Positions 1-64,000 of a DNA stretch of 64,000 nucleotides are shown piece by piece (the first letter of the stretch is position 1; each line of letters opens with the position of its first letter). Below the pieces are notes generated by a model. It did no database searches. It worked only from the letters and a program-made list of their open reading frames with translations, and was not told where the DNA came from. Origin of the DNA: Modicisalibacter tunisiensis (GTDB lineage Bacteria; Pseudomonadota; Gammaproteobacteria; Pseudomonadales; Halomonadaceae); assembly GCF_020148005.1 (NCBI RefSeq), contig NZ_JAGXFD010000001.1:1949739-2013738 (forward strand), in the 5' to 3' direction. Made by a program: the position numbers and the translations under genes.

Positions 1-268
1 CGAGATCGCCGATGCGCGCCTTGGCGGCGGGGGTGGCCGCCAGGCCGATGGCGATGAAGAAGGTCAGCAGCAGCAACAGCTGGAAGTAGGCCCCGAGGGT
101 GCGGGCCGTCCAGGCGAAGCCGGCGCCGATGGCGCTGGCGACACCGTCGATGTCGTACAGCGACAGGGCCACGAAGACCACAATGAACCCGATGGTGAGT
201 GTCAGTACCAGGGGGTCGCCCCAGCGTTTCTCGGAGCGGGGGCGAGGGGAAGCGGACGTATCCGGCAT
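1..268 (-). CDS. BCCT-family transporter, N-terminal fragment
   Basis: This is the first 89 codons of a leftward gene that leaves the window at position 1. Translation from the ATG at 268 gives a short polar N-terminus, a DPLVLTLTIGFIVVFVALSL membrane segment, and a second hydrophobic segment around residues 58-78 ending in PAAKARIGDL. This two-helix start with a charged loop is what betaine/carnitine/choline transporters (BCCT family) show before their conserved core. The family imports quaternary ammonium osmolytes or catabolic substrates, usually driven by Na+ or H+. The diagnostic tryptophan-rich core lies outside the window, so substrate and full length cannot be judged. Confidence 0.7.
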   Translation of the reverse strand, partial: MPDTSASPRPRSEKRWGDPLVLTLTIGFIVVFVALSLYDIDGVASAIGAGFAWTARTLGAYFQLLLLLTFFIAIGLAATPAAKARIGDL

Positions 269-750
269 GAGAGAGGGACCTTGGTCGAGAGCTTGTGGCG
301 CGACCGGCATCGTCGACCGTCGTCGGTTCGGGGGCGGTGCGCGCAAAAGCGGCCCACCCTACCATGTGGCCCGGAGGTCGGCCAGCCGCTTCGGGCGTAC
401 GGGCCAGCGGGAGTTGCTGCGGCCAGGCTTTTCTCCGGAAGGAATTCTTGTATGATAAGCGCCGCTTAACCGACTGTTTTGTCTCGGGCTAATCAGAAAG
501 ATAAACGCCCTGTAAACGCTTGAATCGGCTACCCTGTGTCTCGATGGTCGACAGGCCCGCAGTGCGGGGTGAGCGCTGTTTTAGCGTTTCCTTTTGCAGC
601 CGCTTGCTGCCGTGCGTATCTTGCGGGTAAGCCGTACCGGCTCGGCGATGGCCGAGCGAAGAAGGGTCCGGCCGCCTGCCGGATGCTTCGGCTTTGCCGG
701 GCATCGGGGCAGGAAGCGATCGACAACAAACCAAGAAAGAGGTGTCTTGC
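269..750. other. 482-bp divergent intergenic region
   Basis: No convincing coding frame is present. It must carry the promoters of the leftward BCCT gene and the rightward TAXI-TRAP operon. A weak sigma-70-like pair, TTGTCT (479-484) and TAAACG (502-507) with a 17-bp spacer, points right. Two perfect hairpins lie in the probable 5' leader of the TRAP gene: a 7-bp stem (640-646 with 651-657) and a 6-bp stem (667-672 with 678-683). No known riboswitch was recognised. Confidence 0.4.
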
Positions 751-1719
751 ATGAAACGCCACGTACTTTCCGCCATGTTCTCCGGGGCGCTGATGGGCGC
801 CGCCGCGCTGTCCACGCCGGCACAGGCGCAGCAGAACTTCATCACCATCGGCACCGGCGGCCAGACCGGGGTCTACTATGTGGTCGGCCAGTCGATCTGC
901 CGCATGGTCAATCGCGTCGACGACGCCAACATCAAGTGCAACGCGCCGTCCACCGGCGGCTCCGTAGCCAATATCAACGGCATCATCTCCGGCGAGCTCG
1001 ACATGGGTGTCGCCCAGTCCGACGTCGCCTATCGTGCCTACAACGGCGAAGGCACCTTCGACAAGCCGTTCAAGGATCTGCGCTCCGTGTTCTCCATGCA
1101 CGGCGAGCCGCTGACCCTGCTGGCCCGTGCCGATTCCGGCATCAAGACGCTCGACGACCTCAAGGGCAAGCGCGTCAACATCGGCAACCCGGGTTCCGGC
1201 CAGCGCGCCACCATGGAAGTGCTGATGGATGCCAAGGGCTGGGACTCCGGCGTCTACTCCCTGGCGTCCGAGCTGACCGCCGCCGAGCAGGCGTCCGCCC
1301 TGGCCGACAACAACATCGACGCCATGGTCTACGTGGTCGGCCACCCCAACGGTTCCATCCAGGAAGCCACCACCACCGTCGACGCCAAGCTGATCCCGCT
1401 GACCGGCGACGCCGTCGACTCCCTGGTCAAGAAGTACCCGTACTACTCCAAGGTCACCATCCCCGGCGGCCTGTACAAGGGCAACCCGGATGACGTCCAG
1501 ACCTTCGGCGTGAAGGCCACCGTGGTCACCGATGCCGATACCGACCCGGACGTGGTCTACCAGACCGTCAAGGCGGTGTTCGAGAACTTCGATCGCTTCA
1601 AGAAGCTGCATCCGGCCTTCGCCAACCTCAAGCCCGAGGAAATGATCAAGGACGGCCTGACCGCACCGCTGCATGAAGGCGCGGCTCGCTACTACAAGGA
1701 GCGCGGCTGGATCGACTGA
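751..1719 (+). CDS. TAXI-family TRAP transporter substrate-binding protein
   Basis: This 322-residue protein is the periplasmic receptor of a TRAP transporter. The start at 751 follows an AAGAAAGAGG Shine-Dalgarno run. It gives a Sec signal peptide with probable cleavage after AQA near residue 25. The mature protein opens with FITIGTGGQTGVYYVVGQSI, the hallmark N-terminus of the TAXI (TRAP-associated extracytoplasmic immunogenic) family. STGGSVANI and NPGSGQRATMEVL, typical of the ligand cleft, follow. The cognate permease starts 177 bp downstream. TAXI receptors bind dicarboxylates, glutamate or related organic anions, but the ligand here cannot be told from sequence. The hairpin after the stop codon may keep receptor mRNA more abundant than permease mRNA. 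Confidence 0.93.
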   Translation: MKRHVLSAMFSGALMGAAALSTPAQAQQNFITIGTGGQTGVYYVVGQSICRMVNRVDDANIKCNAPSTGGSVANINGIISGELDMGVAQSDVAYRAYNGEGTFDKPFKDLRSVFSMHGEPLTLLARADSGIKTLDDLKGKRVNIGNPGSGQRATMEVLMDAKGWDSGVYSLASELTAAEQASALADNNIDAMVYVVGHPNGSIQEATTTVDAKLIPLTGDAVDSLVKKYPYYSKVTIPGGLYKGNPDDVQTFGVKATVVTDADTDPDVVYQTVKAVFENFDRFKKLHPAFANLKPEEMIKDGLTAPLHEGAARYYKERGWID

Positions 1720-1743
1720 GTCGACAGCTCCTCCGCTTGACGC

Positions 1744-1775
1744 GATGCGCGGCTGCCTTCGGGCGGTCGCGCATC
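1744..1775 (+). promoter_or_regulatory. UUCG-capped hairpin between receptor and permease genes
   Basis: A 14-bp stem pairs 1744-1757 with 1762-1775: eight perfect outer pairs, then six inner pairs of which two are G-T wobbles. It closes on a C(TTCG)G tetraloop, an exceptionally stable RNA cap. No long T-run follows, so it is unlikely to terminate fully. Inference: a 3'-end stabiliser or partial terminator that sets the receptor:permease ratio. Confidence 0.6.
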
Positions 1776-1896
1776 GTTGGTTCTCGGCGTCGTCGAAATG
1801 CGCTCGACGCCGCCTACACTGAATGTATGCGTCACAAGCCGATGATCGTTGGCGACAATCTGCCGGTCGCCCCGGTCGCAGACACAGGGCATTGCT

Positions 1897-4494
1897 ATGG
1901 CTGAAGACAACAAGTCGTCACCTGCCAGTTCCCAGGAGCTCGAGGATCTGGTCGCGTCCAGCGACACCGGTTCCCGCAAGCTCACGGGAACGCCTCACAA
2001 GATTCTGCTGGGGGTGGCGGCCCTCTGGTCGCTGTTCCAGCTGTGGATTGCCTCGCCGCTTCCCTTCATGCTCAAGTTCGGCGTGTTCAGCGCCACCGAG
2101 GCGCGCTCGATTCACCTGGCGTTCGCCATGTTTCTCGCTTTCCTGGCCTATCCGGCGCTCAAGCGCTCGCCGCGCGACCGGGTGCCGCTGACCGACTGGG
2201 TCATGGCACTGCTGGGCGCCGGCGCGGCGGCCTATCTGTATCTCTTCTATGACCAGCTGGCCCAGCGGCCCGGCGACCCGATCCTTCAGGATGTGGTAGT
2301 CGCCGTGGTGGGCATGCTGCTGCTGCTGGAAGCCACGCGTCGGGCGCTCGGCCCGCCGCTGATGATCGTGGCGATCGTGTTCCTGGTCTATTCGCTGGCC
2401 GGCCCGTACATGCCGGGCATGCTGGCTCACCGCGGGGTGAGCTTCGAGGGCCTGGCCAACCACCAGTGGCTGACCACCCAGGGGGTGTTCGGCATCGCGC
2501 TGGGGGTTTCCACCAGCTTCGTCTTCCTGTTCGTGCTGTTCGGCGCCCTGCTCGAGAAGGCCGGGGCCGGCAACTACTTCATCAAGGTCGCGTTCTCGCT
2601 GCTGGGCCACTATCGCGGCGGTCCGGCCAAGGCCGCCGTGGTCGCCTCGGGCATGACCGGCCTGATCTCCGGCTCGTCGATCGCCAACGTGGTGACTACC
2701 GGCACCTTCACCGTGCCGATGATGAAGCGGGTCGGCTTCTCCGCCGAAAAGGCCGGTGCGGTCGAGGTGGCGTCTTCGGTCAATGGCCAGATCATGCCGC
2801 CGGTGATGGGCGCCGCGGCCTTCCTGATGGTCGAGTATGTCGGCATCTCCTATGTGGAAGTGATCAAGCACGCCTTCCTGCCGGCGCTGATTTCCTACAT
2901 CGCGCTGATCTACATCGTTCACCTTGAAGCGATGAAGGCCGGCATGAAGGGGCTGGAGAGCAGCAATCCGGTCAAGCCGCTGCTCAACAAGGTGATCGGC
3001 TTCCTGGGCGGGTTGATCGCGCTGATGGCGCTGTCGTTCGCCGTCTACTATGGCCTGGGCTGGCTCAAGCCGGTGCTCGGCGAGTCGACCCCCTGGGTGG
3101 TCGCGGTGGCGCTGGTGGCGATCTACGTGGCGCTGCTCAAGGTCAGCTCGTACTACCCCGAGCTGGAGGAGGACGACCCCAATGAAGCGGTCGTCACGCT
3201 GCCGCAGACCCGGCCCACGGTCATGGTCGGCCTGCATTACATCCTGCCGGTGATCGTGCTGGTGTGGTGTCTGATGGTGGAGCGGTTGTCGCCGGGGCTG
3301 TCGGCCTTCTGGGCGACCATGTTCATGATCTTCATCATCGTCACCCAGCGGCCGCTGATCGCGATCTTCCGCGGGCGCAGTCGCATGGCCGCGGATATCC
3401 GCGAAGGCTTCCTCGACCTGTGGGGTGGCCTGGTCGACGGGGCGCGCAACATGATCGGCATCGGCATCGCCACGGCGACGGCGGGGATCATCGTCGGCGC
3501 CGTGGCCCAGACCGGGGTCGGCCTGGTGCTCGCCGACCTGGTCGAGACGCTGTCGATGGGCAACCTGCTGCTGATGCTGATGCTCACCGCGGTGCTCAGC
3601 CTGATCCTCGGCATGGGGCTGCCGACCACCGCCAACTACATCGTGGTCTCGGCGCTGCTGGCGCCGGTGATCGTCTCGCTGGGCCAGCAGAACGGCCTGC
3701 TGGTGCCGCTGATCGCCGTGCACCTGTTCGTGTTCTACTTCGGCATCATGGCCGACGTCACGCCGCCGGTGGGACTGGCCTCGTTCGCCGCGGCGGCGGT
3801 GTCGGGTGGCGATCCGATACGCACCGGCTTTCAGGCGTTCTACTACAGCCTGCGCACGGCGGCGCTGCCGTTCCTGTTCATCTTCAACACCGATCTGCTG
3901 CTGATCGACGTCGATCTCTGGCACGGCCTGCTGATCTTCGTGGTGGCGACGGTGGCGATGCTGATCTTCGCCGCGGCGACCCAGGGCTTCCTGCTGGTCA
4001 GGAGCCGCTGGTACGAGAGCCTGCTGCTGCTGCTGGTGGCCTTCACGCTGTTCCGCCCCGGGTTCTGGATGGACATGATTCACGATCCCTACCGGGATGT
4101 GCCGCCGGCCCAGTTCGAGCAGGCCCTGGGCAGCCTGGGCAAGGGCGACAACCTGCGCGTCAAGGTCGCCGGGGTGGATGCCTACGGCAATCCCACCGAA
4201 TTCTACGTGCAGATCCCGCGCCCGGACGGTGCCACCGGGGCCGAACGGATGGACAACCTCGGTCTGCAGCTGATGCAGGATGACGGCAAGACGGTCGTCG
4301 ACATGACCACCTTCGGCAGCGAGGCCGAGGAGCTGGGCTTCGAGTTCGACCAGCAGATCCTGTCCGTCAAGGCACCCGAGGAGCGCTGGGCCAAGGAGTG
4401 GATGTGGATTCCGGGGCTGGCCGTCTTCGCCCTGGTGGTATTGTTGCAGCGTCGTCGCCGGCAGGCATCGTCCACCCCGGCGCCCGCGGTGTAG
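1897..4494 (+). CDS. Fused TRAP transporter permease (4TM/12TM) with C-terminal extension
   Basis: This 865-residue inner-membrane protein fuses the small and large TRAP subunits, the usual arrangement for TAXI-type systems. The first ~150 residues carry the four-helix small-subunit-like part. From about residue 170 follows the DctM-like 12-helix core, with typical segments such as GLISGSSIANVVTTGTF, GQIMPPVMGAAAF and LGMGLPTTANYIV. After about residue 690 there are further helices and a soluble stretch resembling the DUF3394 tail of TRAP 4TM/12TM fusions, then a last helix and an RRRRQ anchor. The start at 1897 is preferred because the peptide encoded upstream of it looks non-coding. With the receptor it forms a secondary, ion-driven organic-anion importer. 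Confidence 0.92.
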   Translation: MAEDNKSSPASSQELEDLVASSDTGSRKLTGTPHKILLGVAALWSLFQLWIASPLPFMLKFGVFSATEARSIHLAFAMFLAFLAYPALKRSPRDRVPLTDWVMALLGAGAAAYLYLFYDQLAQRPGDPILQDVVVAVVGMLLLLEATRRALGPPLMIVAIVFLVYSLAGPYMPGMLAHRGVSFEGLANHQWLTTQGVFGIALGVSTSFVFLFVLFGALLEKAGAGNYFIKVAFSLLGHYRGGPAKAAVVASGMTGLISGSSIANVVTTGTFTVPMMKRVGFSAEKAGAVEVASSVNGQIMPPVMGAAAFLMVEYVGISYVEVIKHAFLPALISYIALIYIVHLEAMKAGMKGLESSNPVKPLLNKVIGFLGGLIALMALSFAVYYGLGWLKPVLGESTPWVVAVALVAIYVALLKVSSYYPELEEDDPNEAVVTLPQTRPTVMVGLHYILPVIVLVWCLMVERLSPGLSAFWATMFMIFIIVTQRPLIAIFRGRSRMAADIREGFLDLWGGLVDGARNMIGIGIATATAGIIVGAVAQTGVGLVLADLVETLSMGNLLLMLMLTAVLSLILGMGLPTTANYIVVSALLAPVIVSLGQQNGLLVPLIAVHLFVFYFGIMADVTPPVGLASFAAAAVSGGDPIRTGFQAFYYSLRTAALPFLFIFNTDLLLIDVDLWHGLLIFVVATVAMLIFAAATQGFLLVRSRWYESLLLLLVAFTLFRPGFWMDMIHDPYRDVPPAQFEQALGSLGKGDNLRVKVAGVDAYGNPTEFYVQIPRPDGATGAERMDNLGLQLMQDDGKTVVDMTTFGSEAEELGFEFDQQILSVKAPEERWAKEWMWIPGLAVFALVVLLQRRRRQASSTPAPAV

Positions 4495-4504
4495 GAGAAA
4501 CGCC

Positions 4505-4933
4505 ATGTACCGCAAGATCGTGTTGCCCGTCGACCTCAACGAACCGGCCTCCTGGGAGCGGGCGCTGCCCACGGCGCTCGCCCTGTGCCGGACCTTCGAG
4601 GCCAGCCTGCATATCGTCACCGTGCTGCCCGACTACCACATGCCGCTGGTGGGCAGCTTCTTCCCGGAGGACTTCGGCGAGAAGGCCCGCCAGGCGCTGT
4701 CCGAGGCGCAGCACCGCTTCGTCGCCGAGCATGTGCCCGACGAGATCGAGACCCAGTGCATCATTGCCGAGGGTTCGCCCTATGTGGGCATCGTCGAGAG
4801 TGCCAGCGCCATCGGTGCGGACCTGATCGTCATGGCGTCGCACACCCGGCGCAACCTCGCGGAACGCCTGCTCGGCCCCAATGCCGAGCATGTCGTCCAC
4901 CGTGCCGACATGTCGGTGATGGTGGTGCGCTGA
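4505..4933 (+). CDS. Universal stress protein UspA family, TRAP-associated
   Basis: This 142-residue cytoplasmic protein begins 10 bp after the TRAP permease stop and has its own GGAGAAACGCC leader, so it is almost certainly co-transcribed. It starts MYRKIVLPVDLNEP and ends VVHRADMSVMVVR, the two conserved edges of the UspA alpha/beta fold. The nucleotide-binding loop reads ASHTRRNLAERLLGPNAEHV. It keeps the GPN turn but has no glycine pair after ASH. In Halomonas elongata a similar protein, TeaD, follows the ectoine TRAP genes teaABC and is an ATP-binding negative regulator of uptake. By analogy this one may tune the TAXI-TRAP system, but that is inference. Confidence 0.9.
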   Translation: MYRKIVLPVDLNEPASWERALPTALALCRTFEASLHIVTVLPDYHMPLVGSFFPEDFGEKARQALSEAQHRFVAEHVPDEIETQCIIAEGSPYVGIVESASAIGADLIVMASHTRRNLAERLLGPNAEHVVHRADMSVMVVR

Positions 4934-4952
4934 TCGGGTGATCCAGCCGGCG

Positions 4953-4977
4953 GGGCGGGCTGCGGGCCGTCCCGCCC
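4953..4977 (+). terminator. Possible terminator hairpin after uspA
   Basis: A GGGCGGG arm (4953-4959) pairs with CCCGCCC (4971-4977) around an 11-nt loop, just after the UspA stop. There is no T-tract, so termination may be weak or Rho-assisted. Confidence 0.35.
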
Positions 4978-5067
4978 GATTCGCCGTTGCGCGTTCGCCG
5001 CGGCGGCCACGGTGCCACCGGCCCGGCCGGTGGCGTCATTCTGTCGCGTCGTCGTACGGGAGTCGTC

Positions 5068-5895
5068 ATGCACGCAGCCAAGGCCTCGCCGCGCCTTTCC
5101 GGCCTGTACCGTTACCCGATAAAATCCACCGCCGGGCGTTCGCTGGAGCGTGCCACGGTCGGCGAGGAGGGCCTGCTGGGGGATCGCCGCTACATGCTGG
5201 TGCGCCCCGACGGCACTTTTCTCACGGCACGCACGCATCCCCGGCTGCAGTGCATCGTCGCCGAGCCGTCGCCCGAGGGACTGTCGATCTGGCATCCCGA
5301 TGCCGGGCGCATCGAGGCCGTGACGCGGCGCTTCGCCGCCCGGCCGTTCGAGACGGCGGTGTGGGGGGATCACTTCGCGGCCCTGACCACCGAATCGGCC
5401 CTGGATCGCTGGTTCTCCGACCTGCTGGGGGAGCCGGCGCGGCTCTTGTGGCTGGGCGAGGTCTCGTCGCGCTACCGGCCGGGGCTGGGCAAGCGGGTCA
5501 GCTTTGCCGACGGCTACCCGCTGATGGTGATTGGCGAGGCCTCGCTGACGGCGCTCAACGCGCGTCTCGAGCGGCCGCAGCGCATGGCCCAGTTTCGCCC
5601 CAACCTGGTGGTGACGGGCACCGCACCGCATGCCGAGGACGGCTGGCGGCGCCTGCGCATCGGCGAGGTCGAGTTTCTCGTCGACACGCCCTGTTCCCGC
5701 TGCGTCATGACCACCGTCGATCCGGCCACGGGGCGCTTCCAGCCGGATCGCGAGCCGCTGCGAACGCTGGCACGCTACCGCCGCGGGCCGGACGGCAAGG
5801 TGCTGTTCGGCCAGAACCTGGTCGCGCTGAACGCCGGCGAGCTGCACCTCGGTGTGCCGGTCGAGATTCTGGAAACCCGGCCGGCCGTTCCCTGA
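5068..5895 (+). CDS. MOSC domain protein, YcbX-like
   Basis: This 275-residue protein has the two-part MOSC architecture. The N-terminal beta-barrel (residues ~5-110) starts LSGLYRYPIKSTAGRSL. The C-terminal MOSC domain holds the conserved DTPCSRCVMTTVDPATG motif near residue 210, with the cysteine expected to bind the molybdenum cofactor. YcbX-type proteins receive sulfurated Mo-cofactor and reduce N-hydroxylated compounds together with a 2Fe-2S partner. The C-terminal ferredoxin domain found in E. coli YcbX (about 369 residues) is absent here. The ATG at 5068 aligns with the family start. The next gene also belongs to a molybdopterin-related family. Confidence 0.85.
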   Translation: MHAAKASPRLSGLYRYPIKSTAGRSLERATVGEEGLLGDRRYMLVRPDGTFLTARTHPRLQCIVAEPSPEGLSIWHPDAGRIEAVTRRFAARPFETAVWGDHFAALTTESALDRWFSDLLGEPARLLWLGEVSSRYRPGLGKRVSFADGYPLMVIGEASLTALNARLERPQRMAQFRPNLVVTGTAPHAEDGWRRLRIGEVEFLVDTPCSRCVMTTVDPATGRFQPDREPLRTLARYRRGPDGKVLFGQNLVALNAGELHLGVPVEILETRPAVP

Positions 5896-5994
5896 CGCCG
5901 ACCTCATCATTCATCCGTGGGCATGCAGACAGGATGTGGCCGCCCAGACACTGCCGGAGCCGAGGCTCCTTTCTTGCCGACAACGAGGCCCATC

Positions 5995-6498
5995 ATGCGT
6001 CAAGTCCTGTTCCTGCTGCTGACCCTGCTGCTGCCGTGCACCGCCGCCCAGGCCGGCTCCGAGCTGCCGAGCCCGCAGGGGCGCGTGATCCTGACCGTGA
6101 CCGGCGACATCACGCGCACCAACGCCGGTGACGAGGCCCGCTTCGATGCCGCCATGCTGCGGAATCTGGGGATGCACGCGGTCAGGACTCACACCCCCTG
6201 GACCGAGGGGGTCTCGCGCTTCGAGGGGCCGCTGGGCCGGGATCTGCTGGCGGCGGTCGGCGCTCGCGGCCGGCAGCTGCGGGTCAAGGCGCTCAACGAC
6301 TTCGTCGCCGAGATTCCGGTCAGCGACGTCGAGGACAACGACGTGCTGCTGGCCATGCGCCGGGACGGCAAGCCGATGTCGGTACGCAACTTCGGGCCGC
6401 TGTTCGTGCTCTACCCGTTCGACGATCATCCCGAGCTGCAGACCGAGAAGATCCGCTTTCGCAGCGCCTGGCAGGTGGCCACCATCGAGGTGGAGTGA
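5995..6498 (+). CDS. Small periplasmic molybdopterin-binding-fold protein
   Basis: This 167-residue protein has a clear Sec signal peptide (MRQVLFLLLTLLLPCTAAQA, cleaved near residue 20). The mature part contains PQGRVILTVTGDITRTN, followed by a segment with WTEGVSRFEGPLGRDLL and a C-terminal VRNFGPLFVLYPFDDHPEL. This matches the short stand-alone form of the sulfite-oxidase-like oxidoreductase molybdopterin-binding fold. The protein lacks the catalytic cysteine context and length of full enzymes, so cofactor binding is uncertain. It lies 52 bp upstream of a membrane hybrid kinase with a periplasmic sensor region. It may be that kinase's periplasmic ligand-binding partner, but this is inference from context. 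Confidence 0.72.
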   Translation: MRQVLFLLLTLLLPCTAAQAGSELPSPQGRVILTVTGDITRTNAGDEARFDAAMLRNLGMHAVRTHTPWTEGVSRFEGPLGRDLLAAVGARGRQLRVKALNDFVAEIPVSDVEDNDVLLAMRRDGKPMSVRNFGPLFVLYPFDDHPELQTEKIRFRSAWQVATIEVE

Positions 6499-6550
6499 GT
6501 GACGCCGGCCGGCGCGGCGCGCCGGCCGCTTGCCGATTCCGGAGGTTCGC

Positions 6551-8758
6551 GTGCAGTATCCCCTGCGTCTCAAGCTGGGCGTCGTGGCGGCGGTGTGCTT
6601 CTTCGTCGGTGCCATCGGCGTGGTCAGCCTGATCTTCTGGCGCCAGGGCAGCCTGGTGCCGACGATCGGCAACGATGCCGCCTGGATCGCCTACAAGCTT
6701 GACCGCGATACCGTCGAGCTGCGCAGCCAGGTGCTGCAAGGTCGGGCGGACAGCCCGGCGGACCTGGACGAGCTGCGGCTGTCCTTCGACCTGCTCTACA
6801 GCCGTTCGCGGCTGCTCGTCGACGGGCAGATCGCCGAGCTGATTCGCTCGATTCCGGCGGTGAAGGGGCGCATCGACCCGATACTCGCGCAGGTGGCCGC
6901 CATCGATGACACCCTGCGCGGGCTGCAGCGGCTGACACCGGCGATTCTCGAGCAGCTGCAGGGGCGCTTCCAGGTCCTGGGCAGCGACACCCAGCGGCTG
7001 ATCATGGCGATCAACGAGCATTTCGCGCAGACCAAGACGCGGGCGCGGGAAACCATGTTCCAGCTCTATGCCCTGCTGCTGGCGCTGATCGTGCTGATGA
7101 GCCTGGCCACGCTGGTGGTGGTGCGCTTCCTGTTCCAGGAAGCGCGGGACAACGACGCCTCCCGGCGACGGCTGGAGACGTTGAGCCGGGAGCTCGAGGT
7201 GACGGCGGAGCGCGCCGAGTCGGCGAGTCGTGCCAAGTCGGACTTCCTGGCGGTGGTCAGCCACGAGATTCGCACGCCGCTCAACGGCGTGATCGGCATG
7301 AGTGCGCTGCTGCTGGATCGCCTGCAGGAGCCGCGTTCCCGCCACTATGCGCGGACCATCCACGAGAGCGCCGAGATCCTGCTCAGCCTGATCAACGACA
7401 TTCTCGACTTCTCGAAGATCGAGGCCGGGCATCTGGAACTGGAGGTCGGGCCCTTTCACCTCGGGGACTGCATCGACAGCGTGATGCGGCTGTTCGCCCC
7501 GCGCACCGACGGCTCGGCGGTCACCCTGGCGGGCCATCTCGATCCGGCGCTGCCCGTGTACCTGCGCGGCGACGTCGGGCGCCTGCGCCAGATCCTGCTC
7601 AACCTGCTCTCCAATGCCCTCAAGTTCACCGAGGCCGGCCAGGTGACGCTGACGGTCACGTGCGTGGCGGCCGGTCGGGTGCGATTCGCGGTCAGCGATA
7701 CCGGATGCGGCATCCCCGTCGATCGTCAGGCCGCCCTGTTCGAGCCCTTTCGTCAGGCGGACGCCTCGACGGCGCGGCGCTTCGGCGGTTCCGGGCTGGG
7801 GCTGGCGATCTGCAAGCGGCTGGCCGGTGCCATGGGCGGCGAGATCGGTTTCGCCAGCCGCGAGGGCGAGGGCAGCCGCTTCTGGGTCGAGCTGCCGCTG
7901 CCGGCCGCCGCCGCGGCCTGCCTGCCGACGCCGTCCCATGCCCGGTTCCCCGAGGCCGGGCGGGCCCGGCTCGCGGGGCGGGTGCTGGTGGCGGAGGACA
8001 ACCCGGTCAATCGCCAGGTGGCGAGCGCCATGCTCGAGCGCTTCGGCCTCGAGGTGGCGGTGGTCGAGGATGGTCGGGCCGCCGTGGCGCGGGCCCGCGA
8101 GGAGGCCTTCGACCTGATCTTCATGGACATGCAGATGCCCGGCATGGACGGTATCGCCGCGACCCGGGCGATCCGCGAGCAGGGCGGGGCGCTCGCCGAG
8201 GTGCCGATCGTCGCCATGACCGCGGGAGCGATGGCGGGCGAGAAGTCGCGTGCCCTGGCGGCGGGCATGAATGGCTACCTGACCAAGCCGGTGCTGCCGG
8301 AGTCCCTCGAGCGTCTGCTGCATCACTACCTGGACGGCGAGGGCGAGGCGTCGGGGGCGTCCCTGCCGGGGGCGTCCCTGCCGGGGGCGTCCCCGCCGGC
8401 CTCGGACGCCTCGCCGGAGTCGCCGCTGGTCGATGGTGCCGTCCTCGGCGAGTTGCACGACTCGCTGGGCCGGGACACCCTCGCGGAGCTGATCTCGCTG
8501 TTCCGCGGCCAGGTCCCGGAGCGCCTGTCCCGGCTGGAGGCCGCCCGGGCGAACTCGGACGACGCGGCGCTCGCCCATCAGGCGCACCTGCTCAGGGGCG
8601 AGGCCGTCGGGCTCGGCCTCTATCGCGTCGCGACGCTATCCGGCGAGCTGGAAGCCCAGATCGCGCGGTTGGCCCCCTCGGCCCGCGAGGCGCGGCTGCA
8701 GGCGCTCCGCCTGGCCCTGGAGGAGACGCTGGACGCCCTGCCGGCCGGCGTCGAGTGA
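6551..8758 (+). CDS. Hybrid sensor histidine kinase (HisKA-HATPase-REC-Hpt)
   Basis: This 735-residue inner-membrane phosphorelay protein is read from the GTG at 6551, which has GGAGG five bases upstream. A helix at ~8-30, a periplasmic region of ~140 residues and a second helix at ~178-200 frame the sensor. A short coiled coil leads to the phosphoacceptor box SDFLAVVSHEIRTPLNGVIG. The ATPase core shows LSNALKFTEAG and the GSGLGLAICKRLAG box. A receiver domain has VLVAEDNPVNRQV and the acceptor Asp in FMDMQMPGMDG. A C-terminal Hpt domain has HQAHLLRGEAVGLGL. No cognate output regulator lies next to it. The preceding periplasmic protein may be its sensing partner. Confidence 0.93.
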   Translation: MQYPLRLKLGVVAAVCFFVGAIGVVSLIFWRQGSLVPTIGNDAAWIAYKLDRDTVELRSQVLQGRADSPADLDELRLSFDLLYSRSRLLVDGQIAELIRSIPAVKGRIDPILAQVAAIDDTLRGLQRLTPAILEQLQGRFQVLGSDTQRLIMAINEHFAQTKTRARETMFQLYALLLALIVLMSLATLVVVRFLFQEARDNDASRRRLETLSRELEVTAERAESASRAKSDFLAVVSHEIRTPLNGVIGMSALLLDRLQEPRSRHYARTIHESAEILLSLINDILDFSKIEAGHLELEVGPFHLGDCIDSVMRLFAPRTDGSAVTLAGHLDPALPVYLRGDVGRLRQILLNLLSNALKFTEAGQVTLTVTCVAAGRVRFAVSDTGCGIPVDRQAALFEPFRQADASTARRFGGSGLGLAICKRLAGAMGGEIGFASREGEGSRFWVELPLPAAAAACLPTPSHARFPEAGRARLAGRVLVAEDNPVNRQVASAMLERFGLEVAVVEDGRAAVARAREEAFDLIFMDMQMPGMDGIAATRAIREQGGALAEVPIVAMTAGAMAGEKSRALAAGMNGYLTKPVLPESLERLLHHYLDGEGEASGASLPGASLPGASPPASDASPESPLVDGAVLGELHDSLGRDTLAELISLFRGQVPERLSRLEAARANSDDAALAHQAHLLRGEAVGLGLYRVATLSGELEAQIARLAPSAREARLQALRLALEETLDALPAGVE
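8353..8397 (+). repeat. Three 15-bp in-frame tandem repeats in the kinase linker
   Basis: Units 8353-8367 and 8368-8382 are identical (GGGGGCGTCCCTGCC). The unit at 8383-8397 differs by one base. Each adds five residues (GASLP-like) to the linker between the receiver and Hpt domains. Copy number could change by slippage without a frameshift. Confidence 0.85.
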
Positions 8759-8773
8759 GCGGCGGCGCCAGCG

Positions 8774-10681
8774 TCAGAGAAAGCGTGTGTCGCGATCGTC
8801 GCTGCCGAGCTGGGCGATCTCGCGGGGGCGCCCCTCGGCGTCGAGACGCACATGGCCGATGCCCGCGCCGTTCCACAGCCGCTCGCCGGCCCGGGCGCGT
8901 TCCGGCACCAGCGGGCGGACATGCATGCGCCGGCGCTGGGTGAAGAGGTTGAGCGGCGACCAGGGGGCGTAGAGCCAGCGGTTGAGGCGGTCGAAGGCGT
9001 CGAGCAGGGTGTCGGGAAAGGTGTTCTTGAGCCCGCTGCTGGTGACCTGCCAGATGCGCGGGCCATGCCGGTGATGGCGCAGGCGGACCTCGTAGGCGAA
9101 GGAGTAGTGCACGTCGCCGGAGAGGATCACGTAGTGCCCCGGGGTGCGCGAGTGACGGAAGATGTTGAGCATCACGCTGGCGGCGCCGCGATGCGCCATC
9201 CAGTTCTCGGCATCCACCAGCAGCGGCTTGCCTGCCCAGGTGAACAGGCGCTGGATGCCCTCGATCAGCTTGACGCCGAAGATCGGCGCCGGCGACACCA
9301 CGATCACGCTGGGCTCGTCGAGCAGCGTCTGCTGGAAGTCGCTGAGCGCTTCCCAGTCCATCAGTCCCGACGGGCGGTGCCGGGCGCGCTCGCTGCGCCA
9401 GCGTCGCGTGCGCGTATCCAGCACCACCACTCGCGGCGTGGTGGGCAGGGTGTAGTCCCAGCCCTCGAAGCGCAGCAGCTCGCCAATCAGCGTGTCCTGT
9501 CGCTCGGCCGGCAGCGCGTCATCGGCGGCGGCGTCGAGCAGCGCGGCAAGCGAGCCGAGCGGCGCGTCGAGCCGCGGCGGGGCGTTACCCCAGCCCTGGC
9601 AGAGCAGATAGCCGAGCAGGGCGTTGCCGATGATCCGCCGCGAGAAGGGGTGGCCGTAGGCGGTCTCCTCCCAGGCGGCGGTCAGGTTCCAGTCGTCGGT
9701 GATGTCGTGGTCATCGAAGATCATCAGGGTGGGCAGCTGGGCCATGACCCGGGCCGCCTGCGGCAGCGTGGCGACGAAGTCGTCGATGGCCGCCGCTTCC
9801 CTGTCCCAGGTGGCCGCGTCGCCGGCGTCCAGCGCCGGGCGGGGCGGGTCGATCAACCGCCAGGCCACCGGCGACCAGACCAGCAGGTACATGGCGACCA
9901 CCTCGGCGAAGGTGATCAGGTGATTCGAGGCGTTGGCGGTGGTGAAGATGGGCTTGCGCACCCCGCCGAAGAAGCGTTCGCGCAGGGCCTCGCTGGACTC
10001 GAATTCGGGCAGCAGGCGCTCGCGATGGTAGTAGGTGGCCGGATGGGCGAGCAGCTCGGCGCTGTCGTTGACCACCGCGCCCTCGAGGCGCTCGCCGTAC
10101 AGCCCGAGGCGCCGGATCAGGGCGTGGATGGCGGCCAGCAGGGGGCCGGCGACGTCGTCGGCGTAGATCTGGTCGCCGGTCAGCATGAGCAGGGCCGGAC
10201 GGGCCTCGGGCGTGTCGCGGTGCGCGGCGAACCAGCGGTCGGCACGGGCCAGGCCGTCGGCCGCCGGATGATGCGGGCGCCGGCAGGAGCCGTGCAGCAG
10301 GTCGTCGCAGTGCGAGCGCAGCACGAAGTCGGGACGCGCCTGGCCGGGGTAGAGCAGGTGCGGTGCCCATTCGGCGATGCCACGCGACCCGCCATCACCG
10401 GTCGCCATATGCAGGTCGTAGCCGATCGGCACGTCCTCGGGCAGGGCGTCGTCCAGGGTGACGTGAATCAGGTGCACCCAGGCGTGGCGGCCGACGCGCA
10501 GCCGGCGGCAGGCGTCATCGAGGGGCCGGCGGCGGCTCTCGCCATCGCCCGGCGTCAGGGTCAGCTGCAGCTCGAGCGGCCGGGAGGCCACCAGCCACAG
10601 GGTCAGATTGGTCGGCTCGGCCCGCCGCAGCAGCGGGCCGGCCAGTACCTCGGGCAGCGAGGCGGCGGGAGAATCGGTCAT
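8774..10681 (-). CDS. PhoD-like metallophosphatase family protein
   Basis: This 635-residue protein belongs to the alkaline phosphatase D / PhoD-like superfamily. It carries the metal-site motifs in order: GDQIYADDVAG (residues ~150-160), FDDHDITDDWN (~335-345) and LSGDVHYSFAYEV near the C-terminus. The start at 10681 (MTDSPAAS) was chosen because the extension upstream is proline-rich and non-conserved. No signal peptide or Tat motif is visible, so this copy looks cytoplasmic, unlike secreted PhoD. The substrate is unknown; phosphodiester or phosphomonoester hydrolysis is the family activity. It is the last gene of a leftward run after fruR and the phosphoribosyltransferase gene. Confidence 0.85.
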   Translation of the reverse strand: MTDSPAASLPEVLAGPLLRRAEPTNLTLWLVASRPLELQLTLTPGDGESRRRPLDDACRRLRVGRHAWVHLIHVTLDDALPEDVPIGYDLHMATGDGGSRGIAEWAPHLLYPGQARPDFVLRSHCDDLLHGSCRRPHHPAADGLARADRWFAAHRDTPEARPALLMLTGDQIYADDVAGPLLAAIHALIRRLGLYGERLEGAVVNDSAELLAHPATYYHRERLLPEFESSEALRERFFGGVRKPIFTTANASNHLITFAEVVAMYLLVWSPVAWRLIDPPRPALDAGDAATWDREAAAIDDFVATLPQAARVMAQLPTLMIFDDHDITDDWNLTAAWEETAYGHPFSRRIIGNALLGYLLCQGWGNAPPRLDAPLGSLAALLDAAADDALPAERQDTLIGELLRFEGWDYTLPTTPRVVVLDTRTRRWRSERARHRPSGLMDWEALSDFQQTLLDEPSVIVVSPAPIFGVKLIEGIQRLFTWAGKPLLVDAENWMAHRGAASVMLNIFRHSRTPGHYVILSGDVHYSFAYEVRLRHHRHGPRIWQVTSSGLKNTFPDTLLDAFDRLNRWLYAPWSPLNLFTQRRRMHVRPLVPERARAGERLWNGAGIGHVRLDAEGRPREIAQLGSDDRDTRFL

Positions 10682-10772
10682 CGGGCGCGTGGGTCCTGCC
10701 GGCGACGAAAGCGCCCAGCTTAGCGGGCCCGGCCGTGGCTGGCCATGCCCGCAGGCATGCTCGGGCGGTGGC

Positions 10773-11435
10773 TCAACCCCGCGGTGTGCCCGGCGCGGCG
10801 GCATCGGCCAGGCACTGGCGGACCTCGGCGTCGCTGGTCTGGTCGAAATGGCGATACCACTGGCCGACCGACGAGAATCGCTCGGGCGCGGCCAGGCACA
10901 CCACCTCGTCGGCCTCGTCGCGCAGCAGCGTCAGGCTGTCGGGGGCGGCCACCGGCACGGCGACGATGCAGCGTCCGGCGCCGAGGCGTCGCAGCGCCTG
11001 GACGGCGGCACGCATGGTCGCGCCGGTGGCGATGCCGTCGTCGACCAGCACCACCGTGGCGGCGGCGAGGTCGGGATAGGCGCGATCGCCGCGATAGGCC
11101 TGTTCGCGCCGGGCCAGCTCGGCGCGCTCGCGCTCGATGACGGCATCCAGCGCGCGGGGACCGATCCCCAGTCGAGTCACCAGGTCCTCGTCGACGACCG
11201 TGACCCCGCCGCTGGCGATGGCGCCCATGGCGAACTCCTCGTGGCCGGGCACGCCCAGCTTGCGCACGACCAGCACGTCGAGCGGCAGATCGAGCCGGCG
11301 GGCGATCTCGGCGGCGACCGGCACGCCGCCGCGCGGCAGCCCGAGCACCACCGCCGGTGGTGTCACCCGGCCCGACAGATGACTGGCAAGGCGCTCACCG
11401 GCGTCGTGACGATCCTGAAAGGGCAGCTCGGTCAT
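10773..11435 (-). CDS. Phosphoribosyltransferase-domain protein
   Basis: This 220-residue cytoplasmic protein has the type I phosphoribosyltransferase fold. It shows VVLGLPRGGVPVAAEIA near the N-terminus, VVRKLGVPGHEEFAMGAIA, and the PRPP-binding loop VVLVDDGIATGATM at ~135-148 with the two adjacent acidic residues. Related stand-alone proteins are annotated as phosphoribosyltransferases or putative erythromycin-esterase-linked PRTases, and the accepted base is not known. The start MTELPFQD at 11435 is chosen over upstream in-frame options because the fold begins there. It lies 78 bp after fruR on the same strand, with no obvious metabolic link to fructose use. Confidence 0.82.
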   Translation of the reverse strand: MTELPFQDRHDAGERLASHLSGRVTPPAVVLGLPRGGVPVAAEIARRLDLPLDVLVVRKLGVPGHEEFAMGAIASGGVTVVDEDLVTRLGIGPRALDAVIERERAELARREQAYRGDRAYPDLAAATVVLVDDGIATGATMRAAVQALRRLGAGRCIVAVPVAAPDSLTLLRDEADEVVCLAAPERFSSVGQWYRHFDQTSDAEVRQCLADAAAPGTPRG

Positions 11436-11513
11436 GGCGGGATTCCTCGGCAACGGGATCGGCTGGCTGTGTTCAGCGTGGCCAGTCTCCCGGGCCGGGG
11501 TCAATGACCGGCG

Positions 11514-12521
11514 TCAACAGGTCGTCGAAGGCGCGGTGCATGGCGCCCGGCAGCGCAGCGAGCGCTCCACGACCGTCACCCCTGGGCGATAGTCGCCGCG
11601 CGCCGCGGCGATCGCGCGGGCCAGGGTCAGCTCGGCGATGCGGGCGTGATCCTGAGGCAGCGAGTTGACCGGCCGCGGCAGGAAATCCAGCAGCCGATCA
11701 TCGCCGAAGGTTGCCAGACGCAGGGTATCGGGCAGGTCGCCGCGGGCCAGCAGCACGTCCAGGGCGCCGTCGAGCAGGGTATAGGAGGCCGTGACCAGGG
11801 CGTCGGGCATGCCGCGCTCCGCCAGCAGCCGCTCCATCAGCAGGGCACCGTCGTGGCGATCGTAGCGCGCCGCGGAGAGGATCCACGGTTCGGCGCCGGC
11901 GGCTGCCACGGCCTGCTCGAATCCCTGCCGGCGCTCCCGGGTCATCGACAGCTCGTCCACCGCATCGAGCCAGGCGATGTGGTGCACGTCGGCATCCAGC
12001 ACCGAGCGGGTCAGCGTCTCGGCGGCGGCGACGTTGTTGCTCAGCACGCAGACGAAGCGCGCCGGATCGAGTGCGCGGTCGACGGCGATCACCGGCAGGC
12101 CGCCGGCCATCAGGTCGACGTAGAAGGGGTCCGCCGCCGCCAGGCTGGTGGCGACGATCAGCGCCTGGCAGCGCTGGGCGCGCAGGGCACGGGCCAGTTC
12201 GCGCTCGGTGGCCGGGTCGTCGTCGGAGCCGGCGATCAGCAGCTGGAAGCCCTGCTCGCGGGCGCCGCGCTCGAGGCGCTTGGCCAGCCGGGCGTAGCTG
12301 GCGTTCTCCAGGTCGGGAATGATCAGCCCCAGGGTATGGCTCTGGCCGCGGCGCAGGGCGGCGGCCTGGGCGTCGACCCGGTACTGGTAGCGCTCGACGA
12401 TGGCCATCACGCGCTCGACGGTGTCGCGGCTGATGCGGCGCTCCTCGGCCTTGCCGTTGATCACATAGCTTGCGGTGGTGCGTGAGACGCCGGCCAGGCG
12501 GGCGATTTCGGCAAGAGTCAT
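11514..12521 (-). CDS. fruR: Fructose operon / catabolite repressor-activator, LacI family
   Basis: This 335-residue regulator matches the family length (E. coli FruR/Cra has 334). The N-terminal helix-turn-helix reads MTLAEIARLAGVSRTTASYV, almost as in Cra, followed by the hinge and LGLIIPDLENASYARLAKRL. The sugar-phosphate-binding core contains VDRALDPARF, LDAVDELSMTRERRQGF and ATFGDDRLLDF. The start at 12521 aligns with Cra; an in-frame ATG six bases upstream (12527) is also possible. The gene is divergent from fruBKA, and two Cra-like half-palindromes lie between them. Fructose 1-phosphate (or F1,6BP) should release it. The last residues (RCRAPCTAPSTTC) do not resemble the family's tail and may be a drifted C-terminus. 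Confidence 0.93.
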   Translation of the reverse strand: MTLAEIARLAGVSRTTASYVINGKAEERRISRDTVERVMAIVERYQYRVDAQAAALRRGQSHTLGLIIPDLENASYARLAKRLERGAREQGFQLLIAGSDDDPATERELARALRAQRCQALIVATSLAAADPFYVDLMAGGLPVIAVDRALDPARFVCVLSNNVAAAETLTRSVLDADVHHIAWLDAVDELSMTRERRQGFEQAVAAAGAEPWILSAARYDRHDGALLMERLLAERGMPDALVTASYTLLDGALDVLLARGDLPDTLRLATFGDDRLLDFLPRPVNSLPQDHARIAELTLARAIAAARGDYRPGVTVVERSLRCRAPCTAPSTTC

Positions 12522-12631
12522 GGCCATCTCGTCGTTGCGGCTCCGGTTGGGATGATGCGTCCATTCTACGGAAGTGGGGGTTTTTCGGCCCCCTGCCAAG
12601 GTCGTAGGGAAAGGCGCTTGATTAATCGGGT

Positions 12632-12677
12632 GGATCGTTTCAGCATTGCTCCCATGAACAAGGTGACACGATTCAGC
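12632..12677. promoter_or_regulatory. Two FruR/Cra-like operators
   Basis: The known Cra consensus is close to GCTGAATCGATTCA. Site 1 is GGATCGTTTCAGC (12632-12644) and site 2 is TGACACGATTCAGC (12664-12677). Their centres are about 32 bp apart, near three helical turns, so dimers would sit on one DNA face. They lie in the 248-bp fruR-fruB gap, fitting control of both directions. Confidence 0.6.
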
Positions 12678-12769
12678 GAGACGGGACAAGTCGAATCCGC
12701 GACGACCCTGTCCCGTGTCCGAGGGCGGCGCCGGGGCCGTGGCTGCCGGCACCGCGAGGAGGCTTATCC

Positions 12770-15652
12770 ATGTTGACGCTTCAAACCGACGACGTCGTGC
12801 TCGGCTGCCGGGCCGCCGACTGGCGCGACGCCCTCGACCAGGCGGCGCGTTCGCTGGTCGAGGCCGGCCGCGCGACCCCCGAGTACCGCGATGGCCTGCA
12901 CGAACGCGAGGCCCAGTCATCGACCTATCTGGGCAACGCCATCGCCATCCCCCATGGCACGCCGGCGAGCCGCGATCAGGTGCTGACCACCGGCGTGCGC
13001 GTGCTGCAGTTCCCCGACGGGGTCGCGTGGCATGACGGCAACCGGGTGCACGTACTGGTGACCATCGCCGCGCAGAGCGACGAGCATCTGGACATCCTGC
13101 GCGCGCTCACCCATGTGCTCGACCGCGACGGTGTGGCCGGGCGGCTGGCGTCGGCCACCAGCCGCGAGGCGGTGCTCGCCGAGCTGTCCAGGGCGCCGGT
13201 CAGCGCCCGGGTGGATGCCGACACGCTGTGCCTGAACTTCCCCGCCCGGGACCGCTTCGAACTGGCCCTGGCCGGCGCGGCGCGGCTGCGTCAGGTCGGC
13301 TGTGTCGACGGCGACTTCGTCGCGGCGGTCGTCGCCCAGGAGCCGGTGGCGCTGGGCCAGGGCCTGTGGCTGGCCAGCAGCGACCGCGGCGTGAGCACGC
13401 CGGCGCTGTCGCTGGCCACGCCGGAGCAGGCCTTCTCCGGCCCGTTGGGTCCGGTCAACGGCGTGTTCTGCCTGGCCGGGCAGGGGGACGCGCATCGCGG
13501 CCTGCTGGAGCGTCTGGCCGAACTGCTCGATGCCGGTGGCGGCGAGGCGCTGGCCGATGCCGATGCGGCGACCGTGCTGGCGCGGCTGGCCGGCGAGACG
13601 GCCAGCGCCGAGACCGCGCGGGTCCGGGTGCTCAATGCCCACGGCCTGCATGCGCGCCCGGCCAAGCAGCTGGTGCAGGTGGCCCGCGCCCAGGCGCTGC
13701 CGATCAAGGTGCGGCTGCTCGAGGGTGCGGCCGAGTCGGTCTCGGCGGCGAGCCTGACCAAGGTGATCGGCCTGGGTGCGCGGCGCGGTCAGACGCTGGT
13801 GTTCTCCGCCGAGGGCGCGGGTGCCGCCGAGGCCCTGGCCGAGGTCGCCGCGGCGGTGCGCGACGGGCTGGGCGAGAAGGTCGAGCCCTTCGAGGAGCGC
13901 CGCGGTGTCGATGACGTCGAGCAGGCGGGCGCCACGGTCGAACTCGAGCCGCTGCCGGCCGACACGCCCCATCCCGCGGTGGCCGCGTCGCCGGGGCTGG
14001 CCATCGCGCCGGCCTTCGTGATGCGCCTGCCGCGCTTCGACTATCCGGAACGGGCCCGCGACCTGCAGGGCGAGCGGGCTGGCGACGCCACCACCCAGCG
14101 CGGGCGTCTCGAGCGGGCGATGCACGAGGCCATCGAGCAGCTCGAGGCGCTGATTCGTCAGGCCAAGGGCGGCGAGGTGGCCGAGATCCTGTCGATGCAC
14201 GAGGAGATGCTCGACGACCCGGAACTGCGCGAGGCCGCCCACGAGGGCATCGCCGATGGCCTGTCCGCCGAGGCGGCCTGGTGGCAGGCGGTGGACACGG
14301 CGGCGCGCGCCCAGGAGGTGCTCGCCGATCGCCTGCTCGCCGAGCGGGCGGCCGATCTGCGCGATGTCGGCCGTCGGGTGCTGGGCATTCTCTGCGGTGC
14401 CGAGATGCCGACGCCGCCCGACGCGCCCTACATCCTGGTCACCGAGGATGTCGGTCCCTCCGACGTGGCGCGACTCGACACCGGCAAGGTGCGCGGGCTG
14501 CTCACCGTGCGCGGCGGTGCCACCTCGCACAGCGCGATTCTCGCGCGGGCGCTGGGCATTCCCGCCGTGGTGGGCGCCGGCGAGCGGGTGATGACGCTGG
14601 CCGACGGCACCGAGCTGATCCTCGATGGCGAACGGGGCCGGGTGATTCCCGCGCCGTCCAACGAGCGTCGCGACCGCGCCGAGCTGCGCCTCAAGGAGCG
14701 CGAGATCCGCGAGCGCGAGGCGCATGCCCAGCGTTTCGAATCGGCGCTCACCCGGGACGGCCATCGCGTCGAGGTGGCGGCCAACCTGGGCAATACCGCC
14801 CACGCCGGCGACGCCGTCGAGCACGGCGCCGAGGGTGTCGGCCTGCTGCGTACCGAGTTCGTGTTCATGGCCCATGCCGAGGCGCCCGATCTCGAGACCC
14901 AGATCGGCGAGTACCGCCAGGCCATCGAGGCCCTCGACGGCCGCCCGCTGGTGGCCCGCACCCTGGACGTGGGCGGCGACAAGCCGCTGCCCTACTGGCC
15001 GCTTCCCCAGGAGGACAACCCCTTCCTCGGCCTGCGCGGCATTCGCCTGGCGCTGACCCGGCCCGAGATTCTCGAGACCCAGCTGCGCGCACTGCTCACC
15101 GCCGCCGGCGACAGGCCGCTGCGGATCATGTTCCCGATGGTCAAGGACATCGCCGAGTTCCGCGCCGCCCGCGCGATCTTCGAGCGCGTCCAGGCCGAAG
15201 TGGGGGCGAGCGACGTGCAGCTCGGCGTGATGATCGAGATCCCCTCCTGCGCGCTGCTGGCGCCGAGCCTGGCCGAGGAGGTCGATTTCTTCTCGATCGG
15301 CACCAACGACCTGACCCAGTACACCCTGGCGATCGACCGCGGCCACGCCGAACTCTCGGCGCAGTCCGACGGCCTGCACCCGGCGGTGCTGCGGCTGATC
15401 CAGATGACCGTCGACGCCGCCCATGCCAAGGGCAAGTGGGTCGGTGTGTGCGGCGAGCTGGGCAGCGATGCCCAGGCGATCCCGGTGCTGCTGGGGCTGG
15501 GCGTCGATGAACTGTCGGTGTCGATCCGTCAGGTGCCGATGGTCAAGGCCCGGCTGCGCGAGCTGAGCCTCGACGAGGCCCGTCGCCATGCCGAGGCCGC
15601 CCTGGCGCAGTCCACCGCCGAGGCGGTCCGCGAAGCGCTGGAGGCACTCTGA
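12770..15652 (+). CDS. fruB: Fructose PTS multiphosphoryl transfer protein (EIIA-HPr-EI)
   Basis: This 960-residue cytoplasmic fusion carries the whole phosphate relay from PEP to the fructose permease. An EIIA-Fru domain occupies residues 1-145, with His62 in AIAIPHGTP. A linker domain leads to an HPr domain (~283-365) with the phosphorylatable His294 in NAHGLHARPAKQL. Enzyme I follows (~400-960), with His587 in RGGATSHSAIL and the PEP-site GTNDLTQYTLAIDRG. GAGGAGG lies ahead of the ATG. It overlaps fruK by one base. With all general PTS functions in one protein, fructose uptake needs no separate ptsHI. The layout equals Pseudomonas FruB. Confidence 0.96.
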   Translation: MLTLQTDDVVLGCRAADWRDALDQAARSLVEAGRATPEYRDGLHEREAQSSTYLGNAIAIPHGTPASRDQVLTTGVRVLQFPDGVAWHDGNRVHVLVTIAAQSDEHLDILRALTHVLDRDGVAGRLASATSREAVLAELSRAPVSARVDADTLCLNFPARDRFELALAGAARLRQVGCVDGDFVAAVVAQEPVALGQGLWLASSDRGVSTPALSLATPEQAFSGPLGPVNGVFCLAGQGDAHRGLLERLAELLDAGGGEALADADAATVLARLAGETASAETARVRVLNAHGLHARPAKQLVQVARAQALPIKVRLLEGAAESVSAASLTKVIGLGARRGQTLVFSAEGAGAAEALAEVAAAVRDGLGEKVEPFEERRGVDDVEQAGATVELEPLPADTPHPAVAASPGLAIAPAFVMRLPRFDYPERARDLQGERAGDATTQRGRLERAMHEAIEQLEALIRQAKGGEVAEILSMHEEMLDDPELREAAHEGIADGLSAEAAWWQAVDTAARAQEVLADRLLAERAADLRDVGRRVLGILCGAEMPTPPDAPYILVTEDVGPSDVARLDTGKVRGLLTVRGGATSHSAILARALGIPAVVGAGERVMTLADGTELILDGERGRVIPAPSNERRDRAELRLKEREIREREAHAQRFESALTRDGHRVEVAANLGNTAHAGDAVEHGAEGVGLLRTEFVFMAHAEAPDLETQIGEYRQAIEALDGRPLVARTLDVGGDKPLPYWPLPQEDNPFLGLRGIRLALTRPEILETQLRALLTAAGDRPLRIMFPMVKDIAEFRAARAIFERVQAEVGASDVQLGVMIEIPSCALLAPSLAEEVDFFSIGTNDLTQYTLAIDRGHAELSAQSDGLHPAVLRLIQMTVDAAHAKGKWVGVCGELGSDAQAIPVLLGLGVDELSVSIRQVPMVKARLRELSLDEARRHAEAALAQSTAEAVREALEAL

Positions 15653-16632
15653 TGGCCCGGATTCTCGCGATCAGTCTCAATCCCGCGCTGGACCTGGCGA
15701 TCCGTCTGCCGCAACTGGCGCTGGGCCGGGTCAACCGCACCGAGTCCACGCACCTGGAGGCCGCCGGCAAGGGCGTCAACGTGGCGCGGGTGCTGGTGGC
15801 CCTGGGCCATGACGTCACGGTCTCGGGCTTCCTCGGTGCCGCCAACGACGGGGTCTTCGTGCGCGCCTTCGCCGACCTGGGCGTGGAAGACGCCTGCCGG
15901 CGGGTGGCCGGCGAGACCCGCATCAATGCCAAGGTCGCCGAGCACGACGGGCGCGTCACCGACATCAACGGCCCCGGCCTGGCGGTGGACGCCGGCGCGC
16001 TCGAGGCGCTGCGCGACGACCTCGACGCCCGCGCCGGCGACTCGTCGCGTCGCCCGGACGCCGTGGTGATCGCCGGCAGCCTGCCGCCGGGGGTCGAGGC
16101 CACCGACCTGGTGGCGCTGGTCACCCGGCTGGGCGAGCGGGGCATCCCGGTATGGGTGGACACCAGCGGCCCCGCGCTCACCGCGGCGATCGACGCCGGG
16201 CCGACCGCGGTCAAGCCCAACGAGCAGGAGCTGGCCGACTGGGCCGGTGAATCGCTGGACGGCGAGGCCCCGCGCCTCCAGGCCGTGCGCCGGCTGCATG
16301 CCGCCGGTGTCGCCGAGGCACTGATCTCCGCCGGCCGGGACGGGGTGCTGTGGGCCAGCCGCCGCGGCGAATGGCTGGCCCTGCCGCCGACGGTCGCGGT
16401 GACCAGCACCGTGGGCGCGGGGGACACCCTGGTCGCCGGCATGCTCCACGGGGTGCTGAGCGGCCATCCGCCCGAGCAGGTACTGCGTTTCGCCACGGCG
16501 CTGTCCGCGGAAGCCGTGCGCCATGTCGGCGTGGGCGACCCGCACGCCGACGACTTCAACGATCTCCAACGACAAACACGCGTGCAGCGCCTTGACGACG
16601 GCGAACGGCACGCAGGGGGAGTCCACGCATGA
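15652..16632 (+). CDS. fruK: 1-phosphofructokinase
   Basis: This 326-residue PfkB-family sugar kinase converts the fructose 1-phosphate made by the PTS to fructose 1,6-bisphosphate. The N-terminal ILAISLNPALDLAIRL, the AAGKGVNVARVLVALG ring, and the C-terminal TSTVGAGDTLVAGM with the catalytic Asp in GAGD are all present. Its ATG shares a base with the fruB stop, and its own stop overlaps the fruA start. This gives tight translational coupling. The C-terminus runs about ten polar residues past the usual family end. Confidence 0.95.
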   Translation: MARILAISLNPALDLAIRLPQLALGRVNRTESTHLEAAGKGVNVARVLVALGHDVTVSGFLGAANDGVFVRAFADLGVEDACRRVAGETRINAKVAEHDGRVTDINGPGLAVDAGALEALRDDLDARAGDSSRRPDAVVIAGSLPPGVEATDLVALVTRLGERGIPVWVDTSGPALTAAIDAGPTAVKPNEQELADWAGESLDGEAPRLQAVRRLHAAGVAEALISAGRDGVLWASRRGEWLALPPTVAVTSTVGAGDTLVAGMLHGVLSGHPPEQVLRFATALSAEAVRHVGVGDPHADDFNDLQRQTRVQRLDDGERHAGGVHA

Positions 16633-18377
16633 ACGTGATTCTGATTACCGCCTGCCCCAGCGGCATGGCGACGACCTTCCTGGCGGCGCGCCGGCTGGAG
16701 CAGGCGGCCCTCCGCCGAGGCTGGCACGCGACGGTGGAGATGCACGGCGAACTGGCGCCGGTCACGCCGGTCTCCGCCGAGGCCATCGACGCCGCCGAGC
16801 TGATCATCGTCGCCGCCGATCGGGTGCCCGATCCCGAGCGCTTCCGCGGCAAGCCGCTGTTCCAGGCGCCGATCAATCAGGCGCTGCCCGACCCGGGCGA
16901 CTTTCTCGAACGGGCCGCCCGCGAGGCGACGCCCTTCACACCCGCCGCCCCCGACGCGGCCACCGCGGCCGATGACGGGGCGGGGCGGCGCATCGTCGCC
17001 GTCACCGCCTGCCCGACCGGGGTGGCGCATACCTTCATGGCCGCCGAGGCGCTGGCCGAGGCAGGGCGGGCCCTGGGCCACGCGATCCGCGTCGAGACCC
17101 AGGGCTCGGTCGGCGCCCAGGACGCGCTGACCGAGGCGGAGATTCGCGACGCCGACGTGGTGATCCTGGCCTGCGACATCGAGGTCGATCCCAGCCGCTT
17201 TGCCGGCAAGCGCGTGTGGCGCACCTCCACCGGCAATGCCCTGAAGAAGCCCAAGGAGACCATCACGGCGGCGCTGGACAATGCCGCCGTGGAAAGCGCC
17301 ACCCAGGCCGCGGCCGGCGACGGCGGCGAGGCGAAGAAGAGCGTCAAGGAGAAGGGCGTCTACAAGCACCTGCTCACCGGGGTGTCGTTCATGCTGCCCA
17401 TGGTGGTGGCGGGCGGCCTGTGCATCGCGCTGTCGTTCGTGTTCGGCATCAAGGCCTTCGAGCAGGACGGTACCCTGGCCGCGGCACTGATGCAGATCGG
17501 CGGCGGCAGCGCCTTCAAGCTGATGGTGCCGGTGCTGGCCGGTTACATCGCCTACTCGATCGCCGACCGGCCCGGCATCGCCCCGGGGATGATCGGCGGC
17601 TGGCTGGCCTCCACGCTGGGTGCCGGCTTCATCGGCGGCATCCTCGCCGGCTTCCTGGCGGGCTATTCGGCGAAGGCCGTGACCCGCTACGTCAAGCTGC
17701 CGGCGAGCATCGAGTCGCTCAAGCCGATCCTGATCATCCCGCTGCTGGCGAGTCTGTTCACCGGGCTGGTGATGATCTATGTGGTGGGCACGCCGGTGGC
17801 GGCCGTGCTCGACGGCCTGACCGGCTTCCTCAACAACATGGGCTCGGCCAACGCCGTGCTGCTCGGCACGCTGCTCGGTGCCATGATGTGCTTCGACATG
17901 GGCGGGCCGGTCAACAAGGCGGCCTACACCTTCGGTGTCGGGCTGCTGGCCTCCGAGACCTATGCGCCGATGGCGGCGATCATGGCCGCCGGCATGGTGC
18001 CGGCGATCGGCATGGGCATCGCCAGCTTCGTCGCCCGCCAGAAGTTTTCCGAGCCGGAACGCGAGGCGGGCAAGGCCTCTTTCGTGCTGGGGCTGTGCTT
18101 CATCACCGAGGGGGCGATCCCCTTCGCCGCCAAGGATCCGCTGCGGGTGATTCCCGCCTGCATGGTCGGCGGCGCGGTGACAGGGGCGCTGTCCATGCTC
18201 TTCGGCGCCAAGCTGATGGCCCCCCACGGCGGTATCTTCGTGCTGCTGATCCCCAATGCCATCAGCCCGGTGCTGCCCTACCTGCTGGCGATCGTCGCCG
18301 GCTCGCTGGTCACCGGCCTGGGCTATGCGGCGATCAAGCGCCACAGCGAGGCGGTGGCGGTCGCCGAGGCGGCCTGA
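16629..18377 (+). CDS. fruA: Fructose PTS permease, EIIB'BC
   Basis: This 582-residue inner-membrane protein imports fructose and phosphorylates it at C1. A degenerate EIIB' domain (residues ~1-100, Cys9 in TACPSGMATTF) precedes the active EIIB (~115-215) with phosphocysteine Cys128 in TACPTGVAHTFMAAEAL. The EIIC membrane domain begins around residue 240. It contains LTGVSFMLPMVVAGGL, FDMGGPVNKAAYTFGVG and GLCFITEGAIPFAAKDP. It is the last gene of the operon and is followed directly by a strong terminator. Confidence 0.95.
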   Translation: MNVILITACPSGMATTFLAARRLEQAALRRGWHATVEMHGELAPVTPVSAEAIDAAELIIVAADRVPDPERFRGKPLFQAPINQALPDPGDFLERAAREATPFTPAAPDAATAADDGAGRRIVAVTACPTGVAHTFMAAEALAEAGRALGHAIRVETQGSVGAQDALTEAEIRDADVVILACDIEVDPSRFAGKRVWRTSTGNALKKPKETITAALDNAAVESATQAAAGDGGEAKKSVKEKGVYKHLLTGVSFMLPMVVAGGLCIALSFVFGIKAFEQDGTLAAALMQIGGGSAFKLMVPVLAGYIAYSIADRPGIAPGMIGGWLASTLGAGFIGGILAGFLAGYSAKAVTRYVKLPASIESLKPILIIPLLASLFTGLVMIYVVGTPVAAVLDGLTGFLNNMGSANAVLLGTLLGAMMCFDMGGPVNKAAYTFGVGLLASETYAPMAAIMAAGMVPAIGMGIASFVARQKFSEPEREAGKASFVLGLCFITEGAIPFAAKDPLRVIPACMVGGAVTGALSMLFGAKLMAPHGGIFVLLIPNAISPVLPYLLAIVAGSLVTGLGYAAIKRHSEAVAVAEAA

Positions 18378-18395
18378 CAGCCCCGCCTGTCCGGT

Positions 18396-18446
18396 CCGGC
18401 GGCAGGCCGGCGCAGCACGCGCCGGCCTGCCGCCGGTTTTCTTTTT
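18396..18446 (+). terminator. Strong intrinsic terminator of fruBKA
   Basis: A perfect 18-bp G+C-rich stem (18396-18413 with 18419-18436) closes on AGCAC and runs into TTTTCTTTTT. It sits 18 bases after the fruA stop. Confidence 0.92.
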
Positions 18447-18556
18447 GCGGTCCTTCTCTCGCACCCTGACGCCATCGGTGTGGCCGGGGTGACATTGCCA
18501 GGCATCCGTTAGCCGCGTAAATTTTCCCGACACACGCATTCGTTTCGGGAGTTCGC

Positions 18557-19657
18557 ATGGTGTCACCTCGGCTGTTCACGCCCCTCACGCTCGGCGGGCT
18601 GTCGCTGCCCAACCGCATCGTCATCGCCCCCATGTGTCAGTACTCCGCCGATGGCGAAGGCAGCATGACCGACTGGCACACCATCCACCTCGGCCAGCTG
18701 GCGCTGTCCGGCGCCGGCCTGCTGATCATCGAGGCCACGGCGGTCTCGCCGGAGGGGCGCATCAGCCCCTGGGACCACGGCCTCTACAGCGACGCCAACG
18801 AACGGGCGCTGGCCCGGACCCTGGCGGCGGTGCGGGCGCATTCGCCGATGCCGATCGGCATCCAGCTCTGCCACGCCGGGCGCAAGGCCTCGTCCCGGGT
18901 GCCCTGGGAGGGCGGTGGCCAGTTGCCGCTGGAGGAGGGCGGCTGGGACACCCTGGCGCCTTCCGCCGTGCCCTACTCGCCGGGCCAGCGCGAGCCGCGG
19001 GCGATGACCACGGCGCAGATCGAGCAGCTCAAGGCGGACTTCGTGGCCTCGGCCGAGCGTGCCGCCCGGCTGGGGCTCGACCTGATCGAGCTGCACGCCG
19101 CGCACGGCTATCTGCTCCACGAGTTCCTGTCGCCGCTCAGCAACCGGCGCGACGATGCCTACGGCGGCAGCCTGGAGAATCGCATGCGCCTGCTGCTGGA
19201 GGTGTTCGACGCCGTGCGCGAGGTCTTCCCCGCCGACAAGCCGGTGGGCGTGCGCATCTCCGGCAGCGACTGGGTCGAGGGCGGCTGGGATCTCGAGCAG
19301 AGCGTGGTGCTGGCTCGCGCCCTGGAAGCGCGCGGCTGCAGCTTCCTGCACTGTTCGGGAGGCGGGTTGTCGCCGGATCAGCGTCTCGACCTCGGCCCCA
19401 ACTACCAGGTGCCGTTCGCCCGGCGCATCAAGGCCGAGACGACGATGCCGGTGATCGCGGTGGGGCTGATCACCGAGCCCGAGCAGGCCGAGGGGATCCT
19501 GGTCGGCGAGGAGGCGGACGCCGTGGCCCTGGCCCGGGGCATGCTCTACGACCCGCGCTGGCCCTGGCACGCGGCGGCCCGGCTGGGGGCGAGCGTGCAT
19601 GCACCGAATCAGTACCTGCGCTGTCAGCCGCGCACCTTGAAGGGGCTGTTCGACTAG
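18557..19657 (+). CDS. NADH:flavin oxidoreductase, old yellow enzyme (YqjM-like)
   Basis: This 366-residue FMN-dependent ene-reductase is the usual size. It starts LFTPLTLGGLSLPNRIVIAP and has MCQYSA, typical of the thermophilic-like/YqjM subgroup, where the Cys tunes the flavin. QLCHAGRKAS, then ELHAAHGYLLHEFLSPLSNR carries the active-site His pair, and IAVGLI/ALARGMLYDPRW complete the barrel. Such enzymes reduce activated C=C bonds of quinones, enones or nitro-compounds using NAD(P)H. It has its own upstream gap after the fru terminator and appears monocistronic. Confidence 0.93.
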   Translation: MVSPRLFTPLTLGGLSLPNRIVIAPMCQYSADGEGSMTDWHTIHLGQLALSGAGLLIIEATAVSPEGRISPWDHGLYSDANERALARTLAAVRAHSPMPIGIQLCHAGRKASSRVPWEGGGQLPLEEGGWDTLAPSAVPYSPGQREPRAMTTAQIEQLKADFVASAERAARLGLDLIELHAAHGYLLHEFLSPLSNRRDDAYGGSLENRMRLLLEVFDAVREVFPADKPVGVRISGSDWVEGGWDLEQSVVLARALEARGCSFLHCSGGGLSPDQRLDLGPNYQVPFARRIKAETTMPVIAVGLITEPEQAEGILVGEEADAVALARGMLYDPRWPWHAAARLGASVHAPNQYLRCQPRTLKGLFD

Positions 19658-19677
19658 TTGTGATCGCTCGGCCGGGG

Positions 19678-19699
19678 CCGGCCATTCGCCAGTGGCCGG
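19678..19699 (+). terminator. Possible terminator hairpin after the ene-reductase gene
   Basis: A perfect 7-bp stem CCGGCCA (19678-19684) / TGGCCGG (19693-19699) follows the stop. There is no T-run, so it may only stabilise the 3' end. Confidence 0.3.
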
Positions 19700-19718
19700 A
19701 TCGGCAGCGGTGGTGTAG

Positions 19719-19801
19719 CTTTTGCATCCTTGAAACGGCGGGCCGTTACCCCGGCCCCCGTCACACCGGCTCCCTACCCGGGATGCCGGATGCAAAAGGA
19801 G
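19719..19801 (+). promoter_or_regulatory. Candidate structured 5' leader occluding the ribosome site
   Basis: An 11-bp perfect inverted repeat, CTTTTGCATCC (19719-19729) with GGATGCAAAAG (19788-19798), encloses 58 bases. Inside are a hairpin AACGG/CCGTT (19734-19738 with 19743-19747) and a longer stem CCCGG/CCGGG (19750-19754 with 19778-19782), giving a three-way-junction layout. The right arm of the closing stem overlaps the Shine-Dalgarno run AAAAGGAG (19794-19801) of the gene at 19809. It matches no riboswitch class known to me. A translational switch is inferred; a DNA operator is the alternative. Confidence 0.5.
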
Positions 19802-19808
19802 ATACACG

Positions 19809-20390
19809 ATGTCGACTTCACCCGTCACCCTGATGGTGGCGCGCCGCGTGGCTCGCGGTCGCTACCGGGACTTCAACGCCTGGCTCAACGAGGGCCGTGA
19901 CCTGGCTGCGGACTTTGCCGGCTACCTGGGCTCCGGCGTACTGGCGCCACCACCCGACGACAATGAGTATCAGATCGTCTTTCGCTTCGCCGATGAGGCG
20001 ACGTTATCGACGTGGGAGCACTCCGCGTCGCGGCGCGCCTGGCTGGCCCGCGGTCGTGACCTGTTCGAGGCGCCCCAGGAGCTCCGGGCCACCGGCCTCG
20101 ACAGCTGGTTCCGCGACGGCCGGGGTCAGACGCCGCCGCGCTGGAAGCAGGCCATCGCCATCTGGCTGGCGTTCTTCCCGATCTCGCTGACTTTTCAATG
20201 GCTGCTCGGCGATGCCCTCGGCAGCCTGCCGCTGGTGCCGCGGGTGCTGGCCAGCACCCTGATGCTCACCCCGGTGATGGTGTTCGTGTTCATTCCGCTC
20301 TCGACGCGGTTGCTGGCGCCGTGGCTCAACGCCCCGCCCGCCGGAACCCGGCGTCTGCCGGCCTGGCGTCGGGCCCGGCGGAGTGCCTGA
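19809..20390 (+). CDS. ABM-domain protein with two C-terminal membrane helices
   Basis: This 193-residue protein starts TLMVARRVARGRYRDFNAWL and has the ferredoxin-like antibiotic biosynthesis monooxygenase (ABM) fold over residues ~7-95 (YQIVFRFADEATLSTWEHS). Two hydrophobic helices at ~113-133 and ~141-166 follow, then an arginine-rich cytoplasmic tail. The ABM-plus-two-helix form is a recurrent bacterial family of unknown function, in which the ABM part is probably a membrane-tethered dimer. It ends five bases from the convergent carboxypeptidase gene. The unusual leader suggests post-transcriptional control. Confidence 0.78.
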   Translation: MSTSPVTLMVARRVARGRYRDFNAWLNEGRDLAADFAGYLGSGVLAPPPDDNEYQIVFRFADEATLSTWEHSASRRAWLARGRDLFEAPQELRATGLDSWFRDGRGQTPPRWKQAIAIWLAFFPISLTFQWLLGDALGSLPLVPRVLASTLMLTPVMVFVFIPLSTRLLAPWLNAPPAGTRRLPAWRRARRSA

Positions 20391-20395
20391 CAGCA

Positions 20396-22156
20396 TCAGG
20401 GCGTCGGCGCGTCGGGCCCGATGTCGAGGGGGTGGCTCAGATAGCCCAGCCGTGGCCCGCCGACATGCAGGGTGACTCGGCCCTCGCCGCGGATCAGCCA
20501 GCGGGCGTGGGCGCGATGCTCGCTGCCCCGTGAGCGCTGGTACCAGGGCATGTGCGCCGCCTCGTCGAGGCCGCGTCCCCAGCCCTCGAGATGGCCCAGA
20601 TGCTGCCGTGCCCGGCCGGGCTCGCATAGCCGGCAACCCTCGGTCTCCAGCCAGGCCTCGACGCCGACGTTCCAGGGGCGCTCGCGCGCGGCATTGACGC
20701 CGTGGGTCGGCAGGTAGCCGCGGTTCTCCACCGTGACCCGCAGTTCCCGGTAGTCGCCGCCCAGCGGCTCGCAGCGCATCTCGGCGATCGCCAGCCGCGG
20801 CACCAGCGAGGCCACGCGCAGCCAATAGTCGGCGATCCCCGCACACAGCGCCGGCAACGCCTCGGGTGGCGGGTTCCACAACCCGATCACCGGGTCCAGG
20901 CCGCCGGCCTCCAGCGCGCCCAGCTGCGGGTGCGCGAGCGCCTGCCAGGGCCGGAACAGGCGCCGGGCATTGTGCGTGGCGTCCCAGTCCGCCAGCCGCT
21001 CCATCGCCGCGCGGTCGAAGGTGGTGTAATGCTCGACGAAGCGCCGGGGGCGCGGCTGTCCGAGCCGCTCGAACAGGTCCCACAGCTCGCAGACCTGGGC
21101 CACACAGCCGCGCTGATGATAGGCGAACTCGGTGAGATCGCCATGCAGCGGCGTCTCGGGCGCGTAGGTGAACTCCTCGAAGCCGCTGACGGTGGGGTAG
21201 CCGACGCACGCCCGGCCCCAGGCGGCCAGCTGCCGGTAGACGGCCAGATCGCCCGGGTCCATGCGCGCGTCCGGGGCGTCGATCAGCGGGCGGATGAACA
21301 CCCCGCCGAAGGTGTGCAGGTTGAGCCAGGCGTAGAGCTGCGGATGGGCGACGGCGAACTCGATCACCGCGCGGGTCTCGGGCTCGCTGCCGGGGTAGGG
21401 GCCGGCGCCGACCTGCCCGGGCTCCGCGTGCCAGTCCCAGGGGAAGTTGCGGTTGAAGTCCGGGGTGCCCTCGAGCCACTGCGGCTCGGGGATCGTCTCG
21501 CCGTCCCAGCCGTCGATGACGCCTTCGGGGTAGAGCCGCCAGTAGGGCGGCGGGTCCTCGACCCGGCGTGGCAGCATCAGCCCCGGGTGCTGCGGCGAGG
21601 CGACGAAATCGCCGGCGGGGTCGGGCAGGCGCAGGTAGCGGCAGCGGCCGTCGCCGTCGAGATCCTGATGGCGCCAGCGCGGCAGATCCGGCGCGCCCTG
21701 GCTGGGCCGTGGTGCGGAGCGCACGAAGCCGCCCCGGCGAAGCACCGGCTCGGCGCCGTCCGGCGACAGGCGCGGGCAGATGTAGAAGGGCACGTCGCGC
21801 AGGAACGCGCGCAGATGCTCGGGCAGGTGTTCCGGGAAGGCATCGGTAGGCCCGCCGGGCAGGACACCGGGGCCCAGGTGCAGCGCCAGGGCCGCCTCGG
21901 CCACCGCCAGGGCGACGCTGGAACCGGCCAGTTCGGCGCCGTGCATGTTGCCGTCGACCCATACGGCGGGGCGACTCCGCTGCGGCTCCGGGCCGACGGT
22001 CAGCACCCAGATCTCGCGGCCTTCCGGCGTGGTGCCGATGCTCGAGAGCGCGACCAGCTCGGGATACGCCGCCGCCCACCCCTCGAGCCGGCGGGTCAGC
22101 GCCGCGTAGTCCAGATAGCCGCTGCGGAAGTCGTCGTCACCCGTCGTCGCTGGCAT
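20396..22156 (-). CDS. M14-family zinc carboxypeptidase
   Basis: This 586-residue protein starts at 22156, eight bases after a GGAGG. The N-terminal zinc ligands are in GNMHGAELAGSS (HxxE, residues ~72-80), and the third ligand probably lies in YAWLNLHTFGG near residue 290. The catalytic Glu region lies further on, around FTYAPETPLHGDLTEF. The domain before the peptidase core (YLDYAALTRRLEGWAAAYPE) is standard for M14. There is no signal peptide, so it is probably cytoplasmic. A beta-rich C-terminal domain follows (~430-586). Family members of this large type are often annotated as peptidase M14 of unknown substrate. Confidence 0.87.
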   Translation of the reverse strand: MPATTGDDDFRSGYLDYAALTRRLEGWAAAYPELVALSSIGTTPEGREIWVLTVGPEPQRSRPAVWVDGNMHGAELAGSSVALAVAEAALALHLGPGVLPGGPTDAFPEHLPEHLRAFLRDVPFYICPRLSPDGAEPVLRRGGFVRSAPRPSQGAPDLPRWRHQDLDGDGRCRYLRLPDPAGDFVASPQHPGLMLPRRVEDPPPYWRLYPEGVIDGWDGETIPEPQWLEGTPDFNRNFPWDWHAEPGQVGAGPYPGSEPETRAVIEFAVAHPQLYAWLNLHTFGGVFIRPLIDAPDARMDPGDLAVYRQLAAWGRACVGYPTVSGFEEFTYAPETPLHGDLTEFAYHQRGCVAQVCELWDLFERLGQPRPRRFVEHYTTFDRAAMERLADWDATHNARRLFRPWQALAHPQLGALEAGGLDPVIGLWNPPPEALPALCAGIADYWLRVASLVPRLAIAEMRCEPLGGDYRELRVTVENRGYLPTHGVNAARERPWNVGVEAWLETEGCRLCEPGRARQHLGHLEGWGRGLDEAAHMPWYQRSRGSEHRAHARWLIRGEGRVTLHVGGPRLGYLSHPLDIGPDAPTP

Positions 22157-22379
22157 ATCCCGTCCCTCCCACATTCCCCGCTCTGGAACAGTATGGTCCA
22201 GCGCGGCGGCGTCTTTTCGTTGTGCCTGCGGCTTCAATTAAAAGAGCGACATGCTTCGCGCTTTATTAGCAGACATAATCTGCATGTCCGCTTCTGGCCG
22301 AAAGCTGACTAAAAAATTGGCAAAGTCCCATGGCCATGCCAGTGGAGTGCTGGGAGGTTTCTATTTCGCCACACCGCCT

Positions 22380-23108
22380 CTATTCGAGGCCATTCAGGAT
22401 GTGTCGTGCCAGGGATGCATAGTCACCGTCGAAATGGTGTCCGCCTCGGGTCCTGATTCGTTCGGCGCGATCGAAAACGGCAGCCGGGCAGGCGCTGTCC
22501 TGCTCGTCTTCACCGTAAAAGCATTGAACCTTCCCGAGGTCGAGTTTGCTCACCTCGGGAAGCACGGGCAGCTCGTCCTGGCTCGAGCGGCCCAGCAGGC
22601 GATCGGCGACATGGATGCCGAAAGAGGCCTCCCGTGCCAAGCCGAGCAGTGAAATGCGCACGACATGCTGCTTGAGTTCATCGGGCAGCCGGTTGACAGC
22701 GAACGGCATGACATCGGCGCCGAACGAATAGCCGATCAGGATCACCCGAGGCCTCCCCCAGGCCGCTCGATAATGGCGGAGGAGGGCAGCCAGGTCCGTG
22801 GCGATCTGGTCCGGGGTCTTTTCATGCCAGAAGTAACGCAGGGAGTCGACACCGACCACCGGCACCCCCGCGTCCTGCAGGTGCTTGCCGAGGGTCTGGT
22901 CGATATCCCGCCAGCCGCCGTCACCCGACCAGAACACCGCCATGAGCTGCCCATTGCCCGCGACGGGGTACTCGACAAGCGGCAGGTCGGCGAGCATCGC
23001 GCTGGCCGCACTCGGGCCCTTCACTGTCTGGGCCAGCAGGCCGCCAGGGCTGGCCACCGTGGTGGTCAGCACCAATAGCAGGCCACAGAGCCGTCGAGTC
23101 CGGTTCAT
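22380..23108 (-). CDS. VirJ/AcvB-family periplasmic serine hydrolase
   Basis: This 242-residue exported protein has a signal peptide cleaved near GLLAQ (residue ~26) and an alpha/beta-hydrolase core. The nucleophile elbow is GYSFGADVMPF (GxSxG, residues ~127-137), and GGHHFDGDY near the C-terminus supplies the His. It corresponds to the single-domain VirJ form, or to the C-terminal half of AcvB. In Agrobacterium and Rhizobium acvB follows lpiA (mprF), and AcvB has been shown to hydrolyse lysyl-phosphatidylglycerol. Here it overlaps the mprF stop by four bases (ATGA), so the same make-and-break pair is likely. Confidence 0.85.
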   Translation of the reverse strand: MNRTRRLCGLLLVLTTTVASPGGLLAQTVKGPSAASAMLADLPLVEYPVAGNGQLMAVFWSGDGGWRDIDQTLGKHLQDAGVPVVGVDSLRYFWHEKTPDQIATDLAALLRHYRAAWGRPRVILIGYSFGADVMPFAVNRLPDELKQHVVRISLLGLAREASFGIHVADRLLGRSSQDELPVLPEVSKLDLGKVQCFYGEDEQDSACPAAVFDRAERIRTRGGHHFDGDYASLARHILNGLE

Positions 23109-25669
23109 TTGCCGATCAGCCCCCTCATGCCGCCACTGATGAGCAGGGCGGCGTCACCCAGTGTGCGCGTCATCTCGACCCCGGGGCGTGCCGCCAGGTA
23201 ACGCGGGCGCCAGACGGGATTGAACTTCGCCTTGTAGGCACGCAAGCCCTGGAAGTTGTAGAAGTGTTCGGCATGGCGAAACATGAGTGCGCCGGCCCGG
23301 GAAAGGGCGGGCGCCGAGGCTCGATCCTCCAGTCCCGCCATCGGCGCCATGCCCAGGTCAAACTCGGCGTAGCCTTCCTGGCGTCCCCACAGCATCAACT
23401 CGATGAAGAGCTGATCCATCACCCCGTTGGGGGCGTCGTCCCGGTGGCGCATCAGGTCGACGGACAGCTCGCGTCGATCGGGGGTGGCGCAGAGGTTGGC
23501 GAAGGCGAGAAGGCGCCCCTCGAGCCGGATCGTCGCGATGGGGAAGCGCTGGATATAGTCGACCTCGAAACGCCCCAGGGAAAAGCCCTTCTCCCTGGCG
23601 TTCTTGGCCTTCAGCCACTGATCCGAGACCCCCTGCAGCTCATCGACAAGGGTCGGCACGGCGGCCTGGGGGATCACCTCGAAGACGAGTTGCTCGCGCC
23701 GCCCTCGGTTCAGGGCCTGCCGCAACCTGGATCGGTCGGCCCCTTGCAGGTCGAAATTACCAAGCGGCACGTAGGCTTGTTCCCCGAGCTTCTGAAATGC
23801 CAGCCCGGCCTCGGCGAATATCGGCATGGCTTCAGGGGTGATCTGGTAGAACGAGGCTCGTCCGCCGTTCCGGCGGCAGGTCTCCAGGAACGTCCAGACC
23901 AGCTCACGCCGCTCATCGAGGCGGCCGACCGGCTCACCCATGGCGATCCAGCTCACGCCATGGATGCCGAACATGATGAAGCTCTGCCCGCTCTGGCTGA
24001 ACAGCAGAGGCTTGTCGCCGAGCAGCGCCAGCCAGCTCGAAGAACCCGCGTTCTCCGCCCCTTGAATGACTCCCTCGGCGCGGGCCAGATCCGTCGATGT
24101 CGGCAGGGTGGTAGCCGAGCCTGAGGGGGTCGGGCGCAGCGCCAGACGCAGGGCCACCAGTGCCAATACCGCCACGATACCGAGACTCGCGCGCAGGAAG
24201 CGCGGCGCGCCCTGATCGAGGACGAAGGTCCACCACAACTCATGGGAATATTCGACATGCCGGTAGGCAAAGAAGCCGAGCCACAAGTACGTGATGACCA
24301 CGGCGGTGCTGACAATCAACCAGCCGATCGAGGGCGTCACGGCGAGCAGGCGGGTCCTGCGATCGAAGGCACGACGACAGGCGACGAGGGCGGCCAGGGT
24401 CGTGGCGAGCGCCAGCACCTCAGGCCAGGTTGTGCCCCTGAATAGCGAGAAGAGGAGTCCGCCGACGAGACAGCTGCAAGCCAGCAGCCAGGCGCCATTG
24501 AGCCGGTGGCGTAGCCCGTCGGCGACCAGCAGGAGAGCCGCCCCCATCACGCTGCCTGCAAAGTGCGACACCTCCATCACACCGAGGGGCACCAGCGCGA
24601 CCAGCCAGTCCTTGCCGGCGTCGGTGCTCGGTACCGCTGCCGAGGTGAGCAGCACAATACCCGACGCGAATACCAGTACGGCAAACAGCGAGGGCGCCAG
24701 GGGCAGGGTCCAGGTCACGAGCCCTCTGGCAGGGCGCCGCAGGGTATGCCAGGCGAGCAGCAGTCCGGTCAGAAGGAGGGGGAGCAGATAGTAGATGAGG
24801 CGATAGGTCACTAGCGCCGCGATCGTCCCCGTTCTGGCCTCCTGGGGGACGGCGAGGAGAATGATCGCTTCGAAGACGCCGATGCCGCCGGGCACGTAAC
24901 TGAGGAGCCCGACGCTGTTGGCAAAGACGAAGAGCCCCAGGAACCCTGCCGGACCGAATCCCGCATGATCGGGCATGAGGAGGTAGAGTGCCATTGCTGC
25001 AAGCGCATGATCGACGAGTGAAATCCCGATCTGACCGGCCGCGAGTGGTACGGTTGGCACGCTCAGCCCATGACCACGCCAGTGCAGGCGCGGGATTTTC
25101 AGGGCGGCCAGCAATAGCCATCCCATGGGGATGCAAAGCAGAACACCCCCCAGGAAAGGGCCGAACCATGTAGGCAATGTCACCAGTTCCGTCAGGCGCC
25201 GGCCCTCGCCAAGGAGAGCGATGCCGAAGATAGCCGTGATCCCCAGCAAGGTGGTCAAGGCGACGAAGCCAATGATCCTGGCGATCTCCAGGGCATTCAG
25301 GCCCCAGCTGCCATAGATCTTGTAGCGTAAGGCGCCCCCGCTTAGCATGTTCAGCCCCACACTGTACGACAGTGCGCAGGCGGTGAAGGAAGCGAAGGCG
25401 ATACGTCGATAGGGCAGCGACCGGCCGATCCAGTAAACCGCCAGGCGGTCGTACCCCGTGAGTGCAAGATAGCTTCCTGCTGTGGCTATGGTGGCCAGCA
25501 GGATGGCCATTGGTGACTGGGAGCCGAGCTGTCGCTGGATAGTCCGCACATCGAACTGTGACAACCCATGGTGAATCAATGCTATGGCCAGGCCAAACAA
25601 CACCAGGCCGATAAGCGTCGGCGCTGCCTGTCGCAACCTCGTCCCGAAGCGAAAGGGTCTGATGGCCAT
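23105..25669 (-). CDS. mprF: Bifunctional lysylphosphatidylglycerol synthetase/flippase
   Basis: This 854-residue membrane protein has the full-length MprF layout. An N-terminal flippase region of about 14 helices (residues ~15-500) contains YSVGLNMLSGGALRYKIYG and YVPGGIGVFEAIILL. The soluble C-terminal synthase domain (~525-854) contains FIMFGIHGVSWIAMGEPVG and SVDLMRHRDDAPNGVMDQLF. It transfers lysine (or alanine) from aminoacyl-tRNA to phosphatidylglycerol and flips the product outward. This lowers surface charge and gives resistance to cationic peptides and acid. The start at 25669 is near an IS3-like remnant, and base composition in this operon looks less G+C-rich than its neighbours, consistent with transfer. 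Confidence 0.93.
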   Translation of the reverse strand: MAIRPFRFGTRLRQAAPTLIGLVLFGLAIALIHHGLSQFDVRTIQRQLGSQSPMAILLATIATAGSYLALTGYDRLAVYWIGRSLPYRRIAFASFTACALSYSVGLNMLSGGALRYKIYGSWGLNALEIARIIGFVALTTLLGITAIFGIALLGEGRRLTELVTLPTWFGPFLGGVLLCIPMGWLLLAALKIPRLHWRGHGLSVPTVPLAAGQIGISLVDHALAAMALYLLMPDHAGFGPAGFLGLFVFANSVGLLSYVPGGIGVFEAIILLAVPQEARTGTIAALVTYRLIYYLLPLLLTGLLLAWHTLRRPARGLVTWTLPLAPSLFAVLVFASGIVLLTSAAVPSTDAGKDWLVALVPLGVMEVSHFAGSVMGAALLLVADGLRHRLNGAWLLACSCLVGGLLFSLFRGTTWPEVLALATTLAALVACRRAFDRRTRLLAVTPSIGWLIVSTAVVITYLWLGFFAYRHVEYSHELWWTFVLDQGAPRFLRASLGIVAVLALVALRLALRPTPSGSATTLPTSTDLARAEGVIQGAENAGSSSWLALLGDKPLLFSQSGQSFIMFGIHGVSWIAMGEPVGRLDERRELVWTFLETCRRNGGRASFYQITPEAMPIFAEAGLAFQKLGEQAYVPLGNFDLQGADRSRLRQALNRGRREQLVFEVIPQAAVPTLVDELQGVSDQWLKAKNAREKGFSLGRFEVDYIQRFPIATIRLEGRLLAFANLCATPDRRELSVDLMRHRDDAPNGVMDQLFIELMLWGRQEGYAEFDLGMAPMAGLEDRASAPALSRAGALMFRHAEHFYNFQGLRAYKAKFNPVWRPRYLAARPGVEMTRTLGDAALLISGGMRGLIGK

Positions 25670-25733
25670 TTTATGAGCATGTATTCCCAGTGCGGATGTC
25701 GATAGTTCTTAGGTCGTTTAAAGAGTGCTGGAG

Positions 25734-25838
25734 TTACCGGCAACATTTATTGGCAGCAATGATTGATGATCCGGCAAGGGATTTCTCGCCGCCTTTGCGC
25801 AGGATGATCCGCTCTTCGCAATGGCGGTTGCGCTTCAT
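25734..25838 (-). pseudogene. IS3-family orfA remnant (start only)
   Basis: A 34-codon frame begins MKRNRHCEERII after an AGAAGGAAAT ribosome site. This closely resembles the start of IS3-family OrfA transposases, which typically read MKRxRxTEEQII. After about 12 codons the resemblance is lost and the frame soon stops. The bases upstream to about 25925 may be the old left end of the element. The remnant lies in the promoter region of mprF. The assignment is from memory of the family and needs a database search. Confidence 0.45.
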
Positions 25839-25973
25839 CGCGAGATTTCCTTCTATCAGGCTAAACATAGCGGAAACTCGCATTGACGGTGGACTGGTGT
25901 CGGGGGAAAGGTCAATCACAGGGGGCCGACATGTGCATGCCTTGGGCGACATCAAGTCGCCACCCATGAAAAA

Positions 25974-25996
25974 AGCCGGGGCGTTGCGCCCCGGCT
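25974..25996 (-). terminator. Intrinsic terminator of the small gene at 26051-26275
   Basis: A perfect 10-bp stem AGCCGGGGCG / CGCCCCGGCT around TTG is flanked on the plus-strand left by AAAAAA, which reads as a U-tract on the minus strand. It lies 54 bases past the stop of the small gene and blocks read-through into the IS remnant. Confidence 0.85.
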
Positions 25997-26050
25997 CGAG
26001 TCAGCATGGCGTAGCCCGGGAGTCGATCGGGCCGCTCATGACCGAGGGGA

Positions 26051-26275
26051 TCAGTCGTCGTCGGCGAGGATGACGTGGTTCTCGCCGGCGAGCACTTCAT
26101 CCCAGGCCTGGTCGAGGCTGTATCCCTGGCAGGCATCGATGGTGTCGAGTACCTCGACGGCATGCTGCAGGGACTCGCCGTGGGCTTTCAGCGCGACCAC
26201 GACCTTGGCCAGGTCCTGCTTGCTGAAGGTGCTGGCGATAAGATCGGCCTGTTCGGTCAACTGGATGTTGTTCAT
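26051..26275 (-). CDS. Small acidic protein of unknown function
   Basis: This 74-residue protein is not recognised. It has a good GGAG ribosome site before the ATG and its own terminator, so it looks like a real monocistronic gene. The sequence is mostly helical in appearance. A region with DLIASTFSKQDLAKVVVALK is followed by the HAVEVLDTIDACQGYSLDQA stretch, with a single Cys at residue ~49 and an acidic tail. No signal peptide or membrane segment is seen. Confidence 0.7.
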   Translation of the reverse strand: MNNIQLTEQADLIASTFSKQDLAKVVVALKAHGESLQHAVEVLDTIDACQGYSLDQAWDEVLAGENHVILADDD

Positions 26276-26696
26276 TGTTCACTCCTCATGCAAGGTCATC
26301 ATTGCCCGGGAAGCATCCCGCCCCGGGTTGCCATCGGCGATGGCGTTCTGGTGCCTTGGCTACGCATGCCGGGCCGGATAAGCGCCCGAGGCTGCACTGC
26401 GTCAGGGTCATAAGTTCTCCAAGACCTTCGCTCCTGGCGCCCGGGTCAACGGCGGCTTGGCGCTCAGGTGGTAGCCGGGCGACGGTCAGTGAATCACGGT
26501 GGCGATACCCTGTCCGGCGCCGTGATTTCACTATGGTGCAGGGCGGCATATCCCACAAAGCGCCATTGGGCGCACAAGTGGTTGTAGCTTAACTACACGA
26601 TGGACGCCCGGCGTCGGGATCGGTAGCGGCACTACGAGATCGGTGTGAATGAGTGCGATGGCGGTTCCGGCATCGCACCTTGTCGGAGGTGGGCTC
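26276..26696. other. 421-bp non-coding gap before the cupin gene
   Basis: No frame here has codon use or a start site that I would defend. A short palindrome TGTAG-CTTAA-CTACA lies at about 26584-26598, ahead of the cupin gene, and could be an operator. The left part must hold the promoter of the small minus-strand gene. Confidence 0.35.
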
Positions 26697-27008
26697 ATGG
26701 ACAATCTGTTTGCCGGGATTCCCGAGCGGCTCGATGACGAGCTGTTCGAGTCGATCATCGAGAACGAGGCCGTGACGGTGGAGCGGATCGTCTCGCGCGG
26801 GCAGCGTTCGCCGGCATGGGGCTGGTACGACCAGGCGCGCGACGAGTGGGTGGTGGTGCTCAAGGGGCGTGCCGTGCTGGCGTTCGAGCGAGGGGAGGAG
26901 ATGACCCTGGCACCCGGCGATCATGTGGTCATTCCGGCGCACATGCGCCATCGGGTCGCCTGGACCGATCCCGACGGCCCGACCGTCTGGCTGGCGATCC
27001 ATTACTGA
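26697..27008 (+). CDS. Small single-domain cupin
   Basis: This 103-residue protein starts at the ATG seven bases after CGGAGG. The single beta-barrel shows the two cupin motifs in reduced form: a first motif around GQRSPAWGWYDQARDEWVVV and a second, APGDHVVIPAHMRHRVAWTD, with a His that could bind metal. Stand-alone cupins of this length and sequence type are common and mostly uncharacterised. Metal-dependent enzyme and small-molecule sensor are both possible. The gene appears monocistronic. Confidence 0.82.
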   Translation: MDNLFAGIPERLDDELFESIIENEAVTVERIVSRGQRSPAWGWYDQARDEWVVVLKGRAVLAFERGEEMTLAPGDHVVIPAHMRHRVAWTDPDGPTVWLAIHY

Positions 27009-27081
27009 TGCGGCTTGTCGGGGTGGTAGAGGAAGGGGGAATGATGCACCGGAAGCGGGCGAGAGCAGCGTTCGGGGGCCC

Positions 27082-27118
27082 AAAAGAGAGCACCCAGCCC
27101 CTGATGGCAAGGGCTGGG
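27082..27118 (-). terminator. Intrinsic terminator of the candidate sRNA
   Basis: The stem CCCAGCCC / GGGCTGGG (27093-27100 with 27111-27118) has a 10-nt loop. On the minus strand it is followed by TGCTCTCTTTT. It could also stop plus-strand cupin transcripts, but there the T-run begins ten bases later. Confidence 0.6.
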
Positions 27119-27286
27119 CGATGACTGTCTCTTTTTCTTGAATATTGTTGTTGTTGGATTTCTTGGAAGCTGGCGTTGTTCTTGCTGATCTTCTCCAGCG
27201 GCGCCGCTTGTCGTGGCGCTTGAATTCGTCGCATGGCGGGTCGTGGACCGGCGGCGACGTAACAGTGAGCTGGCGTGCTCCGCCTC

Positions 27287-27311
27287 GTCCCCCTCGCCGG
27301 GGGACTTTTTT
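27287..27311 (+). terminator. Plus-strand intrinsic terminator inside the sRNA region
   Basis: A perfect 7-bp stem GTCCCCC / GGGGGAC (27287-27293 with 27299-27305) is followed at once by TTTTTT. It would stop rightward transcripts from the cupin gene before exaC. On the minus strand the same stem follows an A-run and should not terminate. Confidence 0.75.
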
Positions 27312-27665
27312 GCATCTTTTGTTGTTCTTGTGTGATGCGTCTTGCCGCCGTGTCTTGTGCTTGCTCTTCGACGGCCTTCGGTTGTTCTTGGTCTTGTTGC
27401 CGTTTTACCCCGTCACCGTCGATCTGCCTTGTATTTCTTGCCGACGTCCTGCGTCGTTGCGATGGACTCATGATCGATTTTGGCCCCCTCCGAGACAACT
27501 CCACTTTGGTGGCATAGCCGTTCGTCGATCCCGGCAGGGGGCCGGGCAGTACTGCTGCGGCACCGGTTCATTCAGCGACTCATACCTTCGGACTATGTCG
27601 CGGCGGGGCGTCGTGACCAAGACTCAATCGGTGCCACTCATCACAACCCAGTCAGGAGCACAGCC

Positions 27666-29186
27666 ATGATCTACGCCAATCCGGGGAGCGACGGTGCCAT
27701 CGTCGCGTTCGAAAAGCGCTACGGCAACTATATCGACGGCGAGTTCGTCGCCCCGCGCAAGGGCCAGTATTTCGACAACATCAGTCCCGTCAACGGTGAG
27801 GTATTCTGCGAGATACCGCGCTCCACCGAGGAAGATATCGAACTGGCGCTGGACGCCGCGCACCGGGCGGCGCCCGCCTGGGGGCGGACCTCGGCCGCCG
27901 AGCGCAGCAACATCCTGCTGAAGATCGCCGATCGTATCGAGCAGAATCTGGAGATGCTGGCCGTCGCCGAGACCTGGGACAACGGCAAGGCGGTCCGCGA
28001 GACCCTCAACGCCGATCTGCCGCTGGCGGTGGATCACTTCCGTTACTTCGCGGGCTGTATCCGCGCCCAGGAAGGCACCGCCGCCGACATCGACGCCAAC
28101 ACCGTGGCCTATCACTTCCACGAGCCGCTGGGCGTGGTGGGGCAGATCATCCCCTGGAACTTCCCCATCCTGATGGCCACCTGGAAGCTTGCCCCGGCAC
28201 TGGCGGCGGGCAACTGCGTGGTGCTCAAGCCCGCCGAGCAGACGCCGGCGTCGATCCTCAAGGTCATGGAGCTGATCGGCGATCTGCTGCCGCCCGGGGT
28301 GGTCAACATCGTCAACGGCTACGGCGAGGAAGTTGGCCAGGCGCTGGCGACCAGCAAGCGCATCGCCAAGATTGCCTTCACCGGCTCGACCCCGGTGGGT
28401 TCGCACATCCTCAAGTGTGCCGCCGACAACATCATCCCCTCCACCGTGGAGCTGGGCGGCAAGTCGCCGAACATCTACTTCGCCGACATCATGAACGCGG
28501 AGCCCGAGTTCATCGACAAGGCCGTCGAAGGGCTGGTGCTGGCCTTCCTCAATCAGGGCGAGGTCTGCACCTGCCCGTCGCGGGCGCTGATCCAGGAATC
28601 GATGTACGACACCTTCATGGCCAAGGTGATCGAGCGTACCCAGGCGATCAAGCGCGGCAACCCGCTGGACACCGACGTTCAGGTCGGCGCCCAGGCCAGT
28701 CAGGAGCAATTCGACAAGATCATGTCGTACATGGAGGTGGCCCGCGAAGAGGGCGCCGAGTTCCTCACCGGCGGCGGCAAGGAGAGCTTCGATCCGGCCT
28801 ACGACAAGGGCTTCTACATCCAGCCGACCCTCCTCAAGGGACGCAACAGCATGCGTGTGTTCCAGGAGGAGATCTTCGGTCCGGTGGTGGGCGTCACCAC
28901 CTTCAAGGACGAGGCCGAGGCACTGGATATCGCCAACGATACCGAGTTCGGCCTCGGCGCCGGCGTCTGGACGCGGGACATGAACGTGGCCTTCCGCATG
29001 GGTCGCGGTATCCAGGCCGGGCGCGTATGGACAAACTGCTATCACCAGTATCCGGCGCATGCCGCCTTCGGGGGCTACAAGAAGTCGGGCATCGGCCGCG
29101 AGACCCACAAGATGGCACTGGAGCACTACCAGCAGACCAAGAACCTGCTGGTCAGCTACGATACCAATCCGCTGGGCTTCTTCTGA
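27666..29186 (+). CDS. exaC: NAD-dependent aldehyde dehydrogenase, ExaC/AldB type
   Basis: This 506-residue enzyme oxidises acetaldehyde and similar short aldehydes to acids. The start at 27666 follows CAGGAGCACAGCC. Catalytic features are in place: the cofactor loop [12 protein letters not shown] (residues ~239-250), the general base Glu in [13 protein letters not shown], and the nucleophilic Cys in [15 protein letters not shown] near residue 301. The N-terminal [20 protein letters not shown] and the C-terminal [21 protein letters not shown] are characteristic of the ExaC/AldB subgroup. It appears monocistronic. The candidate sRNA is encoded antisense to its upstream region. Confidence 0.93.
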
Positions 29187-29209
29187 GCCTGTCGGTTCGG
29201 TATCAACAT

Positions 29210-29236
29210 CTCGGGCGCGCCACTGGCGCGCCCGAG
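29210..29236. terminator. Bidirectional hairpin between convergent genes
   Basis: A 12-bp perfect stem (29210-29221 with 29225-29236) closes on ACT between exaC and the convergent binding-protein gene. It lacks a T-tract, so efficiency is uncertain. Confidence 0.5.
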
Positions 29237-29266
29237 CTCGTTACCGGACTATCCTGCCTGTACCGG

Positions 29267-30217
29267 TTATCCCGCCTGGTCGAAGCGTGCCCGGACCGCG
29301 TCGATGGCCGGCTGTCCGTCTTTGGCCTCGACCCCGTCGAGCCAGGTGGCGACTTCATCCAGATGCGATCCGATCCACCGGCGTGCCACGTTCTCGGCCT
29401 TCTTCTCCTCGTGACTGTGGGCGTAGACCCACTGGTTCTGGTCGTCGATGTCCACCACCATCTGCGAGAAGAAGCGGTACACGTCCGCATCACGGGCTTC
29501 GAGATCGGCGGGCAGCACGGTCCAGACGGTGCTGCGGATGTCGGCCACCCCCGCGTCGTCGCTGTCCTCGAGGTAGCGCAGGTCGTAGCTGATGTTCATC
29601 CAGTGCGGCTCCCAGCCGATGAAGGTGACCCACTGGTGGTTGTCGATCTTCTGGCCGGCCTGGGCCAGCATGGCGGCAGTGGAACTTTCGCGCAGGCTCC
29701 AGTCGCCCAGTCCGGCGCGATCCGCCTCGATGGCCGCGTTGACGGCGTTGTTGATGCCGGTGCCGGCCTCGATGCCGAGAATCTCGCCGTCGAAGCGATC
29801 ACGGTAGGTATCCAGATCGGCCACGCTGTGCACCCCGGCATCGTACACATAGTCGGGAACCACCAAACCGGAGTTGGCGCCGCGGATATTGGCCGTGGCC
29901 TTGACCACCTTGTCCTGGTCGACCAGCGGCTCGATCATGTCCTCCTCGACCGGATACCAGCCGCCCAGGTAGGCCTCCAGGTCGCCTCGCGCCAGGCCGT
30001 CGAGAATCACGCTGACCGCCAGGTTGTTCTGCCGGGTGCGATAGCCCATCGCCTCGAGCAGCTGGGCGGCCACCTCGCTCTTGACCGTCACTCCGGGCCA
30101 GGGCGGAACGCCCAGACGGACGGTGTCTATGTCGGCGCTGGCTGCGCTGCCGGCCCCCCACAGGGGCAGGGCGGATAGCAGGGCAAGGGCGGTGGAAGGC
30201 AGCAGGGGCCGGGTCAT
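29267..30217 (-). CDS. Glycine betaine/proline-type ABC substrate-binding protein
   Basis: This 316-residue periplasmic protein has a signal peptide cleaved near SAASA (residue ~28) and the OpuAC-like fold. VRLGVPPWPGVTVKSEVAAQL opens the first lobe. LGGWYPV and the Trp-containing FIGWEPHWMNISYDLRYLED supply aromatic residues of the kind that cage quaternary ammonium ligands. No ATPase or permease gene lies next to it, so it is an orphan receptor that may serve a transporter encoded elsewhere. The exact ligand (betaine, choline, proline betaine) is not decided by the sequence. Confidence 0.88.
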   Translation of the reverse strand: MTRPLLPSTALALLSALPLWGAGSAASADIDTVRLGVPPWPGVTVKSEVAAQLLEAMGYRTRQNNLAVSVILDGLARGDLEAYLGGWYPVEEDMIEPLVDQDKVVKATANIRGANSGLVVPDYVYDAGVHSVADLDTYRDRFDGEILGIEAGTGINNAVNAAIEADRAGLGDWSLRESSTAAMLAQAGQKIDNHQWVTFIGWEPHWMNISYDLRYLEDSDDAGVADIRSTVWTVLPADLEARDADVYRFFSQMVVDIDDQNQWVYAHSHEEKKAENVARRWIGSHLDEVATWLDGVEAKDGQPAIDAVRARFDQAG

Positions 30218-30381
30218 GGCAAGGCTCCATATAATGAGTGGCCAACTCAGCCTATCCCGGGGAGCGGCAGTCCTTTGCCGCCAGGCGACACTCGGGCGAC
30301 GCCGGGCGTCATCATGGCGATTTCCGCGCCGCGCGCCATCCCGTTACAATGACACTACCTACTCTTGGTGGATCTCGAGCG

Positions 30382-30864
30382 ATGCATTGTCCCTTCTGCG
30401 GTAAGAACGATACCAAGGTCACCGATTCGCGATTGGTCGCCGAAGGGGATCAGGTGCGCCGGCGGCGCCAGTGCGGTGCCTGCGGCGAGCGCTTTACCAC
30501 CTACGAGACCGCCGAACTGGTCATGCCACGGGTGATCAAGGCCGACGGCTCGCGGGAGTCCTTCGACGCCCGCAAGCTGCGCGACGGCATGCTGCGGGCG
30601 CTGGAGAAGCGCCCGGTGAGCGCCGAGTCGATCGAGGCCGCGGTGGAGCGCATCCGCCAGCGGCTGCGCGCGCGCGGCGAGCGCGAGATCGAGGCCCGTG
30701 AAATCGGCGAGGAGGTCATGCACGCACTCAAGCGGCTCGACCAGGTGGCCTACATCCGCTTCGCGTCGGTCTACCGGCGCTTTCAGGACATCGACGAGTT
30801 CCGCGCCGAGATCGACCGGCTCGCCCAGGAGCCGAGCTTTTCGCCTGGTGACGAGTCACGCTGA
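30382..30864 (+). CDS. nrdR: Transcriptional repressor of ribonucleotide reductase genes
   Basis: This 160-residue regulator has the NrdR signature. The zinc ribbon has cysteines 3, 6, 31 and 34 (CPFC and CGAC), and an ATP-cone domain covers residues ~49-139 ([21 protein letters not shown]). It senses dATP/ATP and represses nrd operons through NrdR boxes. The start at 30382 places CPFC at residue 3, as in all family members. A TACAAT -10-like box (30345-30350) with a weak TTCCGC -35 lies upstream. It heads the riboflavin cluster, a common gammaproteobacterial arrangement. Confidence 0.96.
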
Positions 30865-30906
30865 GCCGGTCCACCGGACGACCATCCTGCAACCGCCGAG
30901 GAACGC

Positions 30907-32040
30907 ATGGCCAAGGCGACACCCGAATCCTTCATGGCCCGCGCGCTGGAACTGGCGCGACGCGGGCTCTATACCACCGATCCCAATCCGCGCGTGGGCT
31001 GCGTGCTGGTCAAGCAGCGTCGCGTGGTCGGCGAGGGCTGGCACGTGCGTGCCGGCGAGCCGCATGCCGAGATCCATGCTCTGCAGGCCGCCGGTGAGGC
31101 GGCGCGAGGCGCTACCGCCTACGTGACCCTCGAACCCTGCGCCCACCACGGCCGTACCGGGCCCTGCGCGCAGGCGTTGATCGAGGCCGGCGTGAAGCGG
31201 GTGGTGGTGGCGATGGAAGACCCCAATCCCGAGGTGGCCGGGCGTGGCCTGGCGATGCTGCGCGAGGCGGGGGTCGCCGTCGAGACGGGGCTGCTGGAAG
31301 CTGACGCCCGGCGGCTCAATCCGGGGTTCGTGTCGCGCATGACGCACCGGCGGCCGTTCGTGCGGCTGAAGATGGCCATGAGCCTCGATGGTCGCACGGC
31401 CATGGCCAGCGGCGAATCGCAGTGGATTACCGGGCCGGCGGCGCGAACCCAGGTGCAGCGGCTGCGGGCGCGCTCCAGCGCGGTGATGACCGGGGTCGAA
31501 TCAGTGATCCACGATGACTCGCGGCTGACGGTGCGTGCCGATCAGCTGGGGCTCGAGGCCGGGGCGGCGGCCCGGGTGGCCGCGCGCCAACCATTGCGGG
31601 TGATCGTCGATTCGCGACTGCGTCTGCCGCTGGCGGCGGCCTGCCTGCGCGAGCCCGGGCGTACACTGGTGGCGACCTGCGCCCGCGAGCCGGACCGCCG
31701 CGCCGCCCTGGAAGCGGCCGGCGCCGAGGTGCTCGTGCTGCCGGCGCGGGAGGCGCGGGTCGACCTGGCGGCACTGCTGCGCCACCTGGCGGCCGAGGAG
31801 GCCTGCAACGAGGTGCTGCTGGAAACCGGCGCGACGCTCGCCGGGGCGATGCTCGACGCCGAGCTGATCGACGAGATGCAGCTGTTCGTCGCGCCGACGC
31901 TGCTGGGTGGCGAGGCACGCCCGCTGTTCGCTCTGCCGGGGCTGGCGCGAATGGCCCAGCAGCGTCCGTTGCAGATCGACGACATCCGCGCGGTGGGGCG
32001 CGACTGGCGCATCATCGCGCGTCCCGAGCGGGTGAGCTGA
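30907..32040 (+). CDS. ribD: Bifunctional riboflavin pyrimidine deaminase/reductase
   Basis: This 377-residue enzyme performs steps two and three of riboflavin synthesis. The N-terminal cytidine-deaminase-like domain (residues ~1-145) has the zinc site in GEPHAEIHAL and EPCAHHGRTGPC. The C-terminal reductase domain (~150-377) starts RRPFVRLKMAMSLDGRTAM and has LLETGATLAGAML. It sits 42 bp after nrdR with a GAGGAACGC ribosome site. Downstream a riboflavin synthase gene would be usual, but the next gene is ribBX. Confidence 0.95.
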   Translation: MAKATPESFMARALELARRGLYTTDPNPRVGCVLVKQRRVVGEGWHVRAGEPHAEIHALQAAGEAARGATAYVTLEPCAHHGRTGPCAQALIEAGVKRVVVAMEDPNPEVAGRGLAMLREAGVAVETGLLEADARRLNPGFVSRMTHRRPFVRLKMAMSLDGRTAMASGESQWITGPAARTQVQRLRARSSAVMTGVESVIHDDSRLTVRADQLGLEAGAAARVAARQPLRVIVDSRLRLPLAAACLREPGRTLVATCAREPDRRAALEAAGAEVLVLPAREARVDLAALLRHLAAEEACNEVLLETGATLAGAMLDAELIDEMQLFVAPTLLGGEARPLFALPGLARMAQQRPLQIDDIRAVGRDWRIIARPERVS

Positions 32041-32188
32041 TGGCATCGCGGGGCTGGCGCGCCGGGCCCCGGGCAGGTACCCTGACCGCCGACCTGACAC
32101 GGCGCACAGGGCCGCGGTGGGCTCGCCGGCGTCGCCCGGTGACGACATCGCCTGCCCGGCCGACTCCTAGACACGCTGGGTCTGAAAC

Positions 32189-33391
32189 ATGAAGACCGGA
32201 GATTCCATGGCGCTTTCCAATTCCCACGCCGCCGATTCCGACTTGCCGACCCCCGGTGGGCTGGCGCGCGTCGAGGCCCTGGTCGAGGACATTCGCCAGG
32301 GCAAGATGGTGATCCTCATGGATGACGAGGATCGCGAGAACGAAGGCGACATCATCATGGCCGCCGAGAAGGTGGAGCCCGAGCACATCAACTTCATGGC
32401 CCGGCACGCGCGCGGACTGATCTGCCTGCCGATGACCCGCGAGCGCTGCGAGCGTCTCAAGCTGCCGCTGATGGTCCGCGACAACGGCTCCGGCTTCGGC
32501 ACCAAGTTCACCGTGTCGATCGAGGCCGCCGAGGGCGTCACCACCGGCATCTCCGCCGCCGATCGCGCCCGCACCGTGCGCGCGGCGGTGGCACGCGATG
32601 CCGAGTCGGCCGACATCGTGCAGCCCGGGCACATCTTCCCGCTGATGGCCGAGCCGGGCGGCGTGCTGCGCCGTGCCGGGCATACCGAAGCGGCCTGCGA
32701 CCTGGCGGCGATGGCCGGTCTCGATCCCAGCGGCGTCATCTGCGAGGTGATGAACGAGGACGGCAGCATGGCACGGCGTCCCGAGCTCGAGCGCTTTGCG
32801 GTCGAGCACGGCCTGAAGATGGGCACCATCGCGGACCTGATCCACTACCGCATTCACAACGAGCAGACCGTCGAGCGGATCGACAGCCAGACGGTGCAGA
32901 CCACCTTCGGCGAGATGACCCTGCACGTCTTCCGGGATCGCATCCAGGGCGCCCATCATCTGGCGCTGGTCAAGGGCGAGCCTCACGCCTCGGCGCCGAC
33001 CACGGTACGCGTGCACCTGGCCGACAGCCTGCGCGATCTGCTGGCCCTGCAGAAGGGCGAACAGGCCAGCTGGACCGCCCACAGCGCCCTGGCGCATGTC
33101 GCCGCCGCCCCGGCCGGTGTGTTCGTGCTGCTCGATGACGGGCGGGCGCCCCTGGACTTCAAGGCCCAGCTCGACATCTTTCTCGGTCGCCAGCGGGCCC
33201 CGCGCACCAGCGATTCCGACGGGGCCGGCAATTATCTGATGATCGGCACCGGCTCGCAGATCCTGCGTCAGCTGGGGGTGGGCCAGATGCGTCTGCTCAG
33301 CTCGCCCTGGAAATTCTCGGCCCTGTCGGGCTTCGACCTGGAAGTGGTCGAGCGGATCGATGCCGAGGCGGCGCCCGGCGCCGCCGACTGA
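32189..33391 (+). CDS. ribBA: 3,4-DHBP synthase with degenerate GTP cyclohydrolase II domain (RibBX type)
   Basis: This 400-residue protein has an intact N-terminal dihydroxybutanone-phosphate synthase domain (residues ~20-225), with [32 protein letters not shown] and [15 protein letters not shown]. The C-terminal part aligns in position to GTP cyclohydrolase II but lacks its zinc cysteine cluster and the catalytic Arg-rich segment. Where CHSGCLTGD-type residues should be, it reads [19 protein letters not shown]. This matches the RibBX hybrids reported in other proteobacteria, which keep only RibB activity. A separate ribA must therefore exist elsewhere. An in-frame ATG at 32207 is an alternative start. 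Confidence 0.93.
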
Positions 33392-33436
33392 CGCGCGTCG
33401 TCATGCAGCCGGCGCGTCAGGCGCCGCGGGTCGACG

Positions 33437-33465
33437 CAGACATTCGCGCGGCGGTTGCCTAGAAT
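33437..33465 (+). promoter_or_regulatory. Sigma-70 promoter for ribH-nusB-thiL-pgpA
   Basis: CAGACA (33437-33442) and TAGAAT (33460-33465) are separated by 17 bp. They match the consensus at 4/6 and 5/6 positions. The predicted start, about 33472, is roughly 20 bases ahead of ribH, allowing its expression apart from ribD. Confidence 0.5.
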
Positions 33466-33492
33466 AGGCCCCTTTTTGTCCAGGACATGGTT

Positions 33493-33975
33493 ATGCAGCC
33501 GATATCTCAAGTCGAAGGTTCCTTCACCGACGTCGACGGTCGTTACGTGATCGTCGTCGGCCGGTTCAATCATCACGTCGTCGACAGCCTGGTCGAGGGC
33601 GCAGTCGACAGCCTGGTGCGCCATGGCGTCGATGAGGACAACATCGATCTCGTGCACGTCCCCGGTGCCTGGGAGCTGCCGCTGGCGGTCAAGCGCGCCC
33701 TGCAGGTGGTCAAGCCGGATGCGGTGATCGCGCTGGGTGCGGTCATCCGCGGCGGCACACCGCACTTCGAGCACGTGGCCGGTGGCTGCAACGCCGCGCT
33801 CGGCAACCTGCAGCTCGAGTTTGATACGCCCATCGCCAACGGGGTGCTGACGGTCAACTCCATCGAGCAGGCCATCGAGCGTGCCGGTACCAAGGCGGGC
33901 AACAAGGGCACCGAGGCCGCGATGGCGGCGATGGAGATGGTGTCCTTGATGCGTCGCCTGGGGGGCCAGGCATGA
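33493..33975 (+). CDS. ribH: Lumazine synthase (6,7-dimethyl-8-ribityllumazine synthase)
   Basis: This 160-residue enzyme condenses DHBP with the RibD product. It has the family segments [52 protein letters not shown] with the catalytic His, and [17 protein letters not shown]. Two nearby ATGs exist. 33493 has the AGGA ribosome site at proper distance, whereas 33487 lies too close to it. The gene overlaps nusB by four bases. Confidence 0.95.
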
Positions 33976-34472
33976 GCGATCGCAAGCGCTCTCCCCAGGC
34001 CGGCCGCCAGGCGCGGCACGCGGCCCGGGAACTGGCCGTGCAGGCGCTCTACCAGTGGCAGATGACCGGCAAGCCGGTGGCCACCGTGGAAGCCGAGTTC
34101 CGCAGCCAGGTGGCCGACGAGGATCTCGAGGACCATGAGAACTGGCACAAGGTCATGGAACTCGCCGACCTGGCGTTGTTCCACGAGCTGTTCCAGAACG
34201 TGGCCCGCTATCGCAGCGACCTGGACGCCGCCATCGCGCCGCTGCTCGATCGTCGCCTCGAGGATCTCGACAGCATCGAGCTGGCGATCCTGCGCCTGGG
34301 GGCCTACGAGCTCTCTCATCGTCTCGAGGTACCCTATCGCGTGGCGATCAGCGAAGGCGTCGAGCTGGCCAAGTCCTTCGGGGCCACCGACGGCCACAAG
34401 TACGTCAACGGCATCCTCGACAAGCTGGCCAGCCGCCTGCGGTCGACCGAGGTCAACGCGCGTCGTCGCTGA
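33972..34472 (+). CDS. nusB: Transcription antitermination factor NusB
   Basis: This 166-residue all-helical protein starts ATGA-coupled to ribH. An arginine-rich N-terminus ([19 protein letters not shown]) binds boxA RNA with NusE (S10). The [14 protein letters not shown] and [20 protein letters not shown] blocks are diagnostic. It supports rRNA antitermination. The ribH-nusB-thiL order is widely conserved. Confidence 0.96.
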
Positions 34473-34485
34473 CGTGCCGGCTGCC

Positions 34486-35439
34486 ATGCCCAGCGAGTTC
34501 GAGCTCATCGCCCGTTTCTTCGCGCGCCCCTGCGACGCCGAGCCGGGTGTCGTGGCGGGGCCGGGCGACGACTGCGCGTTGCTGGCGCCGAGCGCCGGCA
34601 GCGAGCTGGCGGTGAGCGTCGACACCTCGGTCGTCGATGTGCATTTCCCGCCGGCGGCGCCGGCGGTGGCGATCGGCCATCGGGCGCTGGCCGTGGCGCT
34701 CAGCGACCTGGCGGCCATGGGGGCCCGAGCGCGCTGGTGCCTGCTGGCGGCGACCCTGCCCGAGGCCGACGAGGCGTGGCTGGAAAGCTTCGCCGCGGGC
34801 TTTCACGCCCTGTGCCGCCGCAGCGGTGTAGTGCTGGTCGGCGGTGACGTGACTCGCGGGCCGCTGAGCCTGTCGGTGACCGTGCAGGGCGAGGTGCCGG
34901 CCGGCCGGGCGCTGCGTCGCTCGGGCGCCAGGGCGGGGGATGTGCTGGCCGTGACCGGGGCACTGGGCGGCGGCCGTGGCGGGCTCTCGGCCTGGCAGGC
35001 CGGGGTGCGTGATCTCGATGATCCGCTGCTGCGGGCCTACCTGCTGCCGGAGCCGCGGCTGGCCGCGGGCGAGGTACTGCGCGAGCTGGCGCATGCGGCG
35101 ATCGATGTCTCCGACGGCCTGCTGGCCGATCTGCGGCACCTGTGCAGCGCCAGCGGGGTCGGCGCGTCGCTGCAGCCCGAGGCGCTGCCGCTGGCCGAGG
35201 GGCTGGTGGCGCGACTCGGCGAGACGGCGGCCCGGGAGGCCGCACTCGCCGGCGGTGACGACTACGAACTGCTGGTCGCGCTGCCGCCCGAGACGGTGGC
35301 CGAGGCCGAGCGTCGACTCGGGGCGCTCGGCCTGCCGCTGACGCCGATCGGTCGCGTCGTCGCCGAGCCGGGCATCCACGGCATCGGCGACGGGGCCCGC
35401 GCCGCGGGCTGGCAGCATTTCCCGGGAGGGGCATCATGA
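34486..35439 (+). CDS. thiL: Thiamine-monophosphate kinase
   Basis: This 317-residue enzyme phosphorylates thiamine monophosphate to thiamine diphosphate. It has EFELIARFF at the start, GPGDDCALL and the metal site VSVDTSVVDVHFPP (residues ~42-55), LSDLAAMGARARW, GGDVTRGPL, IDVSDGLLADL and AGGDDYELLVAL. The ATG at 34486 is used; a GTG at 34474 is also in frame. It lies 13 bp after nusB and overlaps pgpA by four bases. The thiamine importer thiBPQ lies 3 kb downstream. Confidence 0.95.
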   Translation: MPSEFELIARFFARPCDAEPGVVAGPGDDCALLAPSAGSELAVSVDTSVVDVHFPPAAPAVAIGHRALAVALSDLAAMGARARWCLLAATLPEADEAWLESFAAGFHALCRRSGVVLVGGDVTRGPLSLSVTVQGEVPAGRALRRSGARAGDVLAVTGALGGGRGGLSAWQAGVRDLDDPLLRAYLLPEPRLAAGEVLRELAHAAIDVSDGLLADLRHLCSASGVGASLQPEALPLAEGLVARLGETAAREAALAGGDDYELLVALPPETVAEAERRLGALGLPLTPIGRVVAEPGIHGIGDGARAAGWQHFPGGAS

Positions 35440-35909
35440 ACCGTGCTCCCTCCAGCGTCTGGCGTCGTCCCACGCACTTCTTCGCCTTCGGGCTGGGCAG
35501 CGGCGCGGTGCCGTTCGCCCCCGGCACCTTCGGTACCCTGGCGGCAATTCCCTTCTACTGGCTGCTCTCGGGGCTCACTCTCTCCTGGTACCTGGGGCTG
35601 GTGCTGGCGGCCGGGCTGATCGGCATCTGGCTGTGCGAGAAGACCTCCCGGGATCTGGGCGTTCACGATCACTCCGGCATCGTCTGGGACGAGTTCGTCG
35701 GCTACTGGCTGACCATGGCCGCGGTGCCGTTCTCGTGGCAGGCGGCGCTGTGGGGATTCGTGGTGTTCCGGGTGTTCGACATCATCAAGCCCTGGCCGAT
35801 TCGCCTGGTCGACCGGCGCGTCGCCGGGGGCTTCGGCATCATGTTCGACGACATCCTTGCCGGTGTGTATGCCTGGAGCACCATGCACCTGTGGTTCTGG
35901 CTGCACTGA
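35436..35909 (+). CDS. pgpA: Phosphatidylglycerophosphatase A
   Basis: This 157-residue membrane phosphatase produces phosphatidylglycerol. It contains FGLGSGAVPFAPGTFGTLAA, HDHSGIVWDEFVGYWLTM with the acidic metal site, and FDIIKPWPIRLVDRRVAGGFGIMFDDILAG, all PgpA hallmarks, with about four membrane segments. It is the last gene of the nusB cluster. Its product is the acceptor lipid for MprF encoded elsewhere in the window. Confidence 0.95.
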   Translation: MNRAPSSVWRRPTHFFAFGLGSGAVPFAPGTFGTLAAIPFYWLLSGLTLSWYLGLVLAAGLIGIWLCEKTSRDLGVHDHSGIVWDEFVGYWLTMAAVPFSWQAALWGFVVFRVFDIIKPWPIRLVDRRVAGGFGIMFDDILAGVYAWSTMHLWFWLH

Positions 35910-35926
35910 GCGCCGCGCCCGTCGCG

Positions 35927-35953
35927 CTTGAAGTTTACCCGTCCTGCCCGCAT
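35927..35953 (+). promoter_or_regulatory. Sigma-32 heat-shock promoter of lon
   Basis: CTTGAA (35927-35932), a 14-bp spacer, and CCCGCAT (35947-35953) fit the sigma-32 consensus CTTGAA-N11-15-CCCCAT. Transcription would begin near 35960, about 40 bases before lon. E. coli lon is also a sigma-32 gene. A nested inverted repeat (35935-35973) overlaps the -10 box. Confidence 0.75.
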
Positions 35954-35999
35954 AGCAGGTTTCAGACGGGTAATTCGACCCAGCGGACAAGGGTGAACG

Positions 36000-38420
<2,421 letters not shown>

Positions 38421-38464
38421 GACGGGGCGTGTCGGTCGTGAGGACGAGGTGAGAGACGAGGGGC

Positions 38465-38470
38465 TATAAT
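38465..38470 (+). promoter_or_regulatory. Probable -10 box of thiBPQ
   Basis: A consensus TATAAT lies 42 bases ahead of thiB, but no good -35 hexamer is seen 16-18 bp upstream. The 92-bp lon-thiB gap has no room for, and no trace of, a TPP riboswitch. Confidence 0.4.
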
Positions 38471-38512
38471 GCGCCGCGACGCTCATCGCCCACGACACGA
38501 CAAGGACACGCC

Positions 38513-39517
38513 ATGTCTCGCAGGACTCTCGTCGGCGGCCTGACTCTGGCCGCCCTGTGCAGCGTTTCCCCGGCTCAGGCCGAGGAAACGCTGACGGTCT
38601 ATACCTACGATGCCTTCGTCTCCGAGTGGGGGCCGGGGCCGTCAGTCAAGAAGGCCTTCGAGTCGCAATGCGACTGCCGGCTCCGCTTCGTCGCCCTCGA
38701 CGGCGGTGTGGGCATCCTCCAGCGGCTCAAGCTCGAGGGCGAGGACAGCGCCGCCGACGTAGTGCTGGGGCTGGACATGAACCTCATGGCCGAGGCCCGC
38801 GACACCGGGCTGCTGGCCCCGCATGGCGTCGACCTGTCGCCGCTGGCGCTGCCGGTCGACTGGGACGACGACACCTTCGTGCCGTTCGACTGGGCGCCGT
38901 TCGCCTTCGTCTACGACACTCAGGCGCTCGCCGAACCGCCGCACAGCTTCCAGGCGCTGATCGACGCGCCGGACGATCTCAAGGTGATCATCGAGGACCC
39001 GCGCACCAGCACGCCGGGGCTAGGGTTGCTGCTGTGGATCAGGCACGCCTACGGCGATCGCGCCGACGCCATCTGGCGCGGCCTGCAGCCGCACATCCTG
39101 ACCGTGACCCGCGACTGGAGCGAGGCTTACTTCTCGCTGTTCCTGAACGGCGAGGCGCCGATGGTCATGTCCTATGCCACCTCGCCGGCCTACCACATGG
39201 CGGTGGACCACACCGACCGCTACCAGGCGGCGGCGTTCGACGAGGGCCACTACCTGCAGGTCGAGGTGGCGGCGAGGACGCGCCACGGCAAGCATCCCCA
39301 GCTGGCCCGCGAGTTTCTGGGCTTCATGCTCAGCCGCGACTTCCAGCGCGAACTGCCGCTGACCAACGTCATGTACCCGGCGATCGATCTCGGCGACGGC
39401 CTGCCCGAGGCGTATTCGAAGCTGATCGATCCCGAGGTCTATACCTTCTCGCCGCAGGTCGTTCGCGAGCACCGCAAGGCCTGGGTCGATGACTGGTTGC
39501 GCGTCAGCACCCAATGA
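38513..39517 (+). CDS. thiB: Thiamine ABC transporter periplasmic binding protein
   Basis: This 334-residue receptor has a signal peptide cleaved at AQA (residue ~23), and the mature protein begins EETLTVYTYDAFVSEWGPG, typical of ThiB/TbpA. Further family blocks are VVLGLDMNLMAEARDTGLL, PFDWAPFAFVYD, EDPRTSTPGLGLLLWI and EAPMVMSYATSPAYH. It binds thiamine, TMP or TPP for import. It overlaps thiP by four bases in a three-gene operon. Its length and gene order match E. coli thiBPQ. Confidence 0.95.
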   Translation: MSRRTLVGGLTLAALCSVSPAQAEETLTVYTYDAFVSEWGPGPSVKKAFESQCDCRLRFVALDGGVGILQRLKLEGEDSAADVVLGLDMNLMAEARDTGLLAPHGVDLSPLALPVDWDDDTFVPFDWAPFAFVYDTQALAEPPHSFQALIDAPDDLKVIIEDPRTSTPGLGLLLWIRHAYGDRADAIWRGLQPHILTVTRDWSEAYFSLFLNGEAPMVMSYATSPAYHMAVDHTDRYQAAAFDEGHYLQVEVAARTRHGKHPQLAREFLGFMLSRDFQRELPLTNVMYPAIDLGDGLPEAYSKLIDPEVYTFSPQVVREHRKAWVDDWLRVSTQ

Positions 39518-41211
39518 GCGAGGCGGGGATCGGCCCCGGGCGGGACTGGCGCCCGGCTCGTGGCGTGCTGGGCGCCGGCGTGCTCGCCTGGGCGCTGGTG
39601 GTCGGCCTGGGGCTGGGCAGTCTCGTCGCGCTGCTGGTCAATGCCCCGGTGGTGGCCCTCGACACGCTGTGGCGCGATCCCTACCTGAGCGGGGTGCTGC
39701 GCTTCTCGCTGCTCCAGGCCGGGCTGTCGACGCTGCTCAGCGTGGTGCCGGCGATTCCGGTCGCCGTGGCGCTGGCCCGACGGCCACGCTTCCCCGGGCG
39801 ACGCCTGCTGCTGCGGGCCATGGAGCTGTCGCTGGTGATCCCCACACTGATCGCGCTGTTCGGGCTGGTCGCGGTGCACGGCCGGCAGGGCTGGCTGTCG
39901 ACGCTGTGGCGTGAGCTCAGTGGTGACCCGCTCGGCTATCTCTACGGGCTGTCGGGCATCGTCCTGGCGCATGTCTTCTACAACCTGCCGCTGGCAGCAC
40001 GCCTGCTGCTTCAGGGCCTCGAACGTCAGCCCGAGGCGCAGTGGCGGCTGGTCGCCCAGTTCGGCCTGACGCGGCACGCCATCTGGCGCTGTCTGGAATG
40101 GCCCGTGATACGGCGCCTGCTGCCGCGCCTGATGGCGCTGGTCTTCACGTTGTGCTTCTCGAGCTTCGCCATCGTCATGACCCTGGGCGGCGGTCCCGGC
40201 GCGACCACCCTCGAGGTCGCTCTCTACCAGGCGCTGACCTACGAGGGGGATCTGGCGCGTGCGGCACTGCTGGCGCTGACCCAGCTGGCGGTCTGCCTGA
40301 GCCTGTGGGCCCTGGCACTGCGCCGCGGCGGCGGGACGCCGCTGCTGGCCAGCGGCGATGCAGCGCGACCGGTCGGCCGCTGGCGGCGCCGGGATGCCCG
40401 GGGCGTGTCGCGGCTCGTCGACGGCGCCTGGCTGACGGTGCTGGCGGCCCTGCTGCTGCCGCCGCTGGCGGCGGTGGTGATCGCCGGGGCCCGCGGCCTG
40501 CCGGCCTTGCCCGGGCAGGCGGCGTTGTGGCCGGCCACCCTGTTGAGCCTGGCGATGGCGCTGGCGGCGGCGCTGGGGGCGCTGACCCTGGCGCTGGCGC
40601 TGGTGGGTGCCGCCCAGCGCTGGCGACGGCGAGGCCATGCGCTGCCGGCCGGTGTGCTCGAGGGCGGCGGCCAGCTGATCCTGATCCTGCCGGCGATGGT
40701 GCTGGGTACCGGGCTCTTCCTGCTGCTGCGCCCGGGGCTGGGTGGCGACTGGCAGAGCTATGCGCTGGTGGCGCTGGTCAACGCCTTGATGGCCCTGCCG
40801 TTCGTCATGCAGGTGCTGCAGGACGGGGTGGCGCTGCCCGTCGGCAACGCGCGGCGTCTGGCCGATCAGCTGGGCGTGCGTGGCTGGGCGTACTGGCGCT
40901 GGCTGATCTGGCCCCGGCTGAAGCGACCCATGGGGCTGGCGCTGGCCTACGCGATGACCCTGTCGCTGGGCGATTTCAGCGTCATCGCGCTGTTCGGCAG
41001 CCCCAGTCGCCCGACACTGCCGATGCTGCTCTACCAGCAGCTCGGCGGCTACCGCTGGCAGGGCGCGGCGGCCACCGCCCTGGTGCTGCTGCTGGTCGTG
41101 GTGGTGGTCTTCGCGCTGCTGGAGCGCCTCTCGCGACGCCGGCCCCGCTACCCGCAATCCCGTTACTGGCCGACATCGCGTGGAAATGGCCTCGAGTCCG
41201 ATCATGCTTGA
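39514..41211 (+). CDS. thiP: Thiamine ABC transporter permease
   Basis: This 565-residue inner-membrane protein is a fused double permease with about 12 helices. It has two binding-protein-dependent transport modules, as in ThiP. EAA-type loops occur in each half (LEWPVIRRLLPRLMALVF near residue 195, and LADQLGVRGWAYWRWLIWPR near residue 455). The second half ends with YAMTLSLGDFSVIALFG. It is coupled to thiB upstream and overlaps thiQ by eight bases. Confidence 0.94.
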   Translation: MSEAGIGPGRDWRPARGVLGAGVLAWALVVGLGLGSLVALLVNAPVVALDTLWRDPYLSGVLRFSLLQAGLSTLLSVVPAIPVAVALARRPRFPGRRLLLRAMELSLVIPTLIALFGLVAVHGRQGWLSTLWRELSGDPLGYLYGLSGIVLAHVFYNLPLAARLLLQGLERQPEAQWRLVAQFGLTRHAIWRCLEWPVIRRLLPRLMALVFTLCFSSFAIVMTLGGGPGATTLEVALYQALTYEGDLARAALLALTQLAVCLSLWALALRRGGGTPLLASGDAARPVGRWRRRDARGVSRLVDGAWLTVLAALLLPPLAAVVIAGARGLPALPGQAALWPATLLSLAMALAAALGALTLALALVGAAQRWRRRGHALPAGVLEGGGQLILILPAMVLGTGLFLLLRPGLGGDWQSYALVALVNALMALPFVMQVLQDGVALPVGNARRLADQLGVRGWAYWRWLIWPRLKRPMGLALAYAMTLSLGDFSVIALFGSPSRPTLPMLLYQQLGGYRWQGAAATALVLLLVVVVVFALLERLSRRRPRYPQSRYWPTSRGNGLESDHA

Positions 41212-41863
41212 ATGCCGCGACCTGCAGTTCCACTACGATCGCGCCGACCCGGGCGAGACGCCGGATTTCGATTTCACGCTGCGGCTCGCGCCCGGCGAGT
41301 GTCTGGCGGTGCAGGGGCCGTCCGGGTGCGGCAAGAGTACCCTGCTGAACCTGATCGCCGGCTTTCTCGAGCCGGCCTCGGGCTGGCTGGGCTGGGCAGG
41401 GCGCTCCTGGCGTGACCTGCCGCCGTGGGAGCGCGCGCTGACCACGGTCTTTCAGGAGGACAACCTGTTCGCCCACCTGCCGGTGTGGATCAACGTCGGC
41501 CTGGGCCTGGCGCCGGATCTGCGCCTGGATGCCGCCGCCCACCGGCGCATTCGCGACGGGCTGGCGCGGGTCGGGCTCGAGGGGTTGCAGGATCGCCTGC
41601 CGGCGGCGCTGTCCGGCGGGCAGCGCCAGCGCGTGGCGCTACTGAGGGCCCTGTTGCGCGAACGCCCGCTGCTGCTGCTCGATGAGCCGTTCAGCGGGCT
41701 GGATGCCGACAACCGGCACCAGCTCTGGGAGCTGGTGCGCGAGCAACGCCGACGCGGCGTCGCCGTGCTGCTGGTCAGCCACGATAACGAGGACATCCGC
41801 GCCCTGGCGGACCGCCGCTGCGCTCTGCAGGGGGGACGACTGGTCGAGTCCGCGGCGATCTGA
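41204..41863 (+). CDS. thiQ: Thiamine ABC transporter ATPase
   Basis: This 219-residue ATPase powers thiamine import. It has Walker [10 protein letters not shown] (residues ~39-47), the Q-loop [10 protein letters not shown], the signature [11 protein letters not shown] and Walker [13 protein letters not shown] followed by the switch His in VSHDNEDI. The ATG at 41204 inside the end of thiP is preferred because the protein then starts [11 protein letters not shown], as in the family. The 28-bp space to the end of the operon shows no clear terminator. Confidence 0.94.
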
Positions 41864-41951
41864 CAGAATCGGGAGCTCGCTGGACAGACACCACAGACCG
41901 TCAGCGCCGGCATTGTCGGCCAAGATGGCTCGCCCTTTTCGAGGAAACCCC

Positions 41952-43796
41952 ATGCCCGAGTATCGCTCACGCACCACCACCGCCGGCCGCAACATGGCCG
42001 GCGCCCGCGCCCTGTGGCGCGCCACCGGGATGAAGGACGACGACTTCCACAAGCCGATCATCGCGGTGGCCAACTCCTTCACCCAGTTCGTGCCCGGTCA
42101 CGTGCATCTCAAAGACATGGGACAGCTGGTGGCCCGCGAGATCGAGAAGGCCGGCGGGGTGGCCAAGGAGTTCAACACCATCGCCGTGGACGACGGCATC
42201 GCCATGGGTCACGATGGCATGCTCTATTCGCTGCCGAGCCGCGACATCATCGCCGACAGCGTCGAGTACATGGTCAACGCTCATTGCGCCGATGCCCTGG
42301 TGTGCATCTCCAACTGCGACAAGATCACCCCGGGAATGCTGATGGCCGCCATGCGCCTCAACATTCCGGTGATCTTCGTCTCCGGCGGCCCCATGGAAGC
42401 CGGCAAGACCAAGCTGCTTGACCACGGCCTCGATCTGGTCGATGCCATGGTAATGGCCGCCGACGATTCGGTGGACGACGAGACCCTCAACGAGGTCGAA
42501 CGCAGCGCCTGCCCGACCTGCGGCAGCTGCTCGGGCATGTTCACCGCCAATTCCATGAACTGCCTGACCGAGGCGCTGGGGCTGGCGCTGCCGGGCAACG
42601 GCACCCTGCTGGCCACCCACGGCGACCGCCGCCGGCTGTTCGAGACCGCCGGCCATCGCATCGTCGAGCTGGCCAGGCGCTACTATGAGGGCGACGAGGC
42701 GCACCTGCTGCCGCGCGCCATCGGTTCCAAGGCGGCGTTCAAGAACGCCATGACCCTCGACATCGCCATGGGCGGCTCCACCAATACCATCCTGCATCTG
42801 CTGGCGGCGGCCCAGGAGGCGGAGATCGATTTCGACATGAACGATATCGACCGCCTGTCGCGGGAAGTGCCGCAGCTGTGCAAGCTGGCGCCCAACACCC
42901 AGAAGTACCATATCGAGGACTGCCATCGTGCCGGCGGCATCATGGGGATTCTCGGCGAGCTGGACCGCGCCGGGGTGCTGAATACGTCGGTACCCACCGT
43001 GTACGGCGATTCGCTGGCGGCGGCCCTCGACGAGTGGGACATCATGCGCAATCCGAGCCCGGAAGTGGTCGAGTTCTACAGAGCCGGGCCGGGCGGCGTG
43101 CCTACCCAGGAGGCCTTCTCGCAGTCGGCGCGCTGGCCGAGCCTGGACGGCGACCGTGTGAGCGGCTGTATCCGCGACCTGGAGCACGCCTTCTCGACCG
43201 AGGGCGGTCTGGCCGTGCTCAAGGGCAACATCGCCCAGGATGGCTGCGTGGTGAAGACCGCCGGCGTCGATGACTCGATTCTGGTCTTCGAGGGGCCGGC
43301 GCACGTGGTCGAGTCCCAGGATCAGGCGGTGGAGCACATCCTCGGCGGCCAGGTGAAGGAAGGCGAGGTGGTGGTGATCCGCTACGAGGGCCCGAAGGGC
43401 GGCCCCGGCATGCAGGAGATGCTCTATCCGACCTCGTATCTCAAGTCGAAAGGGCTGGGCAAGGCCTGTGCGCTGCTTACCGACGGCCGTTTCTCCGGCG
43501 GCACCTCGGGACTGTCGATCGGTCATGTATCACCGGAAGCGGCTGCCGGCGGCGCCATCGGCCTGGTGGAGAGCGGCGACATCATCCGTATCGACATTCC
43601 CAACCGTTCGATCGACGTCAAGCTCTCCGACGAGGAACTCGAGCAGCGTCGCCTGGCTCAGCAGGCGCGTGGCAGCGAGGCCTGGAAACCGAGCATCCAG
43701 CGCCTGCGCAAGGTCTCCGCGGCGCTCAAGGCCTATGCACTGCTGGCCACTTCCGCCGACAAGGGCGCGGTACGGGACCTGAGCAAGCTCGATTGA
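41952..43796 (+). CDS. ilvD: Dihydroxy-acid dehydratase
   Basis: This 614-residue Fe-S enzyme makes the 2-keto acids of valine, isoleucine and pantothenate synthesis. Iron-sulfur and substrate motifs are clear: [29 protein letters not shown] and [19 protein letters not shown], with the third Cys in between. C-terminal [20 protein letters not shown] is the family signature. The start at 41952 follows GAGGAAACCCC. The type matches the long 4Fe-4S IlvD of proteobacteria. It is apparently transcribed alone. Confidence 0.97.
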
Positions 43797-43828
43797 GCGT
43801 GTCGCGCGGCTGACGCGCCAACTCAGGA

Positions 43829-43855
43829 CGAGGCCCGCGGGTGGCGCGGGCCTCG
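43829..43855. terminator. Hairpin between ilvD and the convergent small gene
   Basis: An 11-bp perfect stem (43829-43839 with 43845-43855) around GGTGG lies 32 bases past ilvD. It has no T-run on either strand, so it may only be a partial terminator. Confidence 0.45.
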
Positions 43856-43891
43856 ATGATCGCGGGCAGGCGACGGGCCTGCCGCGGTGCG

Positions 43892-44008
43892 TCAGGCAGC
43901 TTCCGGCACCTCTGCCTCGGCCTCGGCCGCTTCACGCAGAAGCTCCAGTTCGCACTCGATGACATACCAAACTTCCAGCCATTCCAGGCTGTCCTCGGAA
44001 TAACACAT
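43892..44008 (-). CDS. 38-residue acidic peptide of unknown function
   Basis: The ATG at 44008 is preceded by AAGGAGGA at ideal distance, among the best ribosome sites in the window, so this short frame is probably translated. The peptide is MCYSEDSLEWLEVWYVIECE, then a leucine- and glutamate-rich helix ending in repeated Ala-Glu. It has two Cys, two Trp and a net charge near -12. No signal peptide is present. Longer in-frame starts upstream (to 44161) lack a ribosome site. I do not recognise the family. It lies between ilvD and the divergent oxidoreductase gene. Confidence 0.6.
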   Translation of the reverse strand: MCYSEDSLEWLEVWYVIECELELLREAAEAEAEVPEAA

Positions 44009-44170
44009 CGTCGTTTCCTCCTTCCTCGCGGAATGCTGAACTTCACGCCACAGTATGGTTGATACGACGAAGGTCGAGGTAAGGGTGTCGACCATGTTCT
44101 TGACAATTATCACGGCAAGATCTTCGCCCGTCCATGTGGGCATGGGGATTGCTGTCAGCAAGGAGACGCC

Positions 44171-45232
44171 ATGAAGGAATCATTCAACGTCGGGGTCGTC
44201 GGTTACGGTTTTGCCAGCCAGACCTTCCACGTGCCGCTCATCCAGGCCACCCCGGGGCTCGAGCTGGTGGCGGTCTCATCGAGCGATGCCGCCAAGGTTC
44301 ATCGCGACCTGTCCGCGGTGGAGGTGGCTGCCTCGCCGCAGGCGCTTTTCGCGCGGCACGAGGTCGATCTGGTGGTCATTCCGACGCCCAACGAGAGCCA
44401 CTTTCCGCTGGCCAAGGCGGCGCTCGCCGCCGGCAAGCACGTAGTGGTCGACAAGCCGTTCACGGTGACCCTGAGCGAGGCCCGGCAGCTGCGCACGCTG
44501 GCCGAGCAGGCCGGGCGCCTGCTGTCGGTGTTTCACAATCGCCGCTGGGACAGTGACTTCCTGACCGTGCGCGAGCTGCTTGCCGAGGAGACGCTGGGCC
44601 GGGTCGTGCACTTCGAATCACGCTTTGACCGTTTCCGCCCCGAAGTCCGCCAGCGCTGGCGGGAGCAGGCCAGACCCGGGGGCGGGATCTGGTTCGACCT
44701 GGGGCCGCACCTGCTGGATCAGGTGCATCAGCTGTTCGGCATGCCGCGCGCGATTCTCGTGGATCTGGCACGGCGCCGTGACGGCGCCCAGATCGATGAC
44801 GACTTCCTGGCTCTGCTCGACTACGAGGGCAAGCGTGTGAGCCTGCATGCCTCGGCGTTGGTCGCCGCCGAATCGCCGCGTTTCGTCATCCACGGTACGC
44901 AGGGTAGTTACGTCAAGTACGGGCTGGATCCGCAGGAGGGCCGGCTCAAGCAGGGCGAGACACCGGCACCCCGGTGGGGCGAGGACACGCGGAACGGACG
45001 ACTGACGCTGGCCGCGGAGGATGGCCGGCTGGGGGAGCGCGAGCATCCGACGCTGCCCGGCGATTACCTGGCCTACTATCAGGGCGTGCGCGATGCCCTG
45101 CTGGGCGAGGGCGACAACCCGGTGCCGGTGGACGAGGCACTGGCGGTAATGCAGTTGCTCGAGACGGGGCTCGACAGCGCGCGTCAGCAGCGTTGGGTGC
45201 GCCTCAAGGAAAAGAACGCCCCGAGGCACTGA
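44171..45232 (+). CDS. Gfo/Idh/MocA-family oxidoreductase (YdgJ-like)
   Basis: This 353-residue NAD(P)-dependent dehydrogenase has an N-terminal Rossmann fold (NVGVVGYGFASQTFHVPLI) and the catalytic-region motif AAGKHVVVDKPFTVTL at ~92-107 with the EKP-equivalent Lys. The C-terminal domain has FHNRRWDSDFLTV and GGGIWFDLGPHLLDQVHQLF. The combination is closest to YdgJ and inositol/sugar dehydrogenases. The substrate is probably a polyol or sugar but is not resolved. It is monocistronic, with a ribosome site AAGGAGACGCC and its own terminator. Confidence 0.88.
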   Translation: MKESFNVGVVGYGFASQTFHVPLIQATPGLELVAVSSSDAAKVHRDLSAVEVAASPQALFARHEVDLVVIPTPNESHFPLAKAALAAGKHVVVDKPFTVTLSEARQLRTLAEQAGRLLSVFHNRRWDSDFLTVRELLAEETLGRVVHFESRFDRFRPEVRQRWREQARPGGGIWFDLGPHLLDQVHQLFGMPRAILVDLARRRDGAQIDDDFLALLDYEGKRVSLHASALVAAESPRFVIHGTQGSYVKYGLDPQEGRLKQGETPAPRWGEDTRNGRLTLAAEDGRLGEREHPTLPGDYLAYYQGVRDALLGEGDNPVPVDEALAVMQLLETGLDSARQQRWVRLKEKNAPRH

Positions 45233-45260
45233 TGCCCGTCATGCGCATGCTTCCCCTTCG

Positions 45261-45284
45261 ACCCCGGCTCCGGCCGGGGTTTTT
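45261..45284 (+). terminator. Intrinsic terminator of the oxidoreductase gene
   Basis: An ACCCCGGC / GCCGGGGT stem (45261-45268 with 45273-45280) with a TCCG loop is followed by TTTT, 28 bases after the stop. Confidence 0.85.
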
Positions 45285-45315
45285 CATGCTGGGAGGGAGC
45301 GGTTTTGATTGCCGG

Positions 45316-45369
45316 GTTAACATTAGCCTGCAATAGATATTGCGAGATAATTGTTAGCGTGTTAATGTT
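45316..45369. promoter_or_regulatory. AT-rich palindromic island upstream of the first exported-protein gene
   Basis: This 54-bp block is far richer in A+T than its surroundings. It holds a perfect palindrome GCAATA-GA-TATTGC (45330-45343), flanked by the inverted arms AACATTA (45319-45325) and TAATGTT (45363-45369). It lies 130 bases ahead of the gene at 45499 and is the most likely regulator-binding or promoter region for it. Confidence 0.45.
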
Positions 45370-45498
45370 GTTCCCGTCGACGCGGCGCCACAAGCGCCAA
45401 GTCCCGTGACACATGGAAACCCGCTGCTCGGCCCATGCCGCTTGAATGTCGGGTCACTCCGTGGTCAATAGCCACGTCTTCCATGAGGAGGTTCGAAC

Positions 45499-45828
45499 AT
45501 GAAACGCATCAATCCGATTTCCCTCGCGTCTGTCCTGCTGGTTTCCACTCTGGCGGCTTCCGGTGCCGTGATGGCCGGCGAAACAAGCACGATCGCCCCG
45601 GACAGCGGCCTGGATGTCGGCCATCAGGTGCCGCCGCAGCACCCCGTGCAGGCGACCCACAATTCCGGCATCAACCTTGGTGATGGCAGCGAGGTCGTTA
45701 CCGACGTCAGCGATCTCGCCCCCGGCGCCGGCATCGAGGCCGTTCAGGCGCGCATTGGACAAGGCCATCATGCCGTGATGCGCACTGCCTACCAGGTCAA
45801 GCCGCTGGTGAGCGACGGTGGTGTATAA
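45499..45828 (+). CDS. Small exported repeat-motif protein, subfamily A
   Basis: This 109-residue protein has a strong GAGGAGG ribosome site and a Sec signal peptide ending AVMA (residue ~26). The mature chain is low in hydrophobic residues and carries a recurring motif, Gly-(Val/Ile/Leu)-(Asp/Asn/Glu), in APDSGLDVG (33-41), HNSGINLGD (54-62), APGAGIEAVQAR (74-85) and a truncated copy at the C-terminus. The gene at 46740 is a clear paralogue with all four motifs in the same order. I know no named domain that fits. It is probably a soluble periplasmic protein. It converges on the 45962 gene across a shared terminator. Confidence 0.75.
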   Translation: MKRINPISLASVLLVSTLAASGAVMAGETSTIAPDSGLDVGHQVPPQHPVQATHNSGINLGDGSEVVTDVSDLAPGAGIEAVQARIGQGHHAVMRTAYQVKPLVSDGGV

Positions 45829-45881
45829 CCGCCCACTTCCGGGTCCTTTCTCCCAGGCCCGGTTCGGTAGTGCCGAGCTAC

Positions 45882-45913
45882 AAAAAAACCCCGCTGATGA
45901 GCGGGGTTTTTTT
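45882..45913. terminator. Bidirectional intrinsic terminator between convergent small genes
   Basis: The stem CCCCGCT / AGCGGGG (45889-45895 with 45900-45906) has a GATG loop, with seven A before and seven T after. It therefore terminates transcripts from both sides. Confidence 0.95.
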
Positions 45914-45961
45914 ATGGGTGTCGTTCAACCAGAACACGAAACGATTTTCACGTAGCAGTGA

Positions 45962-46336
45962 TCAGGGGGAATCATCGCCGATGCGATCATCCTTGGCATC
46001 GACCCCCTTGTCCTTGACCACACTGTTGTCGCTGTAGCTGGTCTGCTTGTCGACGTCCGAGGCGCCGGTATCCGACGGGCGATCCTCGTAGGTATCGACA
46101 CCCTCATCCTTGGCGAGCTCGTTGGTGCCGGCGGCGCCGTCCTGGTCGGGGGTACCATTGAGTTTTGCCGCTTCCGTCTGCTCCTCGGGCTTCTGCGGAG
46201 GTACATTGTGGCCCTCGACACCAGCATCGACGCCCTTGTCGGGTGCCACGGTGGTATCCGCCACGGCAGTGCCGGACAGTACCAGCATTGAAGCCAGCAG
46301 GGCCGAGGTCAGCGACAGTCCTTTCACGCTCTTCAT
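45962..46336 (-). CDS. Small exported acidic repeat-motif protein, subfamily B
   Basis: This 124-residue protein is read from the ATG at 46336, with GGAGG seven bases upstream. The signal peptide ends TAVA (residue ~26). The mature protein is very acidic and probably disordered, with motif copies APDKGVDAG (31-39), AKDEGVDTYEDR (75-86) and VKDKGVDAKDDR (107-118). It is paralogous to the gene at 47552: both share the leader (KGL-LTSALLA), EGH, PQK-EEQ, EDRP and VKDKG. A 36-bp repeat upstream looks like its promoter. Function is unknown. The acidity suits a halophile's periplasm. Confidence 0.75.
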   Translation of the reverse strand: MKSVKGLSLTSALLASMLVLSGTAVADTTVAPDKGVDAGVEGHNVPPQKPEEQTEAAKLNGTPDQDGAAGTNELAKDEGVDTYEDRPSDTGASDVDKQTSYSDNSVVKDKGVDAKDDRIGDDSP

Positions 46337-46484
46337 TAACACACCTCCATGCATGCTTGGGTTGCGTGTGGAATTTCAGCAATGTGCGACGGTCATTCCT
46401 GCGTCTCACATCTTGTACATACCCTAGACATGAAAATAATCCATGTAAAGTAATGGCCGGTTTGATGAGCCATGCTTCACCGAC

Positions 46485-46520
46485 AAGCTAGCCAAGGAAT
46501 CGTTGCGCTGCAAACTATCG
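46485..46520 (-). repeat. 36-bp direct repeat, copy 1 (promoter-like module)
   Basis: It matches the copy at 48100-48135 at 35 of 36 bases. On the minus strand it contains TTGCAG (46513-46508), a 17-bp spacer and TAGCTT (46490-46485). This is the geometry of a sigma-70 promoter, and the repeat ends exactly at the -10-like box. It also contains the small palindrome TTGC-AGC-GCAA. It lies 149 bp upstream of the subfamily B gene at 45962-46336. The rest of the 46337-46739 gap holds an AT-rich leader and a 10-bp hairpin (46679-46688 with 46701-46710) past the next gene's stop. Confidence 0.7.
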
Positions 46521-46739
46521 GCTGGCCACAGGATGCCGGTGTGCACGCGTTGTCGAGGCAGGCTCGTCGATGGGGAGGGTGATGTGACGGGGAACTTGGC
46601 GGTGTGCGGGGCAGGGCCGGGGGAGGCAGGTGCGATTTTGACAATGTATCGGCTGATGGCCGGATGTCGGCCTTCACAGCCGGCTCCCGGGCGAGAGCGG
46701 GGGAGCCGGCGGTGGCCTTGGCGACACGATGATTATCGA

Positions 46740-47072
46740 TTATCGGCTGCGTTGTTCGAAGGCGTCGACCCCGGCGGCGGAAGTCAGTGGTGCCATGCCC
46801 CGGTAGTTGGTGCGGGTATCCACCAGCACTGCTGGCGATGCGCGATACTCGAGGGCGTCGATGCCGGCGCCGGGAGCCAGCGAGATGCCGGGAGCCGGGG
46901 CCCGGCGAGAGGCCAGGTTGATGCCGGCGTCATTCAGTGGCGTGGCTGTCACTCGTTGCCCGTTATCGAGGCCGTGATCAGAGGCGACGCTGCTGGCCAG
47001 CGCCGTTCCGGAAGTGGCCAGAAGGCCGATGAGCACGAGGGACCCGAATGAGAATGTCTGGGTGGTTTTCAT
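46740..47072 (-). CDS. Small exported repeat-motif protein, subfamily A
   Basis: This 110-residue paralogue of the 45499 product has a signal peptide ending ALA (residue ~26). Motif copies are ASDHGLDNGQR (30-40), NDAGINLASR (47-56), APGAGIDALEYR (66-77) and SAAGVDAFEQR (98-108), spaced much as in its partner. Outside the motifs the two proteins have diverged strongly, so the duplication is old and the motif residues are under constraint. It is less acidic than subfamily B. Function is unknown, and an exported, soluble location is inferred. Confidence 0.72.
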   Translation of the reverse strand: MKTTQTFSFGSLVLIGLLATSGTALASSVASDHGLDNGQRVTATPLNDAGINLASRRAPAPGISLAPGAGIDALEYRASPAVLVDTRTNYRGMAPLTSAAGVDAFEQRSR

Positions 47073-47551
47073 GGGTTGCCTCCCGTCAGGATGTGGGAGT
47101 TCGTGATGGATCGAGGGGGACGGGGGTAGTGCCGTGAGCCTCGAGAGTCGTCATGGCAGTCGACTCGAGGTGGCATGGGGAGGGGCTGCCTGATGCTCTC
47201 AGCATGTAACGCTGACCAATAGTTGACAAGTTGGTTTTTTTTGATCGTGATGCTGGTTTATTTATCTCCATGTTCGGCTGACAGGCTTGTGAGCCGGTAT
47301 ATCAAGTCCCTGGGCCATGCTCCGGGCCAGAGCCTTCCTGGCGGGGGATTGCCTCGATGGTTCCGGCGCCAGCGGCGCGACGTCGCGGCAGGCGGGAGCA
47401 GGCGATTATCGGGAAAGCGTTGGCATGGAGTCGGGGCGTGGCGAGGGCTTGGCCGGCGATGAGCCAAAAAAACCTCGGCGGGAGCCGAGGTTTTCGCGTG
47501 TCGCTGAGCCGGTGGTGACGCAGGGATAGAAACCAGCCCGGGACAACCTTT
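47073..47551. other. 479-bp gap between two exported-protein genes
   Basis: No reliable coding frame is seen. The left half should hold the promoter of the gene at 46740 (minus strand). An AT-rich stretch with an eight-base T-run (about 47232-47240) is the likely zone. The right part holds the terminator of the 47552 gene. Confidence 0.4.
47466..47494. terminator. Intrinsic terminator after the gene at 47552
   Basis: AACCTCGGC / GCCGAGGTT (47471-47479 with 47484-47492) surrounds GGGA. An A-run before it serves as the minus-strand U-tract, and TTTT follows on the plus strand. Confidence 0.88.
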
Positions 47552-47902
47552 TCAATCCTTGTTGTGGGTGCCCTTGTCCTTGACGATTTCCTGGTTGCTG
47601 TAGGACGTGGCGTCGCTCTCATGAGCAGTGCTTCCCGGCCTGTCCTCGGTGGCATCGACGCCACTGCCGGGGGCCAGTTCGCTGCCCTTGTCCTGCATCG
47701 CCGAGTTGTCCCCGGTCTGGATGCCGGCCGACTCCGCCTGTTCCTCGGCCTTCTGGGGATACGTGTCGTGACCCTCGATTCCCGAGTTGACGCCGCTGTC
47801 GGGTGCGGGCTCGCTGGCTTCCTGCGCCAGTGCGGAGCCCGAGAAAGCCAGTAGGGTGGCCAGCAGCGCAGAAGTCAGGGTCAATCCTTTAATGCCTCGC
47901 AT
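47552..47902 (-). CDS. Small exported acidic repeat-motif protein, subfamily B
   Basis: This 116-residue protein is read from the ATG at 47902, seven bases after an excellent AAGGAGG. The longer upstream frame is not needed. The signal peptide ends SALA (residue ~26). Motif copies are APDSGVNSG (33-41), APGSGVDATEDR (77-88) and a partial VKDKG at 107-111. It is the paralogue of the 45962 product. The C-terminal copy has decayed to GTHNKD, while the EDRP and APDSGV blocks persist. The second 36-bp repeat copy lies 198 bp upstream. Function is unknown. Confidence 0.75.
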   Translation of the reverse strand: MRGIKGLTLTSALLATLLAFSGSALAQEASEPAPDSGVNSGIEGHDTYPQKAEEQAESAGIQTGDNSAMQDKGSELAPGSGVDATEDRPGSTAHESDATSYSNQEIVKDKGTHNKD

Positions 47903-48099
47903 GGACCTACCTCCTTGCATGTTTCCAGCATTCATTTCAGCGACTCGCCGCCAGCTGAATGTCGAGCGTGGAAGACCATCGGTGATCGGTGGTCCAGCGC
48001 TCGCCCGTGATGTGGATATCGGAGGGTCGCCGGTAGGCAGGGCCTGGGGTTGTCGCTTCTTGCGGAGCTCGGTACCGGCGGGTCCTGTCTGCACATTTA

Positions 48100-48135
48100 A
48101 AGCTAGTCAAGGAATCGTTGCGCTGCAAACTATCG
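48100..48135 (-). repeat. 36-bp direct repeat, copy 2 (promoter-like module)
   Basis: This is the partner of 46485-46520 with one base change. It starts two bases past the nudE stop and lies upstream of the subfamily B gene at 47552-47902. The same TTGCAG-17 bp-TAGCTT layout is kept, which supports a promoter role rather than a chance duplicate. Confidence 0.7.
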
Positions 48136-48137
48136 TC

Positions 48138-48716
48138 TCACCACCAGGACTCGCTGTCGCGTTCGGCGCGCAGCGTGTCCCGGGCGATATACAGGGCGGC
48201 GATAGCCCTGGCTTCGTGGAAGTCCTCGCGGGCAAGCAGGGCGGGCAGGGATTCGATGGCGTGCGTCTCGACCAGCAGCGGCTCGGGTTCGTCGCCGGGC
48301 AGGCGCTTCTCGTAGAGGTCGGTGGCCAGCAGCACCTGCATGCGGTGGTTCATGTAGTTGGGCGCCAGCGAGAGCTCGACGAGCGGTTCGATGCGCCGGG
48401 CGCCCATGCCGCATTCTTCCATCAGCTCGCGGTTGCCTGCCGTGATGATGTCCTCGCCGGGATCGACCAGCCCCTTGGGTAGCGTGAGAGCGTACTCGTC
48501 GAAGCCGGCGGCATACTCGCGGATCAGCAGTACATGCTCGGGGTCGGGCATTGCGACGATCATGACCGCCGGGCGGCCGCGACCCTTGAGGCGCTCGAAG
48601 GTGCGCTCGGCCCCGTTGGAAAAGCGCAGTTCCAGTCGCTCGATGGCGAACAGGTTGCTTCGGGCGACGTCCTCGCGGGCCAGGATGCTCGGCTTGGTGG
48701 GCGTGCTGGGTGCCAT
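48138..48716 (-). CDS. nudE: ADP-compound hydrolase, Nudix family
   Basis: This 192-residue enzyme hydrolyses ADP-ribose, NADH and diadenosine polyphosphates to AMP products. The Nudix box is present as GLVDPGEDIITAGNRELMEECG, continuous with the helix that binds Mg2+. The preceding FDEYALTLPKG and the C-terminal ALYIARD-type tail fit NudE. The start at 48716 follows CACGGAGGCACC. It is divergent from yrfG. In E. coli nudE likewise neighbours yrfG-hslR-hslO-pck, so synteny supports the name. Confidence 0.9.
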   Translation of the reverse strand: MAPSTPTKPSILAREDVARSNLFAIERLELRFSNGAERTFERLKGRGRPAVMIVAMPDPEHVLLIREYAAGFDEYALTLPKGLVDPGEDIITAGNRELMEECGMGARRIEPLVELSLAPNYMNHRMQVLLATDLYEKRLPGDEPEPLLVETHAIESLPALLAREDFHEARAIAALYIARDTLRAERDSESWW

Positions 48717-48793
48717 GGTGCCTCCGTGCGTGAATCGGGGGGATCCCGTACAATGACAGGTGTCTTTTACCACCGCTGCGGAGTCCCTGGCCA

Positions 48794-49459
48794 ATGATCG
48801 ACTGGCGTGACATCGATACCGTTCTGCTCGACATGGACGGTACGCTGCTCGACCTGCACTTCGACAGCCATTTCTGGCTCGAGCACCTGCCGCGCCGCTA
48901 TGTCGAGCTGCATCATCTCGATGAGGCGACCCAGGACGTCCTGCGCGAGCGAATCCTGCGCGAGCAGGGTAGCCTCAACTGGTACAGCCTGGCGTACTGG
49001 GAGCGCGAGCTCGGCGTCGACATCCTTGCCCTCAAGCGCGAGGTGCAGCATCTGATCGGTCTGCGCAGCGATGCCCTGGATTTTCTCGCCTGGCTGCGTG
49101 ACGCGCATCCGCGCGTCGTGCTGGCGACCAACGCCGACCGGGCCAGCCTGTCGCTCAAGCTGCCGCTGACCGGACTCGAGGCTTACCTGGATGCCATCGT
49201 CTCGTCGGCGGACTTCGGCGTGCCCAAGGAAGAGCAGGCGTTCTGGTTCGCGCTCCAGGAGGTCGAGCCCTTCGATCCGCAGCGCACGTTGTTCATCGAT
49301 GACAACCCGGCCGTGCTGGAAAGCGCCCGGGAGTTCGGCATCCGCCATTTGCTGGGCATTCGCCAGCCTGACAGCCGACGACCCGAGCGCGAACTGGAGG
49401 CGTTCATCGCCCTTGACCGCTTTGCGGCCTTGTTACCCGACCGCGACGCCCCCATGTAG
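48794..49459 (+). CDS. yrfG: GMP/IMP nucleotidase, HAD family
   Basis: This 221-residue HAD hydrolase dephosphorylates purine mononucleotides. Motif I is VLLDMDGTLLDLHFDSHFW, with both Asp residues. Motif II is VVLATNADRASL. The Lys of motif III is in GVPKEEQAFW, and motif IV is TLFIDDNPAVLESA. The WLEHLPRRYVELH insertion is typical of YrfG. It is the first gene of a run with hslR (5 bp gap) and hslO. Confidence 0.92.
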   Translation: MIDWRDIDTVLLDMDGTLLDLHFDSHFWLEHLPRRYVELHHLDEATQDVLRERILREQGSLNWYSLAYWERELGVDILALKREVQHLIGLRSDALDFLAWLRDAHPRVVLATNADRASLSLKLPLTGLEAYLDAIVSSADFGVPKEEQAFWFALQEVEPFDPQRTLFIDDNPAVLESAREFGIRHLLGIRQPDSRRPERELEAFIALDRFAALLPDRDAPM

Positions 49460-49464
49460 ACGCC

Positions 49465-49860
49465 ATGCAAGAATCCGTACGAATCGACAAGTGGCTGTGG
49501 GCCGCGCGTTTCTTCAAGACCCGCGGCCTGGCCAAGAAGGCCATCGAGGGCGGCAAGGTCCAGGTTGATGGCTCGCGCGTCAAGACCAGCAAGGTGGTCA
49601 CCCCGGGCGTCCGGGTGAAGGTGCCCCAGGGCTGGGATCAGTGGGAGGTGGAAGTGATCGCCGTCTCCGACCAGCGGCGTGGCGCGCCCGAGGCCCGCGA
49701 GCTCTATCGCGAGACGCCCGAAAGCCAGCAGCGCCGCGAACGCGAAGCCGAACAGCGGCGCCTGGCCAATCAGGTGATGCAGGCACCGCGCGGGCGACCC
49801 GACAAGCGCGGGCGCCGCGAGATCCAGCGTTTCCAGCGCCAGCGTCCCGACGACCAGTGA
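49465..49860 (+). CDS. hslR: Heat-shock ribosome-associated S4-domain protein Hsp15
   Basis: This 131-residue protein binds free 50S subunits carrying nascent chains and helps to recycle them. The S4 RNA-binding domain (RIDKWLWAARFFKTRGLAKKA) starts at residue 5. It is followed by VKVPQGWDQWEVEVIAVSDQRR and a highly basic, Gln/Arg-rich tail, as in E. coli HslR. It sits five bases after yrfG and 45 before hslO. Confidence 0.93.
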   Translation: MQESVRIDKWLWAARFFKTRGLAKKAIEGGKVQVDGSRVKTSKVVTPGVRVKVPQGWDQWEVEVIAVSDQRRGAPEARELYRETPESQQRREREAEQRRLANQVMQAPRGRPDKRGRREIQRFQRQRPDDQ

Positions 49861-49905
49861 CACCGCCTCTCTCGTATCCCCGTTCCCTCCGTTGCCGAGC
49901 GACTC

Positions 49906-50781
49906 ATGTCCGACCAGATCCAGCGATTCCTGTTTGACGATACCAACGTGCGCGGCGAGATCGTCTCGCTCGAGTCCGCCTATGCCGAGGTTCTCGACCG
50001 CCATGCCTACCCGCCGGTGGTAGCCCGCCAGCTCGGCGAGATGCTGGCGGCGGTTGCGCTGTTGACCGAGACGGTAAAGCTCGACGGCACCCTGAGCCTC
50101 GAGGTGCGCGGCCAGGGGGCACTGCGTCTGCTGATGGCCGAGTCCAATCCCGGTGGCGAACTGCGTGCCATCGCCCGGCTCGACGACGAGGCGCCGCTGC
50201 CCGATGATGCCGCCACCTTTGCCGAACTGGTCGGCGACGGCCAGATCGTCATCACCCTGGACCCGCGCGAGGGCAATCGCTATCAGGGCATCGTGGCGAT
50301 CGAGGCCGATGATCTCGCCGGCTGCCTCGAGAACTACTTCGCCCGTTCCGAGCAGCTGGCCACCCGGCTGTGGCTGGCGGCCGACGGTAAGCGTGCCGGT
50401 GGCCTGCTGCTCCAGCAGTTGCCCGATGACAGCCGCAATCGCGACCCCGACGCCTGGGACCGGCTGGTGCACCTGGCGAGCACCGTGCGCGACGATGAGC
50501 TGCTGGGCCTGGCGCAGCGCGACCTGCTCTATCGTCTCTACCATGAGGAGACGACGCGCGTCTTCGACCCCAAGCCGCTGCATTTCGGCTGCACCTGCTC
50601 CCGCGAGCGCATTGCCCGGGCGCTGCTCGGCCTGGGGGCCGAGGAACTGCGTGATATTCTCGAGGAGCAGAAGGCGGTGGACACCCAGTGCCACTTCTGC
50701 CACACCCGTTACCACTTCTCGGCGGCCGAGATCGAGGCCCTGATCGAGTCCCCGGACGCCGGCACGCCGACCATGCATTGA
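49906..50781 (+). CDS. hslO: Redox-regulated chaperone Hsp33
   Basis: This 291-residue holdase is activated by oxidation. The N-terminal chaperone core begins [20 protein letters not shown]. The C-terminal zinc switch has Cys pairs CTC ([19 protein letters not shown], ~227-230) and CHFC (~258-263), which release zinc and form disulfides under hypochlorous or peroxide stress. The end matches the family length of about 290. It protects proteins when ATP and DnaK fail, and pairs here with hslR and nearby msrB. Confidence 0.95.
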
Positions 50782-50830
50782 CGTGGACGCCGCCAACAGC
50801 CATCACAGTTGGCTCTGGCAAGGGATACCG

Positions 50831-50917
50831 GGGACAGGTCGAAGAGGGGGTCCTACGCCATGGATGGCGTAGGTAGTGCCCATGGAGGGGTTCACAGCGC
50901 CCCCTCGCAGACCTGTC
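50831..50917. repeat. Nested inverted-repeat intergenic element (halomonad repeat-like)
   Basis: The outer arms GACAGGTC (50833-50840) and GACCTGTC (50910-50917) enclose GAGGGGG-like and CCCCCTC-like arms. A core hairpin CCTACGCCA-TGGA-TGGCGTAGG (50852-50873) lies inside. The whole can fold as a long cruciform or RNA hairpin. I recall very similar sequences repeated in Halomonas intergenic regions, but cannot verify that here. It lies in the 334-bp hslO-pckA gap. Confidence 0.65.
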
Positions 50918-50977
50918 GACGGATCAGCCCCTAACGACAGTCCTGACTGCGACAGCTTGAGACGCCGCCTCGGCGTT

Positions 50978-51073
50978 TTGCCGATCGGGGCGGTTTGCCA
51001 TCATAATGTAACGGCTCGTGCATCACTCCCGGACAAGAGGCGGCAAACGCCCGTGATGCACGGTCGCTTTTTT
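50978..51073 (+). promoter_or_regulatory. pckA promoter and hairpin leader (possible attenuator)
   Basis: TTGCCG (50978-50983) and CATAAT (51002-51007) with an 18-bp spacer form a plausible promoter starting near 51014. Within four bases of that start a 10-bp inverted repeat begins (51017-51026 with 51053-51062). After GTCGC it is followed by TTTTTT (51068-51073). The transcript could end there, making a ~60-nt RNA, or continue into pckA. Confidence 0.45.
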
Positions 51074-51115
51074 GGCTAACGAGAGAGAATCGGCCCTCGA
51101 GGCCCAGGACACCCC

Positions 51116-52693
<1,578 letters not shown>

Positions 52694-52720
52694 GCCCCGC
52701 GTCGGTTCGCCAACGACCTC

Positions 52721-52752
52721 GCCGAGGGCGCGTCACCTGACGCGCCCTCGGC
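52721..52752 (+). terminator. Terminator of pckA
   Basis: A perfect 15-bp stem (52721-52735 with 52738-52752) with a two-base apex lies 27 bases after the stop, followed by GTTTCC. The U-tract is poor but the stem is very strong. Confidence 0.75.
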
Positions 52753-52833
52753 GTTTCCGGCCCCGCTGCATCCGCGCTGACGGAGCTGGCGTATGCTGAA
52801 GGTGACATGGCGAACGACGAACGGAGGGATGTC

Positions 52834-53343
52834 ATGCAACGACGGCACTTTCTGGGTCTGCTGGGCGCGGGCGGGCTGGCGGGGCTGCTGCCGGGCTGGG
52901 CGCTGGCGCGCCCCGTGCTGGACCTGAAGCGTGGCGCCGATGTCGAGCCGCTGTCGCTCGACGAGCAGGCGTGGCGCAAGCGCCTCAGCGAGGCGCAGTT
53001 CCAGGTGCTGCGCGAGGCGGACACCGAACCGGCGGGCAGCAGTCCGCTGAATGCCGAGAAACGTCGGGGCGAGTACCGTTGCGCGGGCTGTGATCTGACG
53101 CTGTTCACCAGCGACATGAAGTATGACTCGGGCACCGGCTGGCCGAGTTTCTTCGACCATGTCGAGGGGCATCTGCTGACCCGGCTCGACTTCGTGCTGC
53201 TGATCCCGCGCACCGAGTACCACTGCGCCCGTTGCGGTGGGCATCAGGGCCATGTCTTCGAGGACGGCCCCGAGCCCACCGGACTGCGCTGGTGCAACAA
53301 TGGACTGGCTCTGCGCTTCGTGCCGGCCGCGGCGAGCGGCTGA
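52834..53343 (+). CDS. msrB: Tat-exported methionine-R-sulfoxide reductase B
   Basis: This 169-residue protein starts at 52834, seven bases after CGGAGG. It begins MQRRHFLGLLGAGG, a twin-arginine signal with cleavage near ALA (residue ~25). The mature MsrB domain has both zinc CxxC pairs (YRCAGCDLTLF and YHCARCGGHQGHVF), the TGWPSF box, and the catalytic Cys in GLRWCNNGLALRF. It repairs oxidised methionines, here predicted to be in the periplasm. Export with folding in the cytoplasm would load the zinc first. A start at 52807 would give nine extra residues before the signal. Confidence 0.93.
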   Translation: MQRRHFLGLLGAGGLAGLLPGWALARPVLDLKRGADVEPLSLDEQAWRKRLSEAQFQVLREADTEPAGSSPLNAEKRRGEYRCAGCDLTLFTSDMKYDSGTGWPSFFDHVEGHLLTRLDFVLLIPRTEYHCARCGGHQGHVFEDGPEPTGLRWCNNGLALRFVPAAASG

Positions 53344-53347
53344 TCGG

Positions 53348-55024
53348 CTAGAAGCTAAGCCAATCGTCGTCGGCCGATGAAGCTGTCGAGGTGCGGGCCG
53401 GAGCGGGCGCGGGTGCTTCCCGGCGAGGTGGCTTCAGACGAGGGGCTGGCGTTACATCAGGTGTCTGACCGCTCAGGCGGAAGGAAGCAAGAAGCGTATC
53501 GAGGCGCTCGGCCTGTTCGCGCATCTCGTTGGATGCCGCGCTGAACTGTTCGACCATGGACGCATTGTGCTGGGTCATGTTGTCTAGCTCGCTGACAGCA
53601 GTGTTGACCTGGCCGATGCCCTGGCTTTGTTCCCGGGCACCGGCGCTGATTTCGCCGATCACGTCGGTGACCTGCTCGATGCTCGAGACGATCTGTTCCA
53701 TGGTCTTGCCGGTACGCTTGACCAGTGAGTTGCCGGACTGGGTACGGGCCACCGAGGTGTCGATCAGTTCGCGAATCTCTTTCGCCGCGTCGCTGGAGCG
53801 GCTGGCCAGTGTCCGCACTTCCTGAGCAACGACCGCGAAGCCGCGACCATGCTCGCCGGCGCGCGCCGCCTCCACCGAGGCATTGAGGGCCAGGATGTTG
53901 GTCTGGAAGGCGATGCCGTCGATCAGGGTAATGATTTCGCTGATTTCGGTGGCCGAGGTATCAATCTCGTCCATAGTGCGCTCGACCTGCTGCATCGCTT
54001 CGTGCCCCTGACGGGCAATATCGGCCGTCGAGTTGACCAGCTGATTGGCCTGCTGGGCGGCATCCGAGGTGTTGCTGACCGTCGCCGCAATCTGCTCCAT
54101 CGATGCCGAGGTTTCCTGCAGGTTGGAGGCGGCCTGCTCGGTCCGTGAAGCGAGATCCACGCTGCCGCGGGCGATTTCTTCGGCTGCTGTGCTGACGCCC
54201 TGAGTGCTGCTGCGCACCGACTGCAGCGTCTTGTCGATATAGGCAATGAAAGCATCGAACTGGTTGGCCAGCTCCCCGATTTCGTCGCGCCGGGACGAGC
54301 CGATGCGCGCGGTCAGGTCGCCGTCGCCCTCGGAGATCTCCTTGATGCGCGCGGTGACGCGGCGGATTGCACGGGACATCATCAGCGGTCCGGCCAGGGC
54401 GACGAAGATGGCGGCCAGGCACACCGCCAGCGAGAACAAACCGGTGAACCATTGCAGCTTCTGGGTCATGGCCATCGAGGCCGCTTGAAGTTCCGTGATC
54501 TTGGCATCAGCTGCCTCACCGGCGCGATTGTAGAGCTTGCGCAGGGCGCCGAAAGCCGTCAGCGAGTCACCTTCGGAAAGGGCTCTGGCAGACTGGGCGT
54601 TGCCTGCCGCGTGCAGCTCAAGAACCCGGCTCGATTGCTGCGACCATGCATTGTAGCTTGCATCGAAAGATCCCAGTCCGGCGACGACGTCGGGGTAGTC
54701 GGCCATCAGCGTCTTGAAGCTCTGCACGCGATCGAAAGCCTGCTGGGCGTTCTCCCGATAGTCTTTGCGAGCGCTCTGCGTCTTGTCGCTGCCCGGCGCG
54801 GCGTTCAGGGCTTCCATCTCGGCCATGCGGGCCTGGTGGAGGTCGCGGTCGGCGTTGAGGATTGCCGAGACGGCCTTGTTGAACGTCGTGCTGAATTCGG
54901 TCATGCGGCTCTCGAGCTTCTCGATGACCCAGAAGTCGGCGGCGACGACGATCAATAGCGATAGTGCCACGCCGATGAAGGCGCTGCTGTACTTGACGCT
55001 GATACGGTGCATTTTCTTGAGCAT
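53348..55024 (-). CDS. Methyl-accepting chemotaxis protein
   Basis: This 558-residue receptor has helices at ~13-34 and ~192-215 flanking a ~155-residue, mostly helical periplasmic sensor of the four-helix-bundle type. A HAMP domain (~213-268) and a long signalling coiled coil follow. The tip [20 protein letters not shown] continues into [20 protein letters not shown], near residue 390. The C-terminus ends DDWLSF after a Pro/Ala-rich linker. DWLSF fits the xWxxF pentapeptide that tethers CheR/CheB in enterobacterial receptors. The ligand is unknown. The gene is monocistronic and divergent from tex. Confidence 0.93.
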
Positions 55025-55089
55025 GGGTTCACCCTCGGTAAGCTCGCGAGCCTTGCAGAGTCTGCTGGGTCGTTAAACGCCGCTTTATT

Positions 55090-55106
55090 CGTTCGTGATG
55101 CGAACG
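55090..55106. promoter_or_regulatory. Palindrome in the receptor-tex divergent region
   Basis: CGTTCG (55090-55095) and CGAACG (55101-55106) flank TGATG, about 65 bp ahead of the chemoreceptor start, and could be an operator. A CCCGATAA box nearby on the minus strand resembles a sigma-28 -10, but no matching -35 is found. Confidence 0.3.
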
Positions 55107-55302
55107 TTATCGGGCCGGCAATCGGTCGTCGATGTGATGAGCGCACTTGTCACAATTGTTTACATTCGTTGCCGCCTGCGCCCTCGCGCGGCTTTGTGGT
55201 ACCTTGTCGCCACCCGTGGCGTCGGCCCTTCCGCCGGGCCTGACGCCGCCTCGGCGCGGCGCTCCCCGGGCCGCCCGGTGAACCTGTCAATGCAAGGATT
55301 CC

Positions 55303-57669
55303 ATGGACGTTCAGACTTCGATCAATGCGCGTCTCGCCGAGGAGCTCGGCGTGCGTCCCGCCCAGGTGACCGCGACCGTCGAACTGCTCGACGGCGGCGC
55401 CACCGTTCCGTTCATTGCCCGTTACCGCAAGGAAGTGACCGGTGGTCTCGACGACGGCCAGCTGCGTCAGCTCGAGGAGCGGCTGCGTTATCGTCGCGAG
55501 CTCGAGGAGCGTCGCGCGAGCGTGCTGGCCAGCATCGACGAGCAGGGCAAGCTGACCGCGGCGCTGGCGGCGCAGATCGGCGAGGCCGACACCAAGCAGC
55601 GCCTGGAAGACCTGTACCTGCCCTACAAGAAGAAACGCCGCACCAAGGCGCAGATCGCCCGCGAGGCCGGGCTCGAGCCGCTGGCTGATGCGCTGCTGGC
55701 CGATCCGACGCTGGACCCGGAGCGCGAGGCCGCGGCCTATCTGCGCCCGGCGGAGGGTGACACGCCCGCCGTCGCCGATGCCAAGGCGGCGCTCGACGGC
55801 GCCAAGCAGATCCTCATGGAGCGCTTCGCCGAGGATGCCGAACTGGTCGGTGGCCTGCGCGAGCGCGTGTGGCAGGAGGGCGAGCTGCGCGCACGCCTCA
55901 TCGACGGCAAGCAGCGCGAGGGCGCCAAGTTCGCCGACTACTTCGAGCACGACGAACCGCTCGCGAAGGTGCCGTCGCATCGGGCGTTGGCCATGTTCCG
56001 TGGCCGCAACGAGGGCGTGCTGGCGCTGACCCTGGCGCTGCCGGGCGAGGACGAGGCACCGGTGCATCCCGCCGAGGTGGCGATCGCTCGTCATGCCGGC
56101 ATCGACCTGGCCGCCGAGGCGCCGGGACGCGCCGCCGATCGCTGGTTGCGCGAGGTGGTGCGCTGGACCTGGCGGGTCAAGCTTTACACGCACCTCGAGA
56201 CCGAGCTGATGGGCCGGCTGCGCGAGCGCGCCGAAGGCGAGGCGATCGAGGTCTTCGCCGCCAACCTCAAGGATCTGCTGCTGGCCGCACCGGCCGGCCC
56301 CCAGGCCACCCTGGCCATCGACCCCGGTTTGCGTACCGGCTGCAAGGTGGCGGTGGTCGATGCTACCGGTCAGTACCTCGAGCAGGCGGTGATCTATCCG
56401 CATGCGCCCCAGAAACGCTGGGACGAGGCGCTGGCCACCCTCGCCAGCCTGGTCGAGCGGCACGGCGTCACCCTGGTGGCGGTCGGCAACGGCACCGCCA
56501 GCCGCGAGACCGACAAGCTGGCCGGCGAGCTGGTCAAGCGTCTGGCGCCGCGTCGCCTGACCAAGGTGATGGTCAGCGAGGCCGGCGCCTCGGTATATTC
56601 CGCTTCCGAGCTGGCGTCCCGCGAGCTGCCGGATCTCGATGTCACCATCCGCGGGGCGGTCTCCATCGCGCGGCGCCTGCAGGACCCGCTGGCGGAACTG
56701 GTCAAGATCGAGCCCAAGTCGATCGGCGTGGGCCAGTACCAGCACGATGTCTCGCAGGTGCAGTTGTCTCGCAGTCTGGAAGCGGTCATCGAGGACTGCG
56801 TCAACGCCGTGGGCGTGGATCTCAACACCGCCTCGGCGGCGCTGCTCTCGAGGGTTTCGGGGCTCAATCCGGGGCTGGCCGAGAACGTCGTCGCCCGGCG
56901 CAACAGCCAGGGCGCGTTTCGCGACCGCCGTGAACTGCTCGAGGTCAACCGCCTGGGGCCGCGCACCTTCGAGCAGTGTGCAGGCTTTCTGCGCATCATG
57001 AACGGCGACAACCCGCTCGATGCCAGTGCGGTGCACCCGGAAGCCTATCCGCTGGTCGCGCGCATCGCCGAGCGCAACGACCGCGAGCTGGCGGGCCTGA
57101 TCGGCGACAGCGGCTTCCTGCGCACGCTCAAGCCGGCCGACTATGTCGATGACGCCTTCGGCGTGCCGACCATCACCGACATCCTCAAGGAGCTCGACAA
57201 GCCGGGGCGCGATCCGCGCCCCGAGTTCCGCGCCGCCGAATTCCGCGAGGGGGTCGAGACGCTGAACGACCTCGAGCCGGGGATGATCCTCGAAGGCAGC
57301 GTCACCAACGTGACGCACTTCGGCGCCTTCGTCGACATCGGTGTGCATCAGGACGGCCTGGTGCATATCTCGGCGCTGTCGGACACCTTCGTCGAGGATC
57401 CGCGACAGGTGGTCAAGGCCGGCGATATCGTCAAGGTCAAGGTGATGGCGGTGGATATCGAGCGCGGCCGGATCGGCCTGTCGATGCGCCTGCACGATCA
57501 GCCGGAGCCCGAGACCGGCCGAAAGGAGACGGGCGGCGAGAAACCGGCGCGTCGCGGCAAGGGCGGCGGGCGACGCGGTCGCGGCGGTGCGGCGAGCGGC
57601 CAGTCTCAGGGCGGGCAGATGGGCGCGCTGGGCGAGGCGCTGCTCAAGGCCCGCGACAAGACGCGCTGA
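55303..57669 (+). CDS. tex: Transcription accessory protein Tex
   Basis: This 788-residue nucleic-acid-binding protein has the Tex layout. A helical N-terminal part ([38 protein letters not shown]) precedes a YqgF/RNase H-like domain near 330-450 ([29 protein letters not shown]). Helix-hairpin-helix motifs lie at ~495-560 ([17 protein letters not shown]). A C-terminal S1 RNA-binding domain spans ~655-730 ([20 protein letters not shown]), and a basic Gly/Arg-rich tail follows. It acts in transcription and RNA fate and is important for stress and virulence in other species. No operon partner is seen. Confidence 0.95.
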
Positions 57670-57769
57670 GGCGGGCTGGAATGATTCGCCTTGAAACGGC
57701 TGTTTCCGGCACCATAATCTGAGGTTTCACCGGCACGTCGGGCGTGCCGGCGGCGGTCTTCAACATGGG

Positions 57770-59380
57770 GTGTTCAACTTGTCCGAGCAATTCGTCAATG
57801 CCATCGCGAGGCTCCGTGGCGCGGCGCGCCAGGGCGCCATGGGACGCCTGCGGCGGGGTATCGAAAAGGAAGGGCTGCGCGTCGACGCCGGCGGCCGGAT
57901 CGCGCAGACGCCGCATCCCCGGGCGCTGGGGTCCAAGCTGACCCATCCGCACATCACCACCGATTATTCCGAGTCGCTGCTGGAATACATCACCCCGGTC
58001 TACTGCCGCCCCGAGGACGCGCTGTCGTTCCTCGCCGACCTGCACCGCTTTTCCTATCGTCACCTCGGGGACGAGCGGATCTGGCCGGCAAGCATGCCCG
58101 GCCGGCTCGACGGCAACGACAGCGTGCCGATCGCCGACTACGGCCCGTCCAATGTCGGCTTCATGAAGCACGTCTACCGCAAGGGCCTCGACGTGCGCTA
58201 CGGGCGGATCATGCAGTCGATCGCCGGGGTGCACTACAACGTCTCGCTGCCCGAGGATTTCTGGCCGGTCCTGCAGGAGCTGGAAGGGGCGACGGACACG
58301 TCGCTGACCCATTACCGCTCGGCGCGCTACTTCGACATGATCCGCAACTTCCGCCGCAACAGCTGGCTGCTGCTCTACCTGTTCGGTGCGTCGCCGGCGC
58401 TGGATCGCAGCTTCCTGACCGGGGCGGCGCCGAATCATCTGCGCGCTCATGCCCGTCACACCCTGGTGTCGCCCTACGCCACCAGCCTGCGCATGTCCGA
58501 CCTGGGCTACCAGAACAAGGTTCAGGCCCAGCTCAAGATCTGCTTCAACTCGCTGTCCAACTACGTCGGCACGCTGCGCCACGCCATCACCACGCCGTGG
58601 CCGGCCTATCAGCGGCTGGGGGTCAACGAGGGCGGTGACTGGCGCCAGCTCAATGCCAACATCCTGCAGATCGAGAACGAGTACTACAGCGACATCCGCC
58701 CCAAGCGCGTGGCGCGCCATGATGAGACGCCGTCCCAGGCGCTCGAGTCCCGGGGCGTGGAGTACATCGAGGTGCGCTGTCTCGATCTGAATCCCTTCCT
58801 GCCCCTGGGAATCGACGCGACCCAGATGCGCTTTCTCGACATCTTTCTGATGTGGTGTCTGCTGGCCGAGAGCCCGTGGATTCCGGATGAGGAGTGCGAC
58901 CGCCTGGACGACAATCGCCGCGCCGTGGTGGAGCAGGGGCGCAAGGCGTCGCTGGCCCTGGCCGTCGACGGTCAAGAGCAGCGCCTGGCCGACCGCGCGG
59001 CGGCGATCTTCGCCGAACTGCGCGAGGTGGCCGAGCTGCTGGACATCAACGAGGAGAGCGGCGTGCATGTCGCGGCGCTATCGGCCCTCGAGCCGTTGCT
59101 CGATAATCCCGAGCACACGCCGTCGGGGCGCCTGCTGGGGGAGCTGGAAACCAGCGGCAGCGATTTCGTCGAGCATGTGCTGGGGCTGGCCAATGCCCAG
59201 GCCGAGCAGTTCCGTGCCGAGCCCATGGATCCGGCACGAGAGGCCCTGTTCAACGAGCTCAGCGAGACCTCGCGTCAACAGCAGGCGGAGATCGAGGCGG
59301 GCGAGACCCGGGATTTTGCGGCCTTTCTCGATAGCTACTTTGCCCGGGCCCGCGAAGCGCGGCCGGCACCGACCTCGTAA
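57770..59380 (+). CDS. gshA: Glutamate-cysteine ligase
   Basis: This ~536-residue enzyme makes gamma-glutamylcysteine, the first step of glutathione synthesis. Type-1 (gammaproteobacterial) GshA features are clear: RRGIEKEGLRVDAGGRIAQT with the catalytic Glu, TTDYSESLLEYITPVY, SIAGVHYNVSLPEDFW, and IENEYYSDIRPKR ahead of SRGVEYIEVRCLDLNPF. The start is uncertain: GTG at 57770 is used, but TTG at 57779 (giving LSEQFVNAIARL) lies at better distance from GGGG. It is followed 48 bp later by dsbB, so thiol and disulfide genes are adjacent. Confidence 0.94.
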   Translation: MFNLSEQFVNAIARLRGAARQGAMGRLRRGIEKEGLRVDAGGRIAQTPHPRALGSKLTHPHITTDYSESLLEYITPVYCRPEDALSFLADLHRFSYRHLGDERIWPASMPGRLDGNDSVPIADYGPSNVGFMKHVYRKGLDVRYGRIMQSIAGVHYNVSLPEDFWPVLQELEGATDTSLTHYRSARYFDMIRNFRRNSWLLLYLFGASPALDRSFLTGAAPNHLRAHARHTLVSPYATSLRMSDLGYQNKVQAQLKICFNSLSNYVGTLRHAITTPWPAYQRLGVNEGGDWRQLNANILQIENEYYSDIRPKRVARHDETPSQALESRGVEYIEVRCLDLNPFLPLGIDATQMRFLDIFLMWCLLAESPWIPDEECDRLDDNRRAVVEQGRKASLALAVDGQEQRLADRAAAIFAELREVAELLDINEESGVHVAALSALEPLLDNPEHTPSGRLLGELETSGSDFVEHVLGLANAQAEQFRAEPMDPAREALFNELSETSRQQQAEIEAGETRDFAAFLDSYFARAREARPAPTS

Positions 59381-59428
59381 TGCCCACGGCGGCCCGGCGG
59401 GCCGCCATGAATCATGGAGTGATCAGCG

Positions 59429-59947
59429 ATGTCCGTCAGCCTGAGCCGCCTGTCGGTTCGTCAATGGAGTCTGGCCGGTCTGGCCTTCTGCGCCCTGATG
59501 ATGGGCGTCGCCCTGGCCCTGCAGTACGCAGCGGGGCTGGAGCCGTGCCCGTTGTGCATCTTCCAGCGCATCGCGGTGATCGCCGCGGCCGGGGTGTTTC
59601 TGGTCGCGGCGATTCACAATCCGCGCGGCTGGGGCGGCCGGGTCTACGGCGTGCTGGGCCTGCTGGCGGTGGGCGGCGGCATCGCCGTCGCCGGCCGGCA
59701 TGTCTGGCTGCAGTCCCTGCCGCCCGATCAGGTGCCCAGCTGCGGGCCGGGGCTCGATTACATGCTCGAGGTGCTACCGCTGTGGGACGTGCTGTCCCGG
59801 GTGCTGTCGGGGTCGGGCGAGTGCGCGACCATTGACGGGTACTGGTGGGGCCTGACGCTGCCTCAATGGACGCTGATCGGCTTCGCGCTGCTGGCCCTGG
59901 TACCGCTCGGTCTGCTGCTGATGCCGCGCCGCGCCCGTCACACCTGA
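59429..59947 (+). CDS. dsbB: Disulfide bond formation protein B
   Basis: This 172-residue membrane protein re-oxidises DsbA and passes electrons to quinone. It has four helices. The first periplasmic pair is Cys40-Cys43 ([10 protein letters not shown]). The second pair, Cys105 and Cys132, brackets a loop with [17 protein letters not shown]. Arg47 next to the CxxC is the quinone-interacting position in the family. It begins after a GGAG ribosome site. Its length matches typical DsbB (~165-175). Confidence 0.95.
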
Positions 59948-60202
59948 CCCCACCTCCCTTCCCGGTAGTGGCCGCGAGCCTGCGCGCTTGCGGTCCTCTC
60001 TTTTCCCCACTGGCTGTCTTTCCGTGCCTGGCCGCTCACCTGCATCTTTAGTCGCAGGGGAAGTGTCGAAAGCTGTCGGCAGCCGCGTCGTGATTTCCTC
60101 ATAAGCTCCTTTGAATCAGGCGGTTGGCTTTCCTCTTCCTGCATTGTCGCGCGGTCGCGACGCTTGGGAGTGGCAGGGGAGCATTTTGTCGCCCGGGTAT
60201 TT

Positions 60203-60235
60203 TGGTATACGGTTTAGTCTGTTTATTGTGTACAA
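60203..60235. promoter_or_regulatory. Two GntR/FadR-type operator palindromes
   Basis: TTGTGTACAA (60226-60235) fits the FadR-subfamily consensus TNGTNTACNA fully, and TGGTATACGG (60203-60212) fits with one change at the end. Their centres are 23 bp apart, about two helical turns. They lie in an AT-rich patch 32-64 bases ahead of the permease start and are good candidates for purine-responsive control. The rest of the 319-bp gap (59948-60266) shows no gene. Confidence 0.5.
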
Positions 60236-60266
60236 ATAATCCAACAACACAACGGATCCGTAGCGC

Positions 60267-61625
60267 ATGAACTCCGCGAGCCAACGTCAGTCGGTTTTCG
60301 ACTTCCACGGCAAGCCGCCGCTTCTCAAGGCCTTGCCGCTCTCTCTCCAGCACATTCTGGCCATGATCATGGGCACGGTGACGGTGCCGATCATCGTGGT
60401 CGGGGCCGTGGGTGCCTCATTGGCGGACAAGATGGCGCTGATCCAGATCTCGCTGATCTTTTCCGGCGTCTCCACGCTCATCCAGCTCTATGCCATCGGC
60501 CGTTTCGGGGCCCGCCTGCCGGCGATCTTCGGGGTGGGCTTTGCCTATGTGCCGACGCTGACCGCAGTCGGCGCCCAGTATGGCCTGAGCGGCATCCTCG
60601 GGGCACAGATCGCCGGGGGTGTGGCGATGATGGTGGTAGGGCTGTTCACCCGGCACCTTCGCCAGTGGTTTCCGCCGGTGGTCGCCGGGGTCGTGGTGCT
60701 GGTGATCGGCCTGTCGCTCTATGACATCGCCATCAACTACATGGCCGGCGGGGTGGGCAGCGCCGACTTCGGCGCCCCGGTCAACTGGTTTCTGGCGCTG
60801 GCCACCTTGCTGGTGGTGCTGTTCGTCTCGCAGTTCTGCCAGGGCTTTCTCAAGCTGGCCTCGATCATCTGCGGCATCGGTGTCGGCTACGGGATGGCGC
60901 TGGCACTGGGGCGAGTCGACTTCACGCCGGTGCTGAACGCGCCCTGGTTCACCCTGCCGCAGCCACTGAGTTTCGGCTTGTCGTTCCACGGCCCGGCCAT
61001 GGTGTCGATGGTGATCATCTGCGTCATCAACTCGGTGCAGACCATCGGCGATCTCTCCGCCACCACGGTCGGCGGCATGAATCGCGAGCTCGAGACTCGC
61101 GAGCTCTACGGCGGCCTGCTGGGCAACGGCCTATGCACGGCGCTGGGCTCGTTCTTCGGTGCGCTGCCGACCTCCTCGTACAGCCAGAATGTGGGCATCG
61201 TCGCCATGACCAAGGTGATCAGCCGGTATGTGCTGGCGCTGGCGGCGCTGTTCATGTTGGCGGCGGGCTTCGTACCCAAGTTCGGGGCGCTGATGACCAC
61301 CATCCCGCTGCCGGTGCTGGGCGGGGCGACGGTCATGGTTTTTGGCATGATCACCGTGACCGGGATTCGCCTGATCACCAAGGACGAGATGTCCTCGCGG
61401 AACATCACCATCGCCAGCCTGGCGCTGGCGCTGAGCATGGGTGTCTATGCGGTGCCGGAGTCGATCGCCCGGTTTCCGGAGGTCGTGCAGCTGGTGATCG
61501 GCGGCTCGCCGATCGTGATCGCGGCGCTGGTGGCATTCACGCTCAACGTCATCCTGCCGCGCCGCTCCTTGGCCGACGAGGAGGCCGAGCGCGAGGCGGT
61601 CGAGGCGCGGCTGAGCGAAGGCTGA
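60267..61625 (+). CDS. Nucleobase:cation symporter-2 family permease (uracil/xanthine type)
   Basis: This 452-residue inner-membrane carrier has about 14 segments and the NCS2 fold. It starts LPLSLQHILAMIMGTVTVPI. The NCS2 signature around FGALPTSSYSQNVGIVAMTK (residues ~295-314) and GGMNRELETRELYGGLLGNG are diagnostic. The family imports uracil, xanthine or uric acid with protons. The NxG(T/S)T-type substrate motif of confirmed xanthine permeases is not clearly discernible, so the base is left open. GntR-type sites upstream would suit a purine or pyrimidine regulator. Confidence 0.92.
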   Translation: MNSASQRQSVFDFHGKPPLLKALPLSLQHILAMIMGTVTVPIIVVGAVGASLADKMALIQISLIFSGVSTLIQLYAIGRFGARLPAIFGVGFAYVPTLTAVGAQYGLSGILGAQIAGGVAMMVVGLFTRHLRQWFPPVVAGVVVLVIGLSLYDIAINYMAGGVGSADFGAPVNWFLALATLLVVLFVSQFCQGFLKLASIICGIGVGYGMALALGRVDFTPVLNAPWFTLPQPLSFGLSFHGPAMVSMVIICVINSVQTIGDLSATTVGGMNRELETRELYGGLLGNGLCTALGSFFGALPTSSYSQNVGIVAMTKVISRYVLALAALFMLAAGFVPKFGALMTTIPLPVLGGATVMVFGMITVTGIRLITKDEMSSRNITIASLALALSMGVYAVPESIARFPEVVQLVIGGSPIVIAALVAFTLNVILPRRSLADEEAEREAVEARLSEG

Positions 61626-61732
61626 CGTGCCGCAAGGGATTGCCTTGCCGGCGCGGGTAAAGATTGACAGGTGGCGCCGTTGGAGTGACGCTGGACCCTC
61701 GCTGCCGGACGACGACACAGGGAGGCGAACCG

Positions 61733-62236
61733 ATGCTGGAAGACTGCAAGACCGCCCAGGAACGCTGGGGTGGTGTCCACCGTCTGATCGATCGCTGGCT
61801 CGAGGAGCGACGGGTGATGCTGGTCGTGTTCACGGAGCTGCGCCAGGCCTGCGAAGTGGACCCCGAGGCCATCGGTAAGTCACAGATCGACCGGTTCAGC
61901 GAGCTGCTGATGGACTACATCAGCGCCGGGCACTTCGAGATCTATCCCCAGCTTCGCGAGGAGGCCCGGCACTTCGAGGACGAGGCGGCGCTGGCCCTGG
62001 CCGGCCGGCTGCTGGAGCGCCTGGAGATGTCCACCGCGATGGTGCTGGATTTCGACCGCGACTTCTCGACGCCGACGCGCTGCCAGCACTTCGCCACCCG
62101 CCTGCCCGCCTGGCTCCAGCGGCTCGACCGCGGCCTCTCCGAACGCTTCTCGCTCGAGGATCAGCTGATCGCCCGGCTGCACGCCGCGCATTCCCCGCAG
62201 CTGGCGCCGAGCGCGGCGCCCCGCGCCACCCTGTAA
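61733..62236 (+). CDS. rsd: Anti-sigma-70 factor Rsd/AlgQ
   Basis: This 167-residue helical protein binds RpoD region 4 and favours alternative sigma factors. Family blocks are AQERWGGVHRLIDRWLEERR, FCxxL-equivalent QIDRFSELLMDYISAGHFEIYPQL and a C-terminal SLEDQLIARLH. The start at 61733 has GGGAGG eight bases before it. In Pseudomonas its homologue algQ also lies near a dsb gene, as here with dsbB. It converges on the RND gene. Confidence 0.92.
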   Translation: MLEDCKTAQERWGGVHRLIDRWLEERRVMLVVFTELRQACEVDPEAIGKSQIDRFSELLMDYISAGHFEIYPQLREEARHFEDEAALALAGRLLERLEMSTAMVLDFDRDFSTPTRCQHFATRLPAWLQRLDRGLSERFSLEDQLIARLHAAHSPQLAPSAAPRATL

Positions 62237-62261
62237 CGACCGTCGTCGCCCGACAATTCCC

Positions 62262-62290
62262 GCGCCTCGCCGAATGACTCGACGAGGCGC
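62262..62290. terminator. Possible terminator between rsd and the RND gene
   Basis: An 8-bp stem GCGCCTCG / CGAGGCGC (62262-62269 with 62283-62290) with a 13-nt loop lies between the convergent stops. It is followed only by TCTGCTTTA. Confidence 0.45.
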
Positions 62291-62306
62291 TCTGCTTTAC
62301 TCCCCC

Positions 62307-64000
62307 TTACTTGCGACGCCACCGCGCGCCCATGCGCGCCCCCAGCTCCAGCATGCAGGGCGTGAGCAGCAGCGTCAGCCCGGTGGCGAAGGCCAGGCCG
62401 CCGGCGATGGCGCTGGAGAGCTGGGTCCACCACTGGGTCGAGGGCGCGTGCCAGCCCAGGCTGGGCGTCAGCAGGTCGACGTTGACCCCCAGCACCATGG
62501 GGATCAGCCCCAGCACTGTGGTGATCGCGGTGAGCAGCACCGGTCGCAGCCGTCGGCAGCCGGCTTCCAGCGCTGCCTGGCGGGCCGGCAGCCCGTCGCC
62601 GCGCAGCTGGTTGTAGGTGTCGATCAGCACGATGTTGTTGTTCACCACGATGCCGGCCAGGGCGATGATGCCCATGCCCACCATGACGATGCCGAAGGGC
62701 TGGGCGTTGAGCAGCAGACCCAGCAGCACGCCGGCGGTCGAGAAGACGATCGCCGAGAGCACCAGCGCGGTCTGGTAGAGGCTGTTGAACTGGGTGACCA
62801 GAATGATCGTCATCAAAAACAGGGCGACGCCGAAGGCGCTGACTAGAAAACGGCTGGTTTCGGCCTGGTCCTCGCGCTCACCGGCCAGGTTGGCGCGCAC
62901 GCCCTCGGGCAGCTCGGCCAGGCTCGGCGCCAGGGCGCGCAGCCGTTCGTCGACCTGACGGCCGGGCTGCACGTCGGCTTCCAGGGTGATGGCGCGGTGG
63001 CCGTCGATGCGGTGCAGGATGCCGACCTTGGGCGCGGGCGTGAGCCGCACGAACTGACGGATCGGCAGCTGGCCCCGGTTGGTATGCACGGTCAGGCGTT
63101 CGAGCTGGTCGAGGCTGCGCCGTACCGCCGGCAGACGGACCCGGATGTCCACCTCGTCGTCCACCTCGGGCGGCCGGTAGGTGGCCAGGGGCAGGCCGTT
63201 GGTGACCAGCTGTACGGCGCTGCCGATGGTCGCCACGTCGGCACCGAAGCGGGCCGCCGCCTCGCGATCCACCTCGATGCGCCACTCCACGCCCGGCAGG
63301 CTGCGATTGTCCTGAATGTCCCGGAAGCCGCCCAGGCGCTGCATGGCCGTGCGCAGCTGTTCCACGGCCGCGTCCAGTGTGTCCGGCTGGCGGCCGGTCA
63401 GCTCGATCTGGATCGGCTTGCCGCTGGTCGGGCCGCGCTCCTGTTCCTGAAACGCCAGGCGCACGCCGGGCAGGTCGCGGGTGCGCGCGGCCATGTCGTC
63501 GAGAATGGCACCCGCGGAGCGCCGCTTGTCCCAGTCGATCAGCGAAAAGTTGAGCTGGCCGATCACGTCGGCGGCCATGCGGGTGTCCGGCGCGGCGAAG
63601 GAGCGCGCATAGAGCGCGTCGATTTCGGGCATGCCGGCGACCCGGGCCTCGACACGACGCACGATGGCGTCCTTTTCGTCCACCGACAGGTCGCCGCGGG
63701 CGTGCACCAGAATCTGCGCGTTGTCGGGTTCCACCTCGGGAAAGAACACCACGCCATGATTGAAGCGTGCATAAGCGGCATAGATCACGGCCATGATGCC
63801 CAGGGCGCCGAGCAGCGCCAGGCCCGGGCGAGCCAACAGGCGGTCGAGGAGTCGGCGATAGAGCCGGGCGCCGACGTGCAGGCTTTCGCGGGTGGCGGGC
63901 GCATTCCGGCGGCGCAGCAGGTTGCCCAGGGTGGGCAGGAAGATCAGGGCCATCAGCAGCGAGGCCAGCAGGCACAGCACCACGGTGGCGGGCAGGTATT
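62307..64000 (-). CDS. RND-family efflux permease, C-terminal part
   Basis: This is the last ~564 codons of a leftward gene cut by the right edge. It covers helices from TM6 on (FLPTLGNLL), the second periplasmic porter region (~100-400 of the visible part), and the final helix bundle. SAFGVALFLMTIILVTQFNS, VGMGIIALAGIVVNNNIVLIDTYNQL and ALEAGCRRLRPVLLTAITTVLGLIPM are the conserved RND blocks equivalent to AcrB TM10-11. The pump works with a membrane-fusion protein that should be encoded upstream. The sequence suggests the HAE1-like class, but substrate is unknown. It ends in an ARWRRK tail. Confidence 0.9.
   Translation of the reverse strand, partial: YLPATVVLCLLASLLMALIFLPTLGNLLRRRNAPATRESLHVGARLYRRLLDRLLARPGLALLGALGIMAVIYAAYARFNHGVVFFPEVEPDNAQILVHARGDLSVDEKDAIVRRVEARVAGMPEIDALYARSFAAPDTRMAADVIGQLNFSLIDWDKRRSAGAILDDMAARTRDLPGVRLAFQEQERGPTSGKPIQIELTGRQPDTLDAAVEQLRTAMQRLGGFRDIQDNRSLPGVEWRIEVDREAAARFGADVATIGSAVQLVTNGLPLATYRPPEVDDEVDIRVRLPAVRRSLDQLERLTVHTNRGQLPIRQFVRLTPAPKVGILHRIDGHRAITLEADVQPGRQVDERLRALAPSLAELPEGVRANLAGEREDQAETSRFLVSAFGVALFLMTIILVTQFNSLYQTALVLSAIVFSTAGVLLGLLLNAQPFGIVMVGMGIIALAGIVVNNNIVLIDTYNQLRGDGLPARQAALEAGCRRLRPVLLTAITTVLGLIPMVLGVNVDLLTPSLGWHAPSTQWWTQLSSAIAGGLAFATGLTLLLTPCMLELGARMGARWRRK

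Follow-up and report, generated by a model that had tools for sequence, protein, structure and literature searches.

Does the stretch of A-rich DNA between a small cupin-like gene and an exaC-like aldehyde dehydrogenase gene, in a salt-loving bacterium that groups with Modicisalibacter (Halomonadaceae), encode an RNA of the CrcZ type, and is such an RNA the organism's own crcZ? An Hfq/Crc-binding RNA of this kind had been proposed for the minus strand in an initial annotation of the window, by which we mean the whole 64-kb stretch of DNA that was analysed. Our comparison with related genomes suggests a more composite picture, in which the A-rich RNA would share its locus with a conserved small RNA read from the opposite strand. 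The features on which the argument is built are collected in Table 1, and the two predicted transcripts are referred to below as the minus RNA and the plus RNA.

Table 1. Predicted features of the locus and its neighbours, in window positions
Feature	Position	Strand	Remarks
A-rich minus RNA, predicted, ~380 nt	27083..27463	-	seven AAnAAnAA; putative CrcZ-like decoy, antisense to the plus RNA; ends predicted from promoter and terminator
ACTU-like box CCACCAAAGTGGAG with -35 TTG (27498-27496)	27496..27513	-	recurs across stand-alone loci
Predicted sigma-70 promoter TTGTCT-N17-GATCAT	27470..27498	-	-10 spacing conserved in most box-bearing loci
5' hairpin of minus RNA, CGACG-CAGGA-CGTCG	27442..27456	-	pairing read by eye
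3' terminator-like hairpin of minus RNA	27081..27120 (hairpin 27091-27120)	-	near-perfect dyad, also a plus-strand dyad; tail CTCTCTTTTG
Sigma-54 small RNA (plus RNA), predicted, ~115 nt	27197..27311	+	covariance model R1 match 27231-27313 (+), E 1.3e-14, the window being one of the 14 sequences used to build R1
Sigma-54-type -24/-12 site TGGCGTTGTTCTTGCTG	27171..27187	+	score 12.3; M. coralii TGGCGTAGTTGTTGCTA, 13.0
Conserved stretch CAGTGAGCTGGCGTGCTCC, candidate pairing region	27263..27281	+	last 18 bases identical in 14/14 aligned loci, themselves retrieved by similarity to this element
Intrinsic terminator of plus RNA, T6 tract	27287..27311 (stem 27287-27305)	+	the mid-molecule stem of the initial annotation
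exaC-like aldehyde dehydrogenase gene	27666..29186	+	divergent neighbour; name from the initial annotation and by eye
Small cupin-like protein gene	26649..27008	+	by eye; also adjoins the locus in L046 and L037

An A-rich array away from the classical crcZ place

At least seven AAnAAnAA motifs within some 260 bases of the minus strand had been reported, and seven are indeed found in 258 nt (positions 27389, 27329, 27326, 27183, 27155, 27152 and 27139), together with the three copies of the A-rich 10-mer CAAGAACAAC that had been described with them. Dinucleotide shuffling of the minus strand at 27082-27463 yields 0.67 motifs on average (2000 shuffles, a fraction of 0.0005 of which reach seven), and over the whole window ten matches lie on the minus strand, three of them outside the locus, and one on the plus strand. 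The minus RNA would be rich in A and poor in U (A 0.335, C 0.293, G 0.267, T 0.105); the excess of A over T at the locus, 0.52, is among the highest in the window without being unique, another part reaching 0.51. The minus strand folds well (27475-27085, z -5.1; 0/100 shuffles equally good), and folding of the 381-nt RNA predicts that five motifs are unpaired to at least 93% and the other two to 74% and 69%, against a mean of 51% for all bases.

The relatives compared include Modicisalibacter coralii (G011), M. xianhensis (G009), M. luteus (G004) and Halomonadaceae bacterium T82-2 (G002), the last being identical to the window across the 661-base query. The M. coralii locus holds only three strict motifs, and identity to it falls to about 50% over the motif-rich stretch (about 50% at 27410-27311), which is A-rich and T-poor in both species; that this make-up is kept at such low identity fits selection on composition and motifs over sequence, as expected for a protein decoy. 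The same alignment bears on coding capacity. The initial annotation had stated that no protein frame accounts for the region, yet a minus-strand frame of 191 aa crosses it, open over 26929-27504. That this frame is a gene is scarcely credible, as it spans both the conserved element described below and the end hairpin and is broken by frame-breaking gaps in the M. coralii alignment, on account of which we do not take it as coding. As for the neighbourhood, the exaC-like gene does adjoin the locus as annotated, and M. coralii and G027 have an exaC-like gene no more than ~4 kb from it, but the position looks incidental, most relatives examined having other neighbours.

The genome encodes Hfq, Crc (best solved relative Pseudomonas Crc 4jg3, E 1.2e-78; next to a pyrE-like gene by eye) and CbrA (E 4e-287). 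It also holds, after cbrA/cbrB and before pcnB (cbrB and pcnB assigned by eye from frames), a second array of 12 AAnAAnAA in 313 nt (L083:7867-8179, G000:C1 about 515866-516178). Because this second array occupies the classical place, the minus RNA is not this organism's crcZ. A motif cluster is found at the cbrB-pcnB place in all ten CbrA-bearing genomes among the 13 genus genomes searched (L083 and L084-L092). The pattern given in PMC8871633 for CbrB-activated sigma-54 promoters is TGTTAC-N12-14-GTAACA-N15-19-GTAACA; in the window's genome this full site lies upstream of the array with four mismatches, a TGTTAC/GTAACA pair among its parts, and a sigma-54-like site is present there as well. 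The abstract of PMC8871633 calls CbrAB unique to the Pseudomonas family; Modicisalibacter and its close relatives have these CrcZ-like arrays between cbrB and pcnB. Full-length CbrA matches are absent from three genus genomes, G001, G006 and G008, and G001 keeps a box-bearing copy of the locus (L036); since it does so without such a match, the minus RNA could matter more there.

What, then, remains of the likeness to CrcZ? The minus RNA resembles CrcZ, CrcY and CrcX of Pseudomonas and Azotobacter in predicted size, in its many AAnAAnAA motifs, in its A-rich and U-poor composition and in a host that has both Hfq and Crc. It differs from them in lying away from the cbrB-pcnB place, in being preceded by a predicted sigma-70 promoter and a CrbR-type box where they depend on CbrB and sigma-54, in the sigma-54 small RNA on its opposite strand, and in lacking convincing similarity beyond the motifs. 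A true family paralogue of the CrcY/CrcX type under CbrB would agree with the size, motifs and composition of the minus RNA, the last being nearly the same in the 12-motif array (A 0.34, C 0.29, G 0.25, T 0.12). It is nevertheless very improbable: no CbrB half-site is found upstream of the minus RNA (minus strand, 27700-27480), blastn between the minus RNA and the genome's own array returns only matches of 8-21 nt, mostly motif-like, and the Rfam CrcZ model RF01675 gives the window RNA 9.9 bits against a cut-off of 95, a weak test given that under strict filters this model finds nothing in any of the 37 family genomes searched, the array at the classical place included. The proposal of a CrcZ-like Hfq/Crc RNA is partly supported: the motifs, their predicted unpaired state, the composition, the encoded partners and a recurring sigma-70-type promoter speak for it, and the points just given speak against classing the RNA as CrcZ. 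Among titles and abstract openings of the open-licence papers retrieved we find no description of the minus RNA.

A predicted sigma-54 small RNA on the opposite strand

A DNA search of 58 genomes indicated that an element of ~45 nt inside the locus recurs through the Halomonadaceae, and one locus search returned at least 80 loci among 117 stretches. The element corresponds to the 3' part of the plus RNA and consists of a hairpin, the near-invariant GAGTGAGCTGGCGTGCTCC, a terminator and a T-run. The stable mid-molecule stem that had been assigned to the minus RNA is part of it: the stem exists, but comparison gives its conserved role as the intrinsic terminator of the plus strand. The possibility that the element belongs to the minus RNA alone was rejected, because the consensus folds better on the plus strand, at -24.8 kcal/mol with 33 G-U and 2 A-C cells, the minus strand giving -16.3 kcal/mol with 13 G-U and 4 A-C.

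The covariance model R1 matches in 113 of 151 family genomes, representing 15 of 24 genera; outside the family, 8 genomes of 115 in the order search have matches, all at 27-33 bits, which we take to be chance terminators. In an alignment of 49 copies the proportion of paired cells is 97.7% against a shuffle mean of 93.2%, and 10/18 pairs have changes on both sides against a shuffle mean of 3.3, neither value being reached in 500 shuffles; this alignment was fitted to R1 and leans towards structure, and 36 of its 49 rows were taken by exact match to the conserved 19-mer, so that helix 2 is invariable in them. From one comparison of loci, duplicates (L047, L129, L169) and copies without a T run (L147, L195) were left out. 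Folds of single sequences vary, from z -3.47 in L046 and -3.37 in L033 to -1.63 in the window (10/200 shuffles as good) and -1.36 in L035. A scan of the window at Rfam gathering level gives no match, the plus RNA included. Among the weaker Rfam matches, isrD (RF01388) was rejected, at 22.4 bits against a cut-off of 37 and aligned mainly on the terminator, as were RAGATH-25 and two snoRNA families, all below cut-off.

For the regulatory comparison we used 134 non-redundant loci, 75 of them stand-alone and 59 by amtB/glnK; copies identical over 140 nt were removed, as were loci that had no T run or too little flank, and near-identical strains remain in the set. With a matrix made by hand from the consensus and a cut-off set at 12 (10.5 is already reached by 35% of shuffles), a sigma-54 site scoring at least 12 lies upstream of 57/75 stand-alone loci (3.0% of shuffles) and of 2/59 amtB-side copies. 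NtrC-type dyads over the 99% shuffle level, scored with a matrix drawn from these same loci, accompany 48/75 stand-alone and 13/59 amtB-side copies; the window's own dyad, at 12.2, is below its 99% level of 12.7. Taken together, we consider it highly probable that the plus RNA is a real transcript, which would make it a member of a covarying small-RNA family that has matches in three quarters of the family genomes searched and that no Rfam model recovers above its cut-off in the window.

NrsZ is a small RNA dependent on NtrC and sigma-54, and GlnZ derives from a 3'UTR. The plus RNA would be comparable to them in its sigma-54 site, in the predicted NtrC-type enhancer of most relatives and in a copy beside the nitrogen gene amtB. 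It is unlike them in lacking an Rfam match over cut-off, in being convincing only in Halomonadaceae among the genomes searched, and in having an antisense partner.

Several further copies were seen. A second copy of the 3' part of the plus RNA in the window's genome (L047, G000:C1:751716-751805) lies between amtB and glnK in transcript direction, and is possibly a 3'UTR-derived RNA of amtB that shares the conserved stretch. Genomes of genus g2 (G014, G058, G073 and others) have three R1 matches each. The exact 19-mer also occurs without a T-run in a Verrucomicrobiia MAG (L195), by chance or contamination.

The predicted minus-strand promoter, its box and the RNA ends

Upstream of the minus RNA the strand reads CCACCAAAGTGGAGTTGTCT-N17-GATCAT, and the start predicted from it, at about 27463, is the one that the initial annotation had given. 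The -35 element is adjoined by a box that resembles the ACTU motif. According to PMC5715377, this motif is needed for CrbR activation of acetate genes and lies directly before a sigma-70 promoter, and the transcripts of acs and actP carry AAnAAnAA just past their start. The likeness to the ACTU promoters of the CrbS/R (MxtR/ErdR) system (PMC5715377) is twofold, an inverted-repeat box directly before the predicted sigma-70 -35 and Crc motifs early in the transcript, as for acs and actP. The minus RNA departs from them in having no recognised protein product and in the divergence of the window's box. Within ~7 kb of acs lies a 1349-aa frame whose N-terminal half resembles CbrA, and we infer it to be CrbS-like.

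A box facing the locus is present in 28/75 stand-alone loci, among which are those where the box was first noticed, against a shuffle expectation of 0.05; reversed boxes are found in 0/75, and among amtB-side copies the count is 0/59. In stand-alone loci that had not been seen before the box was defined, it occurs in 13 of 23. Moreover, a -10 hexamer with A2 and T6 follows at a spacer of exactly 17 nt in 22/28 box-bearing loci, and in 0-2/28 at spacers of 14-16 or 18-20 nt. The strict box pattern matches the window's own genome three times, as often as its reversed control, with two of the three matches intragenic by eye and acs missed. Against a matrix built from four published ACTU sites, the window's box scores 7.6, under the 95% shuffle level of 8.7, and three of eight other box-bearing loci (L125, L189 and L192, at 10.8-12.3) exceed the 99% level of 10.3. 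The matrix finds a site ahead of this genome's acs at 13.6, and a score of 13.3 is also reached elsewhere in the 64-kb window. Given that the window's box scores so low, control of its minus RNA by CrbR would have to be read from the series of loci.

At the 3' end a terminator with a U-tract had been claimed; the hairpin exists, but the minus-strand U-tract is imperfect, and weaker still in the nearest orthologue (CTCTCATTTGGG), and the dyad is near-perfect on both strands. No minus terminator of this end-hairpin type was found in M. coralii (L046). Across the series, minus terminators follow the element in 8/28 box-bearing and 0/47 box-less loci (0 and 0.6% in shuffles), under a rule that was loosened after hairpins had been spotted by eye, and 20/28 show none; a stricter rule, in which closing A-T pairs consume the U-tract, leaves 2/28 against 0/47.

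These observations can be set against the view that only the plus-strand sigma-54 RNA is real, and that T-rich DNA close to its promoter and an A-rich spacer arisen by chance account for the minus-strand motifs. In favour of this view, the motif at 27183 overlaps the sigma-54 site of the plus strand, immediately upstream of which a T-rich stretch contains another three, the end dyad could be part of the cupin-like gene on the plus strand, and the association of motifs with the box before the U-tract, discussed below, was not repeated in unseen loci. We nonetheless regard this view as quite unlikely, for it is opposed by the orientation of the box and the 17-nt spacing of the -10 on the minus strand, by the distribution of minus terminators, and by an identity to M. 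coralii of 0.90 where the minus RNA would begin (27470-27431). The box region (27530-27491) is likewise conserved between the two species, at 0.88. In our estimate the minus RNA is probably a real transcript.

Decoy, antisense partner or both

A search of related genomes for the motif array had been proposed as a check in the initial annotation. Within 150 nt before the U-tract, AAnAAnAA occurs on the minus strand in 11/28 box-bearing, 2/47 box-less and 1/59 amtB-side loci (Fisher P 2e-4 for 28 against 47 loci, an optimistic value, related species not being independent). The association lies in loci already seen (10/15 with box, 1/37 without) and failed to repeat in unseen ones (1/13 with box, 1/10 without). 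This failure, and the 17/28 box-bearing loci that are motif-free before the U-tract, mean that titration cannot be the general role. Counted over the whole span, which runs across the element and the sigma-54 region, the mean number of motifs is 3.57 with box and 0.85 without, and this difference was repeated in unseen loci (3.38 against 0.6).

As predicted, the plus RNA is contained entirely within the span of the minus RNA, to which it is perfectly complementary, so that the two would counteract one another. One may ask whether the main role of the minus RNA is that of a cis-encoded antisense regulator of the sigma-54 RNA, by which CrbR acetate sensing would shut off a nitrogen-type RNA, with the Hfq motifs secondary or serving as pairing aids. 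The box faces the plus RNA in 28/75 loci while only 11 of these 28, and 1/13 of the unseen ones, have motifs before the U-tract, and in several loci the predicted minus start lies about at the U-tract of the plus RNA, both of which would suit such a regulator. The seven motifs and the A-rich make-up kept at ~50% identity in the window's lineage would however be left unexplained, and we consider it unlikely, if worth retaining, that antisense regulation is the main role. As many box-bearing loci have no motifs before the element, antisense control of the plus RNA may still be the older or more general role of the locus.

The reading that we prefer, and put forward tentatively as falling a little short of an even balance, is that of two overlapping and mutually antagonistic RNAs, the minus RNA being in this lineage an Hfq/Crc decoy under a CrbR-type box and the plus RNA a sigma-54 small RNA. 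The minus RNA, of ~380 nt, would be read from the sigma-70 promoter, ahead of which lies an operator box of the CrbR (ErdR) type. With seven Hfq/Crc motifs in A-rich segments that are predicted to be mostly unpaired, it would titrate Hfq/Crc in this lineage and so relieve catabolite repression while the acetate system is active, alongside the classical CbrAB-CrcZ arm, which the genome apparently has as well. The plus RNA, of ~115 nt, would depend on sigma-54, with a predicted NtrC-type enhancer in most relatives, and the two would antagonise each other by pairing or by transcription interference. Both promoters, the structure of the plus RNA and the enrichment of motifs in the window are supported by the sequence comparisons; from there we infer the existence of the transcripts, control by CrbR and NtrC, titration of Hfq/Crc and mutual antagonism. 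Taken separately, the decoy function of the minus RNA in this lineage is evenly poised in our judgement, and its antisense function is somewhat more doubtful.

With a decoy-like RNA and a nitrogen-type RNA predicted on one stretch, carbon and nitrogen control could be coupled there. In its strongest form this would be a toggle, in which a CrbR acetate signal yields the Hfq/Crc-sequestering RNA, a nitrogen signal of the sigma-54/NtrC type yields the opposite small RNA, and the two signals cancel at the RNA level, a scheme that we think rather improbable as it stands. CrcZ-type decoys are not known to be controlled by any system other than CbrAB. If true, an acetate-regulated decoy besides CbrAB-CrcZ would reveal that Hfq/Crc control in halophilic Halomonadaceae has a second input, and its overlap in antisense with a sigma-54 small RNA would allow cross-talk between carbon and nitrogen to be tested directly at one locus.
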